A stretch of DNA of 64,000 bases, taken from positions 1 through 64,000 of the forward strand of contig SVPR01000004.1 in the NCBI GenBank assembly GCA_015065785.1, in the 5' to 3' direction. Positions 1-64,000 of the stretch are shown in pieces. Below the pieces are notes generated by a model. It was not told the origin of the DNA, did no database searches, and saw only the letters and a list, made by a program, of their open reading frames with translations. Each line of letters begins with the position of its first letter. Position 1 is the first letter of the stretch. A program made the translations under genes and the position numbers. Source of the DNA: Oscillospiraceae bacterium. GTDB taxonomy: Bacteria; Bacillota; Clostridia; Oscillospirales; Acutalibacteraceae.

Positions 1-82
1 ATTGTTGTGGAATAGTATTTGTAACCGGAATAAAAACCACTATATGTTGTGGTATGGAATGGTTGGTAAGTTTTGGTGGCGC

Positions 83-127
83 CTACGAACCAGTAGGTCA
101 GGGGTTCGAGTCCCTTCCAGCGCGCCA
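83..127 (+). pseudogene. 3' half of a tRNA-Arg(ACG)-like gene (anticodon loop CTACGAA, 3' anticodon stem CCAGT, T-arm, acceptor 3' strand, CCA); no matching 5' half in window
   Basis: CTACGAA-CCAGT-AGGTC-AGGGG-TTCGAGT-CCCTT-CCAGCGC-G-CCA; upstream sequence does not supply ACTGG (anticodon stem) or GCGCTGG (acceptor 5' strand). Confidence 0.7.
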
Positions 128-168
128 AAACAAAAATCCGTTCTCACAAGGGAACGGATTTTTGTTTT
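127..168 (+). terminator. Rho-independent-type terminator/hairpin after the tRNA fragment
   Basis: Perfect 17-bp inverted repeat AAAACAAAAATCCGTTC / GAACGGATTTTTGTTTT, 8-nt loop. Confidence 0.75.
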
Positions 169-170
169 GT

Positions 171-275
171 ATTATTCATTCTTCAATATTCATCATTCAT
201 TATTCTTTTGTGAAGAACGGATTTTCAATGAATAATGAATAATGAAATCGCTTTCGCTGATGAATGATGAATAAT
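171..275. repeat. Inverted 7-bp tandem arrays (ATTATTC-type then AATGAAT-type)
   Basis: ATTATTC|ATTCTTC|AATATTC|ATCATTC|ATTATTC at 171-205, then AATGAAT|AATGAAT|AATGAAA and GATGAAT|GATGAAT. Confidence 0.85.
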
Positions 276-278
276 TTC

Positions 279-320
279 AAAAAACGGACAACTCTCAACT
301 TTGAGAATTGCCCGTTTTTT
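279..320 (-). terminator. Terminator downstream of the metallophosphoesterase gene
   Basis: AAAAAACGG..ACTCTCAA-CTT-TGAGAATT..CCGTTTTTT. Confidence 0.75.
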
Positions 321-328
321 ATCTTCCA

Positions 329-2050
329 TTAGCCTTTAATATACTCTAAACCTTTAAATATATAAGTTAATATTGTTTTTAATCTTTCAATCAATTTTGC
401 AAATGAAAATTCAATCTCGCCTGCGATATTTATAAAACCATCTGCAGCACCTGTTCTTCCGTAACCTTTAATTGAGCCGTTGTTATCGGGAACATCGTCG
501 TCATTTGCAAAGCTGTCAAGAAGTGGTGAGGCAAGTGCTAACAAGAAGCTTTGTGCACCGTGAGAATAGCCTAAATCAAGCTCTAATTTTTCTGCTAACT
601 CATCAGGTGGTGTTGAGCCGTAAAGTGCAGTTATGGCAGTTGCCGCCACCATAAGTTCTTCTTCTGTGAGCATTGAAAGCTCAGTGTCTAAAATAAGGCA
701 CATTGTTCTTAAAAGGATTGTTACATCAGTTTCCATTAACGGATAATTTTCTTCACCTGAATAGTGTGCAGCAACAAGCTCTGTTGCTACATCCCAACCA
801 TCAACATAATCACTATCCGGAATAATAATTCCTTTCTGGAGTGCCATTTCCTGAACGCCACCCTCACCATAAAGAGGGGTGTTAAGAATATCATTTAAAG
901 CATCAACAGCTTTCCTTACAAGGTCATAGTAAAATGCGCCCTTGTCAATGCCCAATTGCTCATCCTGGAAGCCTCTTTCAAGACGCCACTCAATACCGTT
1001 CTTTAAGAACTTTTTAGCATAATCGTTCATACCCTTGTTCATTTCAGCAATATGAGCGTCTGTGTAACCGATTACATCATCTTTTAAATTTTCTGCATCA
1101 ATTTTTTCAATTGTTGCAGCTTCATAGGTAATTGTTTCATCAGACATTTCCATAATTCTGTATTGTAACGGATACATTGTAAGTGAGGTTGTAGCAAAGT
1201 CAGTAATCTGATTACCCTTTGTGCTTGTATATGTGTTGGCGTCACTGCAATGCTCGTGACCTGTGAACACTACCTTGATGCCTGCATTTGCAAATTTTTC
1301 TGCAGTTGAAAGGTGATTTCTGATAATAAAATCTTTACTTAAAAGGCTTTGAACAGGCATATGATCAAGAAGATTATGGTGCATCATTAAAATCGGGTAT
1401 TTACCCTCTTTGATTGCAAGCTTTGCTTGTTCTGTAACCCACTCAACTCTGTCAGATGTCATACCGTCGCCTGTTGAACGGTTAATATCACAGCTATCTG
1501 CTGCAATAAGACGATATTTTTCATTAAGTTCTGCTGTATAAGATAAATTGCCATCCATTGTGCTGAGTGCTTCATTAAAACCAAACTCATAATAAATTTC
1601 TCTGAAATCAGAAAGACCTGTTTCGCCTTCTTTAGTAGCATTTCCGGCATCGTGGTTACCATTTATAACATAAATCTGCTTTCCGGTTTCTTCTTCAAAT
1701 TTTTTGAATTTTTCTGCTACCTGCAAATGTTGCTCCTTGAATGCTCTGCCCTCATTAGAAATGTCGCCCGGAATTAAAATGAATTCTATTTTATCATTCT
1801 CAGCACATTGATTTAAAAATTCATCAATGATATATCTGCTTTCGTTTTCCATAGCGGCTCTGCGGTTTGCGTAACCGAAAATAGGGTCCTCTGAGAACCA
1901 TTCAAGCTCTTCTTCCTGAAATTCGTAATGTAAATCGGCTGATACTGCAAAAGTAGTATCAACAACAGACCACGCCGCATTTGCCGGTACAACAAACATT
2001 GTAACAGCGAATGTCAAGACAAGTATAACAGCTAATATCTTCTTCATCAT
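329..2050 (-). CDS. Secreted metallophosphoesterase (calcineurin-like)
   Basis: Signal peptide; motifs ADLHYE, GDISNEGR, GNHDAG, HHNLLDH, FTGHEHCSD. Confidence 0.85.
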   Translation of the reverse strand: MMKKILAVILVLTFAVTMFVVPANAAWSVVDTTFAVSADLHYEFQEEELEWFSEDPIFGYANRRAAMENESRYIIDEFLNQCAENDKIEFILIPGDISNEGRAFKEQHLQVAEKFKKFEEETGKQIYVINGNHDAGNATKEGETGLSDFREIYYEFGFNEALSTMDGNLSYTAELNEKYRLIAADSCDINRSTGDGMTSDRVEWVTEQAKLAIKEGKYPILMMHHNLLDHMPVQSLLSKDFIIRNHLSTAEKFANAGIKVVFTGHEHCSDANTYTSTKGNQITDFATTSLTMYPLQYRIMEMSDETITYEAATIEKIDAENLKDDVIGYTDAHIAEMNKGMNDYAKKFLKNGIEWRLERGFQDEQLGIDKGAFYYDLVRKAVDALNDILNTPLYGEGGVQEMALQKGIIIPDSDYVDGWDVATELVAAHYSGEENYPLMETDVTILLRTMCLILDTELSMLTEEELMVAATAITALYGSTPPDELAEKLELDLGYSHGAQSFLLALASPLLDSFANDDDVPDNNGSIKGYGRTGAADGFINIAGEIEFSFAKLIERLKTILTYIFKGLEYIKG

Positions 2051-2108
2051 ATACCACCTTTTTTAAATTAAGCGAAACCTTATACGCTATTTGAAAATAT
2101 ACAATTTT

Positions 2109-2137
2109 AATATAACAAAATTACCTGTTATTGTCAA
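2109..2137 (-). promoter_or_regulatory. Sigma-A-like promoter for the 329..2050 gene
   Basis: TTGACA-N17-TATATT on the minus strand. Confidence 0.6.
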
Positions 2138-2207
2138 TTAGTTCTCGAATTTTTCCCGTTTCATTATTACGAAAATATTAAGATTTGTTAAGAAACAGTA
2201 AATCGTA

Positions 2208-2236
2208 TTGACTGCATACTGCAATAATTGTAAAAT
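2208..2236 (+). promoter_or_regulatory. Sigma-A-like promoter for the ABC operon
   Basis: TTGACT-N17-TAAAAT upstream of 2358. Confidence 0.5.
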
Positions 2237-2357
2237 TGAAATATGACACGACGAAAGTTATTTTTAAAATGCAACAAAATGTAGCAAAGAAACATCTTAT
2301 TATATATAGACAAATTTTAATTTTCAATTTAAAATAAAAAACAAATAAGAAAGTCAG

Positions 2358-3266
2358 GTGACAAGGATGCTCGAAGTAAAATCATTAACTAAAAAATTCG
2401 GAGACTTTACAGCACTTCAGGACATTTCGCTCACTGTCGAGGACGGAAGCGTTTATGGTCTTGTTGGTTACAACGGTGCCGGTAAAACAACTCTTTTAAA
2501 AAACATTTCGGGTATTTACAAGCCGGAAAATGGCGAAGTGCTTTTTGACGGCAAAAATATTTTTGACAACGAAATAAAAAAAGAAGAAATATTCTTTATG
2601 CCTGATGACCTTTATTTTGGTGCTTACTCCACAATGAAGAAAATGGCTGACTTTTATAACGGATATTATAAAAGATTTAATTATGATACCTTTAATAAAT
2701 TAACCGAAGCCTTTGGGTTAGACCCTACAAAGCGAATTAACGGCTTTTCTAAAGGTATGCAAAGACAGGCAGAAATGGTTTTAGCCCTTTCTACTCACCC
2801 TAAATTGTTACTTCTTGACGAAAGCTTTGACGGAATTGACCCGCAAAAAAGAATATTTATGAAAGGTCTTTTAAAAGAAGCAATTAAAGAAAATAATATG
2901 TCAGTTATTATTTCTTCACACAACCTACAGGAATTAGAAAATCTTTGCGACCATATTGGAATTATAAACGGCAAAAAGATTTCTGTTACAGGCGCAGTTT
3001 CTGACCTTTCTTACGGCAAGACTAAGTTCCGTCTTGCATTCGCAAGAGAATTCACTCTCGAGGAATTTAAAGATATTCCTTGTGAAAGCCTTATTAAAGA
3101 CGGTCAATTAGCACTCTTTACAGTAAGCGGAAATACCGAAGAGGTCGAAAAACAAATCAAAAAATTAAAGCCTGCCGTTACAGAAAAAATCAATCTTTCT
3201 CTTGAAGAGATATTTATGCAGGAGATGAAAGGAGAAGACTATGACTACAAATCAATCCTCAACTAA
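2358..3266 (+). CDS. ABC transporter ATP-binding protein
   Basis: Walker A GYNGAGKTT; degenerate signature FSKGMQRQ; Walker B LLLLDE. Start may be the ATG at 2367. Confidence 0.9.
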   Translation: MTRMLEVKSLTKKFGDFTALQDISLTVEDGSVYGLVGYNGAGKTTLLKNISGIYKPENGEVLFDGKNIFDNEIKKEEIFFMPDDLYFGAYSTMKKMADFYNGYYKRFNYDTFNKLTEAFGLDPTKRINGFSKGMQRQAEMVLALSTHPKLLLLDESFDGIDPQKRIFMKGLLKEAIKENNMSVIISSHNLQELENLCDHIGIINGKKISVTGAVSDLSYGKTKFRLAFAREFTLEEFKDIPCESLIKDGQLALFTVSGNTEEVEKQIKKLKPAVTEKINLSLEEIFMQEMKGEDYDYKSILN

Positions 3267-5739
3267 TGCTTTTACATACACCTTAAAGTCAGGTCTTAAA
3301 GGACTTCCGCTTTTACCTGCAATCGCCAATTTAGGCTTGTTAAGCTTTTTTATGCTTCTTTATTCGGGAGCTGAGCTTTTAAACAAACAGCCTATTTATA
3401 ACGCCACAGGCGAAATCTCAGGTTATGTTTCTGCAAAGCAGAATTATATTTCATATTTCTTCTCAGACGAATATATGCTTATGCCCTGCCTTGTCTTAGT
3501 TGCTCTTTGCGGTCTTGCAATGGCAATCTGCACATTCAATTTTATCACCTCTAAAAAGCAGGTTAATGTTTTTTACAGCCTTGGTATAACACGAACAAAG
3601 CTCTTTTTGGGCAAATATATTTCCGGTGCTTCTCTTTTAGTTACATCAATTTTCTTGCCTTTATTCATTTTACTTATAATGAACCTTGCAACACTCGGCT
3701 TTTCAGGTATTGTTTTTAAAACTTTTTTCCTTTATTTGTTCTCATTTTTAGTTGTATCACTTTCTGCATTCACAATAACTGCAACCGTTTTCTCGTGCGT
3801 TGGTACAATTTTTGAGGCTGGTATTTTTTCAGGAATTATCCTCTTTTTACCGGATATAATTCTTTATGGTATTCAGACTATTATGTCTAACTGCCTTTAC
3901 GGTAACCCTTACGGCTTTAACTTTACACCTGCTAACAACAACAGCTGGGATAACTCTTATGTTGCAACTCTTTCAGAGCAATTTGAATTTACAAGTCCTG
4001 TATTTTTCGCAAAAACAGAGCTTTTAAAATTTGCAATAATTGAAAAATCAACAGATTCAGCAGTACAACAGATAATTGAAAAACCATCCTTTACAAATGT
4101 TATTTTATGGATTATTTTAACTGCTGTTATTGGGTTTATCGGGGTTAAACTCTTTAACAGACGCAAAGCAGAAATTGCAGGCTTTATAGGCACAAACAGA
4201 ATTTTAAATACATTCGTTTCATTCCTTGCAGGCTTCTTTGTTTTCGCTTTTGCGATTTATGTTGCAGAAGAGTTTATTATGGGTATTGTAATAGGCTTAA
4301 TTGCCTTTGCAATTATCCATTTAGGTCTCGAACTTGCAGTTTTAAGAGATTTGAAGAAATTTGTAAGAGGACTTTACAAATTACCTATTGGTCTTGTTGC
4401 GGTGAGTCTTTTTGCAGTTTCTATGAACACGGGCTTTTTCGGTTACTCTCAAAAGCTTCCAGATTTCGAAAAAATTAAAAGTGTTTCTGTTTCTATTGTA
4501 GGTGAAACCTCACAATATGGTTTATTTGGTGAGGATTCACACTTTATAACAGACCACAATTTATTCTTCACAAACAATCCCGGTGTTCTCACAGGCGAAA
4601 TGACTTCTGAAGAAGATATAAAAGCAGCCCTTAAAGCACACGAGTTAATTGCAAATTCAGATGAAAATGAAAGAACGCTCGAAAATGCTATTCAATTTTC
4701 TTACACCTTAAAAGACGGCTCTACATTTAAGCGTAACTTCAGCACCTCCACCCCAGCAGCTTACAGAGCTTTGCTTTATCTTGAAGAAAGCCAATATTTC
4801 AAAAATTCACTCCACGAGCTTTTCAAGGGGACAATTAAATTCCCTGACCCTAAAAATGCTGTTTATCTTTCTAACAGTGAGCAAACCCTTGCAACTGCGC
4901 AGTTCTCTTTAAGAGATTCATCTTCAACTGTAAATATTTATTCAAAATACCTTGACTCTTATGCTCACATTTCTTTCTCTGACAAAGACAGAGAAAAGCT
5001 CTTAACCGCACTTTATAACGATTTAATGAATCGTTCTGTAACTGATAAATACTACCCGGACTCATCACCTGTTGCGTTTATACGATTTGAGGGTAATTAC
5101 GACTCTGTTTATTGGGATATTATCGACACTGCAAACGGCGGAGGAAATTCTGACGATGTAGCAACCGAAAAGGAGCAATCAACTAAAAACACAAAGACAG
5201 AAATCATTATGAATGATTTTTCTTCTGACAAGGCGGATTTTTATATTTCAAGCTACTATAACCCATACCCGTTCTTTACAATTACACCTGATATGACAGA
5301 AACAATCAAGGCGTTAAAGAATTTAAAGCTTTATGATGACCTTATTAAAACACCAGATTTTGTTTCGGCTAAAATCATTCCATCATCTGTTGCCTACGAA
5401 GGCTCTTTTGCATCTGGTTTTGGTAATATACAACATTTTTTCTCACGATATTTTATATCAACATATACTGCAAAAGGCTACACAAATGTTGATGAATACG
5501 GCAACCCTGTTCAAGATGATTGGAGTCGTTACAACACAACAATCGACACAAAATTTGATGGCTTCGTTACTAACAATAGCAAGGACATAGAAAAGCTTTT
5601 AAGATATGCCTACACTGCTTACGAGCAGGATTCAACAGATAGTGGCTATTTTGTAACATTCTTCACATCAACAGGCGACGCTTCCCTTTGCTTTATTCCG
5701 GAGAATAAGCTACCGTCTGAATTTAAAGTGAAACTTTAA
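3241..5739 (+). CDS. ABC transporter permease-like multi-TM membrane protein
   Basis: 832 aa, many TM segments, start overlaps the end of the ATPase gene. Confidence 0.75.
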   Translation: MTTNQSSTNAFTYTLKSGLKGLPLLPAIANLGLLSFFMLLYSGAELLNKQPIYNATGEISGYVSAKQNYISYFFSDEYMLMPCLVLVALCGLAMAICTFNFITSKKQVNVFYSLGITRTKLFLGKYISGASLLVTSIFLPLFILLIMNLATLGFSGIVFKTFFLYLFSFLVVSLSAFTITATVFSCVGTIFEAGIFSGIILFLPDIILYGIQTIMSNCLYGNPYGFNFTPANNNSWDNSYVATLSEQFEFTSPVFFAKTELLKFAIIEKSTDSAVQQIIEKPSFTNVILWIILTAVIGFIGVKLFNRRKAEIAGFIGTNRILNTFVSFLAGFFVFAFAIYVAEEFIMGIVIGLIAFAIIHLGLELAVLRDLKKFVRGLYKLPIGLVAVSLFAVSMNTGFFGYSQKLPDFEKIKSVSVSIVGETSQYGLFGEDSHFITDHNLFFTNNPGVLTGEMTSEEDIKAALKAHELIANSDENERTLENAIQFSYTLKDGSTFKRNFSTSTPAAYRALLYLEESQYFKNSLHELFKGTIKFPDPKNAVYLSNSEQTLATAQFSLRDSSSTVNIYSKYLDSYAHISFSDKDREKLLTALYNDLMNRSVTDKYYPDSSPVAFIRFEGNYDSVYWDIIDTANGGGNSDDVATEKEQSTKNTKTEIIMNDFSSDKADFYISSYYNPYPFFTITPDMTETIKALKNLKLYDDLIKTPDFVSAKIIPSSVAYEGSFASGFGNIQHFFSRYFISTYTAKGYTNVDEYGNPVQDDWSRYNTTIDTKFDGFVTNNSKDIEKLLRYAYTAYEQDSTDSGYFVTFFTSTGDASLCFIPENKLPSEFKVKL

Positions 5740-5743
5740 ATTC

Positions 5744-5897
5744 AGAAAACAGGAAGCAGGAAACAGAAAACAGAGCTTCGCAAAAAACAAATTCACCTAT
5801 CATTTAAAGTTGGTCAAGTAATCAACTAAAAATGATAGGTGTTTTATTTTCAACTGTTTTCTGTTTTCTGTTTTCTGTTTCCTGCTTCCTGTTTTCT
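5744..5897. repeat. Nested inverted repeat: 30-bp perfect outer arms made of heptamers, 12-bp perfect inner hairpin
   Basis: Outer AGAAAACAGGAAGCAGGAAACAGAAAACAG (5744-5773) and its reverse complement (5868-5897); inner CACCTATCATTT (5794-5805)/AAATGATAGGTG (5830-5841). Confidence 0.9.
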
Positions 5898-6819
5898 ATC
5901 TTACTATCTTAGTTCCATCAAACACAATAACCCCGTGTCCGCTACCTGTTTTGCCACCGTTTAATACATGTTGCTTGAAAGCACGGCGCATTGATGTGTC
6001 ATCGTACCAATGCTTTGGTGATTTATAACCGGACTTTGCAAAAATTCTCCACGCATCGTTAAATTTATCTTTTGTCTCGCTTTTAATAATTTCAAAGTCA
6101 TTTATAAATTTAACTGTATTTGAATTTTCAGGTAAAATTTCTTTATTGCCCTCATAAAGAAGCCATGAGCCACATTCAAATATCATAAGTCCGTCTTCTC
6201 TTCTCTGGTCCTTAAAGAATTCATAAGCCTTTTTGTAAGCATCAAGGCGAATTTCATCTGTAAGCGGTACGCCTGATGACGGAATGTGAAAGCCGACTGT
6301 TTTGTCGCCTCTTTTAATTTTAACGCCTGCACTTGTAGTGAATTCATCAACCACACCGAATGTAGAATATTCAAACTGGAAGCGACCTAAAGCGAAACGG
6401 TTAAGCTCATAAAAGCCTGTGTTCCAGCTACCAACGAATGTACCATAAACCTCTTTGCATTCAACGCATTCCTTGAACTTATATTTTAAGTCCATTATTG
6501 TAGCCCAATAAATATCTTCACTGATACCCTTTTCTCTGTAAAGCTCTAACATCTTTTCACTTGCAACAATAAGCCACACAAAAGTCAGGCTATATTCCTT
6601 AACTCTGTAAAGTATAGCTAATTTTTTCATATCGTCACACATATCGCCAAAGTCGTGTGCCTTTGGTGTCATATATTTTTCTAAACTAGCCTGGAATCTT
6701 TTGGAAAAGCCTTTACTTTTTTCAATTTTTAATGCAATGCTTTCAAAAAGCTCAACTGCTTCTTTGGGAAGCTCTAATTTTTCTTCAACTAATTTAAAAT
6801 GTTCGTTTAAGTATTTCAT
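5896..6819 (-). CDS. Conserved hypothetical protein (307 aa; family not confidently recognised)
   Basis: Long ORF, no recognised catalytic motif. Confidence 0.7.
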   Translation of the reverse strand: MKYLNEHFKLVEEKLELPKEAVELFESIALKIEKSKGFSKRFQASLEKYMTPKAHDFGDMCDDMKKLAILYRVKEYSLTFVWLIVASEKMLELYREKGISEDIYWATIMDLKYKFKECVECKEVYGTFVGSWNTGFYELNRFALGRFQFEYSTFGVVDEFTTSAGVKIKRGDKTVGFHIPSSGVPLTDEIRLDAYKKAYEFFKDQRREDGLMIFECGSWLLYEGNKEILPENSNTVKFINDFEIIKSETKDKFNDAWRIFAKSGYKSPKHWYDDTSMRRAFKQHVLNGGKTGSGHGVIVFDGTKIVR

Positions 6820-6902
6820 AACATCTTCTCTTTCTTAAGGTACTTTTAAAACATTTATATTGTATATATTTTTAATTAAAAATTCAAGTATTTACGCAAA
6901 AT

Positions 6903-6937
6903 AAAAAGCAGAGAAGTCAAAAACTTCTCTGCTTTTT
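6903..6937 (-). terminator. Terminator downstream of HU gene
   Basis: AAAAAGCAGAGAAGT-caaaa-ACTTCTCTGCTTTTT. Confidence 0.8.
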
Positions 6938-6952
6938 ATACATTAAGTAAAA

Positions 6953-7228
6953 TTATTTGCTAACTGCGTCTTTGAGAGCTTTACCAGCTTTGAATGCAGG
7001 AACCTTTGTTGCAGCGATTTTGATTGTTTCGCCTGTTCTTGGGTTACGGCCTTCTTTAGCTGCTCTTTCACGAACTTCAAAAGTACCAAAGCCGATAAGT
7101 TGAACTTTGTCACCTTTAACGAGAGCGCCTTCGATTGCACCGAAAACTGCGTCTACAGCTGCTGCTGCATCTTTTTTTGTGAGTTCTGCAGAAGCTGCTA
7201 CTGCATTTACTAAATCTGTTTTGTTCAT
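6953..7228 (-). CDS. hup: HU family DNA-binding protein
   Basis: [11 protein letters not shown]...[34 protein letters not shown] upstream of ATG at 7228. Confidence 0.95.
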
Positions 7229-7309
7229 TTTTAAATCCTCCAATTAAAATAATTGATTTTTTTATTACCAAAAGACGAAAACTTAATATCCGTCTTCATT
7301 TTGGACTTC

Positions 7310-8113
7310 TTATCTCTCTAACATTTTAACAGATTCCCAAAGTTTGTCAAGTGTTTCTATAGAAGAAGTTTTCATATCAATGTTTTTTTCTTCTGCTAAC
7401 CTCTCAACTGCGGTGTATCTTCTCATAAATTTCTGTGTCGCTTTTTCTAATGCACTTTCTGCATTGCAGTCACAAAAACGAGCAACATTAACTGCTGAAA
7501 AGAGTAAATCACCAAGCTCATCTTCTATTCTGTCTTTATTGCCGGAGTTAAAAGCTTCTTTAAGCTCTTCAGTTTCTTCAAGCACTTTACTGAATGCACC
7601 GTCTGCACTGGGCCAGTCAAAGCCTGCCTTTTTTGCTTTACTCTGAACTTTTTGTGCTTTCATAAGTGCCGGGAATGTCTTGGGAATTGCCGCCATAGCA
7701 ACGCTTTGTGTTGTCTGGCTCTTGGTCTGACGCTTTATAGTATCCCAATTGCTTAAAACCTCATCAGTACTATTTACAGTAACATCTGAGAAAACATGAG
7801 GATGACGAGTAATAAGCTTTTTGCAAATTCCGTCAGTAACATTATTTATATCAAAGTCACTATCTTCTTTTGAGATTTGTGCGTGGAACACAACCTGCAA
7901 AAGAACATCGCCCAATTCCTCTTCTAAAAGAACTTTATTCTCTGTGTCGATAGCTTCTAACACTTCATAAGTTTCTTCTAAAAAATCTTCTCTTATTGAT
8001 TTGTGGTTTTGCTCCATATCCCACGGGCAACCACCTGGGGAACGAAGAATTTTCACAATTTCAACAAGGTCATTAAAATTATAATTTTCTTTGAATTCAA
8101 AATTTACTAGCAT
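7310..8113 (-). CDS. mazG: Nucleoside triphosphate pyrophosphohydrolase MazG
   Basis: LRSPGGCPWDMEQNHKSIREDFLEETYEVLEAID and EELGDVLLQVVFHA. Confidence 0.93.
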   Translation of the reverse strand: MLVNFEFKENYNFNDLVEIVKILRSPGGCPWDMEQNHKSIREDFLEETYEVLEAIDTENKVLLEEELGDVLLQVVFHAQISKEDSDFDINNVTDGICKKLITRHPHVFSDVTVNSTDEVLSNWDTIKRQTKSQTTQSVAMAAIPKTFPALMKAQKVQSKAKKAGFDWPSADGAFSKVLEETEELKEAFNSGNKDRIEDELGDLLFSAVNVARFCDCNAESALEKATQKFMRRYTAVERLAEEKNIDMKTSSIETLDKLWESVKMLER

Positions 8114-8143
8114 ATTTTTACATCCTCATATAACGAATACATT

Positions 8144-9928
8144 TTACCCTAAAAGTTTATATTTTTCAAGTATTTCTGCGATTTTTTCTCCTTTTGGAAG
8201 CATTAAAACATCATCTTTTACGATTGTTTTAGAAAGCAATATACAAACTGCATAAACTACTACTGCAATTATTATTGAAATACCACAAGCGAGTGTTCCG
8301 CTGTTCAATCTGCTTCCGGCATCGCCAAAGACTAAATAGGTGCTGACAAGCTCGTAAGTACCCCAGGCGGCAGTACCACAAAGTACAGCGGATATAAGAG
8401 GTTTAATTAAAACTGTTTTCCAATCAAGCTTAATTCCCGTTTCTTTTTTAAGCACAGCATAGTCATAAAAAATACAGAAAAGATAGAAACAGCCTGAACT
8501 GAAAACTGCACCTAAAATATTTATTTCAGGAATACCGATTAAAATATAGTTAAACGCAATTTTAAAGCCACAACCAATAGCAAGAGCCTTTGCAGGAACA
8601 TCTGCTCTGCCAATAGCCTGTAAAATGTTGGTAAGTGGTGAAGAAAGCGTGTGAATACCCATCATAAGTCCGTAAAGAGCCAATATAGGCGCCGCTACTG
8701 CAATACCTGACTCATTTTCACTACCCTGATAGAACACTGTTAAAATAGGCTCTGCAAGGGCAAAAAAGCCGATACCTGCAGGTAACGCAATTAACATACT
8801 CATTCTGAAAACAGTATTTACTGTATTCTCTACTGTCTTAAACTCGCGTTTTGCCATTGCTGAAGAAATAACAGGAATAGCACTGACACCTAATGTCATC
8901 ATAATTGTGGGCACAAGATTTCTGAAATCGAGAGTTACATCATAAGCACCATAAAGGAAAGTGTGAATATTTTCTCTTACAATTTCACCGGCATTTATAG
9001 ATTCACCATAGATACTCATAATTGTATCATAGCTTTTTTCAACAACAGTTGAAAGTCTGTTCTGAATCATTATTGTATCTATAACATTGGTTATGTTTAT
9101 AACAACTGAGCTGATAGCTGTAGGCACTGCAATTGCAATAATATCCTTTACAGTAGATTTTCTGCTTTGCGGAAGCGGTGAATTAACAAGCATTTCTTTA
9201 GTTATGCCGTCTTTTTTGAATTTATGCCTCAGCATTACATAGATAGTACCTGCCACAGTACCTAAGGTAACGCCAAAGACTGCCGCCGCTGCAGCGAGTG
9301 CATAAACAATTGCCCCGTCTGCTTCGGTTTTAACTTCAATTCCGAATACAGAGCCTGTTGAGGCAATCTGCTTTGTGCCATAATCAAGCACCACAAAGCT
9401 TAGCGAAAGACCAAAAACAAGCTTACCTAAAGACTCAAGTACCTGCGAAATTGCAGTCGGGAACATATTGTTAAGACCCTCGTAATAGCCACGATAAGTA
9501 CTCATAACACAGCAGAAAAGCACGCAAGGCGCAATGCAATATATGCTGTAAAGTGACATTGGTGATTTTACTGACGCAGAGTAAGGCTCTGCAAGGAATA
9601 ATAAAACTGCCGTACCGATTACACCTAATGCTAAAAACAATGGGAATGTTACTTTAAAAACCTGCTTTACATCACGGTATCTGCCTAAAGCAACATTTTT
9701 TGAAACTATTGCAGAAACTGCAACAGGAAGCCCCGCCATTGAAATTGCATAAACAGGTGTATAAATATTATAAGCAGATGCAAAATAACCTCTGCCTAAT
9801 GAACCGATGATACCTGTAAGCGGAATTTTATAAATTGCGCCTATAACCTTAACAAGTGCCGTTGCTACAACTAAAATCATAGCGCCATTAAGCACATTTT
9901 GTTTTTTCATAGCCTTATCTTGAGCCAA
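8144..9928 (-). CDS. Polysaccharide biosynthesis/SpoVB-like MOP-superfamily flippase
   Basis: Multi-TM; N-terminal GAMILVVATALVKVIGAIYKIPLTGIIG typical of SpoVB; next to mazG. Confidence 0.85.
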   Translation of the reverse strand: MAQDKAMKKQNVLNGAMILVVATALVKVIGAIYKIPLTGIIGSLGRGYFASAYNIYTPVYAISMAGLPVAVSAIVSKNVALGRYRDVKQVFKVTFPLFLALGVIGTAVLLFLAEPYSASVKSPMSLYSIYCIAPCVLFCCVMSTYRGYYEGLNNMFPTAISQVLESLGKLVFGLSLSFVVLDYGTKQIASTGSVFGIEVKTEADGAIVYALAAAAAVFGVTLGTVAGTIYVMLRHKFKKDGITKEMLVNSPLPQSRKSTVKDIIAIAVPTAISSVVINITNVIDTIMIQNRLSTVVEKSYDTIMSIYGESINAGEIVRENIHTFLYGAYDVTLDFRNLVPTIMMTLGVSAIPVISSAMAKREFKTVENTVNTVFRMSMLIALPAGIGFFALAEPILTVFYQGSENESGIAVAAPILALYGLMMGIHTLSSPLTNILQAIGRADVPAKALAIGCGFKIAFNYILIGIPEINILGAVFSSGCFYLFCIFYDYAVLKKETGIKLDWKTVLIKPLISAVLCGTAAWGTYELVSTYLVFGDAGSRLNSGTLACGISIIIAVVVYAVCILLSKTIVKDDVLMLPKGEKIAEILEKYKLLG

Positions 9929-9940
9929 TTATCTCACCTC

Positions 9941-10864
9941 TTAAAATTTAACGAACTCTCTTAAAAGTGAATTCTCAGGAATATAAGCCTTGTCAAGACT
10001 TGGGAAGCGTTCAAGATTTCTTATAAGCCTTTGTGATTCCTTATAAAAGGCTGAATCCTTCTCGACATCCTGCAAAAGCTTAATTGCAGTATTTTTAAGC
10101 ACGCAGGTTTCATAAAGATGAATTGTGTTAATTTTAATATCTGCATTGTGTCTGTACGGGAAAAGATATGTATCTTCACCGTAACGGACTGTAAGCCACA
10201 ACTGGAATGTTCTTTCAACAGAGCTACCTCTGAAATTATAATCTCTGACAAGACGGCGGATAAAGCGCATATTTCTCTTATTAAGAACAATTTCCTTGCC
10301 GTTATCATAAATTCTTGAAGAAACATTTATATAGATTTTAAAAAGTCTGTCACTCGGCAAATCCTTTGTAATAATCGGGTTAAGGGCGTGAAGTCCTTCA
10401 ACAATAATAACTTCTCTGTCACTGATTTTAATATGATTGAATTCCTTTTTTCTTTCACCTGTTAAAAAGTCAAATTCAGGTAAATCTGCTTCACCTGTTT
10501 CCAGAATTTTTTTCATAACCTCATAAAAGAAAGGAATATCTAAAGCGTGTACAGTTTCAAAGTCAGGTGTTCCGTCAGGGAAGCGTGGTGCATCACAGTT
10601 ATTTAAATAAAAATCATCAAGTGAAATTGCATAACTGTTAACGCCGTTATTTTTTAACGCTTCTCTTATTTTCTTTGCAGTTGTAGTTTTACCTGCAGAG
10701 CTGGGACCTGCCAACATAATAATTTCTATTTTACTGTCAGCAGCAACCTTTTTTGCAATATTTTCAATAATCCTGTTATATCTGCCCTCGCAAAGCTCTA
10801 CAAATGTAGCAGGATTTTTCGCCTTTTCTTCAATATATTCAAGGTTATTATTTATATTGGACAT
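9941..10864 (-). CDS. Uridine kinase-like P-loop nucleoside kinase
   Basis: LAGPSSAGKTTTAKKI Walker A; DDFYLNN; VEGLHALNP. Confidence 0.85.
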   Translation of the reverse strand: MSNINNNLEYIEEKAKNPATFVELCEGRYNRIIENIAKKVAADSKIEIIMLAGPSSAGKTTTAKKIREALKNNGVNSYAISLDDFYLNNCDAPRFPDGTPDFETVHALDIPFFYEVMKKILETGEADLPEFDFLTGERKKEFNHIKISDREVIIVEGLHALNPIITKDLPSDRLFKIYINVSSRIYDNGKEIVLNKRNMRFIRRLVRDYNFRGSSVERTFQLWLTVRYGEDTYLFPYRHNADIKINTIHLYETCVLKNTAIKLLQDVEKDSAFYKESQRLIRNLERFPSLDKAYIPENSLLREFVKF

Positions 10865-10885
10865 AGGTTTTACCCTCCCTTATAT

Positions 10886-12364
10886 TTAGGTCGTCTTAAT
10901 AGGATATTCCAGGAAAAATGTATTTATTCTGTCTTTTCTTTCTATAAGCTCGTTAAATCTTCCGATATATTCAAACGGAAATTTAAAATTGAAAATTCTT
11001 TCTATTTGCTTTCCGTCTGGCTCTTTTAATTTTGTAACACTACCCGCACCAACTGACAAAACAGTCTGACACTCACTCATCATATAGACATTGTAGTAGC
11101 ATTCCTTATTTTCCTTGCACCAGCCGACATTTTCCAGATTACCTAAAGACTTACTCTGGCGGTACATATAATAAGGCTTGTAGCCGTTTTCAGTCAATCG
11201 GGAAATCGCATATTCTACCATATCACTTGTAATTGTCGCATCAAGCTCACTTCTTTCGTCTTCAGTAACAATAGTTGATGACCTTTTAAGTGACAAGGTA
11301 TGTACTGTTATATTTTCAGGGTTTAAAGAAATAGCCTTTTCTATGCTGTTTTTAAAGCCCTCTACTGTATCAGTAGGAAGTCCCGCAATTAAATCCATAT
11401 TTATTGCATTAAACCCGATTTCTCTCGCCAGATTATATTTTTCTATAGTTTCTTCACTTGAATGCTGTCTGCCGATTTCCTTTAAAACAGAATTATTAAA
11501 GGTCTGCGGATTTATGCTTATTCTGTTAACATTGTGTTTTTTAAGAACTTCAAGCTTTTCTTTTGTAATTGTATCAGGACGCCCTGCTTCAACTGTGTAT
11601 TCAATGCATTCTGATAAATCAAAAGCATTTTCAATTTCAGTTAAAATAACATCTAACTGTTCGTGAGTTAATGTAGTAGGTGTGCCACCGCCCCAATAAA
11701 CGCTCTTTAAATAAAGCTTGTTTTTCTTTGCAATTTCTGCTGTAGCCTTTAATTCCTCGCATAATTTTTCAACATATTGAGGAATTAAGTCTTTTGCCTT
11801 TTCGTTAGAAATTGAGTGCGAAACAAATGAGCAGTAGCTACATCTTGTCGGGCAATACGGAATTGAAATATAAAGGCTGAAGGAATTGCCGTCGGCAGAC
11901 TTAATTATCTTTTCTTCCATTTTTGCAACATTGAATGCTAAATCTGCTTTTCTTGGCTTTACGAGATATTTCTCTATAAAACGCTCTTTCGCCCTTTCTT
12001 CGCCGACTTCATCTATAATAGTTGCCATAAGCTTTGACGGTCTGACGCCTGTAACTATTCCCCAGTTTGGCTTAAAATGAAATTCCTCTATAAATTGCTC
12101 TAACACCATACCGGCTAAAAAAAGCTCAGCCTCACCACTTGTTATATTAAAATATTCTTTTTTATTCTCTTGTTCTTTACCGCCGAAAGAAAATTTTGAA
12201 CTAAGAGTAATTTTTTCGTTTTCTTCTTGCTTTTCTGTGTAGAGATAATCGCCCGAAAGCTCCTCTTTCTCTTTTAAAACAAGAATTTTCTGAAACGGTA
12301 AAAATAATCTTATTACATTTTCAATTTCGTAGTGGTAATTGTGCGAAATACAAAATAATTTCAT
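10886..12364 (-). CDS. hemZ: Coproporphyrinogen dehydrogenase HemZ (radical SAM)
   Basis: YCPTRCSYCSF radical SAM motif; VYWGGGTPTTL; HemN/HemZ-like C-terminus. Confidence 0.9.
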   Translation of the reverse strand: MKLFCISHNYHYEIENVIRLFLPFQKILVLKEKEELSGDYLYTEKQEENEKITLSSKFSFGGKEQENKKEYFNITSGEAELFLAGMVLEQFIEEFHFKPNWGIVTGVRPSKLMATIIDEVGEERAKERFIEKYLVKPRKADLAFNVAKMEEKIIKSADGNSFSLYISIPYCPTRCSYCSFVSHSISNEKAKDLIPQYVEKLCEELKATAEIAKKNKLYLKSVYWGGGTPTTLTHEQLDVILTEIENAFDLSECIEYTVEAGRPDTITKEKLEVLKKHNVNRISINPQTFNNSVLKEIGRQHSSEETIEKYNLAREIGFNAINMDLIAGLPTDTVEGFKNSIEKAISLNPENITVHTLSLKRSSTIVTEDERSELDATITSDMVEYAISRLTENGYKPYYMYRQSKSLGNLENVGWCKENKECYYNVYMMSECQTVLSVGAGSVTKLKEPDGKQIERIFNFKFPFEYIGRFNELIERKDRINTFFLEYPIKTT

Positions 12365-13002
12365 ATTCTCTTTTTTCTTAAATATCTGTTTCTTACTCGT
12401 TCACTGCCAATTGTTGTAGAAATATTATGTCCTGTATAAACTGCGTAATCATCAGAAAGAAGCATCAATTTTTCTACTGAATCCAAAAGTTCATTTAAGT
12501 TACCGCCCCAGAGGTCAGTTCTGCCAACAGTTAATTTGAAAAGCGTGTCACCTGAGAAAAGAAGCTTTTCTTCATCACAAATGTAGCACACGCCACCTAA
12601 AGTGTGTCCTGGTGTTTCAAGTACTCTTAGCTTTTTACTGCCGATTTCTAAACAATCATTTTCTTTTACTAAAACATTAGGCTTAAAGCTGTCAAAAGCT
12701 GCACCAAAATAGTCTGCCATATTCTTGTCACTGTCTTCTGTTAAAATTGCATCCTTTTCTCCGATTACAATTTCAGCAGCTTTATAAATTTCTTTGAGCT
12801 TTTTAACACCTGCAATATGGTCAAAGTGACCGTGTGTGCAAAGAATGTATTTTAATTCTTCAATGCCGGCTTCTTTGATTTCATTCAACAAAGCATCTGA
12901 AAATCCTCCGACATCTAAAACTGCACCGATTTTTGTTTCTTCATCGCAAATTATATAACAATTTGCCTCTACATCGCCTAATGGTAATCTTTTAATATAC
13001 AT
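12361..13002 (-). CDS. MBL-fold metallohydrolase (glyoxalase II-like)
   Basis: THGHFDHIAGV; ETPGHTLGGVCY; SGDTLF; TGHN. Confidence 0.9.
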   Translation of the reverse strand: MYIKRLPLGDVEANCYIICDEETKIGAVLDVGGFSDALLNEIKEAGIEELKYILCTHGHFDHIAGVKKLKEIYKAAEIVIGEKDAILTEDSDKNMADYFGAAFDSFKPNVLVKENDCLEIGSKKLRVLETPGHTLGGVCYICDEEKLLFSGDTLFKLTVGRTDLWGGNLNELLDSVEKLMLLSDDYAVYTGHNISTTIGSERVRNRYLRKKRI

Positions 13003-13017
13003 AAACTAAATTATCCT

Positions 13018-13293
13018 AGAGTGAGTGTATTCGAACCAAATATGCCTTAAATGTCCGATTTCACGCACCTTTTGTATTTTTTTGTCTTGATATACGATAG
13101 TATAACTTCGCCAAATAAAATCCAAAATGCACGAGACCTCGAACATTTCAGGTTCTGCGAAGTTTAATACTTGGCAATTTTTTCTGTAACAAGGCAAAAC
13201 TCGCAGGAATACTGCCGTATTTCAAGAGTTTTAACGATGTTACTGGGAAAAGTGACTGTATTAAACCATATCTGGTTCAAATACACTCACTCT
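13018..13293. mobile_element. MITE-like 276-bp element with 21-bp terminal inverted repeats
   Basis: AGAGTGAGTGTATTCGAACCA (13018-13038) and TGGTTCAAATACACTCACTCT (13273-13293), 20/21 complementary. Confidence 0.75.
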
Positions 13294-13742
13294 GACCACA
13301 AATCTGTATCATAAGTAATTGTAACAGGTCCATCATTTATTAAAGAAACTTTCATATCTGCCCCAAAAACACCTTTTTTAACTGCTTTTACGCCATTTTT
13401 AAGTAATTCGTTGCAAAAATATTCATAAAGCTCGTTGGCTCTGTTTGGTTCTTCACTATTTGTAAAAGATGGTCTGTTACCTTTTTTACAATCTGCACAA
13501 AGAGTAAATTGCGAAACAGAAAGAATTTCGCCCTCAATATCATTTACAGACAAATTCATTTTTCCGTTTTCATCTTCAAAAACTCTTAAAGAAGCAGTTT
13601 TTCTCGCAAGAAGCTCAGCCTCTTTTTCAGTATCACCTTTCATAACACCTAAAAGAAGCATATAGCCTTTACCGATAGATGACACTAATTCGCCATCTAC
13701 CTTTACACTTGCTTCCTGCACCCTTTGAATTACCGCCTTCAT
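13287..13742 (-). CDS. dtd: D-aminoacyl-tRNA deacylase
   Basis: [46 protein letters not shown]. Confidence 0.95.
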
Positions 13743-15946
13743 CAGTTAGTTCTCCTTGTAATATCTATAACGCCCTGAACATTTTTAAGTCTTGAAATAA
13801 GCACATTAAGAGAATCTGTGCTTTTTACTGTTACAGAAATAAATACAGTACCTCTACCGCCTTTTTCACCACGGGTGTTAACGGCATTAATCATAATTCT
13901 CATTTCTGCTAAAACATTGGCAATATCCGCCATAATAAATGCACTCGGCTCACACAAAACCGCAATAGTGGCGTTGAATTCTTTTGTTTCTGTTCCTGCA
14001 CTCCAGGAAGCATCCACCCATCTGTACGGTTCAGGTGCTTTTTCTATATCCACCGGTACATTAGGACAGTCACGCTTATGAATTGAAACACCGTGACCTC
14101 TTGTAATAAAGCCTATAATTTCGTCACCCGGAATAGGTGCACAGCAACGGGAAAGCTTAATAAGACAGTTGTCAATTCCCTCGACAATAACACCCTCGCC
14201 CTTTGCTCGTTTTGCAGGCTTTGGCTCTTCGACAACCTTAATTTGTTCAGGTTGCTTCTGAGAGGCTAATCTGTGATATTCCTCTCTTATATAAGGCAAA
14301 AGTCGTGAAATAGGAATTCCGCCGTAGCCAATAGCGGCAAAGAAATCTTCTTCTGTATTACAATGCTGTCTTTCTTTAAGCTTTATAACAATAGATTCAA
14401 TTTCTTCATCGGTAAAATGCAATTTATTTCTTCTGATTTCTCTTTCAAACTGCAATTTACCCTCAGCAATATTTTCTTCACGACGCTCCTTTTTAAACCA
14501 GGAACGGATTTTTGTTTTAGCACCGCTTGTTTTAACAATGCTGAGCCAATCTCTGCTTGGGCCCTTACCGGGTTGTGAGGAGGTGAGAACCTCTACAATT
14601 TCACCTGTTTTAACCTGATAATCAATCGGTACAATTTTACCGTTAACCTTAGCACCCACCATTTTTGCACCAATGGCAGAGTGGATAGCATAAGCAAAGT
14701 CAATAACAGTAGCACCCGACGGAAGATTTATAACATCGCCCTTTGGGGTAAATACAAATACCTCTTCAGGAACTAAGTCGCTCTTAATTGTTCTGACAAT
14801 ATCTTTAACATCGTCTGCTTCTTTCTGAGTTTCAAGAAGCTGACGAATCCACGAAAGTCTTTCTTCAAATTTTGCAGTACCGTTAAGACCTAATTTATAT
14901 TTCCAGTGAGCCGCAATACCAAATTCAGCAGTTTTGTGCATATCCCAGGTTCTTATCTGAACCTCAAAAGGAATAGCCGCTTTACCGATAACTGTTGTGT
15001 GAAGCGATTGATACATATTAGGCTTCGGAGTTGAAATATAATCTTTGAATCTACCCGGAATCGGTGTAAACATATCGTGAATAATACCAAGGCAGTCATA
15101 GCACTGGATAGTATTATCAACAATAATTCTTACTGCATACACATCATAAATTTCGTTGAATTCCTTGTTTTGCATATACATTTTTCTGTAAATGCCGTGA
15201 ACACTTTTAATTCTGCCTTCAATAGTAACATCAGGCACAACCTCGGCAACTCTGTCGTGAATCTGCTTTTTGATTGTTTCAAGGAATTCCTTATATGACC
15301 TGCCCTGACTTGAGAGGTTATCTTCAATTTCTTTATAACCAATCGGGTCAAGGTAGCTTATTGCTCTGTCTTCAAGCTCTTCTTTCATTGCACGGATACC
15401 TAATCTGTGTGCAATCGGTGCATAAATTTCAAGTGTTTCTAAAGCCTTGTCACGACGCTTTTGCGGTGCAACAAAGTTAAGTGTTCTTATATTATGAAGA
15501 CGGTCTGCAAGCTTTACGATGATAATTCTGATATCCTGCGACATTGCAAGAAGCATTTTTCTGACATTTTCTGCTTGTTGCTCTTCCTTATCCTTAATAT
15601 CAAGTGGCACTTTACCAAGCTTTGTAAGACCATCTACAAGATGAGTAATTTCTTCACCGAAAAGCTCATCGACTTCTTCTAAGGTAAGGTCAGTATCTTC
15701 AACTGTATCGTGTAATAAAGCCGCAACTACGGAGGCACAATCCATTCCGTAATCAAGAACAATTTTTGCAACGGATACAGGGTGGATTATATAAGGCTCG
15801 CCCGAAGAACGCTTTTGCTCCTTGTGCTTTTCGTTAGCAACCTCGAACGCTTTATCTAAAACCTTAAGCTCTTCTTCACTGAACTGACTTTCTGCCTGTT
15901 CTCTTAAATCTTCATACATAATTTTTACTGATGTATTGTCATCCAC
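13742..15946 (-). CDS. relA: Bifunctional (p)ppGpp synthetase/hydrolase (RelA/SpoT)
   Basis: HD motif [12 protein letters not shown]; synthetase motif [15 protein letters not shown] and ACT domains. Confidence 0.96.
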
Positions 15947-15975
15947 GCCTGTTTCCTCCTTTCATAAACCAGAAT

Positions 15976-18009
15976 TTAATTAAGTAAGCTCTGATATAAC
16001 ACAGACTCTTCTAAAACAACTTTTTTTTGCTCGCCCGGTAAAAAATATTTTCCGTTTACATAATTTATTACTTCTAACTCTATGAACATATCAAGAGCAA
16101 TTTTTAAAGTGGCAATTTTGTTTTCTTTAAGACCTAATCTGTAGCATAAAATCTCTTCGCCGGCACCAAAGCCATTATTTGCTCTTAAATATTTATATAC
16201 ATTCCCACAGAAATCTCTGTCAGGCAAAAGCTTTTTCTTTTGCTCGGCTGATAAAGCATCTCCCCGTCTGAAGCTTTCATAAAGCATAAGACTTTTCTGA
16301 ACCTCATCATCATTCATAGCACTTAATTTAATGTCCTTAACTTGTATGCTAACCTTAACCTCACCCATATATTCATTCTGAGTGAGTCTGACTGCTAAAT
16401 CGACAATATCTGAGGTAGTAAACGGAAAATCCTCCGCCGCAACAGAAAAAAGCATAACAGGTAAATTTACACCGTTTTTATTCACTGTAAGTCTTATATG
16501 CTTATTGCTTCCTACAGGTTGAATTCCTGTAATTTTCATATTAAAAAGTCCGAAAAGCGGTTGCGGATTTTCCGCACCAAACGGCTCTAATATACTTAAT
16601 GATGAAAGCAAATCCAAAGAAACAGATGCAGGATTTAATTTGCAATCCAATCTGAGAACAGGTAATATTGCCTCTGTTTTTTCTGCATATTCATTTATGA
16701 GAAGTCTGAATTTATCAATGTTTTTTGTTTCAACAGTCAGACCTGCAGCTAATTTGTGACCGCCGTATTGGGTTAAAATATCCTTACAATAAGAAAGTGC
16801 ATCATAAAGCGAAAAGCCGTCAACGCTTCTGCCACTGCCCTTTGCAATGTCGCCTGATTCAGAAATAACAATACACGGCTTGCCGTATTTTTCGCAAAGA
16901 CGAGATGCAACAATTCCAATTACACCCTGGTGCCAATTTTCGCCATCTACAACAATTACTCTTGCAAATTTAATTTCCGGGTGACTTTCAATATATTTTT
17001 CGGCAGACTCTGTGATTCCACTCTCTGTCGATTGTCTTTCGGAATTAGCAGAGCCAATTTCACTTGCTAAAAGAGTAGCCTCTTCAGTGTCATCTGTAAG
17101 TAAAAGCTTTATTGCTCTGTTAGCAGAGCCCATTCGCCCTGCTGCATTTATTCTTGGTGCGATTCTGAACGCCGCACTCATTGAAGTCATATTTTTATTT
17201 GCACCCGACTCATCAATCAAAGCCTTAAGACCTTTTCTTAATGTTCCGTTCTGATAAGATTCGTTAAGTACAGAAAGACCGCTTCTTACCAATATGCGAT
17301 TTTCGCCCTTTAATGACACAATATCTGCAATAGTACCTATTGCTAAAATATCGCCGTATTCATCTAACAAATCGTAAGCATCGCAATTTGCTAAAGCTGA
17401 AACTAATTTAAAAGCAACACCTACACCTGCCCACTCACGAAATTCAATGTCGCAATCCTTTCTGTGTGGGTCAACTACTGCTATAGCGTCAGGTAACACA
17501 TCACCTGCCTGATGGTGGTCAGTAACAACAACATCAATTGAAAGGCTTTTTGCCTTTTCCACCTCTTTGATAGCAGAAATTCCGTTATCTACTGTGATAA
17601 TAAGTGAAGTGCCTCTCTCTTTTAAGCTTTCAATAGCCATTTCACTCATACCATAGCCCTCACCTGCACGGTCAGGAATATAATAATCTACATTAGCGCC
17701 ATTCTTAAAAAGGTATGAGTAAAGCAATGCCGTTGATGTAACACCGTCAGCATCATAATCACCGAATACCGTAATTTTTTCACCACCGTCAATAGCAGAC
17801 TTAATTCGTTCACACGCCTTTTCCATATCGGGAAGCAAAAAAGGGTCAGAAATATCGGTGTCATATAAAAAGCTTTCAACTAAAAATTCATCTGTCAAAC
17901 CACGAGCCACAAGTAAATACGCTGCAAACGGGTCAACACCGCAGTTCTCAGCAATCTCGGCAGCAATATCTTTATTGCACTCATTGACAATCCATTTCTT
18001 TCGATTCAA
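15976..18009 (-). CDS. recJ: Single-stranded-DNA-specific exonuclease RecJ
   Basis: VFGDYDADGVTSTALL; VTDHHQ; GGHKLAAGL; N-terminal DHH and DHHA1-like regions. Confidence 0.95.
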   Translation of the reverse strand: MNRKKWIVNECNKDIAAEIAENCGVDPFAAYLLVARGLTDEFLVESFLYDTDISDPFLLPDMEKACERIKSAIDGGEKITVFGDYDADGVTSTALLYSYLFKNGANVDYYIPDRAGEGYGMSEMAIESLKERGTSLIITVDNGISAIKEVEKAKSLSIDVVVTDHHQAGDVLPDAIAVVDPHRKDCDIEFREWAGVGVAFKLVSALANCDAYDLLDEYGDILAIGTIADIVSLKGENRILVRSGLSVLNESYQNGTLRKGLKALIDESGANKNMTSMSAAFRIAPRINAAGRMGSANRAIKLLLTDDTEEATLLASEIGSANSERQSTESGITESAEKYIESHPEIKFARVIVVDGENWHQGVIGIVASRLCEKYGKPCIVISESGDIAKGSGRSVDGFSLYDALSYCKDILTQYGGHKLAAGLTVETKNIDKFRLLINEYAEKTEAILPVLRLDCKLNPASVSLDLLSSLSILEPFGAENPQPLFGLFNMKITGIQPVGSNKHIRLTVNKNGVNLPVMLFSVAAEDFPFTTSDIVDLAVRLTQNEYMGEVKVSIQVKDIKLSAMNDDEVQKSLMLYESFRRGDALSAEQKKKLLPDRDFCGNVYKYLRANNGFGAGEEILCYRLGLKENKIATLKIALDMFIELEVINYVNGKYFLPGEQKKVVLEESVLYQSLLN

Positions 18010-18086
18010 AATATCACCCGATTATAAATTACATTATATTATAACATTAAAATGGGTGAAATGTAAAGGGTTTAGAGATAGTTTAA

Positions 18087-18469
18087 TTGAAAGTTGAAAA
18101 TTGAAAATTGAAAATTTCGGAAGTCCTGCGGACTTGATTATATTTAATTGAATAAAAACAACTAAGTTCTATCATTTGTACCAGTGGTCAGTGAGTCAGT
18201 GGTCAGGAAACAGGAAATAGGAATCAGTGAACAGAAAAAGTTCTATCATTTGGGGTTTACAAAAAACTTTAAATGATAGAACTTAACTTTTTGTTATTTA
18301 ATTATAATTGCCAACGCAGTTCCGAAATTTTTAATTTTTCATTTTTAACTTTTAATTATAATTGCGTCGCAGACCCACAATTCCGAATTACGCATTACGA
18401 ATTCCGAATTATAATTGCCGACCGCAGGTCCCACAATTTTCAATTTTCAACTTTCAATTTTCAATTATA
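18087..18469. repeat. Composite repeat region: several heptamer arrays, hairpin, and AATTATAATTGC/A units
   Basis: TTGAAAG|TTGAAAA x3; CAGTGGT/CAGGAAA array; hairpin 18238-18284; ATTTTTA, AATTCCG and AATTTTC heptamer arrays. Confidence 0.85.
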
Positions 18470-18501
18470 ATTACAGGCGTAGCCCTTTTATTCTGCATTT
18501 T

Positions 18502-19557
18502 TTAAAACATTTTCATAAACATTTTCGTCATTACAAACCCTATAAGTCCGCATCCGGGAAATGTTAAAACCCAGGTTACTGCCATTTCTTTGACTACTGA
18601 AAAGTTGATGCTTGACATTCTTCTTACTGCACCAACACCCATAATCGCAGTTGTTTTTGCGTGAGTGGTTGAAACAGGGATTCCAAAAAACGAGCTTATT
18701 AAAAGCGAAACGGACGCGGCAAGGTCTGCTGAAAAGCCCTGATATTTTTCTAATTTCACCATATCCATTCCTACAGATTTTATAATTTTTTTACCGCCGA
18801 TTGATGTGCCAAGCCCCATTACTATTGAGCAAAGAGCCATTAGCCAGACAGGCATTTTTACACTGACATATTCAGCACTCTGACCGTTAATTAAAAGAAT
18901 ACTAAGAAGAATAACGCCCATAAACTTCTGCCCATCCTGAGCGCCGTGCATAAAGCTCATTGCCGCCGCACCGCCAATCTGAGCAAATTTGAAGAAGCTC
19001 TCAGTTTTGCTTCTTCTGATATTTCTGAAAATCGTAACAACAATTCTGCAAATTATAAAACCTAAAATGAAGCCCAACAATACAGATATTAAAAGTCCAT
19101 AAATAACCTTTATCCATTCTGTACCGTTTACACCCTGAAGTCCTCCGTGTAGTGCAATTGCACCGCCTGTAAGTCCTGCAATCAACGCGTGACTTTCACT
19201 TGTAGGAATACCAAAAATCCACGCTAAAATTGCCCAGAGCACAATAGCAAAAAGCGCCGCACTCAAAGCCACTATTGCCTCGTGCGAATTTGTTCCGAAA
19301 TCGACCATTTTAGTAATTGTTTCAGCAACAGTTGCATTAACAAGGCTCATTATAAATACACCAAAAAAATTAAAAACTGCCGCCATTAAAATAGCCACTC
19401 TCGGTGAAAGACAACGAGTTACAACGCAGGTTGCAATAGCATTTGGTGCATCTGTCCAACCGTTGACAAGAATAACACCTAAGGTCAGCACTACCGCCAT
19501 TAAAAGAAGCGGATTCGCCATCATCTGTTCCCAGAAATATGTAAAAGACAAATCCAT
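18502..19557 (-). CDS. Inorganic phosphate transporter, PiT family
   Basis: GWTDAPNAIATCVVTRCLSPR; PiT repeat GIPVSTTHAKTTAIMGVGAVRR. Confidence 0.93.
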   Translation of the reverse strand: MDLSFTYFWEQMMANPLLLMAVVLTLGVILVNGWTDAPNAIATCVVTRCLSPRVAILMAAVFNFFGVFIMSLVNATVAETITKMVDFGTNSHEAIVALSAALFAIVLWAILAWIFGIPTSESHALIAGLTGGAIALHGGLQGVNGTEWIKVIYGLLISVLLGFILGFIICRIVVTIFRNIRRSKTESFFKFAQIGGAAAMSFMHGAQDGQKFMGVILLSILLINGQSAEYVSVKMPVWLMALCSIVMGLGTSIGGKKIIKSVGMDMVKLEKYQGFSADLAASVSLLISSFFGIPVSTTHAKTTAIMGVGAVRRMSSINFSVVKEMAVTWVLTFPGCGLIGFVMTKMFMKMF

Positions 19558-19683
19558 AGCTTCACCCCTCTCAAAACCGATTGAAAAAACTAACTTTCTA
19601 CATATAATGTTTATCAGATAAAATCAGTTTTTAGTACGGATATAGCAGGCAACTTGCATTTTTGTTTTATAAAACAAAAAATA

Positions 19684-19713
19684 AAGGCGAAGTTAAAAAA
19701 TCAACTTCGCCTT
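19684..19713 (-). terminator. Terminator downstream of secreted amidase/Fn3 gene
   Basis: AAGGCGAAGTT...AACTTCGCCTT followed by T-run. Confidence 0.75.
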
Positions 19714-19717
19714 GTTT

Positions 19718-21145
19718 TTATTTCTTTTTAACTGCATCCTTTAAAACTGCATCTACAAGCTTTTCGTTTTGTGAAACATTGCTCTTTTCACCAACTCTGT
19801 AAGTAATTGGATTACTCTGGTAATTGCTCAATGTTTTTCCATTTATAGCTCTTGCAGTATAAATGTAAGTTACATTTGCTTTTGCAGTAGTATCAACGAA
19901 AGAACTGGTTGTAGTTTCGCCTAAAGCAAGCCAATTTTTATCGCCGACACTTTTTCTGTAAACTCGATACTTCTGTGCTCCACCTACAGCTGTAAATGTA
20001 ACTTTTACGCCTTTTTCTGTATCGTTTGCCTTAAATAAAGATGGTGTTGCCAAGTACATAATGCTTACACCGCTATTGAGATAAGCACCTGCTAATGAGC
20101 CGTCATAAGCTTTTACGGTATATTTATATGTTTTACCGCTTACAACATTTTTATCAGTATAAGAAAGTGTGTTACCACCTTTAATGGTTGCTATTTTTAC
20201 CCAACTGTTTTTCTCATTTGCTCTGTAAACATAGTAACCGTCTGCATTCTGAATTTTTGACCATTTTACAGTAACAGCACCTATACTATTTGAAATAGAA
20301 AGCGTTGGTGCATTGAGAGAAACAACCGCTTTGCCGTCATAATACTGACTGTAAACATTGTTGTCAATTGCTCTTACTGTATATTGGTATTTAACACCAT
20401 TAGAAAGAGTTTTATCAGCAAATGTTGTTTTTGTAGTTGTTGTCACCTTTTTCCAACCGGTATTATCTGTTTTACGATAGAGGGCGTATTTTTCAGCACC
20501 ACTTATAGTATTCCATTTTACAACTACACCATTAGCACCATTTTTGAGATAATTTATTTCAGGAACCTTTACTGTAGTTCTTGCACCATAGCGTCTGAGA
20601 CCTTTATCTAAAACAATAGAATACATTGTCCAGTTCTCTGCACCACAGCAATAATAGGTATATGTCCTTTTCTGACCGTTATGAGCTTTGTTATGTGCAT
20701 AGTCCTGAATATAACCCTCACTATTGGCACCATTGCAAACAACAACATGGGTATATCTTTTACAATTATTGCAGAAATAAAAGATTAAGTCACCTTTACC
20801 AACCATATCTTTATTATCTGACATCTTTAAGCTACCGCTTTTACCGCCTGTTAATTTGAGTTTGTAAGAAGTACCGTGAACTCCGTTAAGAGCGTTATAT
20901 AAATCAACTACTCTTGGTTTATAAACATTGATACCGCCTGCCTGAATACATCTTGACGCAAACTCAGCACAAAGACCAATGCCATTGTTCCAGTTCTTTG
21001 CAGCATAGCTGAGAGCTGACTCCAGCTTATATGGATATTCTTTTGAATTTGTATTACTTGCAGCCGAAGCAGTTACGCTTAAAACTGAAAATGAACTTAT
21101 AGTAAAAATTAACGCGAAAATTACTGAAATTAATTTTTTTGTCAT
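19718..21145 (-). CDS. Secreted protein: N-terminal amidase/papain-like domain plus about three fibronectin type III-like repeats
   Basis: Signal peptide; GIGLCAEFASRCIQAGG...HVVVCN; repeats of the type YxVYRK...W..v..t....F.D.....g..Y.YTv.A. Confidence 0.75.
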   Translation of the reverse strand: MTKKLISVIFALIFTISSFSVLSVTASAASNTNSKEYPYKLESALSYAAKNWNNGIGLCAEFASRCIQAGGINVYKPRVVDLYNALNGVHGTSYKLKLTGGKSGSLKMSDNKDMVGKGDLIFYFCNNCKRYTHVVVCNGANSEGYIQDYAHNKAHNGQKRTYTYYCCGAENWTMYSIVLDKGLRRYGARTTVKVPEINYLKNGANGVVVKWNTISGAEKYALYRKTDNTGWKKVTTTTKTTFADKTLSNGVKYQYTVRAIDNNVYSQYYDGKAVVSLNAPTLSISNSIGAVTVKWSKIQNADGYYVYRANEKNSWVKIATIKGGNTLSYTDKNVVSGKTYKYTVKAYDGSLAGAYLNSGVSIMYLATPSLFKANDTEKGVKVTFTAVGGAQKYRVYRKSVGDKNWLALGETTTSSFVDTTAKANVTYIYTARAINGKTLSNYQSNPITYRVGEKSNVSQNEKLVDAVLKDAVKKK

Positions 21146-21188
21146 ATTTTCTCCTTAAAAGTTACAAATTTGTAATAAATGTAAAGAG

Positions 21189-21217
21189 ATAATACTATAA
21201 TACAAGCCATTTGTCAA
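21189..21217 (-). promoter_or_regulatory. Sigma-A-like promoter for 19718..21145
   Basis: TTGACA-N17-TATTAT on the minus strand. Confidence 0.65.
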
Positions 21218-21295
21218 GTTTTTCCACGATTTTTCTTGCACAGTGCTACTAAAAATAGTTAAAATTTGTAACTTTTTAGGCAAATTAACAATGCT

Positions 21296-21633
21296 CAGGA
21301 AACAGGAAACAGGAAGCAGGAAGCAGGAGTTCGCTACGCGAACATTGAAAATTGAAAATTGAAAATTTCGGGGCTACGCCGTAATTATAATAATTGGCTA
21401 TAGCGGTAAATTGACTTTTTCATTTATACTAATTACAAATATTAAGATTTTAATATAAAAATTCTATCATTTTTAGTTTATATCAAACTTCAAATGATAG
21501 AATTTCTTGTTTTTATGGATAACTATTACAATCGCCGACCGCAGGTCCCACAATTTTCAATTTTCCATTTTCCATTTTCAATTATAATTGCGTCGCAGAC
21601 CCTTAATTCTGCATTCTGCACTCTGCATTCTGC
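21296..21633. repeat. Composite repeat region: heptamer arrays around a TATCATTT hairpin
   Basis: CAGGAAA|CAGGAAA|CAGGAAG|CAGGAAG; TTGAAAA x3; hairpin 21459-21505; AATTTTC x2|CATTTTC x2; ATTCTGC|ATTCTGC|ACTCTGC|ATTCTGC. Confidence 0.85.
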
Positions 21634-21638
21634 ATTTC

Positions 21639-23144
21639 TTATGCTTCTTCCCAATTCATTGAGCATTTTACTGCCTTATGCCAGCCTTTAAGCATTTTTT
21701 CACGCTTTTCGGTGTTGACATTAGGAATAAAGATTCTGTCAACCTCTCTCTCAGTTTCAATTTCTTCAAGACTTGACCAGAAGCCTACTGCAAGACCTGC
21801 CATATAGGCAGCACCGAGAGCAGTTGTTTCTACTAATTTCGGTCTGTTTACTTTAGTTCCAGCCATATCTGCCTGAATCTGAAGCATTATATTACTTACA
21901 GAAGCACCGCCGTCAACACGGATTTCTGAAATAAGAATTTCGCTGTCCTTTGACATAGCTTCAATTAAATCTGTAACCTGATAGGTAATACTTTCGAGCA
22001 CGGCTCTTGCAAAGTGTGCTCTGTTAGTACCACGGGTAAGACCTACAATGCAACCGCGGGCGTACATATCCCAATAAGGTGCGCCAAGACCTGTAAAAGC
22101 AGGTACTAAATAAATTCCGTTTGAGTCAGGTACACTTTCTGCTAAAAAGTCACATTCAGACGGCTCTGAAATCATACGAAGCTCATCACGAAGCCATTTA
22201 ATAACAGAACCTGCATTGAAAGCACTACCCTCAAGGTCATAAGTAACCTTGCCGTTAAGTCCCCAGGCAATACCCTCAATAAGCTGATTTTCAGAGTGTA
22301 TTCTCTTTTCACCTGTATTCATAAGAAGGAAGCAACCTGTACCATAGGTGTTTTTTGCCTGACCTGCGTTAAAGCAAGCCTGACCGAAAAGTGCAGATTG
22401 CTGGTCACCAATAGCACCGCCGATTGGAATTCCTGCGAGTGAAGAAAGCCCCGGTAAATTGTCTGCAATTTCGCCATAAACAGTACTTGACTCTTTAACC
22501 TCAGGGAGCATACTCATAGGAATACCTAATTTATTGCAAAGAGTTTCATCCCATTGTAATTTTTCAATATCGAAAAGCATTGTTCTTGAAGCGTTACTGT
22601 AATCGGTAACATGAACCTGTTTATTTGTAAGATTCCAGATAAGCCAGGTTTCAACTGTACCGAAGCAGAGCTTATTTTCATTCGCTAAGGTTCTTGCTTC
22701 AGGAACATTGTCTAAAATCCACTTGATTTTTGTTGCTGAGAAATAAGCATCAATTAAAAGACCTGTATGCTCTTTAACATAAGGCTCTAAGCCCATTTCC
22801 TTTAATTTTTCACATATAGGTGCAGTTCTTCTACACTGCCAGACAATAGCATTATAAACAGGCTTACCTGTATCTCTTTCCCAACAAATAGTTGTTTCAC
22901 GCTGATTTGTAATACCTACCGCAGCAATTTCTTCTGCCTTGATATTACCATTCTGTAAAGCAACCTGCAATGAGTGGAGCTGAGATTCCCAGATTTCATA
23001 AGGGTCATGCTCAACCCAGCCACTTTTCGGGTAAATCTGAGTAAATTCAAATTGTGCTTTTGAAACAATGTTACCCTTCTTGTCGAACACAATTGTTCTT
23101 GAAGAAGTTGTTCCCTGGTCAAGTGCTAAGATGTATTTTTTCAT
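21639..23144 (-). CDS. glpK: Glycerol kinase
   Basis: [41 protein letters not shown]. Confidence 0.96.
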
Positions 23145-23169
23145 AATAAGTCACCCATATTATTGTTTT

Positions 23170-24180
23170 TTAGTCATAAATAAAGTCAATATAATCAACC
23201 TTATTCACAGTTTCATAGTTTATGCCCTCAAGTGAGTAGATACTGCTTGTAGCACTTTCAACATAAACTGATGTTTCGTAGCTTGTTGAATAGCTTATAG
23301 GGTAGCCGGTCTCTGCTTCAAACTCTGCAACTAAAACAGCATTTTTATAATGAATAATCTCTGTATCATTTGAAAGCATTGTAAGCAACGAATTAAGTAT
23401 TGATTCAGTTGCACCCAAAAGATTATCTGTATTAAATGCTCTTATGTAGCTTGAATCGTAAATATCCCATTTTTCAGTATCAGGAATTGCGATTGAGATT
23501 GTTATAACTCCACCTGCTTCAGGGTAACGGGTTGCGTCGTACTCTACCTTTGCACCATAAACATCAGCATTATTGAGCTTAGAAACATAAGACTGGCCCT
23601 CAATGCTCATTATATTAGTTGAGCTTTGGCCCGGCATTATGTAAACCTCCTGGTCAGACTCACTACCTACTGCCTGGAAAATTCTCTCTATAAAGCCTGA
23701 TGAATTACTTATCGGATTTCCTAAAAATGTGATTTTATCTGCACCGAATTCTTTCATTTCAACATCAGTTAAAACTGTGAAGCCGTATCTTTGTGATTTT
23801 ACTTTGTTTATATTAGTGTTGAAATAATTTAAAGCAGCTTCCTGTGAACCAAAAATCTTATTTTCATCTGTGTAGCCCTTGAACGCACCTGTTGGCTCAA
23901 GGTTTGTAAGACCTGCAGCGGCTCTTAAAATTTTACGGGCATCAAAAAGTGAAATAAAGCCGTCGCCATCAATGTCACAAAGTATTTTTGCTTCATTTGA
24001 AAGACTGTCCTCAATTCCTGCGGCAGCTCTTAAAACAAGCAAAGCATCATTTGCTGAAACCTCACCATCACCGTTTGCATCGCCTCTAAGAGCACTTGCG
24101 GCATTAGTTGTAACTGCCATTGCAAGCATTGACATAACAAGAGCTAATGCAAGTAACAATGCTAAAATTTTCTTTTTCAT
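23170..24180 (-). CDS. Secreted protein with N-terminal dockerin type I domain
   Basis: Signal peptide; duplicated motifs GDANGDGEVSANDALLVLRAAAG and CDIDGDGFISLFDARKILRAAAG. Confidence 0.85.
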   Translation of the reverse strand: MKKKILALLLALALVMSMLAMAVTTNAASALRGDANGDGEVSANDALLVLRAAAGIEDSLSNEAKILCDIDGDGFISLFDARKILRAAAGLTNLEPTGAFKGYTDENKIFGSQEAALNYFNTNINKVKSQRYGFTVLTDVEMKEFGADKITFLGNPISNSSGFIERIFQAVGSESDQEVYIMPGQSSTNIMSIEGQSYVSKLNNADVYGAKVEYDATRYPEAGGVITISIAIPDTEKWDIYDSSYIRAFNTDNLLGATESILNSLLTMLSNDTEIIHYKNAVLVAEFEAETGYPISYSTSYETSVYVESATSSIYSLEGINYETVNKVDYIDFIYD

Positions 24181-24209
24181 TTTTCTGCTTCCTCTCTTTT
24201 GGTTTTGTT

Positions 24210-24995
24210 TTATTTTATTTCCTCAAGAATATTTTTAACTGAATCAAATATATATGTTGGCTCAACATCTGAATTCTTTAAAATTTCTTCATCTGTTTCA
24301 CCAGACATAACAAGAATTGAAGTAACCCCTGCATTTACACCTGTTTTAACATCGGTGTAAATTCTGTCACCCACCATTGCGATGTTTTCATAAGGAGTAT
24401 TAGTTTCTTTTTGTAAAATATCTATCATAGTTCTGTCGGGCTTACCTAAAAAGATTGGTCTTCTTTTTACTGCATTATAGAACATATCGGCAAAACTGCC
24501 ACAATCCGGTAAATATCTGCCATTTTCAATCGGGCAAACCATATCAATGTTAGTTGCGTAATATTCTGCACCTGCATCTAAAAGGTCACATACCTTACGG
24601 ATTTTTTTATAATCCAATTCTGTGTCATAGCCTAAAAGCACCAAATCTGCATCGTCTTCAGAAATTTCTACATCATACTTTTTAAGCTCGTTTTTTAAGG
24701 ATTCTGTTCCGCAGACATAGACCTTTTTGCCCTTTTTATTATCTCTTAAAAACATTCCCGCCGCCATACCGGAAGTAAAAACATTTTCTTTTTCACAAGG
24801 GAAACCTAATTTTTTCATTTTCTCAACATAATCATTGGCATTCTTTGAAGAGTTATTAGTTAAGAAAATGTAATTTTTGCCTTGTGACAACAAGGTTTCT
24901 AAAAACTCCCTTGCACCGTCTATCGGGTCAAAACCTAAATTCACGGTGCCATCCATATCAAGTAAAAAAAGTGTAATATCCTTTAAATTGCTCAT
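24210..24995 (-). CDS. HAD-IIA family hydrolase (NagD-like phosphatase)
   Basis: LFLLDMDGTVNLG; FLTNNSSK; MVGDRIYTDVKTGVNAG. Confidence 0.92.
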   Translation of the reverse strand: MSNLKDITLFLLDMDGTVNLGFDPIDGAREFLETLLSQGKNYIFLTNNSSKNANDYVEKMKKLGFPCEKENVFTSGMAAGMFLRDNKKGKKVYVCGTESLKNELKKYDVEISEDDADLVLLGYDTELDYKKIRKVCDLLDAGAEYYATNIDMVCPIENGRYLPDCGSFADMFYNAVKRRPIFLGKPDRTMIDILQKETNTPYENIAMVGDRIYTDVKTGVNAGVTSILVMSGETDEEILKNSDVEPTYIFDSVKNILEEIK

Positions 24996-25006
24996 TATAA
25001 CTTCCT

Positions 25007-26470
25007 TTATCTGCCAAAAAGCTCGTTTAGCTCTTTGTATTCTTGCTTGTTTATATTATCAACCTGCTCCTTTGTTACTCTGTAAAGCCAGTTACCGTCT
25101 GCACGACCGGGAACATTAAGGCGAGTGTCAGAGCCGTAGCCTAATAAATCCTGAATCGGAAATATTGTAAGACCTGCATTACTTGCCATAATAGTTTTTA
25201 TTATAGCCTTACAGCCTTCCTCATTCCAGCGGTCATAAGGACACGAGCAGTATTGCATTACTTTCTTTTTCATATCCTCAGGTGTTTCCCAGAGATAGCC
25301 TAAAAGCGTGTTATTGTCATGTGTGCCTGAATAAGCAACACAATTATTTATGTAGTTATAGGGTCTGTGAGGTGTATCCCACATTGAAAGAAAACCAAAC
25401 TGGAAAACTCGCATTCCGGGGAATCCGCTATCATTCACAAGCTTAACTACATCTTCTGTAATATCGCCTAAATCTTCTGCGATTATAAGCTTATCGCCTT
25501 TGACCTCATTAAAGGCTTTAATAAGCTTCATGCCGGGGCCTTTTACCCACTTGCCGTTTTTTGCAGTTTTTTCTGTGCCCTTTACTGCCCAGAAGCTTTC
25601 AAAGCCTCTGAAATGGTCGATTCTTACGCCATCAAAAAGCTTTAAAGCAAATGAAAGTCTTTGCTTCCACCAGGTAAAGCCATCCTTTTCCATTTCGTCC
25701 CAATTATAAAGTGGATTACCCCATAATTGTCCGTCCTCTGAAAAATAATCGGGTGGCACGCCTGCGACATCAGTAAGATGGTTTTCTTCATCCATTAAGA
25801 ACATTTTTTGATTATAGCAAACATCAGCACTATCAAAAGAAACATAAATCGGAATATCGCCGATTACGCTTATGCCATTATCATTTGCATATTTTTTAAC
25901 CCTTGCCCATTGTGTAAAAAATTCATATTGAATAAAGCACCAGCCGAAATAAACTTCTTCGCTGTATTCTTTATTTTCCCACTCGGTCCACTCTTTTTCA
26001 TTGTTGGCAGTTTTAAGTGCCATAAACAAACAAAAGTCTTTTATATGAGTATTTTCTTCTATGAACTTTTTTATTTTTGTTTTTAATTCTTCATTTGCAT
26101 TTTTTGAAGCCTTAATTAAAAGCGGAACTCTTTCATTTTTTAAACGGTCAAATTCGCAATAATAAGGTGTTCCCTGCTTTGCAGAGGCTAAATCCTCCTG
26201 CGATAAAAGACCCTCCTCGAAAAGTAAATCTAAATTAACAAAGTAAGGGTTTCCGCCGAATGTAGAGTAAGATTTATAAGGTGAATTGCATTCGTCGGGA
26301 ATAACAAACGGCAACACCTGCCAATATGAAAAACCACTTGCTCTGAGAAAATCAATAAACTCATAAGCTTCTTTACCGAAGCTACCGCTTGAATATTCGC
26401 CCCAAAGCGAAGAAATGTGCATTAACACACCGCTTTTTCTTTCCAAAGAGGAACACTCTCCAATACACAA
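25007..26470 (-). CDS. malQ: 4-alpha-glucanotransferase (GH77)
   Basis: SGVLMHISSLWGEYSSGSFG; YWQVLPF; VRIDHFRGFESFWAV; IAEDLGDIT. Confidence 0.95.
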   Translation of the reverse strand: MCIGECSSLERKSGVLMHISSLWGEYSSGSFGKEAYEFIDFLRASGFSYWQVLPFVIPDECNSPYKSYSTFGGNPYFVNLDLLFEEGLLSQEDLASAKQGTPYYCEFDRLKNERVPLLIKASKNANEELKTKIKKFIEENTHIKDFCLFMALKTANNEKEWTEWENKEYSEEVYFGWCFIQYEFFTQWARVKKYANDNGISVIGDIPIYVSFDSADVCYNQKMFLMDEENHLTDVAGVPPDYFSEDGQLWGNPLYNWDEMEKDGFTWWKQRLSFALKLFDGVRIDHFRGFESFWAVKGTEKTAKNGKWVKGPGMKLIKAFNEVKGDKLIIAEDLGDITEDVVKLVNDSGFPGMRVFQFGFLSMWDTPHRPYNYINNCVAYSGTHDNNTLLGYLWETPEDMKKKVMQYCSCPYDRWNEEGCKAIIKTIMASNAGLTIFPIQDLLGYGSDTRLNVPGRADGNWLYRVTKEQVDNINKQEYKELNELFGR

Positions 26471-26580
26471 TTATACAGTATAGATTATAACATAAAAATT
26501 ACTTATTTGTAAAGAAATAATAAACTCTTTAATAACTAAAATCCCCCGACAATTTTAGGCGAAATAAACAAAAAGCAAAA

Positions 26581-26614
26581 CACTCTGACTGAATTTCAAA
26601 ATCCTGTCAGAGTG
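26581..26614 (-). terminator. Terminator downstream of radical SAM gene
   Basis: CACTCTGAC...GTCAGAGTG stem. Confidence 0.65.
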
Positions 26615-26621
26615 AGAGTTA

Positions 26622-28019
26622 TTATTTTGCTTCGTCTGAATCCCTGTAATACTGTGTAAAGATTTTCGGGTGAGGATTATTTTTCCATAATTCCTCAGCA
26701 ACTGGTGCCCACGCCTTACTGAAATCTACACATTTATCACAAAGCTCGTCAACATCTTCATTTATTAAATGGTCGGTGCTTTTAGCGCCTGTTTCTTTAA
26801 TAATTTTTCTTAAAATATCAGGGTTTTCAAGCATCGGACAAGGCATTAAATGATTATCATTAAATGGTTGTCCTTTTCTGTAAGCCTGGAAGAGTGGTCT
26901 TTGTAAAGACTCTAAAAGAGTTGTTTCGCGGATATTTGAGTCAGAATAGTGAACAAATACACAAGGCTCAATATCACCCTTGGAGTTTATGTGGAAGTAG
27001 TTTCTGCCACCGGCAATGCAACCACCGACATACTCACCGTCGTCCTGGAAATCCATAACGAATATCGGCTTGCCTGTTTTGCCGTTTCTTGTTCTCTTAA
27101 GCCACATATACATATATTTTCTTTGCATAGGTGTCGGAATAAGCTCTTTCTGTCCGTCACTGCCAACAGGCATATAGTTGAAATAAAGTGCGTATTTAAC
27201 ACCCTTTTCAATCATATCATCTAAGAACTCGTCACTTGTAACGCTTTCAACATTTTTACTTGTGTAGCAAACTGAAATACCAAAAAGTATTTTATTCTGC
27301 TTTAAAAGCTCCATAGCCTTGACTGTTGTGTCGTAAGCGCCATCACCACGGCGGAAGTCGTTGCTTTCCTTTGAGCCCTCAATACTCAGAGCGAGTGTAA
27401 TATTACCACATTTTTTAATATCATCGCAAAGCTTCTGGTCAATTAAAGTAGCATTTGTGTAAATTAAAAATGTGCATTCTTTATTTTCTGAAGCAAGAGT
27501 AATAATGTCATTTTTTCTTATAAGTGGCTCGCCACCTGTAAGCATATAAAAATGAGTTCCCATTTCCTTACCCTGAGCTACAATGCTTCTCATTTCATCT
27601 AATGAGAGCTGGAAAGAATGACCATACTCAGCAGACCAGCAACCCTTGCACTTTAAGTTACAGGCAGAGGTCGGGTCAAAAAGAATTATCCACGGGATAT
27701 TGCATTTATATTTTTCACGATTTGCTCTTACAATTTTTGTACCATAAAAACCTGCGTGAACACCTAAAGAAAGAAGGAGACTTTTAATTAAATTGTGGTC
27801 AACATCTCTTAAAATGTTTTTTGCTAAAACTGTGTGTGCATTACTGTCATCTAAAACAGCTTTTTTCATTTTAGCATAATTCTCTTTTGGGTACATTTTA
27901 AAGGTTTTCTCAACAATACCCAGAATTTTAAGAAGATTCTTTTGTGGCTCTTTGTCGATATATTTAAGAATACTCGAAATAGTTTTATCTGCCGCAAAAT
28001 GAACTAATTTATGCTCCAC
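26622..28019 (-). CDS. Radical SAM protein with Cys-rich C-terminal region
   Basis: DPTSACNLKCKGCWSAEYG; C-terminal CxxC and conserved cysteines. Confidence 0.88.
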   Translation of the reverse strand: MEHKLVHFAADKTISSILKYIDKEPQKNLLKILGIVEKTFKMYPKENYAKMKKAVLDDSNAHTVLAKNILRDVDHNLIKSLLLSLGVHAGFYGTKIVRANREKYKCNIPWIILFDPTSACNLKCKGCWSAEYGHSFQLSLDEMRSIVAQGKEMGTHFYMLTGGEPLIRKNDIITLASENKECTFLIYTNATLIDQKLCDDIKKCGNITLALSIEGSKESNDFRRGDGAYDTTVKAMELLKQNKILFGISVCYTSKNVESVTSDEFLDDMIEKGVKYALYFNYMPVGSDGQKELIPTPMQRKYMYMWLKRTRNGKTGKPIFVMDFQDDGEYVGGCIAGGRNYFHINSKGDIEPCVFVHYSDSNIRETTLLESLQRPLFQAYRKGQPFNDNHLMPCPMLENPDILRKIIKETGAKSTDHLINEDVDELCDKCVDFSKAWAPVAEELWKNNPHPKIFTQYYRDSDEAK

Positions 28020-28141
28020 TGCGTCTTCCTCCTTTCACATTTAAACTCGAATTAGTATTTTACCACACTTTACAAATTTTGTAAACAACTAATTTTCTTT
28101 AATTATTAACACTTTTTATGTCATTTATACACTCTATTTTC

Positions 28142-28170
28142 TTGACTTTACTTATTATAACTATTATAAT
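28142..28170 (+). promoter_or_regulatory. Sigma-A-like promoter for the MFS/GH operon
   Basis: TTGACT-N17-TATAAT. Confidence 0.65.
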
Positions 28171-28237
28171 AAAATAGATATAGTTTGCAACGATATTTTG
28201 TGATTTTTGCAAAAAATAATAACAAAGGAGCTTTCTT

Positions 28238-29647
28238 ATGAAAAAAGAAAAAACACTCGTACCGGGCTCTAAGCTTTCAGGCAGAATCTGGTTTAACCTC
28301 TGCCTTTTTGGTTTTATAGGTCAAGTAGCCTGGAACCTTGAAAACATGTATTACAACACATTTATGTACAACACCGTTTACGAGGGCGGAGCAGTTACTG
28401 GTACACTTTCTTCTATGGACGCCATAACTTTAATGGTTAATCTTAGTGCAATTGTTGCTGTTCTCACCACATTTATTATGGGTAACCTCTCTGACAAAAT
28501 GAATAAACGAAAAGTATTTATTTCTGTTGGATATCTCATCTGGGGTGTTATTACAGCTGCTTTCGGGTTCCTTACAAAAGATAATATTTCAGGTGTATTC
28601 GGCATAACTAAACCTGCTTTAATTGTTACTGCAACCGCTGTTTCAATTGTTGTTATGGACTGCATTATGACTTTTGTAGGTTCAACAAGTAATGACTCTG
28701 CTTTCAATGCATGGGTTACTGATGTTACAACAACAAAAAACCGTGCAACTGCTGAAAGTATTCTTGCCATTCTTCCTATAGCGGCAACTATTATTGTTAC
28801 TGTTTCCGGTGGATTCATTGAGCCTCTTGGTGGCGGCGACATCCAGAAAGGTTACACATATTATTTCCTTGGTCTTGGTGCTTTAGTTATTCTTTGCGGT
28901 ATTATTGGTCTTTTCTCACTCAAAGATTCAAGAAGTGGTGAAAAGAAAGTTAACGCAAACTACTGGAAAGATTTAGTTTATGGTTTCAGACCGTCAGTTA
29001 TAAAAGAAAACAGTAAGCTTTACATTGCTCTTACAGCAGTTGGTATTTACTCAATTGCAGTTCAGATATTCTTCCCTTTCCTTCTCATTTACCTTGACCA
29101 CGGTTTAGGATTTAAAATTGAAGCTCTTTTCGGATATATTACAACACCTGTTTTGATTGCAGCACCTTTTGTTCTCATAGCGGTTGTGCTTGGAGTTATA
29201 GGTATCGGTAAATTCGCAGATAAATTCGGCAAGAAAAATCTTGTCTTTATTGCTTCAGTACTTTTCGTTGTAGGCTTAGTAGCAGCTTCATTTGCAAAAA
29301 CAATTGGTCCTTTCGGAATTGCAGCAATTCCTCTTCTTGCAGGTTACGGACTTTTAGGCATTCTCCTTAACTCAACTGTCCGTGACTATACACCAGAAGA
29401 CAAAACAGGTCTTTTCCAGGGTATAAGAATGATTTTCTTCGTGCTTATTCCTATGCTTTTAGGCCCACAGATAGGTAAATGGGTTTGTCAGGTAGCAGGT
29501 GCCGGTTCTTATGTTGACCAGAGCACCGGTCTTACTCAGGCAGAGCCTTGTGCTGAAATGTTCCTTGCTGCAGGTATAGTTGCAGTATTTGTTCTTATTC
29601 CACTTGCAGTACTTCGCAAAAAAGGTATTGATAAAGTAGAAGACTAA
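28238..29647 (+). CDS. MFS transporter
   Basis: 12-TM-like; GNLSDKMNKRKVFI motif A-like loop. Confidence 0.85.
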   Translation: MKKEKTLVPGSKLSGRIWFNLCLFGFIGQVAWNLENMYYNTFMYNTVYEGGAVTGTLSSMDAITLMVNLSAIVAVLTTFIMGNLSDKMNKRKVFISVGYLIWGVITAAFGFLTKDNISGVFGITKPALIVTATAVSIVVMDCIMTFVGSTSNDSAFNAWVTDVTTTKNRATAESILAILPIAATIIVTVSGGFIEPLGGGDIQKGYTYYFLGLGALVILCGIIGLFSLKDSRSGEKKVNANYWKDLVYGFRPSVIKENSKLYIALTAVGIYSIAVQIFFPFLLIYLDHGLGFKIEALFGYITTPVLIAAPFVLIAVVLGVIGIGKFADKFGKKNLVFIASVLFVVGLVAASFAKTIGPFGIAAIPLLAGYGLLGILLNSTVRDYTPEDKTGLFQGIRMIFFVLIPMLLGPQIGKWVCQVAGAGSYVDQSTGLTQAEPCAEMFLAAGIVAVFVLIPLAVLRKKGIDKVED

Positions 29648-29689
29648 AAACTTACCAATACCCAAAACCAGACAATCGAGGTGTGAACT

Positions 29690-31333
29690 ATGAAATCTAT
29701 TTTACTTTCTTCTCTGACAAAGGTTTTTAAAGATGTAGAGCCTAACTTTGACGAATTCAAAGAATTCTCTGTTCTTCGTGGTGAGACTTTTAACTTTCAG
29801 ATTGCAATTTTTCCGGAATCTGATGAAGACTGCAACATTACAGTTGAAGTGGCTTCAAATCTTCGTGACGGAATCGAGATTTTCAAGGTTTTAGATATGC
29901 CTTCTGATTACCCGGCTCCCGAAGACCACGATGATTTCCACTATGACACAAAAAGGAAAGAATACCCTGACCTTTTGCAGCCTATAAATGAAGATAATAC
30001 AGTTGAATTGACAAAAGGTGAATGGAACTGCCTCTGGTTTAAATATGTGCCTGAAATGGACTACATTGCAGGTACTAACCCTATTACTGTCTTTCTTAAA
30101 AAGGGTTTATATGATGAAAACAACAAGCATATTTTCAATTTAAGAACTATTCCGAGACAGCTACCAATGCAGGATTTGATTTACACAAACTGGTTTCATA
30201 ATGACTGTCTTTGCACCTATTACAAAGTAGAGCCTTTCAGTGAGGAATACTGGACTCTTTTAAGAAACTATGTGAAAAATGCGGTGGCTCACGGTGTAAA
30301 TATGATTTACACACCAATTTTCACACCTCCGCTTGATACAGAAGTGGGTGGCGAAAGACCTACCTTTCAGTTAGTAGAAGTTGATAAAATTGATGTCGGC
30401 TACCGTTTCAGCTTCCGCAACTTTGATAAATATGTAAGAATCTGTACCGAATGTGGTATTAAATATTTTGAAATTTCACATTTATTTACACAGTGGGGTG
30501 CAAAGGCTGCGCCAAAAATTATGGCAAATGTCAAGGGCATTCAGCGTCAGATTTTCGGTTGGGATACTGTTGCAAATGGCAAGGATTATGTTCAGTTCCT
30601 CGCAGTATTTGCAAAAGCGTTCACAAAAGAGGTTGAGCGTCTTGATATTAAACAGAATTGCTATTTACACGTTTCAGATGAGCCTAACGAGGAACAGGTT
30701 GAAGATTACAAAAAAGCTTCATATATTGTAAATCAGCTCTTCCCTGATTTTCATATTATTGACGCACTTTCCGAAATTGAAATTTACAGACAAGGACTTG
30801 TTAAAACTCCTATTTGTGGCGAAGATGTTGCAGATACATTCAAAGCAGAGGTTAAGGATTTCTGGACCTACTACTGTTGCTCAGAAACTCACGACTTTTT
30901 ACCTAACAGAATGTTTGCAATGCCACCAACACGAAACAGAATTTTAGGTATGCTCCTTTATAAATATGAAGCAAAGGGCTTTTTACAATGGGGTCACAAC
31001 TTCTGGTACACCCAATATTCTAAAAAGCACATTAATCCGTTTGAGGTTACAGACGCAGGTGGTGCATTCCCATCAGGTGACTCTTTTGTGGTTTACCCCG
31101 GACCTTACGGAAAGCCTCTTAACTCAACTCGTCACGAGGTGTTTTACGAGGGACTTTGCGACTACCGTGCAATGAAATATTTAGAAAGACTTACTTCAAG
31201 AGAGCACGTTTTAAAAATACTCACAAAAAATCTTGATACTGAATTAACCTTTAAAAACTACCCTCACGACATTGAGTGGCTTTTAAATAAACGAGCAGAA
31301 ATCAACAAAGAAATCGAGTTAGCTATAAGATGA
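29690..31333 (+). CDS. DUF4091 / GH123-like glycoside hydrolase-related protein
   Basis: LHVSDEPNEEQVEDY; GFLQWGHNFW; YEGLCDYRAMKYLERL typical of DUF4091. Confidence 0.8.
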   Translation: MKSILLSSLTKVFKDVEPNFDEFKEFSVLRGETFNFQIAIFPESDEDCNITVEVASNLRDGIEIFKVLDMPSDYPAPEDHDDFHYDTKRKEYPDLLQPINEDNTVELTKGEWNCLWFKYVPEMDYIAGTNPITVFLKKGLYDENNKHIFNLRTIPRQLPMQDLIYTNWFHNDCLCTYYKVEPFSEEYWTLLRNYVKNAVAHGVNMIYTPIFTPPLDTEVGGERPTFQLVEVDKIDVGYRFSFRNFDKYVRICTECGIKYFEISHLFTQWGAKAAPKIMANVKGIQRQIFGWDTVANGKDYVQFLAVFAKAFTKEVERLDIKQNCYLHVSDEPNEEQVEDYKKASYIVNQLFPDFHIIDALSEIEIYRQGLVKTPICGEDVADTFKAEVKDFWTYYCCSETHDFLPNRMFAMPPTRNRILGMLLYKYEAKGFLQWGHNFWYTQYSKKHINPFEVTDAGGAFPSGDSFVVYPGPYGKPLNSTRHEVFYEGLCDYRAMKYLERLTSREHVLKILTKNLDTELTFKNYPHDIEWLLNKRAEINKEIELAIR

Positions 31334-32745
31334 CTTTAGCAGAAGTTTTCAAAACGAATTGTCGGGCAACAGCCTCACTTTGCAAAGAAAAACCGGGTCT
31401 TGCTTTTTCTGATTTAACATCGGGGCTTGGTGGCAAAAACAAAAACGGAATAATCGCCCGATTTTCATTTGATGAATTTTTTATTGATTTATATTTTATT
31501 GAAAACGGACCATTAGCCTACGCACCAAACACAATCTGGCTCAGCGTAGGCTTTGAGTCCTGTTCTTTTTTACCATTTTCAATTTATGACATTTTAGCCT
31601 TTTCAGAGCCTGAAAATTTCAAGTGCTACACTTACCCCTACCTTTACACTCAGGATGTTATGATTCAGAGCTTTGGCGAAATAAATGATTTATTTAAAGC
31701 ATTCATTCCGCTTATGCACGATATTTCAGGGAACGGTGTAAAAAAGAATAAGCTAATAGCAGGTCAGAAAGAAGCAATCAATAAGTTTGTCGGCGACGAC
31801 ATTTTTCAGAAAGAAATAGAAATGCTTGACGCAAGTGTAAAAATAAGAGAAATGCTCATAAGAAATTATGTTGAGGGTGTAATAAGTCACTCTGTTTTAG
31901 GTGGTGTTTCTGATTTTTACAGCGGAAACAAGGAAAGAGCAATTAAAAAGCTTACTAATGCAAAGCATAAAACTGTTTATGAAGAAAATCTTTTAAACGC
32001 TCTTTCAAGTGGCAGATTAGACGATTTTGACCCGTCACCTTTCAGAGATGCAAATTATAAAAATTACACCTCAATAGCTAAAAAGCGTACATATTCTTTA
32101 GGTGCAGGCGGTGTTTTAAAATTCTTATTACCCGTTGTAATAGCAACACCTGTTTTCACACTGATTTTAATTTTTATTTACTTATTTTTATGTGCAATAA
32201 TGTTCAGAGACGCTTCTTTTTATATGAATTGCGACCTGTTTTCTGTCATAGCATTATTTTCTTCCGGATTTTTAATTGCAAATTTATTATCTTTCCATTT
32301 TTCACACAGAATTATAAATTTTTTCAAACGAAAGAAAAGCAAAAAACACGAGGTTATTGAAGTAAAAAGGCAATCTAAAATCTTAAAATTCTTTTCTATA
32401 TTTACAGAAACCGTTGTAATAGTTTTACTTTTCTCAGCGGTTAATAATTCAATTGCTTTCTATGAAAACAAGGTTACTTTCCCACAGGAAACAACAATCA
32501 GTTTAAGGCAAAGCTCCATAAAATATGAATATTTAGAAGCAGTTTATAAAGTAAAAGGCTTTTATTTCAACAATAAATTCATTGAAAGTGAGCATTATTT
32601 AATCGTTGCTAAGAACGGCACAAAAATTGACACAGTCTACTCACTTAACAGCGATATTAAAGCTTTTGAAAAAGAGGTTTTGCCAACTCTTTTAGAAAAT
32701 GGTTGTGAATACAAAGAAATTAAAAGTGAAGAAGAGATAAAATGA
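31330..32745 (+). CDS. Hypothetical membrane protein (471 aa), no recognised domain
   Basis: ATGA overlap with upstream stop and downstream start; C-terminal-half TM segments. Confidence 0.7.
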   Translation: MTLAEVFKTNCRATASLCKEKPGLAFSDLTSGLGGKNKNGIIARFSFDEFFIDLYFIENGPLAYAPNTIWLSVGFESCSFLPFSIYDILAFSEPENFKCYTYPYLYTQDVMIQSFGEINDLFKAFIPLMHDISGNGVKKNKLIAGQKEAINKFVGDDIFQKEIEMLDASVKIREMLIRNYVEGVISHSVLGGVSDFYSGNKERAIKKLTNAKHKTVYEENLLNALSSGRLDDFDPSPFRDANYKNYTSIAKKRTYSLGAGGVLKFLLPVVIATPVFTLILIFIYLFLCAIMFRDASFYMNCDLFSVIALFSSGFLIANLLSFHFSHRIINFFKRKKSKKHEVIEVKRQSKILKFFSIFTETVVIVLLFSAVNNSIAFYENKVTFPQETTISLRQSSIKYEYLEAVYKVKGFYFNNKFIESEHYLIVAKNGTKIDTVYSLNSDIKAFEKEVLPTLLENGCEYKEIKSEEEIK

Positions 32746-33812
32746 ACAACATTGAGTTTTTCAAAAATGCAGGCTACGGAATGATGATGCATTTTGGTCT
32801 TTATTCCATTTTAGGTGGCGAATATAAGGGCAAATTTGGTGATAATTACGCAGAATGGATTGGCTCACATTTTGCTATTCCAATTAAAGAATATGAACAG
32901 CTTGCAAATATATTTAACCCGATTTATTTTAATGCCGATGAAATAATCAAGCTCGCTAAAGACTGCGGAATGAAATATTTTGTTGTCACAACAAAGCACC
33001 ACGACGGCTTTGCACTTTTTCATTCAAAGGCAGATAAATACAATGTAGTTGACGCTACACCTTATAAAAGAGATATTATAGAAGACCTTGCGAATGCTTG
33101 TAGCAGGCATAATATAAAATTAGGCTTTTATTATTCACAAGACCTTGACTGGCACGAAAAGCACGGCGGTGGGTATCTTTCAAATCATTTAGGCTGTTCC
33201 GGTGTAAGTTGGGATAACAGCTGGGATTTCCCGAATGCAGACGAAAAGAATTTTGACATTTGCTTCGAGAATAAAATATTGCCTCAGATTAAAGAAATAA
33301 TGACAAACTATGGCGATATTTTCACAGCGTGGTTTGATGTGCCTATGACATTAACAGAAAAGCAAAGCAAAATTATTTATGACACAGTTAAAGAACTGCA
33401 ACCTGATTGCCTTATAAACTCAAGACTCGGCAACGGACTTTATGACTATGTTTCTTTAGGTGATAACGAAATTCCTGAAACAAAGGAAGAATGGGAAAAG
33501 CTTTTTCAGGTTGATGAAAAAACAATAAACTACCAGAGCATTGACGGCTTTAAGCCGAGTAAACACGGGCTTTATGAATCTGCTTGTACTCTCAACAATT
33601 CGTGGGGATTTTCTTACCGTGACCATAACTGGATTTCACCCGAAAAATTAGCCCGAAACAGAAAACACCTTAATTCACTCGGTATAAACTACCTTGTAAA
33701 TGTAGGCCCCGACCATTTAGGAAGAATCCCTGGTCCGTCGGTCGAAATTTTGCAGGAAGCTGCAAAATTATATATAAATCCTAATGTTGTTATAACAGAA
33801 AGAAGGAACTAA
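32742..33812 (+). CDS. Alpha-L-fucosidase (GH29)
   Basis: GYGMMMHFGLYSILGG; YFVVTTKHHDGFALFHS; ITAWFDVP-like motif; GINYLVNVGPDHLGRIP. Confidence 0.88.
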   Translation: MNNIEFFKNAGYGMMMHFGLYSILGGEYKGKFGDNYAEWIGSHFAIPIKEYEQLANIFNPIYFNADEIIKLAKDCGMKYFVVTTKHHDGFALFHSKADKYNVVDATPYKRDIIEDLANACSRHNIKLGFYYSQDLDWHEKHGGGYLSNHLGCSGVSWDNSWDFPNADEKNFDICFENKILPQIKEIMTNYGDIFTAWFDVPMTLTEKQSKIIYDTVKELQPDCLINSRLGNGLYDYVSLGDNEIPETKEEWEKLFQVDEKTINYQSIDGFKPSKHGLYESACTLNNSWGFSYRDHNWISPEKLARNRKHLNSLGINYLVNVGPDHLGRIPGPSVEILQEAAKLYINPNVVITERRN

Positions 33813-33813
33813 A

Positions 33814-36800
33814 GTGCTACAGCTTAAAAACATTGTAAAAATTTATGAAATGGGCGACGCTACACAGACTGCCCTGCAGGATGTAAGTGTTAATTTCCGT
33901 GACAACGAGTTTGTTTCAATACTCGGTCAGAGTGGCTCAGGTAAAACAACGCTTTTAAACATTATTGGTGGACTTGACCGCTACACAAGTGGTGACCTTA
34001 TTATTAACGGTGTCTCCACAAAAGACTACACCGATGCTAACTGGGATACATACAGAAACCACTCAATCGGTTTCATTTTTCAGAGCTATAATCTTATTCC
34101 GCACCAGACAGTACTTTCTAATGTAGAAATGGCTTTGACTCTTTCAGGTGTTTCTAAAAAAGAACGCAGAGAAAGAGCTGTTGCAGTTTTAGAAAAGGTT
34201 GGACTTTCTGACCATATAAATAAAAAGCCTAACCAGATGTCAGGCGGTCAGATGCAGAGGGTTGCTATTGCAAGAGCACTCATCAATAATCCTGATATTC
34301 TTTTAGCCGACGAGCCAACAGGTGCTCTTGACAGCGAAACAAGTATTCAGATAATGGATTTACTCAAAGAGATTGCCAAGGATAAGCTTGTTATTATGGT
34401 TACTCACAACCCTGAGCTTGCCGAAAAATATTCAACAAGAGTAGTGAATTTGTTAGACGGTAAAATCATCAGCGATACTGACCCTTACAATGATTGCGAT
34501 GAGCCAAGGCTTGAAGAAGAAACCAACAAGGTTTCAATGTCCTTCTTAACCGCACTTTCTTTAAGCTTTAACAACCTCAAAACTAAAAAAGCCCGTACCA
34601 TTTTAACTGCATTTGCAGGTTCTATCGGTATTATAGGCATAGCACTCATTCTCTCACTTTCACAGGGAATGAGCAGCTACATTGACGATGTTCAGAAGAA
34701 AACAATGGAATCGTACCCAATTACTATAAGCTCCACTGCTTTTGATGCTCTTGATGCTTTCAGCTTCGATGAAGACGAAGAAAAAAGAGAGCAAGAGCAT
34801 AAAAATAAAAAAGAAAAAAATAAAAACAGAAACGCTGTTTTTGCTGATTACGGCTCAATTGAAGCTAAAGATATGATGGCTTCAACAATTAAAACAAATA
34901 ACCTGACAGAATTCAAAAAATATCTCGATGACCCCAGCAGTCCGATTCAGCAATATATCGGTGAGAATGGTGTTGTTTATACTTACGACATTAAATTCTC
35001 CGCTTACTCATATAATGCTGACAAAAAATTCATTGATTCTGACAGTGAAGCAGACGAAGATAACGGCGGTGGATTTTTCTCAGGCTTTTCAGCATTTTTC
35101 GGTGGCGACTCTGAAAGCACTGCAGGTAATTTTTCAGAAATGCTAAAGGGTACTGACGGTGAAATAATCAGTAGCATTGTAACAGATAACTACGACTTGA
35201 TTTATGGCTCCTGGCCTAAAAAGTATAATGAAGTGCTTTTAGTTATCAACAGACAAAACACCATTCCTGCAGAGGAATTATATCAATTAGGTTTAATCAC
35301 CAAAAAGCAATATGACGACGCAGTAGAAAAAATTGAAAACGGCAAAGAGGCTGACAACATAATTATAAATTATGATGAAATTGCTGCTCACACCTTTTAT
35401 TTAGTTCCTGCGTGTGATATGTACCTAAAAAATGAAAACGGCACATTCACAAAAATAGATGATTATGAAAAATATGAAAAAGAATTAACAGAAAATAAAA
35501 CAAAGCTTAAAATTGTGGGAATTATCCGCCCTGCTGAAGAAGCAGAAAACAGAACTATTTCTACACCTATTGCTTACACTCATTTGCTTACAGATTATAT
35601 CATTGAGCATACTGAAAAAAGCGAAATTGTAAAAGCACAGAAAAAATCTCCTGATGTTAATATTTTAAGCGGTACTAAATTTGACGCTTCTTCTGATGAA
35701 GAAAAAATTGATGAAGCAAAAAACTACATAAAATCACTTGACGAATCAGGCAAGGCAAATTTATACAGAATGATGCTCTTCTCAGGTAATTCTGAAAACG
35801 ATAACAATTCTTCTTCATTCTCTATGCCAAATTTACCATCATTCCCTGATTTACCTAATGGAACAATGCCGAATTCATCAGCACCTACAACTAAGCCAAA
35901 CGGGGCTGGCAATGTAAAGCCGAGTGTACCCGGTTTACCAAGTGTACCAACTACAAATACACCGGCTATTCCAACAACAAACGCACCAAGTGTGCCATCA
36001 ACAGATGTAACAGAGGCACCATCCACTACTGCTCCGTCAGGCAGTGATGAGGCTACCACTGAACCTACTACAAGCGTTCCTACAACAACTCCTGAGCAAG
36101 GAGTTATTGCAGAGCAACAAGGTGTTATTGCAGGTCAGCAGGGTGTTATTGCAGGCCAGCAGGAAGCTTTAAGCCAGGCACACGCTACAATTGATTTGCA
36201 ACAAGATATGCTTTCACAAGCTCAATCTGCAATTGGTCAGCAACAAAATGCTCTTGGTCAGGCACAGCAAGTAATTGCAGGTCAGCAAAGTGCTTTAATT
36301 CAATCGCAAGCTCAGTTGCAGATGATGGCAGGCGTTATGAAGCAAATTCAATACGCTATGAACGAAATGTCGTCTATGACAGAAGAGTCTAAATTAGCTG
36401 AAAAAATGGATGAATGGGTTGACAGTGAGCCGGACGAAGAAATGCTTCTTACAATTTATGACCAATATATTGGCGAAGCAACTTATGATGATAATATGTC
36501 TGAATTTGGTTTAGTAAGCTATGATTCTCCTGCTTCAATCAGCATTTACACTGACAGCTACGAAGACAAGGACCTTGTTTCTGCTTGTATTGTTGATTAT
36601 AACAGTAAAAAAGGTGAAGAAGAGCAAATTGTTTACACCGATTACATTGCACTTTTAACCTCTTCACTCACTACAATTATCAATGGTATTTCTTATGTGC
36701 TTATTGCATTTGTTGCTATTTCTCTTATTGTTTCTTGCATTATGATTGGAATTATTACTCACATTTCAGTTATGGAAAGAACTAAAGAAATAGGTATTCT

Positions 36801-37092
36801 TCGTGCATTAGGTGCTTCAAAAGGCAATATTTCACAAGTGTTTAACGCAGAAACATTTATTATTGGTTGTTGTTCGGGACTTTTAGGCGTTATAATTTCA
36901 TTCCTCGCCCTCTTCCCGATTAACGCAATAATAGAAAGGGTTACCGAAATCGAAAATCTTAACGCACAATTACCAATTCTCGCTGCAATAATTCTTATTG
37001 GAATAAGCGTTTTAATCACAATTTTAGGTGGATTGATTCCATCACGCAAGGCAGCAAAAAAAGACCCTGTTGTAGCGTTGAGGACAGAGTAA
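33814..37092 (+). CDS. MacB-like fused ABC ATPase/FtsX-type permease with very large extracellular insert (GTG start)
   Basis: GQSGSGKTTLLNIIGGLDRYTSG; MSGGQMQRVAIARAL; C-terminal FtsX domain GILRALGASKGNISQVF; P/T-rich and Q-rich stalk. Confidence 0.9.
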   Translation: MLQLKNIVKIYEMGDATQTALQDVSVNFRDNEFVSILGQSGSGKTTLLNIIGGLDRYTSGDLIINGVSTKDYTDANWDTYRNHSIGFIFQSYNLIPHQTVLSNVEMALTLSGVSKKERRERAVAVLEKVGLSDHINKKPNQMSGGQMQRVAIARALINNPDILLADEPTGALDSETSIQIMDLLKEIAKDKLVIMVTHNPELAEKYSTRVVNLLDGKIISDTDPYNDCDEPRLEEETNKVSMSFLTALSLSFNNLKTKKARTILTAFAGSIGIIGIALILSLSQGMSSYIDDVQKKTMESYPITISSTAFDALDAFSFDEDEEKREQEHKNKKEKNKNRNAVFADYGSIEAKDMMASTIKTNNLTEFKKYLDDPSSPIQQYIGENGVVYTYDIKFSAYSYNADKKFIDSDSEADEDNGGGFFSGFSAFFGGDSESTAGNFSEMLKGTDGEIISSIVTDNYDLIYGSWPKKYNEVLLVINRQNTIPAEELYQLGLITKKQYDDAVEKIENGKEADNIIINYDEIAAHTFYLVPACDMYLKNENGTFTKIDDYEKYEKELTENKTKLKIVGIIRPAEEAENRTISTPIAYTHLLTDYIIEHTEKSEIVKAQKKSPDVNILSGTKFDASSDEEKIDEAKNYIKSLDESGKANLYRMMLFSGNSENDNNSSSFSMPNLPSFPDLPNGTMPNSSAPTTKPNGAGNVKPSVPGLPSVPTTNTPAIPTTNAPSVPSTDVTEAPSTTAPSGSDEATTEPTTSVPTTTPEQGVIAEQQGVIAGQQGVIAGQQEALSQAHATIDLQQDMLSQAQSAIGQQQNALGQAQQVIAGQQSALIQSQAQLQMMAGVMKQIQYAMNEMSSMTEESKLAEKMDEWVDSEPDEEMLLTIYDQYIGEATYDDNMSEFGLVSYDSPASISIYTDSYEDKDLVSACIVDYNSKKGEEEQIVYTDYIALLTSSLTTIINGISYVLIAFVAISLIVSCIMIGIITHISVMERTKEIGILRALGASKGNISQVFNAETFIIGCCSGLLGVIISFLALFPINAIIERVTEIENLNAQLPILAAIILIGISVLITILGGLIPSRKAAKKDPVVALRTE
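36100..36162 (+). repeat. Three 21-bp in-frame tandem repeats encoding GVIAxQQ
   Basis: GGAGTTATTGCAGAGCAACAA|GGTGTTATTGCAGGTCAGCAG|GGTGTTATTGCAGGCCAGCAG. Confidence 0.9.
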
Positions 37093-37095
37093 GCA

Positions 37096-37125
37096 AAAAC
37101 CAGCCACAAAAATGTGGCTGGTTTT
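37096..37125. terminator. Bidirectional terminator
   Basis: AAAACCAGCCACA-aaaa-TGTGGCTGGTTTT. Confidence 0.85.
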
Positions 37126-37366
37126 AATATTTGTAACTTTTAAAGCCCTCTTTCCAAAAAGTCTTATTAAGAAATTTAGGGGGCTTAAATCTTACAATTT
37201 TCAAAACATAAAATTTATCTGGTCTTAAGGAAAAGCCTTGTTTTGTTTTTAAATCTTTTATTGCCTCTTCAGCTTTTTCATAACTTTCATATATCCCGAT
37301 ATTAAAACAATGGAAATGCTCTTTTTGTTTCGTTATGAAAAAATGTATTACTTTATAGTAAATCAT
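37124..37366 (-). CDS. Small hypothetical protein (80 aa)
   Basis: ORF ending at a terminator; start overlaps the stop of an upstream micro-ORF (AAATGATT). Confidence 0.55.
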   Translation of the reverse strand: MIYYKVIHFFITKQKEHFHCFNIGIYESYEKAEEAIKDLKTKQGFSLRPDKFYVLKIVRFKPPKFLNKTFWKEGFKSYKY

Positions 37367-37630
37367 TTATTTAAACTCCTTTTATACTCTTTCAGTATTT
37401 CTTCTATATCTTCATCATTTACTAAATAATTATATTTTTAATCCATAAATGAACATCTTTCATAGAGAACTCATCCCCTTTTGTTTTTCACAATAATTAA
37501 TCGCTCCCGATATAAATCATATTAACACAAACTATTATATTTTACAATAATAAGCAAAACACTCTTCCGCTTTTCGTTTTATTGTGATATAATTAAGTTT
37601 ATATTACATAAATTGTATAAGGAGGCTCTT

Positions 37631-38947
37631 ATGCCAAATTTCATCTCACAAATGATTGCAAAGATTATTTCTTCTGGGATAAGCTTTATCTATTTATTCA
37701 CAGGATTAAAAAGTGGTCTTAAAGGTAAAGAAATTCACACACCTGAAGATTTCAAGCCAATTCTTCGTTTTATTGCTTGCTCAGATGTTCATTTAGACGG
37801 TGACGAATCACAAGAAAATGCAGTAAGACTCAAAAATTTAATTGAGGATATGAACAAGTACTCTGAAAGTCAGAGCTACAAAAACCTTGACGCATTAATG
37901 GTAGTTGGCGACTTTGCAGGTGGCGGTGCCGAAGAAGAATACGCTATGTTCAATAAAATAGTTAATTCTGTTTTAAAAGACGAAACACAGTTACTCACTG
38001 TTTTAGGCAACCACGAATTTATAAATTACCGTGATGTTGACGCAAGTGTAGGCTATGATGTTTACAAAAAAATGATAAATGAAAATGTTGACACAGATAT
38101 TGTTATAAACGGTTATCACTTTATTGGTATTTCTTATGATGATAACGGCAAAACCTTTAAGGGTAAAACAGCGTGGCTCAGAGAAAAACTTGAAAATGCA
38201 ACTAAGGAAGACCCAAATAAGCCTGTTTTCGTTTATCAGCATCCACACCCTACTCTCACAGTTTACGGCAGTATCAGCTGGAGCGACTCAGATATCAAAA
38301 AGGTTTTGAGTAACTTCCCTCAGGTTATTGACTTTTCAGGGCACTCACACTACTCACCGAGTGACCCACGAAGCGTGTGGCAGGGTGAATTCACTGCAAT
38401 CGGTTGTGGTTCTTTAGGTGCACTTATGGGCAATTTAAACTACATAGAGGGTGACCATGATGCCCCCGGAAAATCTGCTGCTGCGTGGATTGTTGAAGCA
38501 GATAAAGACGGCAATATAAGTCTCAGACTTTATGATGTTGAAAACAGAATATTCTTTGAGAATATAGATTATTATTTTACAGATTTAAGCGACTCTTCAA
38601 AAAGAGCTTACACCTGGCATAAACAAAAATCACTTGATACTAAACCACAATTCCCAGAAAATGCAAGTGTTAAAAATACTGTAAACGAAAACAAAGAAAC
38701 TATAATTTCTTTCCCGGAAGCAAAGGGCTATTATAAAGCAGAAAACTACAAAATTACAGTAAAAGACAGTAATAATAAAAAGGTGTTTGAAAAAACTGTT
38801 ATTTCTGAATATGTAAGAGCAACCAATGATGATGTAACAGTAAACCTTGGTAAACTTGAAAAAGGCGACTACACAGTAAATATTACAGCTTATAGCCCAT
38901 ACACCCAAAAAGGCGGAACAATAAAAAATACAATAACTGTAAAATAA
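37631..38947 (+). CDS. Metallophosphoesterase with C-terminal Ig/Fn-like region
   Basis: ACSDVHLDGDE; VVGDFAGGG; LGNHEF; YQHPHPT; FSGHSHYS; AAGGAGG RBS before ATG at 37631. Confidence 0.85.
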   Translation: MPNFISQMIAKIISSGISFIYLFTGLKSGLKGKEIHTPEDFKPILRFIACSDVHLDGDESQENAVRLKNLIEDMNKYSESQSYKNLDALMVVGDFAGGGAEEEYAMFNKIVNSVLKDETQLLTVLGNHEFINYRDVDASVGYDVYKKMINENVDTDIVINGYHFIGISYDDNGKTFKGKTAWLREKLENATKEDPNKPVFVYQHPHPTLTVYGSISWSDSDIKKVLSNFPQVIDFSGHSHYSPSDPRSVWQGEFTAIGCGSLGALMGNLNYIEGDHDAPGKSAAAWIVEADKDGNISLRLYDVENRIFFENIDYYFTDLSDSSKRAYTWHKQKSLDTKPQFPENASVKNTVNENKETIISFPEAKGYYKAENYKITVKDSNNKKVFEKTVISEYVRATNDDVTVNLGKLEKGDYTVNITAYSPYTQKGGTIKNTITVK

Positions 38948-38952
38948 AAAAG

Positions 38953-38979
38953 ACTTCGGACAAATTACTTGTCCGAAGT
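38953..38979 (+). terminator. Terminator after metallophosphoesterase gene
   Basis: ACTTCGGACAA-attac-TTGTCCGAAGT then T-run. Confidence 0.85.
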
Positions 38980-39078
38980 TTTTATTTTTAGGATTAAATT
39001 TGTTTTAGCAAATTATTCACAGTTGGTCAATAGAATTTAAAAATTTATTTTTCAGTAAATATTGAGTTCCTGAATTTT

Positions 39079-39510
39079 CTATCCAATCAAATCTTTCCTG
39101 TTTTCCTTTATCCACTCAAGCATTGTTTTTGCTCTGCTTTCGAGATTTGGTAAATTATCAAAATCAAAATATTGGAGTTTGAGACTTTCGCCATCTGTAA
39201 TTTTTAATTCGCCACTAACATTTTCAGCAAGGTATAAAGAAACCACTGAATATAACATATCACCATTTGGGTAAACAAAATAAAAATCTTTTCCTGACAA
39301 CACAGTAACAAGTGTCATTTTTTCAGCATTAAGTCCAGTTTCTTCTAAACATTCCCCAAGCTCTAACCCACCACCGGGGATACCCCAAGTTTCTGTATCA
39401 GAACGGAGATTCAAAAGAATTTTACCATCTTTAATTACAAGAACAGTAGCACCAGCAGAAAGCAGCGGTCTGTGTCCTACAATTTTACGAAGCTCACTTA
39501 AATAACTCAT
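39079..39510 (-). CDS. NUDIX-family protein with in-frame deletion in the Nudix box (probably catalytically impaired)
   Basis: GIPGGGLELGECLEETGL lacks the x7-R-E segment of GX5EX7REUXEEXGU; otherwise similar to the 39854..40312 paralogue. Confidence 0.8.
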   Translation of the reverse strand: MSYLSELRKIVGHRPLLSAGATVLVIKDGKILLNLRSDTETWGIPGGGLELGECLEETGLNAEKMTLVTVLSGKDFYFVYPNGDMLYSVVSLYLAENVSGELKITDGESLKLQYFDFDNLPNLESRAKTMLEWIKENRKDLIG

Positions 39511-39522
39511 AGTTTTTCTCCT

Positions 39523-39852
39523 TTAATTTTCACATACAATTTCCGTTTTAAAATATTTCTCTTGAAATTCTACTTGTTTCATTATTTCTTCTTTTGTAAA
39601 TGTCATATTTTCGGGAGCGACAACCCATTTTTCTTCAACATCATCAAGTCTTTTAATTATAGCAATTATTACCCCTGTAAATTCGCTAACAGGTTCATCA
39701 ACTCCGAGAATATATGCATCTTGTTCTTCACCATCAGGCGCAATAATACCCTCAATATAACCATAGTTCACAGAATAAAATATATCTTTATGTTTTGGGT
39801 GATAAGTTCCTAAAGGTCTATCAATAATAACTCTGACTTTCTTACCTATCAT
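39523..39852 (-). CDS. Inorganic pyrophosphatase-like protein
   Basis: MIGKKVRVIIDRPLGTYHP...YSVNYGYIEG...DGEEQDAYILG; RBS AGGAAAT before ATG at 39852. Confidence 0.75.
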   Translation of the reverse strand: MIGKKVRVIIDRPLGTYHPKHKDIFYSVNYGYIEGIIAPDGEEQDAYILGVDEPVSEFTGVIIAIIKRLDDVEEKWVVAPENMTFTKEEIMKQVEFQEKYFKTEIVCEN

Positions 39853-39853
39853 T

Positions 39854-40312
39854 TTAATTTCCTGCCTTTTTTGAAATATATTTTTCAAGTGCTGGTAAAT
39901 TAGGTTTGAAAATATTATCAGGTAAATCAGAAATATGAAAAAATTTAAGTTTTTCTACTTCTCCTTTCTGACAAAGCAAATCCCCATGATGTTTTTGGCA
40001 AACATAAACAATATCAATATTAGATACTTCATCGCCATTAGGATAAGTATTATGCATATGTTTTCCTGAAAATACACCTAACAGAATCAAATCTTCAGCT
40101 ATTAAACCTGTTTCTTCATAAAGTTCTCTCTTTGCTGCATCTTCAACATTTTCATCCAAGTCTACTGAACCACCAGCATACCCCCAGGTATTATTATCAC
40201 TTCGTAATTGCAACAAAATGCGATTATTTTCATCGACGACAATAACACTGGCGCCTACCTGCAATAATGGTCTGTGTCCTACAATTTTTCTTAAATCCAT
40301 TATGTAACTCAT
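39854..40312 (-). CDS. NUDIX hydrolase, intact Nudix box
   Basis: GGSVDLDENVEDAAKRELYEETGL. Confidence 0.92.
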   Translation of the reverse strand: MSYIMDLRKIVGHRPLLQVGASVIVVDENNRILLQLRSDNNTWGYAGGSVDLDENVEDAAKRELYEETGLIAEDLILLGVFSGKHMHNTYPNGDEVSNIDIVYVCQKHHGDLLCQKGEVEKLKFFHISDLPDNIFKPNLPALEKYISKKAGN

Positions 40313-40326
40313 TTTTTACCTCACAA

Positions 40327-40839
40327 TCATTTTATCGGAATCGATATAATATATTTTTCATCTTTAAAATTACCAATTATTCTTCCGCCGTTTTTTATCA
40401 TTATTTTTATAGTAACTTCGTTTGTTTTCAAAGGAAACAATTTGATTTCGTTATATCCGTGTTCTTTACATTTTTTCAACAATTCTTTAAATAAAATATC
40501 GCCATAACCTTTACCACGATATTCTTTTGAAATTCCATATCCAAAGTTTCCAGCACCAACGACAGTTTCTAAATATTCAGATGATGAATGTCTTATTCTT
40601 CCATATCCTACAGGGATATCATTTATGTATAAGATGTATGTGGTATAAGGTATCCAACCATCAGGCAAGTTTATACCTTTTGAATGATTATCTACTTCTT
40701 GTAACCATTTTTTATATTCATTATAGGTTAAGTTATATGCAGGATTGGTAAATCCATTTTCTATATCAAGAATACCTTGAAACATAACATATTCTTGTTC
40801 CGTCATATTAACGCTCAATTGTTTCAATTCTACTTTCAT
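40327..40839 (-). CDS. GNAT family N-acetyltransferase
   Basis: GNFGYGISKEYRGKGYGDILFKELLKKCKEHG acetyl-CoA-binding motif; AAAGG RBS before ATG at 40839. Confidence 0.88.
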   Translation of the reverse strand: MKVELKQLSVNMTEQEYVMFQGILDIENGFTNPAYNLTYNEYKKWLQEVDNHSKGINLPDGWIPYTTYILYINDIPVGYGRIRHSSSEYLETVVGAGNFGYGISKEYRGKGYGDILFKELLKKCKEHGYNEIKLFPLKTNEVTIKIMIKNGGRIIGNFKDEKYIISIPIK

Positions 40840-40850
40840 TATCGTACCTT

Positions 40851-41519
40851 TTACCACTCATTCTTTACATAAATCTGCCCATTCTCAAAAAGATAATAAG
40901 GCAAATCCCCAATAACTTCAACGCAATTGTCACCTACAAAAAGCGTTACTTCTTCTGGCAAAGCAACTGATGTTCTGTGTTGTGATAGCTCTAATAAATA
41001 TTGTTTGCTCTCTTCATCTTTTTCAGGAGTACAATTTGTATAGTGGCAGAGAATTGATACTCCGTTCAATATATCAAACCCATTTATATCTTGCAAATCA
41101 ACTTCGTTGACATCCGCAAGCTTACACGCTTCTAAATCTTTACCGAAGATTATGGCACCTGCACTACCACCAAAAACAATACCATTGTCATTTATGTATT
41201 CTGATATTTTTTCAAGCGAACCACTTGTTTTCAAGTCGTGCAACAATTTGAATGTATTACCACCACCAATAAACAAGAAACTATAATCGTTCAAGTTTTT
41301 TGTTGATAGTTCTTCGGCACTTCTCACCATATCAATACCTGGCACTTCGATTGCTCTCAATTCACCAGTTATCCATTCATAGCAACCATCATATTTCTCT
41401 TGTTTCATTGCTAAAGGAATATAAAGACAAGGTTTTGAATGGTCAATAATTTGATTCAATTTTTTGTAGGCATCTTTCGCCTGAATATCTGCACCGCCAC
41501 CATTTAGAAATACTTTCAT
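40851..41519 (-). CDS. Peptidase E / S51-like type 1 glutamine amidotransferase-fold protein
   Basis: FLFIGGGNTFKLL; GIVFGGSAGAIIFG nucleophile Ser context. Confidence 0.85.
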   Translation of the reverse strand: MKVFLNGGGADIQAKDAYKKLNQIIDHSKPCLYIPLAMKQEKYDGCYEWITGELRAIEVPGIDMVRSAEELSTKNLNDYSFLFIGGGNTFKLLHDLKTSGSLEKISEYINDNGIVFGGSAGAIIFGKDLEACKLADVNEVDLQDINGFDILNGVSILCHYTNCTPEKDEESKQYLLELSQHRTSVALPEEVTLFVGDNCVEVIGDLPYYLFENGQIYVKNEW

Positions 41520-41537
41520 AGTTTTCCACCTTTATCC

Positions 41538-41568
41538 CATACAAATTTCCGTTTTAAAATATTCCTCC
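41538..41568 (-). pseudogene. Relic of a second pyrophosphatase 3' end (EYFKTEICMG*)
   Basis: Near-identical to the 3' end of 39523..39852 (catacaa[a]tttccgttttaaaatatt[t/c]ctc). Confidence 0.65.
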
Positions 41569-41584
41569 TATTCAAGCATTAATA

Positions 41585-42121
41585 TTACAACTCTTTAGTT
41601 TTGCTATAATACTCCACACCAGAATAAGTGCCATCTTTATTTAATCTTCTGTTTTTTATATATCCATCTTTTTTAAAACCGGCTTTAAGCATAACCTTGG
41701 ATGATTGAGTATTTAATTCATTACATGAACATTCAACTAAATAGTAGCCACTATTTTCTAACAAATGATTAGAAACTGCTTCAAGAGCTTCTGAAGCATA
41801 TCCATTTCCCCAATAATTATATCTTATGGTATATCCAACATTGCAATAATTGTGTTTTTTTACTACAGTATTAACATCAATATTGCCAACCACTGTTCCA
41901 TCTTTTTTTAATTCAATTACCCATTTTTCATATTTTGATTCATCTGCTTCGTTTATCCATTGCCTAATACATTCTAACTCTTCTTGCTTCGACAATTTAG
42001 GAAATTTAATATATTTTGATAATCTTTCGTCTGTTATTATTTCATATATAGCATCAATATCACTTTCTTTATATCTTCTTAAAATTAATCTATCTGTTTC
42101 AATTTTGGGACTTAACATCAT
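41585..42121 (-). CDS. GNAT family N-acetyltransferase (RimJ/RimL-like)
   Basis: ETDRLILRRYKESDIDAIYEI; VGYTIRYNYWGNGYASEAL. Confidence 0.9.
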   Translation of the reverse strand: MMLSPKIETDRLILRRYKESDIDAIYEIITDERLSKYIKFPKLSKQEELECIRQWINEADESKYEKWVIELKKDGTVVGNIDVNTVVKKHNYCNVGYTIRYNYWGNGYASEALEAVSNHLLENSGYYLVECSCNELNTQSSKVMLKAGFKKDGYIKNRRLNKDGTYSGVEYYSKTKEL

Positions 42122-42574
42122 TTATTCTCCCCTTTATTACATCTCTCAAAAGTTCTTCGTGTTGCTTACAAAATAATTCTGGTATATTGTCTAATGAAAA
42201 GTATTTTAGTTCTAAAGTTTCTGCTTCATCGCAAATTAACTCTCCACCGACAATGCTCATTTCATAACCAATGCAAATACTGTGAACTTTATCTCCATTA
42301 GCACAAACACATCGCTATCGGTATAAATTCCGATAAGTTTATTAACATCGATATCTAACCCTGTTTCTTCTTTAACTTCTCGTTTAGCTGCCATTTCAGG
42401 TGTTTCACCAAGCTCAATAGCACCACCGGGAAAACCCCATTTATTACAATCGGCTCGTTTTTGAAGCAAGACTTCACCATTCTCATTAAATATGCATCCA
42501 CCAGCATAAACAATGATAATTTTCTCTTGCCCTACCTTGCTACGAATCCATTTTATGTAATCTTTTTTCTCCAT
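42099..42574 (-). pseudogene. NUDIX hydrolase gene disrupted by a 1-nt frameshift near 42305
   Basis: Intact box GGAIELGETPEMAAKREVKEETGL; after the shift the other frame reads CANGDKVHSICIGYEMSIVGGELICDEAETLELKYFSLDNIPELFCKQHEELLRDVIKGRINDVKSQN*. Confidence 0.8.
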
Positions 42575-42601
42575 CTAACTCACCCCTGAACATTTCTCAA
42601 A

Positions 42602-43159
42602 TTATAAAGTTATCCAAAATCTTTTAAGATCTTGTTTTTCGTTTGGCTCATACACAGTTGATTCATAAACGCCACCATTTTTGAGTATTGTTTTCTCACT
42701 ACCTATGTTGCCATCAATGCAAGAGATAAGTATTTTTTCAAGTCCAAGCTCCTTACAATATGGCAGAATCGCTTTAAGCATTGAAGTTGCACAACCTTTT
42801 CTTCTTTCACTCGGTCTTATTGAGTAACCAATATGTCCACCAAATTCAGAAAGCCAATCATTAAAGTAATGTCTTACCTGTATCATTCCAACTATACGCA
42901 TATCACTTTTTCGCACATATAAAAACTGCGTTGAAACAACAAAGTCATTTGGTATTGTTTCTTTGTTTTTGTATTTTTTACATTCTTCTATGTAGGTGAT
43001 TGGATTTTCACATCTTCTGAGTGGACCACAACCATCCATAGAAGAATTTGCATCTAAAAACTCTTGTCTGTATTCACAGATTTGCTCTGCATATATTTCA
43101 CTTGGCTCTACCAAAAAGAAATCTCTGGCATCAATGTGAATGATATTCCCATTGTTCAT
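42602..43159 (-). CDS. GNAT family N-acetyltransferase
   Basis: HIGYSIRPSERRKGCATSMLKAILPYCKELGLEKILISC; RBS AAGGTGAT before ATG at 43159. Confidence 0.9.
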   Translation of the reverse strand: MNNGNIIHIDARDFFLVEPSEIYAEQICEYRQEFLDANSSMDGCGPLRRCENPITYIEECKKYKNKETIPNDFVVSTQFLYVRKSDMRIVGMIQVRHYFNDWLSEFGGHIGYSIRPSERRKGCATSMLKAILPYCKELGLEKILISCIDGNIGSEKTILKNGGVYESTVYEPNEKQDLKRFWITL

Positions 43160-43241
43160 TTTATCACCTTGTTTCCTATCCAAAATATGCCCCACAATTC
43201 TTGTTCACCCAAAATCTTAAATGATAGAACACACATTTTAA

Positions 43242-43515
43242 GCGAAGCAAAGCCTTCTTTGAAAAGAAGGAGGACCATTCATTTCACAATTTTACAAATG
43301 TATTAAGTTTTCAAGCGAGTAGTAAATTTAATTTTACAACAAATCAAAACGGAATGGTGGAAAATTGATATTAAAATGCACGATAGTGCAAGGCAACGAG
43401 GTTAATATATTGATTAACTTCAATTCGTGTCCATACGCTTACGCGTATTCTGATATCAATTCTCCACCACGCTTACGCGCGGTCCCCCTCTTTTTCAAAC
43501 GAGGTCTGGCTTCGC
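43242..43515. mobile_element. MITE-like 274-bp element with ~35-bp imperfect terminal inverted repeats and a second internal inverted repeat
   Basis: gcgaagcaaagccttctttgaaaagaaggaggacc vs reverse complement of ggtccccctctttttcaaacgaggtctggcttcgc (27/35); internal TGGTGGAAAATTGATAT / ATATCAATTCTCCACCA. Confidence 0.65.
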
Positions 43516-43687
43516 AACAATCAATTTTTATTACTAAAAATGCTACTTCAATTCTACCATTGATACAGTAAAAATTCAATAAATATTATTTTTTTAATTA
43601 TGATAAGGCAATAAGTGAGATAATACGCAAGATAATAAGTAAGATAATATGTTCAAAATCAAAAGAAAGATTATAAAAACAAAAATC

Positions 43688-43708
43688 CCCCGAACAAGTT
43701 GTTCGGGG
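43688..43708 (-). terminator. Terminator of the V-ATPase operon
   Basis: CCCCGAACAA-g-TTGTTCGGGG followed downstream by A/T-rich tract. Confidence 0.75.
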
Positions 43709-43729
43709 AAATTTTGTTTTTAATGACTA

Positions 43730-44155
43730 TCAGCCTAAAGCAACCATACTGAAAACGAGTGCGAAGAGAGCAACTGTTTCGCAAAGACCAACAACTGTGA
43801 TGTACTGTGAGAAGCCTTTGCCTGTTTCTGCTAATGCGTCAGCACCTGCAGCACCTGCTTTACCTTGTACGAAAGCTGAAACTGCCATTGCAAGACCGGA
43901 AGCAATACCAAGACCGAATAAGAACATAGGGTCTGCGTCTGCGCCCTTCATCTGTTGCATTAAAAGGAAACCGTAAATTGTCTGAGTAAGTGGAGCACCT
44001 GCGAAAACTGTAAGAATGAAAGGTGCTGCTTTGTTGCTCATATAACATTTTTTCCAAGCACCAATAGATGCCTGACCTGCGATACCAATACCGATTGCAG
44101 AACCGATTGCTGCAATACCCATAGCTAATGCTGTTCCTAATAAACCTAAATTCAT
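43730..44155 (-). CDS. ntpK: V-type ATP synthase subunit K
   Basis: Four-TM proteolipid; GAPLTQTIYG and VGLCETVALFALVFSM; RBS AAGGAGTG before ATG at 44155. Confidence 0.93.
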   Translation of the reverse strand: MNLGLLGTALAMGIAAIGSAIGIGIAGQASIGAWKKCYMSNKAAPFILTVFAGAPLTQTIYGFLLMQQMKGADADPMFLFGLGIASGLAMAVSAFVQGKAGAAGADALAETGKGFSQYITVVGLCETVALFALVFSMVALG

Positions 44156-44168
44156 AATGAACACTCCT

Positions 44169-46091
44169 TTAAATTTTTTCTTCATTGAATGGCTTGAATT
44201 TATGTCCACTCCAGGACATATCAAGGTGTGATGAAAATTCTAATGTATTAAGTCTTATACCGTGAACGATAACTGACAAAACATTTAATATCATATTAAG
44301 TCCGTGACCGAATACCAAAAGAACTACAGCAATTACCATAAACATAAGATTGCCGAGTAACGGACTTGCGAGTTCATTTACAGTTGCAGAAATTGCCGCA
44401 CCTGCAAGACCAACCGCCCAGAGTCTTATATAAGAAACTATATCTGAGAAAACATTTACCACGCCAAGTAAAACAGAAACTATGTTTTTAAGGCTTTCTA
44501 AAATGGATTTACCAATGCTTCCTTCGTAGTTTGAGAATACAAAACTCATTACAAAACCAACAATAACGAGTACTAATGCTACTGTTCCTACAGGAATTCC
44601 GCCAATAACAAGTCCGAATGGGAATACTTCAGGATTTACAACAAAGCTTAATACTACATAGTAAATACCAATAAGCTGGAATATTGAGCCGAAATCACCG
44701 AGAATTTTAATTGATTTTCTGTTTCGTTTTGCAACTTTAATATGTGCTACAACGAGCTGAATTAAAGCGAGTGTAAAACAGAATATCTGTAAATTTTGTG
44801 CAGTGGTAAGTCCGGCTTCGCCGTTCGTCCAGAATGGGTACCAGATTTTATCTTCATACACATTCGAGATAAATGGCACTGATATAGACTGTAACCACTG
44901 TGGTAATTTTTCTGCAGGAAGACCGCCCCAGGTACAAGTTACTGTACCCCACAGCACTGTTGAAAGACCAAACAGTCCTAAAAGTAAAAATGCGGGTGGA
45001 ATTTCTTTTTTAGATTTTTTCGTTTTTATAATCAATACGGCTGCCACAGCAGTCAAAAGAAGTCCGTAAACACCGTCACCGAATATAATTCCGAAGAAAA
45101 TAAGAATAAAGCCTAAGAACCAACCTGAAATGTCGTATTCAAAATACCCCGGCACAGTACCTAAGAAGTCTGTTAATGGGTAAATAAGACTTACAAACTT
45201 ATTATTTTTAAGCTTTGTTGGTACATTATCTTCTTCAGTCGGATCACTAACTAAAAGTCCCCACGAATTTTCTTTAGCGGTTTCTTTAATTTTCTGAAGA
45301 TTTTCTTCTTCAACATACCCTGTAAAATATGCAATAGAAATATTTCCGTCAGAAGATACGCTTTCATCCGCCATACCCGTAGCATAAACTTCAAACTCAA
45401 TTTCTTTTTCGCAAGCTTTTATAGCATTTTTCATACTCTTGGCAAAACCTGCAAACGAAGAAATTTTTTCATCTATTTCTGCAATACGGTTAGTTTTTTC
45501 TTCAATTTTTAAGGCTAACTCCTGATTTGAAATCTTCGGCAATTCAAATCGGTAACTTCTCAGTGAGTCAATAACTTCATCTTCACCCTCAATTCCTGAT
45601 TTTACTAAAAGGAATTTAGCTGAATTTTTAGTTTTTTCAATACTCACTGTTTTTACTGATTCACCTAATGCTTCATATTCTGCTTTTGGCATTTCGTAAA
45701 ATGAAACTTCTACGCCTTTTTTACACAAATCAGCAATAATTTCCGGTTCGATTTCGCCCCAGCTTTTAATTCGCTCAAGTTCAGAGCTTAATGTGATTTT
45801 TTCACTAAGACAAGCTTTCTTTTCTTCTGTAAGTGAAGCGATTTCTTTTGAAATAGCAAGAACTTCTTCTTTTTCCGCATCTTTCATTTCAACATTTTTA
45901 TTTTTCTTTTCACTTACGCTGAAAACAGCACTTTCAAGTAAAGAAATCTGCTCTTTTAACTCTTCTATTTTTTTGCCGGAACCCTCTGTAATTTCAATAT
46001 GAAGAATTCCTAATTTACGAAGCTTTTTGAGCGTATCTTTTTTCTTATCTCCCATAATCATGAGAGAAACTTTTTTCATAGGCACTATCAT
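44169..46091 (-). CDS. ntpI: V-type ATP synthase subunit I
   Basis: MIVPMKKVSLMI; IIFFGIIFGDGVYGLLL-type; HGIRLNTLEFSSHL. Confidence 0.93.
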   Translation of the reverse strand: MIVPMKKVSLMIMGDKKKDTLKKLRKLGILHIEITEGSGKKIEELKEQISLLESAVFSVSEKKNKNVEMKDAEKEEVLAISKEIASLTEEKKACLSEKITLSSELERIKSWGEIEPEIIADLCKKGVEVSFYEMPKAEYEALGESVKTVSIEKTKNSAKFLLVKSGIEGEDEVIDSLRSYRFELPKISNQELALKIEEKTNRIAEIDEKISSFAGFAKSMKNAIKACEKEIEFEVYATGMADESVSSDGNISIAYFTGYVEEENLQKIKETAKENSWGLLVSDPTEEDNVPTKLKNNKFVSLIYPLTDFLGTVPGYFEYDISGWFLGFILIFFGIIFGDGVYGLLLTAVAAVLIIKTKKSKKEIPPAFLLLGLFGLSTVLWGTVTCTWGGLPAEKLPQWLQSISVPFISNVYEDKIWYPFWTNGEAGLTTAQNLQIFCFTLALIQLVVAHIKVAKRNRKSIKILGDFGSIFQLIGIYYVVLSFVVNPEVFPFGLVIGGIPVGTVALVLVIVGFVMSFVFSNYEGSIGKSILESLKNIVSVLLGVVNVFSDIVSYIRLWAVGLAGAAISATVNELASPLLGNLMFMVIAVVLLVFGHGLNMILNVLSVIVHGIRLNTLEFSSHLDMSWSGHKFKPFNEEKI

Positions 46092-46720
46092 AACGCTTGA
46101 ACCTCCATTTCTGAAGATACTTCGTCACGCTGGGCAATTTTGCGTTTTGAAATTTTAGAACGCACAACAGCACTTACTTGCTGGTCTGCCATATAAATAG
46201 ATATCTTTTTAATGTTCTCTTCTGTTTCGGGGATTTTAACCTTTTCAAACAAGTTAACTCTTTGTGAAGTAGAAAGAAGCTCTTTTTCTAAAAGTCTTAC
46301 TTGTTCGTCTAACACTTCCGCCTCTAAATCAAGTGACATTGCCTTTTCCATATGATTTGCAGCAATATCTACCCAAAGCGGTGTTTCATATAAATCGTAG
46401 TCACCTCTAGAAAAGTCCGCACCCTCAAAGGTAGGGATTGTAACACCTGCAATATTTCCGATACCTTTACGGATGTTACTTACGGTGATTATTCCATCGG
46501 GAAAAGCACTTTCTTCACTAAAAACGGCAATCCATGAGGAAAAACCCTTTTCAAGATTTTCTCTTTCTTTTCTTACCGCTATAGCTTTTGCTTCAATAGT
46601 TCTTATTTCAGATTGAAGCTGTTGCTTTTTAAGTGTCAGTGTAGGCAAATATCTCCGGTACATTTTAAGAGCATCTTTTTGTACCTTTAACTCATTTTTG
46701 GTTAATTTGATTTTTGCCAA
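46088..46720 (-). CDS. ntpD: V-type ATP synthase subunit D
   Basis: KIKLTKNELKVQKDALKMYRRYLPTLTLKKQQLQ; coiled-coil; operon position. Confidence 0.9.
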   Translation of the reverse strand: MAKIKLTKNELKVQKDALKMYRRYLPTLTLKKQQLQSEIRTIEAKAIAVRKERENLEKGFSSWIAVFSEESAFPDGIITVSNIRKGIGNIAGVTIPTFEGADFSRGDYDLYETPLWVDIAANHMEKAMSLDLEAEVLDEQVRLLEKELLSTSQRVNLFEKVKIPETEENIKKISIYMADQQVSAVVRSKISKRKIAQRDEVSSEMEVQAL

Positions 46721-46760
46721 AACTCTGTCCTCCTTACTTTATTTGATTGAACTCATTAAC

Positions 46761-48062
46761 CTATTTTACAGGCCAGAATTCATCAGTAAGGTCTGACTTA
46801 ATTCCGGTTTCATCCTTTTCAAAACACTCTGCTAAAATCTGCCAACCCAAGTCAAGTGAAGCTTCAAGTGACAAGTTAACTGACAAATCCATAAGCTTGT
46901 TTTCGAAAAGCGCGCCATATTTCAATAATTTTTCATCCCAACGGTTCATTGAGAAGCCCATATTTTTCTTCTCAATTGTTTCTTTGTAAGATGAATATAA
47001 TCTGATCATTGAGTCCATAAGGATACGGTGGTCCTTACGGGTTTTACTGTTAACATTCTGCTTAAGACGGGAAAGTGAACCGAATGGCTCAATTCTTCCG
47101 CCCTTAAGATAATACTGACCCTCTGTAATATAACCTGTATTATCAGGAACCGGGTGAGTAACATCATCGCCGGGCATTGTAGTAACTGCAAGAACTGTAA
47201 CAGAACCTGAATTTGCAAAGTCAACCGCTTTTTCGTAACGGGAAGCAAGCTGAGAATAAAGGTCACCGGGATAACCACGGTTAGATGGAACCTGTTCCTG
47301 AGTAATTGCAATTTCTTTCATTGAGTCTGCAAAGTTTGTCATATCAGTAAGAAGTACCAATACATCCTTGTCCTGTAAAGCAAACTGCTCTGCAACTGCA
47401 AGTGACATATCAGGAATCATCATACATTCAACAGTAGGGTCAGAAGCAGTATGAATAAACATAACTGTCTTACTTAAAGCGCCACCGTTTGAAAGCTCCT
47501 CTTTAAAATAAAGGAAGTCGTCATATTTAAGACCCATACCGCCGAGCACAATAACATCTGCTTCTGCCTGTAAAGCAATACGCGCAAGAAGCTGGTTGTA
47601 AGGCTCACCGGAAATTGAGAAAATAGGAAGCTTTTGTGAAACAACCAATGTATTGAACATATCAATCATCGGGATATTAGTTCTCATCATTCTGTTAGCG
47701 AGAATACGCTTTGTAGGGTTAACAGACGGTCCACCGATAGGCTTCATATTTTCTGTAAGTGCAGGGCCTTTATCTCTTGGCTCACCTGAACCGTTAAAAA
47801 TACGACCTAATAAATCTTCACTGAATGATACACGCATTTCCTGACCTAAGAAACGAACCTCGTCACCGGTAGAAACACCCTGACCACCTGCGAACACCTG
47901 TAAAGAAACAGTATCGCCGTCAATTTTATTAACCTGAGCGAGTGACTTACCAAACTGTGTATTTATCTGTGCTAATTCGTTGTAGCGTACATCCTGAGCT
48001 TTTACAGTGATAACGTTACCTGTAATTGATTCAATTCTGTTATATATTTTACCCATTATCAC
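46761..48062 (-). CDS. ntpB: V-type ATP synthase subunit B
   Basis: [47 protein letters not shown]. Confidence 0.96.
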
Positions 48063-49831
48063 TCACTCTCCTTTAAAAGAAGCTCTGCCCCGGCGCTTAT
48101 AGCACCCTTGCCTTCATTATACATTTCGTCAATTTCTTGTTCTGCCTTTTTAAATGCATCGCTTTCAAATTCTGTATAATTCCAGTTGATAAATTTCTGA
48201 CGCATACGGTTAAAGAAGCTACGCGCATCGTCTTTGTTATCAAGAACATATTCGCTACCTAAAATATAAATAAGTTTATCTGTAACATAGCGTTGACGCT
48301 CTCTTGTACAGTTTGCATCAATCAAATCAAACGAGTTCTGTTGAAGATAAACTGCGTCAAGCATTTCTGCTTTTAAATAAACCTGATAGTCAGAAAGAGA
48401 AGTACCCTCTTCGCCAACAACCTTCATCATAGAGCCGATTTCGTCACCCTCAAGAAGAATGTTTTTACAGTATGCTGATTTTTTAGAATCTGTAACTGTA
48501 TTATATTTAGACCACGAAATAAGTGGGTCAATTGCAGGATATTTTCTCGCATCTGAACGCTCACGGGAAAGACCGTGGAATGCACCAACAACCTTGAGGG
48601 TTGCCTGTGTAACAGGTTCTTCAAAGTTACCACCGGCAGGGGACACGGTACCGCCGATTGTAACGGAGCCTGTACTGCCATCCGGTAAACGAACATAACC
48701 TGCTCTTTCATAGAATGCTGCAATATATGATTCAAGATATGCAGGGAAAGCCTCTTCACCGGGAATTTCTTCAAGACGACCTGACATTTCTCTTAAAGCC
48801 TGTGCCCAACGGGAAGTTGAGTCGGCAAGAAGAAGAACATGAAGACCCATTTGTCTGTAATACTCAGCGAGTGTTACTGAAGTGTAAACTGATGCTTCAC
48901 GGGATGCAACAGGCATTGATGAAGTATTACAGATAATAATTGTTCTTTCCATAAGTGAACGGCCTGTTTTAGGGTCTGTAAGCTCAGGGAACTCTGTAAG
49001 AGTTTCAACAACCTCACCTGCACGCTCACCGCAAGCAGCAATAATAACTATATCAACATCAGCATATTTTGATGTTGTGTGCTGTAAAACTGTTTTACCA
49101 GCACCGAAAGGACCTGGTGTACAGTATGTTCCGCCCTTTGCAACAGGGAAGAATGAGTCTATAAGACGCACCTTTGTTTCCATTGTTTCCTGTGGTGCTA
49201 ATCTTTCGCTGTAACATTTTACTGCGCGTTTTACAGGCCATCTGAATGCCATTGAAATCTGAATTTCTTTACCGCGTTCATCTGTTACAACTGCAATTGT
49301 TTCATTTACTGTATATTCGCCTTTTTCATTGATTGATTTTACTGTGTAAGTGCCAAGCAAATTAAATGGAATGAATATTTTGTGAGTGAATGGTCCTTCA
49401 GGAACAGTACCTATATATTCACCTGCTTTTAAAGTGTCACCCACCTTTGCAGTTGGTGTGAATTCCCATTTCTTTTCGGCATCTAAGCCATCGGCATAAA
49501 TACCTCTCTCTAAAAACCAGCCTGCTTGCTCCGCTAAAACAGGCAACGGATTCTGAAGTCCGTCATAAACCTGACCCAAAAGACCAGGTCCTAACTGAGC
49601 AGATAACATTTCTCCGGTGAATTCTACATCGTCACCGCATTTAATACCGCCCGTCATTTCGTAAACCTGAATTTGTGCGATATCTCCTTTTATACGGATA
49701 ACCTCACTTTTGAGTTTAACATCATCTACTTTAACATAACAAATTTCGTTCATGGAAACATCGCCTGTAAACCTTACTGAGACGAGGTTACCATTAACGC
49801 TTACAACCTTACCTATATTTTCGGTCATCAT
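48059..49831 (-). CDS. ntpA: V-type ATP synthase subunit A
   Basis: [13 protein letters not shown]-loop; [25 protein letters not shown]. Confidence 0.97.
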
Positions 49832-50382
49832 ATAACCTCCAATCTTTCTCCATTTATAATGGAGCTGTAAATATTCTTATATGCAGTTTCTCCGCTTTCT
49901 AAATCAAACTGTTTAATACGCGAAATTAACTTTAATTTAAGTCCATAATAGAACACAAAATCTTCTGAAAAAGAATCCATAGGTCTTAAAGACTCTAAAA
50001 ATTCCAATCTGTATTTATTAAGGAATTTTTCAGCTTCCATCGGGTTTTCGATTTCTACCGCTTCGCGCACTGCCTGCTGGAGTTCTACCGGAATAGAGTT
50101 TTCATTCATCTCAAACTGCTTTTTCATTTTATCCGCACGGGCTTTACCGAGCACTAAACGCAATTTGCGTTCGCCATCATTCCATGCTTCTACTAAAGAA
50201 GAGTTTGATTTCTCATAATCTCTTGATGGCATAAGTGTTAATTTATGAAGCTCTTCCTGTGACTTTTTACTTAAGAAACGCTCACAAAGCTCAGTAAAAC
50301 GCTCCTCTGTAATAGGCATAGGAACATTTTCCGAAAGACCATCTAAAGAAGGCAGTTGAGATATCAAATAATACTCAGCCAT
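49828..50382 (-). CDS. ntpC: V-type ATP synthase subunit C-like protein
   Basis: YYLISQLPSLDG; operon position between E and A; YYGLKLKLISRI. Confidence 0.75.
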   Translation of the reverse strand: MAEYYLISQLPSLDGLSENVPMPITEERFTELCERFLSKKSQEELHKLTLMPSRDYEKSNSSLVEAWNDGERKLRLVLGKARADKMKKQFEMNENSIPVELQQAVREAVEIENPMEAEKFLNKYRLEFLESLRPMDSFSEDFVFYYGLKLKLISRIKQFDLESGETAYKNIYSSIINGERLEVI

Positions 50383-50384
50383 AA

Positions 50385-50993
50385 TTATTCAGCCTCTCTT
50401 AAAAGTGCCGTAATTTTAGGGCTGAGATAGTTTGACAACATATCTGTAACAGCCTCCTGGGAGTAATCATAATAAGCTCCACCGTCATTTACGGCAATGC
50501 GGAATCCACCGTCAAAATTATCATTTGCTTTAAGAGTAATACCATTTTGCATTTTTTCTTTAAGTCCTGAAACTACTGTGTCTTCAAGCTTCTTTAAATC
50601 TTCACTATTAAGAATAACAGTTATGTCTTCCATCTCCGGCTTACTTGTCCACCCTGCAACTGCTTTTACAATAATCTGTGCTAATTCTTCCGAAGAATAA
50701 ATTTCAGAAACATTTTCACTTAAAATAGCTTTAAGCTCCTTAGCAACGCTTTCTCTGAAAGAAATAAGTAAATTTCTTCCTGCCTGACGAAGTGCATCTT
50801 CACCTGATTTTACTGTTCTTGCATTTTCTGCTTTTGCATCAGCCACAAGCTTTTCTGCCTGTGCTTTTGCATCGGAAATGATTTTTTCAGCTTCTGCTTT
50901 CGCAGTGTTAAGTATAGCTTCAGCCTGAGTTTCTGCTGCTTCTACACCGTCTTTTTTAATCTGGTCGATAAGCTCTTGCAATTGTATTTCCAC
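50385..50993 (-). CDS. ntpE: V-type ATP synthase subunit E
   Basis: Ala/Glu-rich N-terminal coiled coil EAEKIISDAKAQAEKLVADAKAEN; operon position. Confidence 0.88.
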   Translation of the reverse strand: MEIQLQELIDQIKKDGVEAAETQAEAILNTAKAEAEKIISDAKAQAEKLVADAKAENARTVKSGEDALRQAGRNLLISFRESVAKELKAILSENVSEIYSSEELAQIIVKAVAGWTSKPEMEDITVILNSEDLKKLEDTVVSGLKEKMQNGITLKANDNFDGGFRIAVNDGGAYYDYSQEAVTDMLSNYLSPKITALLREAE

Positions 50994-51052
50994 AAAGCTC
51001 TCTCCTTTTCTATTGATTTCTGTATATAAAATACCAAAATTGATTTTAACAT

Positions 51053-51099
51053 AAATTCACCAAAATTTCAAGACTTTCGCTCGAAATTTTGGTGAATTT
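51053..51099 (-). terminator. Hairpin/terminator between beta-helix gene and V-ATPase operon
   Basis: Perfect 17-bp AAATTCACCAAAATTTC / GAAATTTTGGTGAATTT. Confidence 0.7.
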
Positions 51100-51146
51100 C
51101 ATCCATTATTTTTCTTTAAATGAATTTTTTGGGTTTGTTTCCTCTT

Positions 51147-53801
51147 TTATTCTGCTACCCTGCCAATTTTTTCAAGTGGGATATTCTCAAAACCAGGAAT
51201 ATTCTCCCTTATTTTTTCAATATCTTCAATGTTATAGTCGCCATTTTCTGCATCAACAAAAATTTCATTCATTTTGTCAAGTGAATAAAGCTTATTCTGT
51301 GATATATCGCTGAACTTATAAACTGAAGTATATATTTCACCAAGTCTTATTCCGTTTCCTACCATAAGATTCCCCTTAACAACACTTGTCGGATTAGGTA
51401 TATATTCCGGTAAATCAGCCTTTTCAATATCATCGGTCATAGTGCTGTATTGCGGTAATTTTTCTTGCCACACTTCACTCTGCCAAGGGGAATTATAAAG
51501 TGCTTCCCACATATCGCCGGTATCTGTATAAGCGTGAGTAAACCAACCTCTTTCTAAAGCACCCTCTCTTGCTCTGTCATCAAATCTTACCACGTTTTCA
51601 CCATGATTTATAATAATATTGTTGGTTACTATATTATCACGCCCACCACCGATGTGAATTGAATTACCCGGAACATTTACTAATATATTCCCATAAACAG
51701 TCTGACCCGAAAGCGCATCGTCAAGATAAATTCCGTCAGGAGTAAACTCTAACGAGCCTAAATCAGAAACACAATTATATCTTATGATATTACCATACCA
51801 TACCCAGCTTCTTCCTGAGTAAATTGCACCCGCATCATCAGAAAGCAAGCAAACATTATGAATATTATTATACTCAATTATATGATTATTGCCTTTGTAT
51901 GTAATAGCTTCGTGCGGAGAGTCATGCATTTCGTTGTGACTGCAAATATTACCAACACCAAGCAGTGTTACTGCAGGCTGATAGGTCTGGTAAATCTCTG
52001 ACCAGTGATGAATATAGTTATTACCTGCTACACTGTTACCTGGTGTAAGTGTTTCGGCATCACCACCGTCAAGAATAATACCACCCTTACCTGTTCTTGT
52101 AATTTCATTGTTGTAAGCTAAGTTGTTACTGCCAGTCATAATAAGTGCATTACCAGCGACATTTTTAATGACACAATTCTGAATATTATTGTTATCACCT
52201 TTTATGACAAACCCGTCATCTCTTGTACCTTTAAATGTTATTCCGTCAAAGGTTATGTAATTTACCTCTGCATTTATTATAGGTCTGAGTGACAGTGAAA
52301 GGTCAATTTGTACATTTTCAAAATTTTCTGGTTCCCATAGGAAAAGCAAGCCCTTTTCTCTGTCTAAATACCACTCGCCCTCTGCAGTCAACTCTTCAAA
52401 TACATTAAAGAAATAATATGGTGCATCTGTTTTTGTACCATAAAGACTTACAAATTTTGGTGAAAGTTCACCTGTTTCAGCATTAAAACTACCAATTGGT
52501 GATGAAGCATCTGCCCAGTCATATTTCCAATAACCGAACATCCATATATCATCGAGATTTTCCCATCCGCTGATTCTTTTAGCAAGGTCAGGGTTAACCT
52601 TATAAATATCACTTTCAGGGTTACGAATCTCGCTCCAATTCTCAACCTCTGTAAGTGCACCGTCAGATTCTTTTCCCAAACCTGTTTTTACTACTTCTTC
52701 TGTGTAAAGATATTCATTATCAGGATATCTTGCAACAGTCTGCCTTACATCATCAACAAAAAGCTCACAATAAAGCGGACCTACATAGTCACCATCGTAA
52801 TTGTCAGCAGTATGATATGAACCTATAGCACATATTTTTCCCCAATCGTCTTTGGTAAGAGAATAAGGCTCTTTTGTCAAATCAATTACAACAACATTTT
52901 CTTGAGCATCTTCTGAAAGTCTTTTTGAAAATTCAGGGTAGCTTTTCACACTTTCAAAATTATCGTTAGAAAGCGTAACACCGCCATTGATTACTGCTTC
53001 ACCATTATAAGAACAGTATGTAACAGGACATTCCTTTGTGCCGGAATCTTCTTTTGTGAATTCAAGTGACGAAACGCAGTATTCACCCGCTTCTATACAA
53101 ACGGTAATACCATTTTTATTTGTTTTATCAGTATTTCTTACTGCTTCAATTGCCTTTTTAATTGTAAGAAATGGGGCATCTTTGCTACCATTGTTGCTGT
53201 CACTACCTTTTGTGCTTACATAAAAATCGCCTTTAATCATTTTTTCATCATCTTCTATTTCTTTATATGTTGAAAGAACCGGTGCAGGAGCTTTATAATT
53301 TTCATATATTATGTCACCTATATGTGTACCGATATAAGAATAACTACCTGCAACAAATCCTATAAAAACTGCAAGTGTGGCAATTGATTTCAATGTTTTT
53401 TTACCGAAAATTGCAAAAACACAAACCGCAGTTAAGACAGCAGTTATAACAAAAGTTAAGTAAACAGGAACAATTAAACCTACTAACTGAAACTCGCCCT
53501 TACCAACAATTAAATTTATTATAAATGTAACCACCAAAAGAATTATTGCAACTAATAAGGCAGAAAAAACAGAATTTTTTATTTTTTCTTTTTTATCCTT
53601 ATTTTTTGCAACACTTATACACAAAGAAAGTAAAGCACTACCAAGGCACACAACTATTGCAAGAATAAACAGAAGTGGTGTGTAGCTATAGCAAAGATAT
53701 TGAAAATGGTAATAATAAAGCCCTATAAGAGAACACGCAATACCAAGCACAAGGCACAATATTTCACAAATTATTTTTTTACTGTTTTTAATTTTTTCCA
53801 T
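51147..53801 (-). CDS. Membrane-anchored right-handed parallel beta-helix protein
   Basis: N-terminal multi-TM region then FYVSTKGSDSNNGSKDAPFLTIKKAIEAVR and NNxIxN/H-type beta-helix repeats. Confidence 0.82.
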   Translation of the reverse strand: MEKIKNSKKIICEILCLVLGIACSLIGLYYYHFQYLCYSYTPLLFILAIVVCLGSALLSLCISVAKNKDKKEKIKNSVFSALLVAIILLVVTFIINLIVGKGEFQLVGLIVPVYLTFVITAVLTAVCVFAIFGKKTLKSIATLAVFIGFVAGSYSYIGTHIGDIIYENYKAPAPVLSTYKEIEDDEKMIKGDFYVSTKGSDSNNGSKDAPFLTIKKAIEAVRNTDKTNKNGITVCIEAGEYCVSSLEFTKEDSGTKECPVTYCSYNGEAVINGGVTLSNDNFESVKSYPEFSKRLSEDAQENVVVIDLTKEPYSLTKDDWGKICAIGSYHTADNYDGDYVGPLYCELFVDDVRQTVARYPDNEYLYTEEVVKTGLGKESDGALTEVENWSEIRNPESDIYKVNPDLAKRISGWENLDDIWMFGYWKYDWADASSPIGSFNAETGELSPKFVSLYGTKTDAPYYFFNVFEELTAEGEWYLDREKGLLFLWEPENFENVQIDLSLSLRPIINAEVNYITFDGITFKGTRDDGFVIKGDNNNIQNCVIKNVAGNALIMTGSNNLAYNNEITRTGKGGIILDGGDAETLTPGNSVAGNNYIHHWSEIYQTYQPAVTLLGVGNICSHNEMHDSPHEAITYKGNNHIIEYNNIHNVCLLSDDAGAIYSGRSWVWYGNIIRYNCVSDLGSLEFTPDGIYLDDALSGQTVYGNILVNVPGNSIHIGGGRDNIVTNNIIINHGENVVRFDDRAREGALERGWFTHAYTDTGDMWEALYNSPWQSEVWQEKLPQYSTMTDDIEKADLPEYIPNPTSVVKGNLMVGNGIRLGEIYTSVYKFSDISQNKLYSLDKMNEIFVDAENGDYNIEDIEKIRENIPGFENIPLEKIGRVAE

Positions 53802-53935
53802 AACAAAATTACCCCTTATTTAAAATTATACTCTGCCGCATATTTTGTTAAATCCGGCAACAGAAAAGACACGCCCATCATTTTCTTTTATAAAATCTTT
53901 GAAATCGTTTAAAAACCGAGACATTATAACACCTT

Positions 53936-54748
53936 CTACAAATACATTTCTGCATAACTTAAAACTATTTTTCTTGACTCATCTGTCTTGTCGGGGTCTT
54001 TGTCGAGTGCGTGACCCGAATTTTCATAAACTAAAAAGTCATTTTTTACGCCTGCTTTTTTAAGCGTCTCTATAAATATTTCAGAGTATTCAAATGGCAC
54101 AAGATCATCAAGCACCCCCTGAAAAACTGCGGTCGGCACACATTCTTTTGAAACATAAGTTTGTGGAGACATCTTTTTTAATGCATTTTGTTGTGATTCA
54201 TTTAAAAGTGTATTTTTAGTAATTTCTGTACCACAACAATTTGAAAGAACGCCATATTTCCAATCTTCAAACTCGCCTTTAATACCTATAAGGAAATTCT
54301 CCGCCCAACAGTTTACAGGTGGACAGAAAGCACCGACTGCAACGGGTATTATTGGTGCCTCGCTCTTTCTTGTGTAAGCGTAAAGTAGTGACAAGTGTGC
54401 CCCCGCAGAAGCACCTGTTAAAATCGTGTTTTTAATATTAAAACCGTATTCTTCGCACTTTTCTTTTATGGCATTTAATGCAGAAGTTATATCATCAAGC
54501 TCGTGAAATACATTTATATTTCCAGAAACAAAACGATAATTTATAGCAGCACAGATGTACCCTGAAGAAGCATAAAACCCTGCTTCGTTTTTATAATCGG
54601 ATTTGTCGCCGTTACTCCAGCCACCACCGTGAATTAAAAGTATAACTCCTGATTTGTTATGTGGGTTTTCCGGAATATAAATATCAAACTTTTGTCTTTC
54701 GTGCTCTCCATAAGGTATATCTTTTAAAACAGAAAAATTATTACCCAT
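53936..54748 (-). CDS. Alpha/beta hydrolase (carboxylesterase-like)
   Basis: ILLIHGGGWSNGDK oxyanion motif; LTGASAGAHLSLL nucleophile elbow; ENSGHAL. Confidence 0.92.
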   Translation of the reverse strand: MGNNFSVLKDIPYGEHERQKFDIYIPENPHNKSGVILLIHGGGWSNGDKSDYKNEAGFYASSGYICAAINYRFVSGNINVFHELDDITSALNAIKEKCEEYGFNIKNTILTGASAGAHLSLLYAYTRKSEAPIIPVAVGAFCPPVNCWAENFLIGIKGEFEDWKYGVLSNCCGTEITKNTLLNESQQNALKKMSPQTYVSKECVPTAVFQGVLDDLVPFEYSEIFIETLKKAGVKNDFLVYENSGHALDKDPDKTDESRKIVLSYAEMYL

Positions 54749-54750
54749 AA

Positions 54751-55881
54751 TTATTTTTCTCCGAAAACATCTTTAATTGCTTCAAGGTAGCCATAACCAT
54801 AAAGGTCATCTGGCTCAAGGTAGCTTGTTTCAGTCCATTCATTCCAGCTATTAACTGTTATAAACGGTGCTTTCATAACACCTTTTTTCATTGAATTGTC
54901 GGCAAATGCCTTGATTTTTTCACAGGCATTTTTGAAATTTTCAGGTGTATTATTCTCGATTACACCGGGCACAAAGCTATTGAATCTCACATTATTATCC
55001 CAGCCGACTGAAATATTCGGATAAAACGGAATTGTAAGATTTTCTGACTCTTTTTCTATTGCTTTTACATAGCTTTCTGTAACATCGTTAAAGTCGCCAT
55101 CTAAATCAGCAGAGCAACCCCAATTGTAGCTGGTTACAGAATCAACTCCTAAAAATTCGTACATTTCACTTGAACAGGCACCCTTGTTTGAGTCTTCATC
55201 CTTTAACCAGTTAAAAACTCTGTCACGCCAATGTACAACCTGAAAATGAAGTCCTGAAAAGCCTGCTTCCTTAGTTTTTCTTCTGAATTCCTCCAAGCCT
55301 TTTTTACACTCGTCGCTTGTACCGAATGAACGGATAAAATTGTCTATATCAAAAATCATATAAACAGGGCAACCATCAATGCAATAATAATTTTCTCTTT
55401 TAAAATATTTTTCAATTGTTCTGTCACAAATTTCACTGAATATTTTTGGTGTAACAACACCACTCCAGATAACAGTTTCAAGGTCATTGTCAGAATTCCG
55501 TTTGTCCCACAAATGAGTTGCATCGTGATTTGCCCACATAAGACAAAACTTCATTTTATCATTGTTTTTCGCTTTTAAAAATCCGTCATTGAGGCAGTTT
55601 TCTAAAAATGGTCGGTTATCGTACCAGTACCAGTCATAAATAAACACATTAACACCATAAGAAACTGCACATTCAATCTGTTTTTCCATAACGGTACTGT
55701 CCGCTTCGTTTTCATATCCCCACAACGGAACACGAGGCCATCTACAGCCTTTATAACCTTTGTTTGTCATAGCCTTTACAGTCTGCCATTCACCAATTCC
55801 GTCAGGCCAGAAAATTCTTGTTCTTTTTTCGTCACCTGTGTATGACGGCCACACAAATGCGGCAATATCGTAGTCAGACAT
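54751..55881 (-). CDS. GH99-like / WbsX-type glycan-processing protein
   Basis: AFVWPSYTGDEKRTRIFWPDGIGEWQTVKAM; VFIYDWYWYDNRPFLE; VNSWNEWTETSYLEPD. Confidence 0.85.
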   Translation of the reverse strand: MSDYDIAAFVWPSYTGDEKRTRIFWPDGIGEWQTVKAMTNKGYKGCRWPRVPLWGYENEADSTVMEKQIECAVSYGVNVFIYDWYWYDNRPFLENCLNDGFLKAKNNDKMKFCLMWANHDATHLWDKRNSDNDLETVIWSGVVTPKIFSEICDRTIEKYFKRENYYCIDGCPVYMIFDIDNFIRSFGTSDECKKGLEEFRRKTKEAGFSGLHFQVVHWRDRVFNWLKDEDSNKGACSSEMYEFLGVDSVTSYNWGCSADLDGDFNDVTESYVKAIEKESENLTIPFYPNISVGWDNNVRFNSFVPGVIENNTPENFKNACEKIKAFADNSMKKGVMKAPFITVNSWNEWTETSYLEPDDLYGYGYLEAIKDVFGEK

Positions 55882-55923
55882 AATAATTCACCCATTCTAT
55901 GTTTTCTTTGTATGAAGATAACA

Positions 55924-57063
55924 TTATTTATAAAAACTTTCTGCCATAGCATCGTAATCCGGAGATGAATCTACTGCCGTTCTGAAAAGCAATTCACCGT
56001 TATAATCATAAGCAGAATAAACAGTTTCTGTATAGTACAAGATACTACTCACCATAGGTGGAGTTTTTTCGTATTTGCCTGTAACATTCTCAGATATAAT
56101 CAAATAGTAATCTCCGTAATCAATAAATGAATGTGGTGTTCCTGCATCAAAACCCTTTAGATAATCGCTACTTTTGTACACTGGTAAACCATCTTTTTCG
56201 CCTATTCTATCATCAAAATAATCTCTACCAGTTTCTTTTTTCTTTTCTATTATTTCAAGATTATCATTTACCACAACAACCCAATCAGTAGGATATCCAT
56301 TTGAATTTGAACCCGCAAAATCTCCGTCATCTGATTGCGAGCTGATTGACAACACAAATTTATCTTCAGATATTTCCGCTACATCTAAACTGTCAAAATC
56401 TGTACCAGCAATTTCACTTGTTTTTAATAATTTTCCATTTTTATCCAGAACAACCATAAAAATATCTGTTGCTGAACCGACACCACGGGTATTTGTTTCC
56501 AAAGTTTCTTTTTCTCCGAACAAATAAAAATTACCATTCTTTTCAAAGCAGAAACGAAGTGCATAACCCTCAACACCATCAAGTGATGTATCAAATTGTA
56601 ACTTTCCTGAACTATCACATTTTATAATACGCGAAGCAAAACCATTGTCACTCGCCCACCCATTTCCACCATAGGAATAATCTTCAAATCCAAGAACAAA
56701 TAAAAATCCACCATCATCTGTTGCAATCATTGTTCTTATATTATACGCATCATCTGAAGCTAATGTATATGTAGCAAGTGTTTTACCATACAAATCCATC
56801 ATACAAATATGATGTGTACGAGATTTCTCATTTTCATTTACAGAAATTATTTCTGCTTTTAACAGTCTGTCGCCAAAAGCAGTTATATCTTCAAAAACAT
56901 TATTTTTAACTATAGTTTCAAACTCACCGGGAACTTGACCGATATGTTCAATACAGTCTAACTCAACCTCAGTTTCCGGCAATTCATCACCCGAACAGGC
57001 AGACAAAAAAACACAACAAGTCAAAACAAAAGCTGAAACTGACAATAGAATTGCTTTTTTCAT
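55924..57063 (-). CDS. Predicted lipoprotein, beta-propeller-like
   Basis: Lipobox LSAC after signal peptide; repeated D-x-x-G-rich strands. Confidence 0.7.
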   Translation of the reverse strand: MKKAILLSVSAFVLTCCVFLSACSGDELPETEVELDCIEHIGQVPGEFETIVKNNVFEDITAFGDRLLKAEIISVNENEKSRTHHICMMDLYGKTLATYTLASDDAYNIRTMIATDDGGFLFVLGFEDYSYGGNGWASDNGFASRIIKCDSSGKLQFDTSLDGVEGYALRFCFEKNGNFYLFGEKETLETNTRGVGSATDIFMVVLDKNGKLLKTSEIAGTDFDSLDVAEISEDKFVLSISSQSDDGDFAGSNSNGYPTDWVVVVNDNLEIIEKKKETGRDYFDDRIGEKDGLPVYKSSDYLKGFDAGTPHSFIDYGDYYLIISENVTGKYEKTPPMVSSILYYTETVYSAYDYNGELLFRTAVDSSPDYDAMAESFYK

Positions 57064-57149
57064 AGTAAATCCTCCTTTGTGGTTTAAGTGATGGAAATAG
57101 TCTAACTATAAGAGAATTGTAGCACTCAGTAAAGTGTGTTAATCGTATA

Positions 57150-57416
57150 TTAAACAAAAAGCACTACAAAAAGCGACAGAAAAAGAATTACTGCTGCACC
57201 AATGCAAATATATGCGATTGTTCTTTTTTCATTCCATACAAGATATGCATTACTTAAAATTTCTACGCCAAGAAAAGCCATACTAAATTTAACAGAATCT
57301 TCCATCACATTAAATATATCTAGTACAAGAAATACTAACGCAAATACAGCTGCACTACCCAAAACAATTTTTGCTATTTTTTGTGTCACAGGCATATCTT
57401 TCCATTTAACTTTCAT
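57150..57416 (-). CDS. Small membrane protein (hypothetical)
   Basis: Three hydrophobic segments; RBS AAAGGGGAA before ATG at 57416. Confidence 0.65.
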   Translation of the reverse strand: MKVKWKDMPVTQKIAKIVLGSAAVFALVFLVLDIFNVMEDSVKFSMAFLGVEILSNAYLVWNEKRTIAYICIGAAVILFLSLFVVLFV

Positions 57417-57501
57417 AAAATCTTCCCCTTTAAAATAATCTATTAAGATAATTATAACATATAGCAAAGTTTTTGTAAAATAAAGATTGTTCGTAAGATG
57501 T

Positions 57502-57660
57502 GACTTCATTATTCATTATTCATCAGCGAGTTTACGAGCGACTTCATCATTCATTATTCATTGAAAATCCGTTCTTTTAATGAATAGTGAATAATGAATA
57601 TTGAATAATGAATAATACAAAACGAAAACCCGTCCACTATCGTGAACGGATTTTCGTTTT
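57502..57660 (-). repeat. Heptamer-array module plus terminator downstream of tRNA-Ala, homologous to 127..285
   Basis: Shared terminator core, GTATTATTCATT array, AAGAACGGATTTTCAATGAATAATGAAT, CGCTGATGAATRATGAATAAT. Confidence 0.85.
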
Positions 57661-57735
57661 GGTGGAGACGGTGGGGCTCGAACCCATGACCTTTTGACTG
57701 CCAGTCAAACGCTCTCCCAGCTGAGCTACGCCCCC
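57660..57735 (-). tRNA. tRNA-Ala(GGC)
   Basis: GGGGGCGTAGCTCAGCTGGGAGAGCGTTTGACTGGCAGTCAAAAGGTCATGGGTTCGAGCCCCACCGTCTCCACCA folds as cloverleaf. Confidence 0.95.
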
Positions 57736-57872
57736 ATGTTTGAAGTAAGAAGTAACAGTGAAGAGTGAAGAGGTGAGCAATACCTATTTACAGCTGATAT
57801 ATTATTATAACACATAGTACTGTTTTTGTAAAATAAAAATTCTTTATAAAAAACAATTTTTATTTAATGAAA

Positions 57873-58039
57873 TATTTTGCTGAAGCAAAATATGAAATAA
57901 TTATCTACGATAATTGTGAAATTTTCTGCTTACGCAGAAAGTGAAATAAAATTCGCCATCAACATTTACGAAGTAAATATTTCACTGCGAAGCAATTTCA
58001 CATTACTAAGTAATATTTCACTCGCCGCAAGGCGAATTT
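57873..58039. repeat. Array of seven mini-hairpins separated by GTGAAAT / ATTTCAC
   Basis: Stems TATTTTGC/GCAAAATA, AATTATC/GATAATT, TTTCTGC/GCAGAAA, ATTTAC/GTAAAT, TGC/GCA, ATTACT/AGTAAT, TCGCC/GGCGA. Confidence 0.85.
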
Positions 58040-58043
58040 CATT

Positions 58044-58089
58044 GCACCAACAAAAAGGCACCGCCAAAGCGATGCCTTTTTGTTGGTGC
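58044..58089 (-). terminator. Terminator-like hairpin overlapping the 3' end of tRNA-Leu
   Basis: 17-bp GCACCAACAAAAAGGCA / TGCCTTTTTGTTGGTGC. Confidence 0.75.
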
Positions 58090-58170
58090 CGGTGGTGGGA
58101 CTCGAACCCACACGATGTCGCCATCAACGGATTTTGAGTCCGTCACGTCTGCCAATTCCATCACACCGGC
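58084..58170 (-). tRNA. tRNA-Leu(CAA)
   Basis: GCCGGTGTGATGGAATTGGCAGACGTGACGGACTCAAAATCCGTTGATGGCGACATCGTGTGGGTTCGAGTCCCACCACCGGCACCA, class II variable arm. Confidence 0.95.
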
Positions 58171-58331
58171 GTATATAATTTTTTCAACTGTTGTATTATA
58201 TATGAAATTTTTTGAAAAATCAATACTATTACAAATATTTTAGTCAAATATCGTAAAATATAACAGTTTAAAAACGCATAAAAATATGTTAATATTATAA
58301 TATAGAATTATCTTTGTTAGGAGTCTTATTT

Positions 58332-60089
58332 TTGAAAGAAAAAACAAAAGCAAAAACAAGCGGTCTTATAAAAAGATTTTTGCCTTATTACAAAAGGCAT
58401 TTAGGCACATTGTGCTTTGATTTATTCTGTGCCGCGCTTACTACCCTTTGTGAACTGGCACTACCTATGATTGTTCGTTCAATTACAGGCACAGCAACAG
58501 AAAGCCCCGAAAGCTTGACAATTCAATTCATCTTAATGCTTGGCGGAATTTATATTGTTTTAAAAATAATTGATGCACTCGCCTACTATTATATGTCCTC
58601 TATCGGTCACATAATGGGTACTAAAATTGAAACGGAAATGAGAAAAGATTTCTTTGGTCATCTTCAGAAATTACCGTTTTCATTTTATGATGACGCAAAG
58701 GTCGGCACACTTATGTCAAGAATAACATCTGACCTTTTTGATGTTACAGAATTCGCCCACCACTGCCCTGAGGAATTTTTCATAGCAGGTATTAAAATTG
58801 TAGCTTCATTCGTAATTTTAGCATTTATGAATGTACCCCTGACACTTATAATGTTCTCGGTTTTGCCTGTTATGGTTATCATTCTTGCTCATTTTAACCA
58901 TAAAATGCGTTCAGGCTTTAAAGAGTCACGAAAAAAGGTTGGCGAATTAAACAGTCAGATTGAAGACAGTCTTTTAGGTATTCGTGTTGTAAAATCATTT
59001 GCAAATGAAGACATTGAAGAAGAAAAATTCAAAAAAGGCAATTTAGGATTTTTAAAAATCAAATCTGTTGTTTATAAATACATGGGCTCTTTCCACTCAA
59101 TTAACAGAGTGTTTGAAGGAATTATGTATATTGTCGTTGTAATTGCAGGTGGCGTTTTCTTAATCAACAAGAAAATTGAAGCGGCTGACTATGTTGCTTA
59201 CTTAATGTATATTTCAGTTCTTTTAACTGCAATTAAGAGAATTGTTGAATTCGCGGAGCAATTCCAGCGCGGTATGACAGGTATTGAACGCTTCACTGAA
59301 ATTTTAGACATTGAGCCATCAATTAAAGATAAAGAGGGTGCTAAAGAATTAGAGGTAACTGACGGTGTAATTGATTTTAAAAATGTCACTTTCAAATATT
59401 CTGATGTTACTGAAAATGTTCTCACCAATTTGAACATTCACATTGAAAAAGGTCAAAAGGTTGCACTTGTAGGTCCATCAGGTAGTGGTAAAACTACGCT
59501 TTGCAATCTTATTCCAAGATTTTATGAAATTACTGATGGCGAAATTTTAATTGACGGCACTAACATTCAGAATGTCACCTTGCCATCACTTCGCACTAAC
59601 ATTGGTGTTGTTCAGCAGGATGTTTATTTATTCTCCGGTACAGTAAAAGAAAATATTCTTTACGGACTTCCCGGTGCTACTGATGAAGATGTTTATAATG
59701 CGGCTCGTCTTGCCGGTGCTCACGAATTTATTTCGGAATTGCCGAATGGCTATGACACTTATGTTGGTGAACGCGGTGTCAAGCTTTCGGGTGGTCAGAA
59801 GCAGAGAATAAGTATTGCCCGTGTATTCTTAAAGAATCCTAAAATTCTTATTCTTGACGAAGCAACAAGCGCACTCGATAATGAAAGTGAGCAAATTGTA
59901 AAAAAATCGCTTGATTTATTGGCGGAGGGCAGAACAACTTTAATTGTTGCCCACCGCTTAACCACAATTAAAAATGCCGATAATATTCTTGTTATGACAA
60001 ATGACGGAATTGAAGAAAGCGGCACTCACGATGATTTAATTAAAAAGAATGGCGTTTACGCTAAGCTTTATGAAATGTATAGTAATTAA
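58332..60089 (+). CDS. ABC transporter ATP-binding/permease (MsbA/MdlB-like exporter), TTG start likely
   Basis: GPSGSGKTTLCNLIPRFYE; LSGGQKQRISIARVFLKNPKILILDEATSALD; N-terminal six-TM domain. Confidence 0.93.
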   Translation: MKEKTKAKTSGLIKRFLPYYKRHLGTLCFDLFCAALTTLCELALPMIVRSITGTATESPESLTIQFILMLGGIYIVLKIIDALAYYYMSSIGHIMGTKIETEMRKDFFGHLQKLPFSFYDDAKVGTLMSRITSDLFDVTEFAHHCPEEFFIAGIKIVASFVILAFMNVPLTLIMFSVLPVMVIILAHFNHKMRSGFKESRKKVGELNSQIEDSLLGIRVVKSFANEDIEEEKFKKGNLGFLKIKSVVYKYMGSFHSINRVFEGIMYIVVVIAGGVFLINKKIEAADYVAYLMYISVLLTAIKRIVEFAEQFQRGMTGIERFTEILDIEPSIKDKEGAKELEVTDGVIDFKNVTFKYSDVTENVLTNLNIHIEKGQKVALVGPSGSGKTTLCNLIPRFYEITDGEILIDGTNIQNVTLPSLRTNIGVVQQDVYLFSGTVKENILYGLPGATDEDVYNAARLAGAHEFISELPNGYDTYVGERGVKLSGGQKQRISIARVFLKNPKILILDEATSALDNESEQIVKKSLDLLAEGRTTLIVAHRLTTIKNADNILVMTNDGIEESGTHDDLIKKNGVYAKLYEMYSN

Positions 60090-60127
60090 TTTTTACTTTA
60101 TTTTTAAATTATTAAGGAGTTGATTTT

Positions 60128-60856
60128 ATGAAAAATTATCCAACACCACACATTGATGCTACCCCTGCAGATTTTGCAAAAACTGTGCTTATGCCGGGTG
60201 ACCCGTTAAGAGCAAAATTTATTGCTGAAAACTTTTTAGAAAAAGCAGAGCTTGTAAACAATGTGCGTGGAATCCAGGGCTACACGGGTTTTTACAATAA
60301 TACTCGTGTTTCTGTTATGGCTTCTGGTATGGGTATGCCGTCAATAGGAATTTACAGCTATGAGCTTTTTAATTTCTTCGATGTTGAAAATATCATAAGA
60401 ATCGGCTCTGCCGGTGGTATGTGCGATAAGGTAAAGGTTCGTGACATTGTAATTGCACAAGGGGCTTGTACCACTTCAAGATATAGCCACACTTTTAATT
60501 TACCCGGTGATTTTGCACCTATTTCAGATTTCACTATTTTAAGAACAACTGTTGAAAAAGCAGAAGAGCTTGGCATTAAATACGAGGTTGGTAATGTACT
60601 TTCTTCAGATGTATTTTATGGCGACACCCCTGAACTTTCAGCCAACTGGCAGAAAATGGGAGTACTCGCTGTAGAAATGGAAGCGGCAGCACTCTTTATG
60701 AACGCCGCAAGAGCAGGAAAACGCGCAGGTGCTATGTTCACAATTTCTGACCATTTAGTAACAGGCGAATCACTCCCTGCAATAGAAAGACAGAACTCAT
60801 TTACAGATATGATGAAATTGGCACTTGAAGCTGCAGTCGAATTGGAGAATAAATAA
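60128..60856 (+). CDS. deoD: Purine-nucleoside phosphorylase
   Basis: PTPHIDATPADFAKTVLMPGDPLRAKFIAENFLE; GMGMPSIGIYSYELF. Confidence 0.96.
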   Translation: MKNYPTPHIDATPADFAKTVLMPGDPLRAKFIAENFLEKAELVNNVRGIQGYTGFYNNTRVSVMASGMGMPSIGIYSYELFNFFDVENIIRIGSAGGMCDKVKVRDIVIAQGACTTSRYSHTFNLPGDFAPISDFTILRTTVEKAEELGIKYEVGNVLSSDVFYGDTPELSANWQKMGVLAVEMEAAALFMNAARAGKRAGAMFTISDHLVTGESLPAIERQNSFTDMMKLALEAAVELENK

Positions 60857-61971
60857 TGACAAAAAGAGTATTTCTTATAGTTCTTGATTCTTGTGGAATT
60901 GGTGAAGCACCCGATGCCGAAAGTTTCGGTGATAAAGGTGCAAACACACTTAAGAGTATTTCAAAGTCGAAAGAATTCAATATAGAAAATCTTAAAAGCA
61001 TTGGTTTTACAGAGATTGACGGACTTTCTTATTTAGGTAAGGGTGAGTTAAAAGCAGAGGTTGCTCGTCTTCGTGAAAAATCAAAGGGTAAAGACACAAC
61101 AATAGGCCATTGGGAAATTGCAGGTATTGTGTCAGAAAAGCCATTGCCGACATTCCCGAATGGTTTTCCTCAAAAGCTATTAGATGAATTTTCCCGTCTT
61201 ACAGGTCGCGGTGTTCTCTGTAACAAGCCATATTCGGGCACAGAAGTCATTAAGGCTTACGGCGAAGAGCATTTAAAAACCGGTGATTTAATAGTTTACA
61301 CATCTGCTGACAGTGTTTTTCAGATTGCGGCACACGAGAGTATAGTTCCGCCCGAAACACTTTACGAATATTGCAGAATCGCAAGAAAATTATTAGTGGC
61401 AGAGCTTGGCGTTGGCAGAGTTATTGCTCGTCCGTTTGAGGGGGAGCATCCATTTAAAAGAACACCCCGCAGACACGATTTTTCATTAGAGCCACCAAAG
61501 AACACCGTTTTAGACGAGTTGAAAAATAAAGGCTTCGATGTAATTGGTGTTGGCAAAATAAACGATATTTTTGCAGGCAAGGGTCTTACAGAATACACCT
61601 ACACAAAAAATAATGACGACGGAATGGCAAAAACGCTCGAATATCAGAAAAAAGATTTTAATGGTCTTTGTTTCATAAATCTTGTTGATTTTGATATGGT
61701 TTACGGTCACAGAAATGATATTGACGGATACGCAAAAGCATTATCTGACTTCGACAAGTGGTTGCCTGAATTTATAAAGAATATGAAGAGCGATGATGTT
61801 TTAATTATTACGGCTGACCACGGCTGTGACCCTGGTGACTTAAGCACCGACCACACAAGAGAATATGTTCCGTTTATTATGTACGGTGAAAATATTGAAC
61901 CTAAAAACAATGGTACAATCGACGGATTTACATTCGTTGCAGATACTGTAAAAAATCTTTTAATGGGTTGA
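60856..61971 (+). CDS. deoB: Phosphopentomutase
   Basis: IVLDSCGIGEAPDAESFGDKGANTL; GHWEIAGI; TADHGCDPG. Confidence 0.96.
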   Translation: MTKRVFLIVLDSCGIGEAPDAESFGDKGANTLKSISKSKEFNIENLKSIGFTEIDGLSYLGKGELKAEVARLREKSKGKDTTIGHWEIAGIVSEKPLPTFPNGFPQKLLDEFSRLTGRGVLCNKPYSGTEVIKAYGEEHLKTGDLIVYTSADSVFQIAAHESIVPPETLYEYCRIARKLLVAELGVGRVIARPFEGEHPFKRTPRRHDFSLEPPKNTVLDELKNKGFDVIGVGKINDIFAGKGLTEYTYTKNNDDGMAKTLEYQKKDFNGLCFINLVDFDMVYGHRNDIDGYAKALSDFDKWLPEFIKNMKSDDVLIITADHGCDPGDLSTDHTREYVPFIMYGENIEPKNNGTIDGFTFVADTVKNLLMG

Positions 61972-61977
61972 TAAATT

Positions 61978-62388
61978 ATGACAGACAAAGAATTAGTTTT
62001 AAAAGCAATTGAGGCTATGAAAAATTCATATTCACCTTACTCAGATTTTAAAGTAGGTTCGGCATTACTTACTGAAAGTGGCAAGGTTTACACAGGCTGC
62101 AATATTGAAAATGTTGCTTTTGGCCCTTCAATATGCGCGGAGCGTGTTGCATTTTTTAAGGCAATTTCTGAGGGTGAAAAAAACTTCTCAAAAATTGCAG
62201 TTGTCGGTGGCAAAGGTGGCATAATATCCTCCTCTACCCCACCTTGTGGCGTTTGCAGACAGGTAATGCGTGAATTTTGCAGTGACGATTTTGAAATTTT
62301 AATTGTCAGAGAAAACGAGAATTATGGCAAAGTATTGCTACAAGATTTACTTCCCTATTCTTTCAAACCGGAGATTTTATCAAAATGA
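61978..62388 (+). CDS. cdd: Cytidine deaminase
   Basis: TGCNIENVAFGPSICAERVAFFKA; TPPCGVCRQVMREF. Confidence 0.96.
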   Translation: MTDKELVLKAIEAMKNSYSPYSDFKVGSALLTESGKVYTGCNIENVAFGPSICAERVAFFKAISEGEKNFSKIAVVGGKGGIISSSTPPCGVCRQVMREFCSDDFEILIVRENENYGKVLLQDLLPYSFKPEILSK

Positions 62389-63686
62389 GAATGTATGATA
62401 TTATAAAAAATAAGCGTGACAATAAAGAATTAACAAAAGAAGAAATTGAATTTTTTGTTAAAGGCTACACCGACGGCACTATACCCGATTATCAGGCTTC
62501 GGCTCTCACAATGGCAATTTTCTTCAATGGTATGACCGAAAAAGAAACCGCTATTTTAACACTTGCTATGGCAAATTCCGGTGATACAGTCGATTTGTCA
62601 CAATTTAAAAATAAAACTGTAGATAAGCACTCTACCGGTGGCGTTGGTGATAAAACAACTTTAATAGTAGCACCAATTGTTGCTTCCCTCGGTTGCATTA
62701 TTGCAAAAATGAGTGGCCGTGGTTTAGGTCACACAGGTGGCACTGTTGATAAATTAGAGTCAATTGACGGCTTCAACACTTCACTTACTAATGAAGAATT
62801 TTTTGAACAAGTTAAAAATATTGGTATTGCAGTTGTCGGTCAGACCGGTAACTTAACACCTGCCGACAAAAAGCTTTATGCATTACGCGATGTTACTGCA
62901 ACAGTTGACAGTATTCCGCTTATTGCTTCAAGCATTATGAGTAAAAAGTTAGCGGCAGGCTCTCACACAATAGTGCTTGATGTTAAATGCGGTAGTGGTG
63001 CATTTATGAAAACACCTGAAGACGCAAAAGCACTTGCAGAAGAAATGGTTAAAATCGGTAAAAATAATAACAGAAATGTGGCGGCTATTATTACCGATAT
63101 GAATACCCCTCTTGGCAAAAACATTGGCAATTCACTTGAGGTTATTGAGGCAATTGAGGTATTATCGGGTAACGGTCCTGATGATTTGAAATTTGTAGCA
63201 AAAGCACTTGCTACAGAAATAGTTGCTCTTTCTGAAAACATAGCCACAGATGAAGCCGCTGACTTAGTTGACAATGCAATTTCAAGTGGCAGAGCATTCG
63301 AAAAGTTTAAAGAATGGATTGTAGCACAGGGCGGTAATAAAGAATGGATTGAAAACCCCGATAACTTCCCGAAAGCACAATTTAAAGAAGATATAATTGC
63401 AGAAAAAGACTGTTACATTTCTTCTATGAATGCAGAAGAAATTGGTATTTCATCTGTAATTCTTGGTGCAGGTCGCGAGAAGAAAGATGACACAATAGAT
63501 ATGAGCGCAGGAATTATTTTAAATAAAAAAACTGGTGATAAAATAAAAAAAGGCGACATAATCGCCACACTTTACACTAATAATGAAAGCTCATTGAAAA
63601 ATGCAAAAGAAAAATTCCTTGCGGCAATTGAATTTTCGGACGATGCTCCTGCTCAAATTCCGCTTATTTACAAAGTAGTGAGATAA
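62385..63686 (+). CDS. pdp: Pyrimidine-nucleoside phosphorylase
   Basis: DKHSTGGVGDKTTLIVAPIVAS; KMSGRGLGHTGGTVDKLESI. Confidence 0.95.
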   Translation: MRMYDIIKNKRDNKELTKEEIEFFVKGYTDGTIPDYQASALTMAIFFNGMTEKETAILTLAMANSGDTVDLSQFKNKTVDKHSTGGVGDKTTLIVAPIVASLGCIIAKMSGRGLGHTGGTVDKLESIDGFNTSLTNEEFFEQVKNIGIAVVGQTGNLTPADKKLYALRDVTATVDSIPLIASSIMSKKLAAGSHTIVLDVKCGSGAFMKTPEDAKALAEEMVKIGKNNNRNVAAIITDMNTPLGKNIGNSLEVIEAIEVLSGNGPDDLKFVAKALATEIVALSENIATDEAADLVDNAISSGRAFEKFKEWIVAQGGNKEWIENPDNFPKAQFKEDIIAEKDCYISSMNAEEIGISSVILGAGREKKDDTIDMSAGIILNKKTGDKIKKGDIIATLYTNNESSLKNAKEKFLAAIEFSDDAPAQIPLIYKVVR

Positions 63687-63755
63687 TATGAAAAAGTTTG
63701 TGTTGAATTTATAAATTTTTTCTGATAAAATGAAAACGAAAAAGGGGTTAAATTT

Positions 63756-64000
63756 ATGAAAAAGAAAATCTTAATTATTGCTTTAGCTCTTGTTTTAGTT
63801 GGTGGCGTTATTGCTTCCGCTATTTTGATTCCAAAAATGAAACATTCTAAAGATTCTGCTGACACAGAAGAATTATACAGACAAAACATTGCTTCGAATT
63901 ATGAAAACACTATCGAAACTGCTATTCCGCAAACCGAGCTTTACAACGTAATTAAAGAGCAAACCGAAACAAATGAAAACACCCCGGCTACATCTGCGGA
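63756..64000 (+). CDS. Start of a secreted/membrane-anchored protein, truncated by the window end
   Basis: RBS AAAGGGG; MKKKILIIALALVLVGGVIASAILIPKM...; open to 64000. Confidence 0.7.
   Translation, partial: MKKKILIIALALVLVGGVIASAILIPKMKHSKDSADTEELYRQNIASNYENTIETAIPQTELYNVIKEQTETNENTPATSA

What the first reader, a model, noticed from the sequence alone, without database searches (positions are those of the whole stretch)
57873..58039. Array of seven mini-hairpins with GTGAAAT/ATTTCAC separators between tRNA-Ala and tRNA-Leu
Successive short stems with 1-4 nt loops, each with a different sequence, are separated by GTGAAAT in the left half and ATTTCAC in the right half, so the separators themselves are inverted. 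AAATTCGCC mid-array also pairs with GGCGAATTT at the end. Stem sequences differ but pairing is kept in each, which indicates structure-level selection or a hairpin-generating copying mechanism. It is not a CRISPR (no constant repeat, unit length varies), and no named element type fits.
Basis: seen in the sequence. Interest (0 to 1): 0.7.

Follow-up and report, generated by a model that had tools for sequence, protein, structure and literature searches.

The report
Hairpin array of an IVP element
The seven-hairpin array is real. It is a copy, without its gene, of a widespread repeat element whose complete copies carry a gene for a small four-helix-bundle protein ("23S rRNA intervening-sequence protein") beside the array, which links an unexplained gut RNA motif to a probable and so far unrecognised type of bacterial mobile element.

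Summary
In detail: seven perfect hairpins at 57866-58043, separated by four TGAAAT and then four ATTTCA, plus the AAATTCGCC/GGCGAATTT clamp.

Gut-1 models half of a larger repeat element. The own genome has 13 Gut-1 matches, several as inverted pairs, and 40 of 60 relatives have it. In complete copies a PF05635 ("IVP", four-helix-bundle) gene follows on the same strand, 125-174 bp from the Gut-1 match (12 cases). IVP phylogeny tracks separator sequence almost perfectly (11 changes; shuffled mean 27). Gut-1 and IVP copy numbers correlate across genomes (rho 0.72); Y1 transposase and reverse transcriptase do not. At the tRNA-Leu, tmRNA and secA sites, close relatives have different subfamilies or nothing. 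A second IVP type has tandem repeats flanking the gene in inverted orientation instead.

Best reading: an orphan copy, lacking IVP, of an IVP-encoding mobile element that sits just after RNA-gene or coding-sequence ends. That IVP moves it is inferred. New: the Gut-1/IVP link, its co-diversification and the element's anatomy; I found no paper reporting it.

The parts
57866..58043 (-). Full hairpin-array element (sense strand = -): 4 TGAAAT + 4 ATTTCA separators, 7 hairpins, central clamp
   Evidence: near full-length sister copy in own genome at C14:20865-21037
57974..58044 (-). Rfam Gut-1 (RF01706) match, 69.1 bits (gathering score 50)
57865..57952 (+). Second, weaker Gut-1 match (43 bits) on the other strand: the other arm of the element
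57872..57893 (.). hairpin L1 ATATTTTGC-TGAA-GCAAAATAT
57899..57915 (.). hairpin L2 AATTATC-TAC-GATAATT
57923..57940 (.). hairpin L3 TTTCTGC-TTAC-GCAGAAA
57949..57957 (.). central clamp copy AAATTCGCC, pairs with GGCGAATTT 58031-58039
57964..57978 (.). hairpin A (apex) ATTTAC-GAA-GTAAAT
57986..57994 (.). hairpin B TGC-GAA-GCA
58002..58014 (.). hairpin C ATTAC-TAA-GTAAT
58022..58035 (.). clamp hairpin TCGCC-GCAA-GGCGA
58031..58039 (.). clamp 3' arm GGCGAATTT
58044..58089 (-). Outer hairpin abutting the array (arms 58044-58064 / 58069-58089), the presumed terminator of tRNA-Leu; its stem includes the tRNA 3' GCACCA
58084..58170 (-). tRNA-Leu(CAA), host gene at whose 3' end the element sits
57660..57735 (-). 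tRNA-Ala(GGC), next gene on the distal side of the element

Best explanation
The array is an orphan, gene-less copy of a small mobile element. A complete copy, read on the sense (-) strand, is: host gene end; outer hairpin; array of four TGAAAT-separated hairpins, a central clamp and four ATTTCA-separated hairpins; promoter-like sequence; IVP gene (PF05635/TIGR02436, about 118 aa). Shown here: the architecture, its dispersal, the fixed linkage and co-diversification with IVP, subfamily turnover at the same site between close relatives, and the position right after CCA of tRNA/tmRNA or around a stop codon. Inferred: IVP, a relative by family of the DGR accessory protein Avd, binds the array through its separators and hairpins and directs copying or insertion next to a hairpin at a gene's 3' end, using host enzymes for strand cleavage and synthesis; single-stranded DNA folded as hairpins is the likely intermediate. 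Also inferred: array-only copies such as this one arise by loss of IVP and can be mobilised in trans.
For: Gut-1 identity; 13 matches in own genome, including inverted pairs that form one unit; 40 of 60 relatives. Same-strand IVP at 125-174 bp from 12 Gut-1 matches; my hand estimate of the chance number is about 0.04. Copy numbers: Spearman 0.72, and 0.78 outside the genus; of 22 genomes with >=10 Gut-1 copies none lacks IVP, while 11 lack Y1 transposase, 18 lack RT and 10 lack both. Array-type IVPs fall almost entirely in one clade (60 rows, SH-aLRT 98), 4 changes of flank type; separator type changes 11 times on the IVP tree, least possible 9, shuffled mean 27, minimum 22. Same site, different state: tRNA-Leu, tmRNA (several subfamilies, and plain terminators in G015, G006, G020, G004), secA. 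Truncated IVP start in L043. A phage scaffold and a viral contig carry array + IVP.
Against: No transposition has been seen; no catalytic residues are known in IVP, and the window's own copy has no IVP. Most Gut-1 matches (at least 143 of 156 listed) have no listed IVP nearby; the IVP list was cut at 150 hits. No target-site duplication or exact 3' boundary was established. Relatives are mostly draft or metagenome-assembled genomes, and turnover could partly be gene conversion or recombination between repeats.
Confidence: 0.72

Rival explanations
1. Gut-1 is a host-useful structured RNA (sRNA, trailer or 3'-end stabiliser) kept by selection on RNA folding, as first proposed; IVP is a passenger or its partner protein.
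For: Strong conserved folding and fully compensated stem changes; sense strand downstream of RNA genes; Rfam lists it as an sRNA; Weinberg et al. 2010 call it noncoding RNA (PMC2864571).
Against: Present, absent or replaced by unrelated subfamilies at the same site in close relatives; sits after outer hairpins that look like terminators; dispersed multi-copy pattern following IVP. The G.U versus A.C test for the transcribed strand was too small to decide (4 versus 1).
Confidence: 0.12
2. REP/BIME-like or IS200/IS605-like element moved by a Y1 (HUH) transposase that recognises hairpins in single-stranded DNA.
For: Hairpins, inverted halves and dispersed copies beside hairpins fit this class in general; own genome has one Y1 hit.
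Against: Y1 count does not track copy number (rho 0.09); 11 of 22 high-copy genomes have no Y1 hit, including ones estimated at least 95% complete such as G009, G024, G039.
Confidence: 0.05
3. Retro-mobilisation: a DGR-like or group II intron-like reverse transcriptase acts with the Avd-like IVP in trans. Group IIC introns also insert after terminators.
For: IVP is related to Avd of diversity-generating retroelements (PMC10053308); junctions lie beside terminator-like hairpins, as with class IIC introns (general knowledge).
Against: 18 of 22 high-copy genomes have no RVT_1 hit; rho -0.04.
Confidence: 0.05
4. The perfect stems are made neutrally by template switching (quasi-palindrome correction), which copies one arm onto the other; the array is an otherwise inert repeat.
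For: Stem changes between the two GTGAAAT copies of this genome are all two-sided; at secA the outer hairpin's 3' arm matches each strain's own coding-sequence end.
Against: Does not explain the fixed 4+4 architecture, subfamily-specific separators or the IVP link. It may still be the process that maintains stems within the element.
Confidence: 0.1
5. Array and IVP form a type III toxin-antitoxin-like pair (repeat RNA neutralising a protein).
For: Repeat array directly upstream of a small protein gene.
Against: The IVP scan finds only PF05635/TIGR02436 and related subfamily models, no nuclease family; most arrays have no listed IVP; the second IVP type has short tandem repeats on both sides instead of a folded array.
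Confidence: 0.03

Closest known systems
Gut-1 RNA (Rfam RF01706; Weinberg et al. 2010, PMC2864571)
   Same: The right half of the array is a full-length match at 69.1 bits.
   Different: The family models one half (77 nt) of a ~178-nt element; reported as a stand-alone noncoding RNA from uncultivated gut bacteria. The passages I read say nothing of a second half, IVP or dispersal; the supplement was not available.
23S rRNA intervening sequences (IVS) encoding IVP/S23p (Ralph and McClelland 1993, cited in PMC4990558)
   Same: Selfish-element candidates encoding the same protein family; the 1993 authors suggested that the ORF serves mobility.
   Different: Those lie inside 23S rRNA; these lie after tRNA/tmRNA/gene ends and carry hairpin arrays.
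Heptanucleotide repeats (e.g. TAACTGA arrays in Beggiatoaceae, PMC4679880; cyanobacterial STRRs)
   Same: Short direct repeats in intergenic DNA like those flanking the second IVP type; the 2015 paper suggested that a repeat-binding protein might be the mobile element.
   Different: A search of that text for four helix, S23 or intervening found nothing; the repeats here are inverted around the gene.
REP/BIME and RAYT elements
   Same: Dispersed palindromic units, partly inverted pairs.
   Different: No link to Y1 transposase here; many different hairpins per unit.
DGR accessory protein Avd
   Same: Homologous family to PF05635 (PMC10053308).
   Different: Reverse transcriptase is absent from most high-copy genomes and does not track these elements.

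Membership tests
Gut-1 RNA (RF01706) | Covariance-model score above gathering threshold | tested here: met
   69.1 bits against 50, full model 1-77
Gut-1 RNA (RF01706) | Stand-alone expressed noncoding RNA | not testable with these tools
   no expression data; genomic anatomy argues for one arm of a larger unit
IVP element (complete) | PF05635 gene next to the array on the sense strand | tested here: not met
   absent beside the window copy; met in sister elements
IVP element (array-only derivative) | Array architecture (4+4 separators, clamp, outer hairpin) same as IVP-bearing copies | tested here: met
23S rRNA IVS | Located inside 23S rRNA | tested here: not met
   lies between two tRNA genes
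REP/BIME (RAYT) | Associated Y1 transposase | tested here: not met
DGR / group II intron | Reverse transcriptase in genome | tested here: not met
   0 RVT_1 hits in own genome (83.6% complete); 18 of 22 high-copy genomes none
CRISPR array | Constant repeat with unique non-palindromic spacers | tested here: not met
   inverted 6-7-nt separators with palindromic inserts
MITE | Terminal inverted repeats and target-site duplication | tested here: inconclusive
   AATGAAAT/ATTTCATT ends seen; no duplication established

The most novel reading that the evidence does not exclude
A new class of bacterial transposable element whose only gene is a ~118-aa four-helix-bundle protein with no known nuclease, recombinase or polymerase domain, acting on hairpin arrays or inverted heptamer arrays and using host enzymes. 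It would be widespread (many families of the window's order here; plasmids of Treponema, Nostoc and Bernardetia) and explain Gut-1 RNA, rRNA IVSs and many intergenic heptamer repeats with one system.
Probability: 0.4. Interest if true: 0.92.

Novelty: new variant of a known kind. Interest (0 to 1): 0.78.

Why it matters
It gives an unexplained RNA family (Gut-1) a context and a partner protein, and gives a protein family of unknown function (PF05635/TIGR02436) a likely job outside rRNA. The separator-IVP co-diversification makes the long-open question "what does IVP do, and what moves heptamer repeats and IVSs?" directly testable by a binding assay and a mobility assay. It also explains why intergenic regions behind tRNA and tmRNA genes differ so much between close relatives.

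Tried and rejected
CRISPR (no constant repeat). Y1 and RT partners. G.U versus A.C test for the transcribed strand: too few cases. Window ORFs as partner gene: no IVP match in the window. A plain promoter/terminator account: the outer hairpin looks like a terminator, but the array lies beyond it. Paper searches for a link of IVP with repeats found none; the library lacks most subscription journals and preprints.

Full report
CHECK. Window 57866-58043 holds seven perfect hairpins with 3-4-nt loops, four TGAAAT separators followed by four ATTTCA separators, and a central AAATTCGCC that can pair with GGCGAATTT at the end. The first-stage coordinates are right within a few bases. Folding is far better than shuffles (z -6.45, 0 of 200), and 6 non-overlapping hairpins compare with a mean of 1.26 and a maximum of 5 in 2000 shuffles. 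A stronger hairpin, 58044-58089, abuts the array; its stem includes the last bases of tRNA-Leu.

KNOWN FAMILY. Rfam finds Gut-1 (RF01706) on the minus strand at 57974-58044, 69.1 bits. Weinberg et al. 2010 (PMC2864571) list it as a noncoding RNA known only from human gut samples. The other half of the array matches the same model on the plus strand at 43 bits, so Gut-1 describes one arm of a two-armed unit.

A DISPERSED ELEMENT. The own genome has 13 matches, three of the sites as inverted pairs. One sister copy, C14:20865-21037, is near full length: between it and the window four stem pairs changed on both sides, none on one side, one stem lost a pair on both arms, and three of the loops changed as well. 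Forty of 60 relatives have matches, up to 48 per genome. Subfamilies differ in separator (GTGAAAT, GTGATAT, GTTATAT, GCGATAT and others) and in clamp (TCGCC, CCACCC, TTGCCC), but in each the second half carries the reverse complement of the first half's separator. Among 43 distinct arrays of three separator types, 51-83% of hairpin slots (by slot) have stems of 5 bp or more against 1-3% after shuffling letters, and another element's 3' arm fits in only 2-7% of comparisons (that slot table counted most arrays on both strands, and a slot with only four cases is left out).

THE PARTNER GENE. In several loci a gene for a four-helix-bundle protein (PF05635, 23S_rRNA_IVP; TIGR02436; PDB relatives 2rld, 2gsc) starts just after the last separator, on the same strand, behind promoter-like sequence. 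Over 60 genomes, 12 IVP matches lie 125-174 bp from a Gut-1 match on the same strand (about 0.04 expected by my estimate). Counts per genome correlate (Spearman 0.72; 0.78 outside the genus). Y1 transposase (0.09) and RT (-0.04) do not correlate; of 22 genomes with ten or more Gut-1 matches, none lacks IVP, 11 lack Y1, 18 lack RT and 10 lack both.

TWO KINDS OF IVP FLANK. Of 110 IVP loci, 26 have a chain of four or more hairpins upstream (two reach that in any of ten shuffles), and 41 have an inverted repeat of 13 nt or more between upstream and downstream flank (one in shuffles); none of the 11 with chains of five or more has such a repeat. The second kind consists of 7-10-nt tandem repeats inverted around the gene, e.g. 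GTCAGTG... / ...CACTGAC. Plasmid IVPs of Treponema, Nostoc and Bernardetia have that flank too. On an IVP tree nearly all hairpin-array types fall in one clade (60 rows, SH-aLRT 98), with 4 changes between the two types. Separator type needs 11 changes (minimum 9) against 27 when shuffled. Array and gene have therefore diversified together.

TARGETS AND TURNOVER. With tRNA or tmRNA as host gene, the outer hairpin usually starts directly after CCA or one base later; of 56 arrays with flank, 30 have an outer hairpin of 8 bp or more, against 16 of 218 control positions, and 16 follow a tRNA found by ARAGORN (the strand of each array was chosen by its outer hairpin, which favours the first number). 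With protein genes it can enclose the stop codon (L018, L030, L107). At secA its 3' arm matches each strain's own coding-sequence end in G000, G015, G001, G018 and G021, while more distant genomes without an element have an ordinary terminator. At tRNA-Leu(CAA) G000 has the GTGAAAT type, G015 a CCACCC type, G011 a GTGATAT type, G002 and G018 an ATGTAAT type, G001 and G021 a tandem-repeat-flanked IVP, and G004 a plain terminator. At tmRNA, G000 and G018 differ in type although tmRNA is 98% identical, and G015, G006, G020 and G004 have plain terminators. I read this as repeated insertion or replacement at a favoured site.

HOW IT MIGHT WORK. Shown: unit structure, linkage, co-diversification, site turnover. 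Inferred: IVP recognises separators and hairpins; host enzymes supply cutting and copying; the copy in the window is an orphan. The 4+4 inverted separators can also pair across the halves into a ladder with hairpins at each junction; this is a model, not shown. Quasi-palindrome template switching may keep stems perfect. The transcribed-strand test was too small.

LIMITS. Draft genomes without names; IVP list cut at 150; genome-contig scans failed; no expression or mobility data; 3' boundary and target duplication not fixed; literature library incomplete.

Noticed in passing
window 57540-57617: Array of ATTCATT-type tandem repeats and their inverse after the tRNA-Ala terminator; copies at about 90% identity lie next to IVP genes in G021:C77 and G001:C36, so it looks like a gene-less copy of the second IVP type.
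   Followed up: partly
window 57740-57779: Short repeats (AAGTAAG/AGTGAAG) before tRNA-Ala; in G001 and G021 a similar sequence is the 3' flank of an IVP gene.
   Followed up: partly
window 171-215, 5747-5900, 18085-18470, 21295-21590: Further 7-nt tandem-repeat arrays, some followed by their inverse; tblastn with two IVP proteins finds no IVP in the window.
   Followed up: no
L233 (G019), tmRNA 3' end: Tandem duplication of the tmRNA 3' end with its terminator.
   Followed up: no
L036, L039, L067, L071, L227, L228: Recurring hairpin-rich insert between duplicated tRNA/tmRNA 3' ends (CGGCGAAGCCGAACACAATCGGG...): possibly another element class at the same sites.
   Followed up: no
L215 (IMG/VR contig): Two GTGAAAT arrays in tandem before one IVP gene on a viral contig.
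   Followed up: partly
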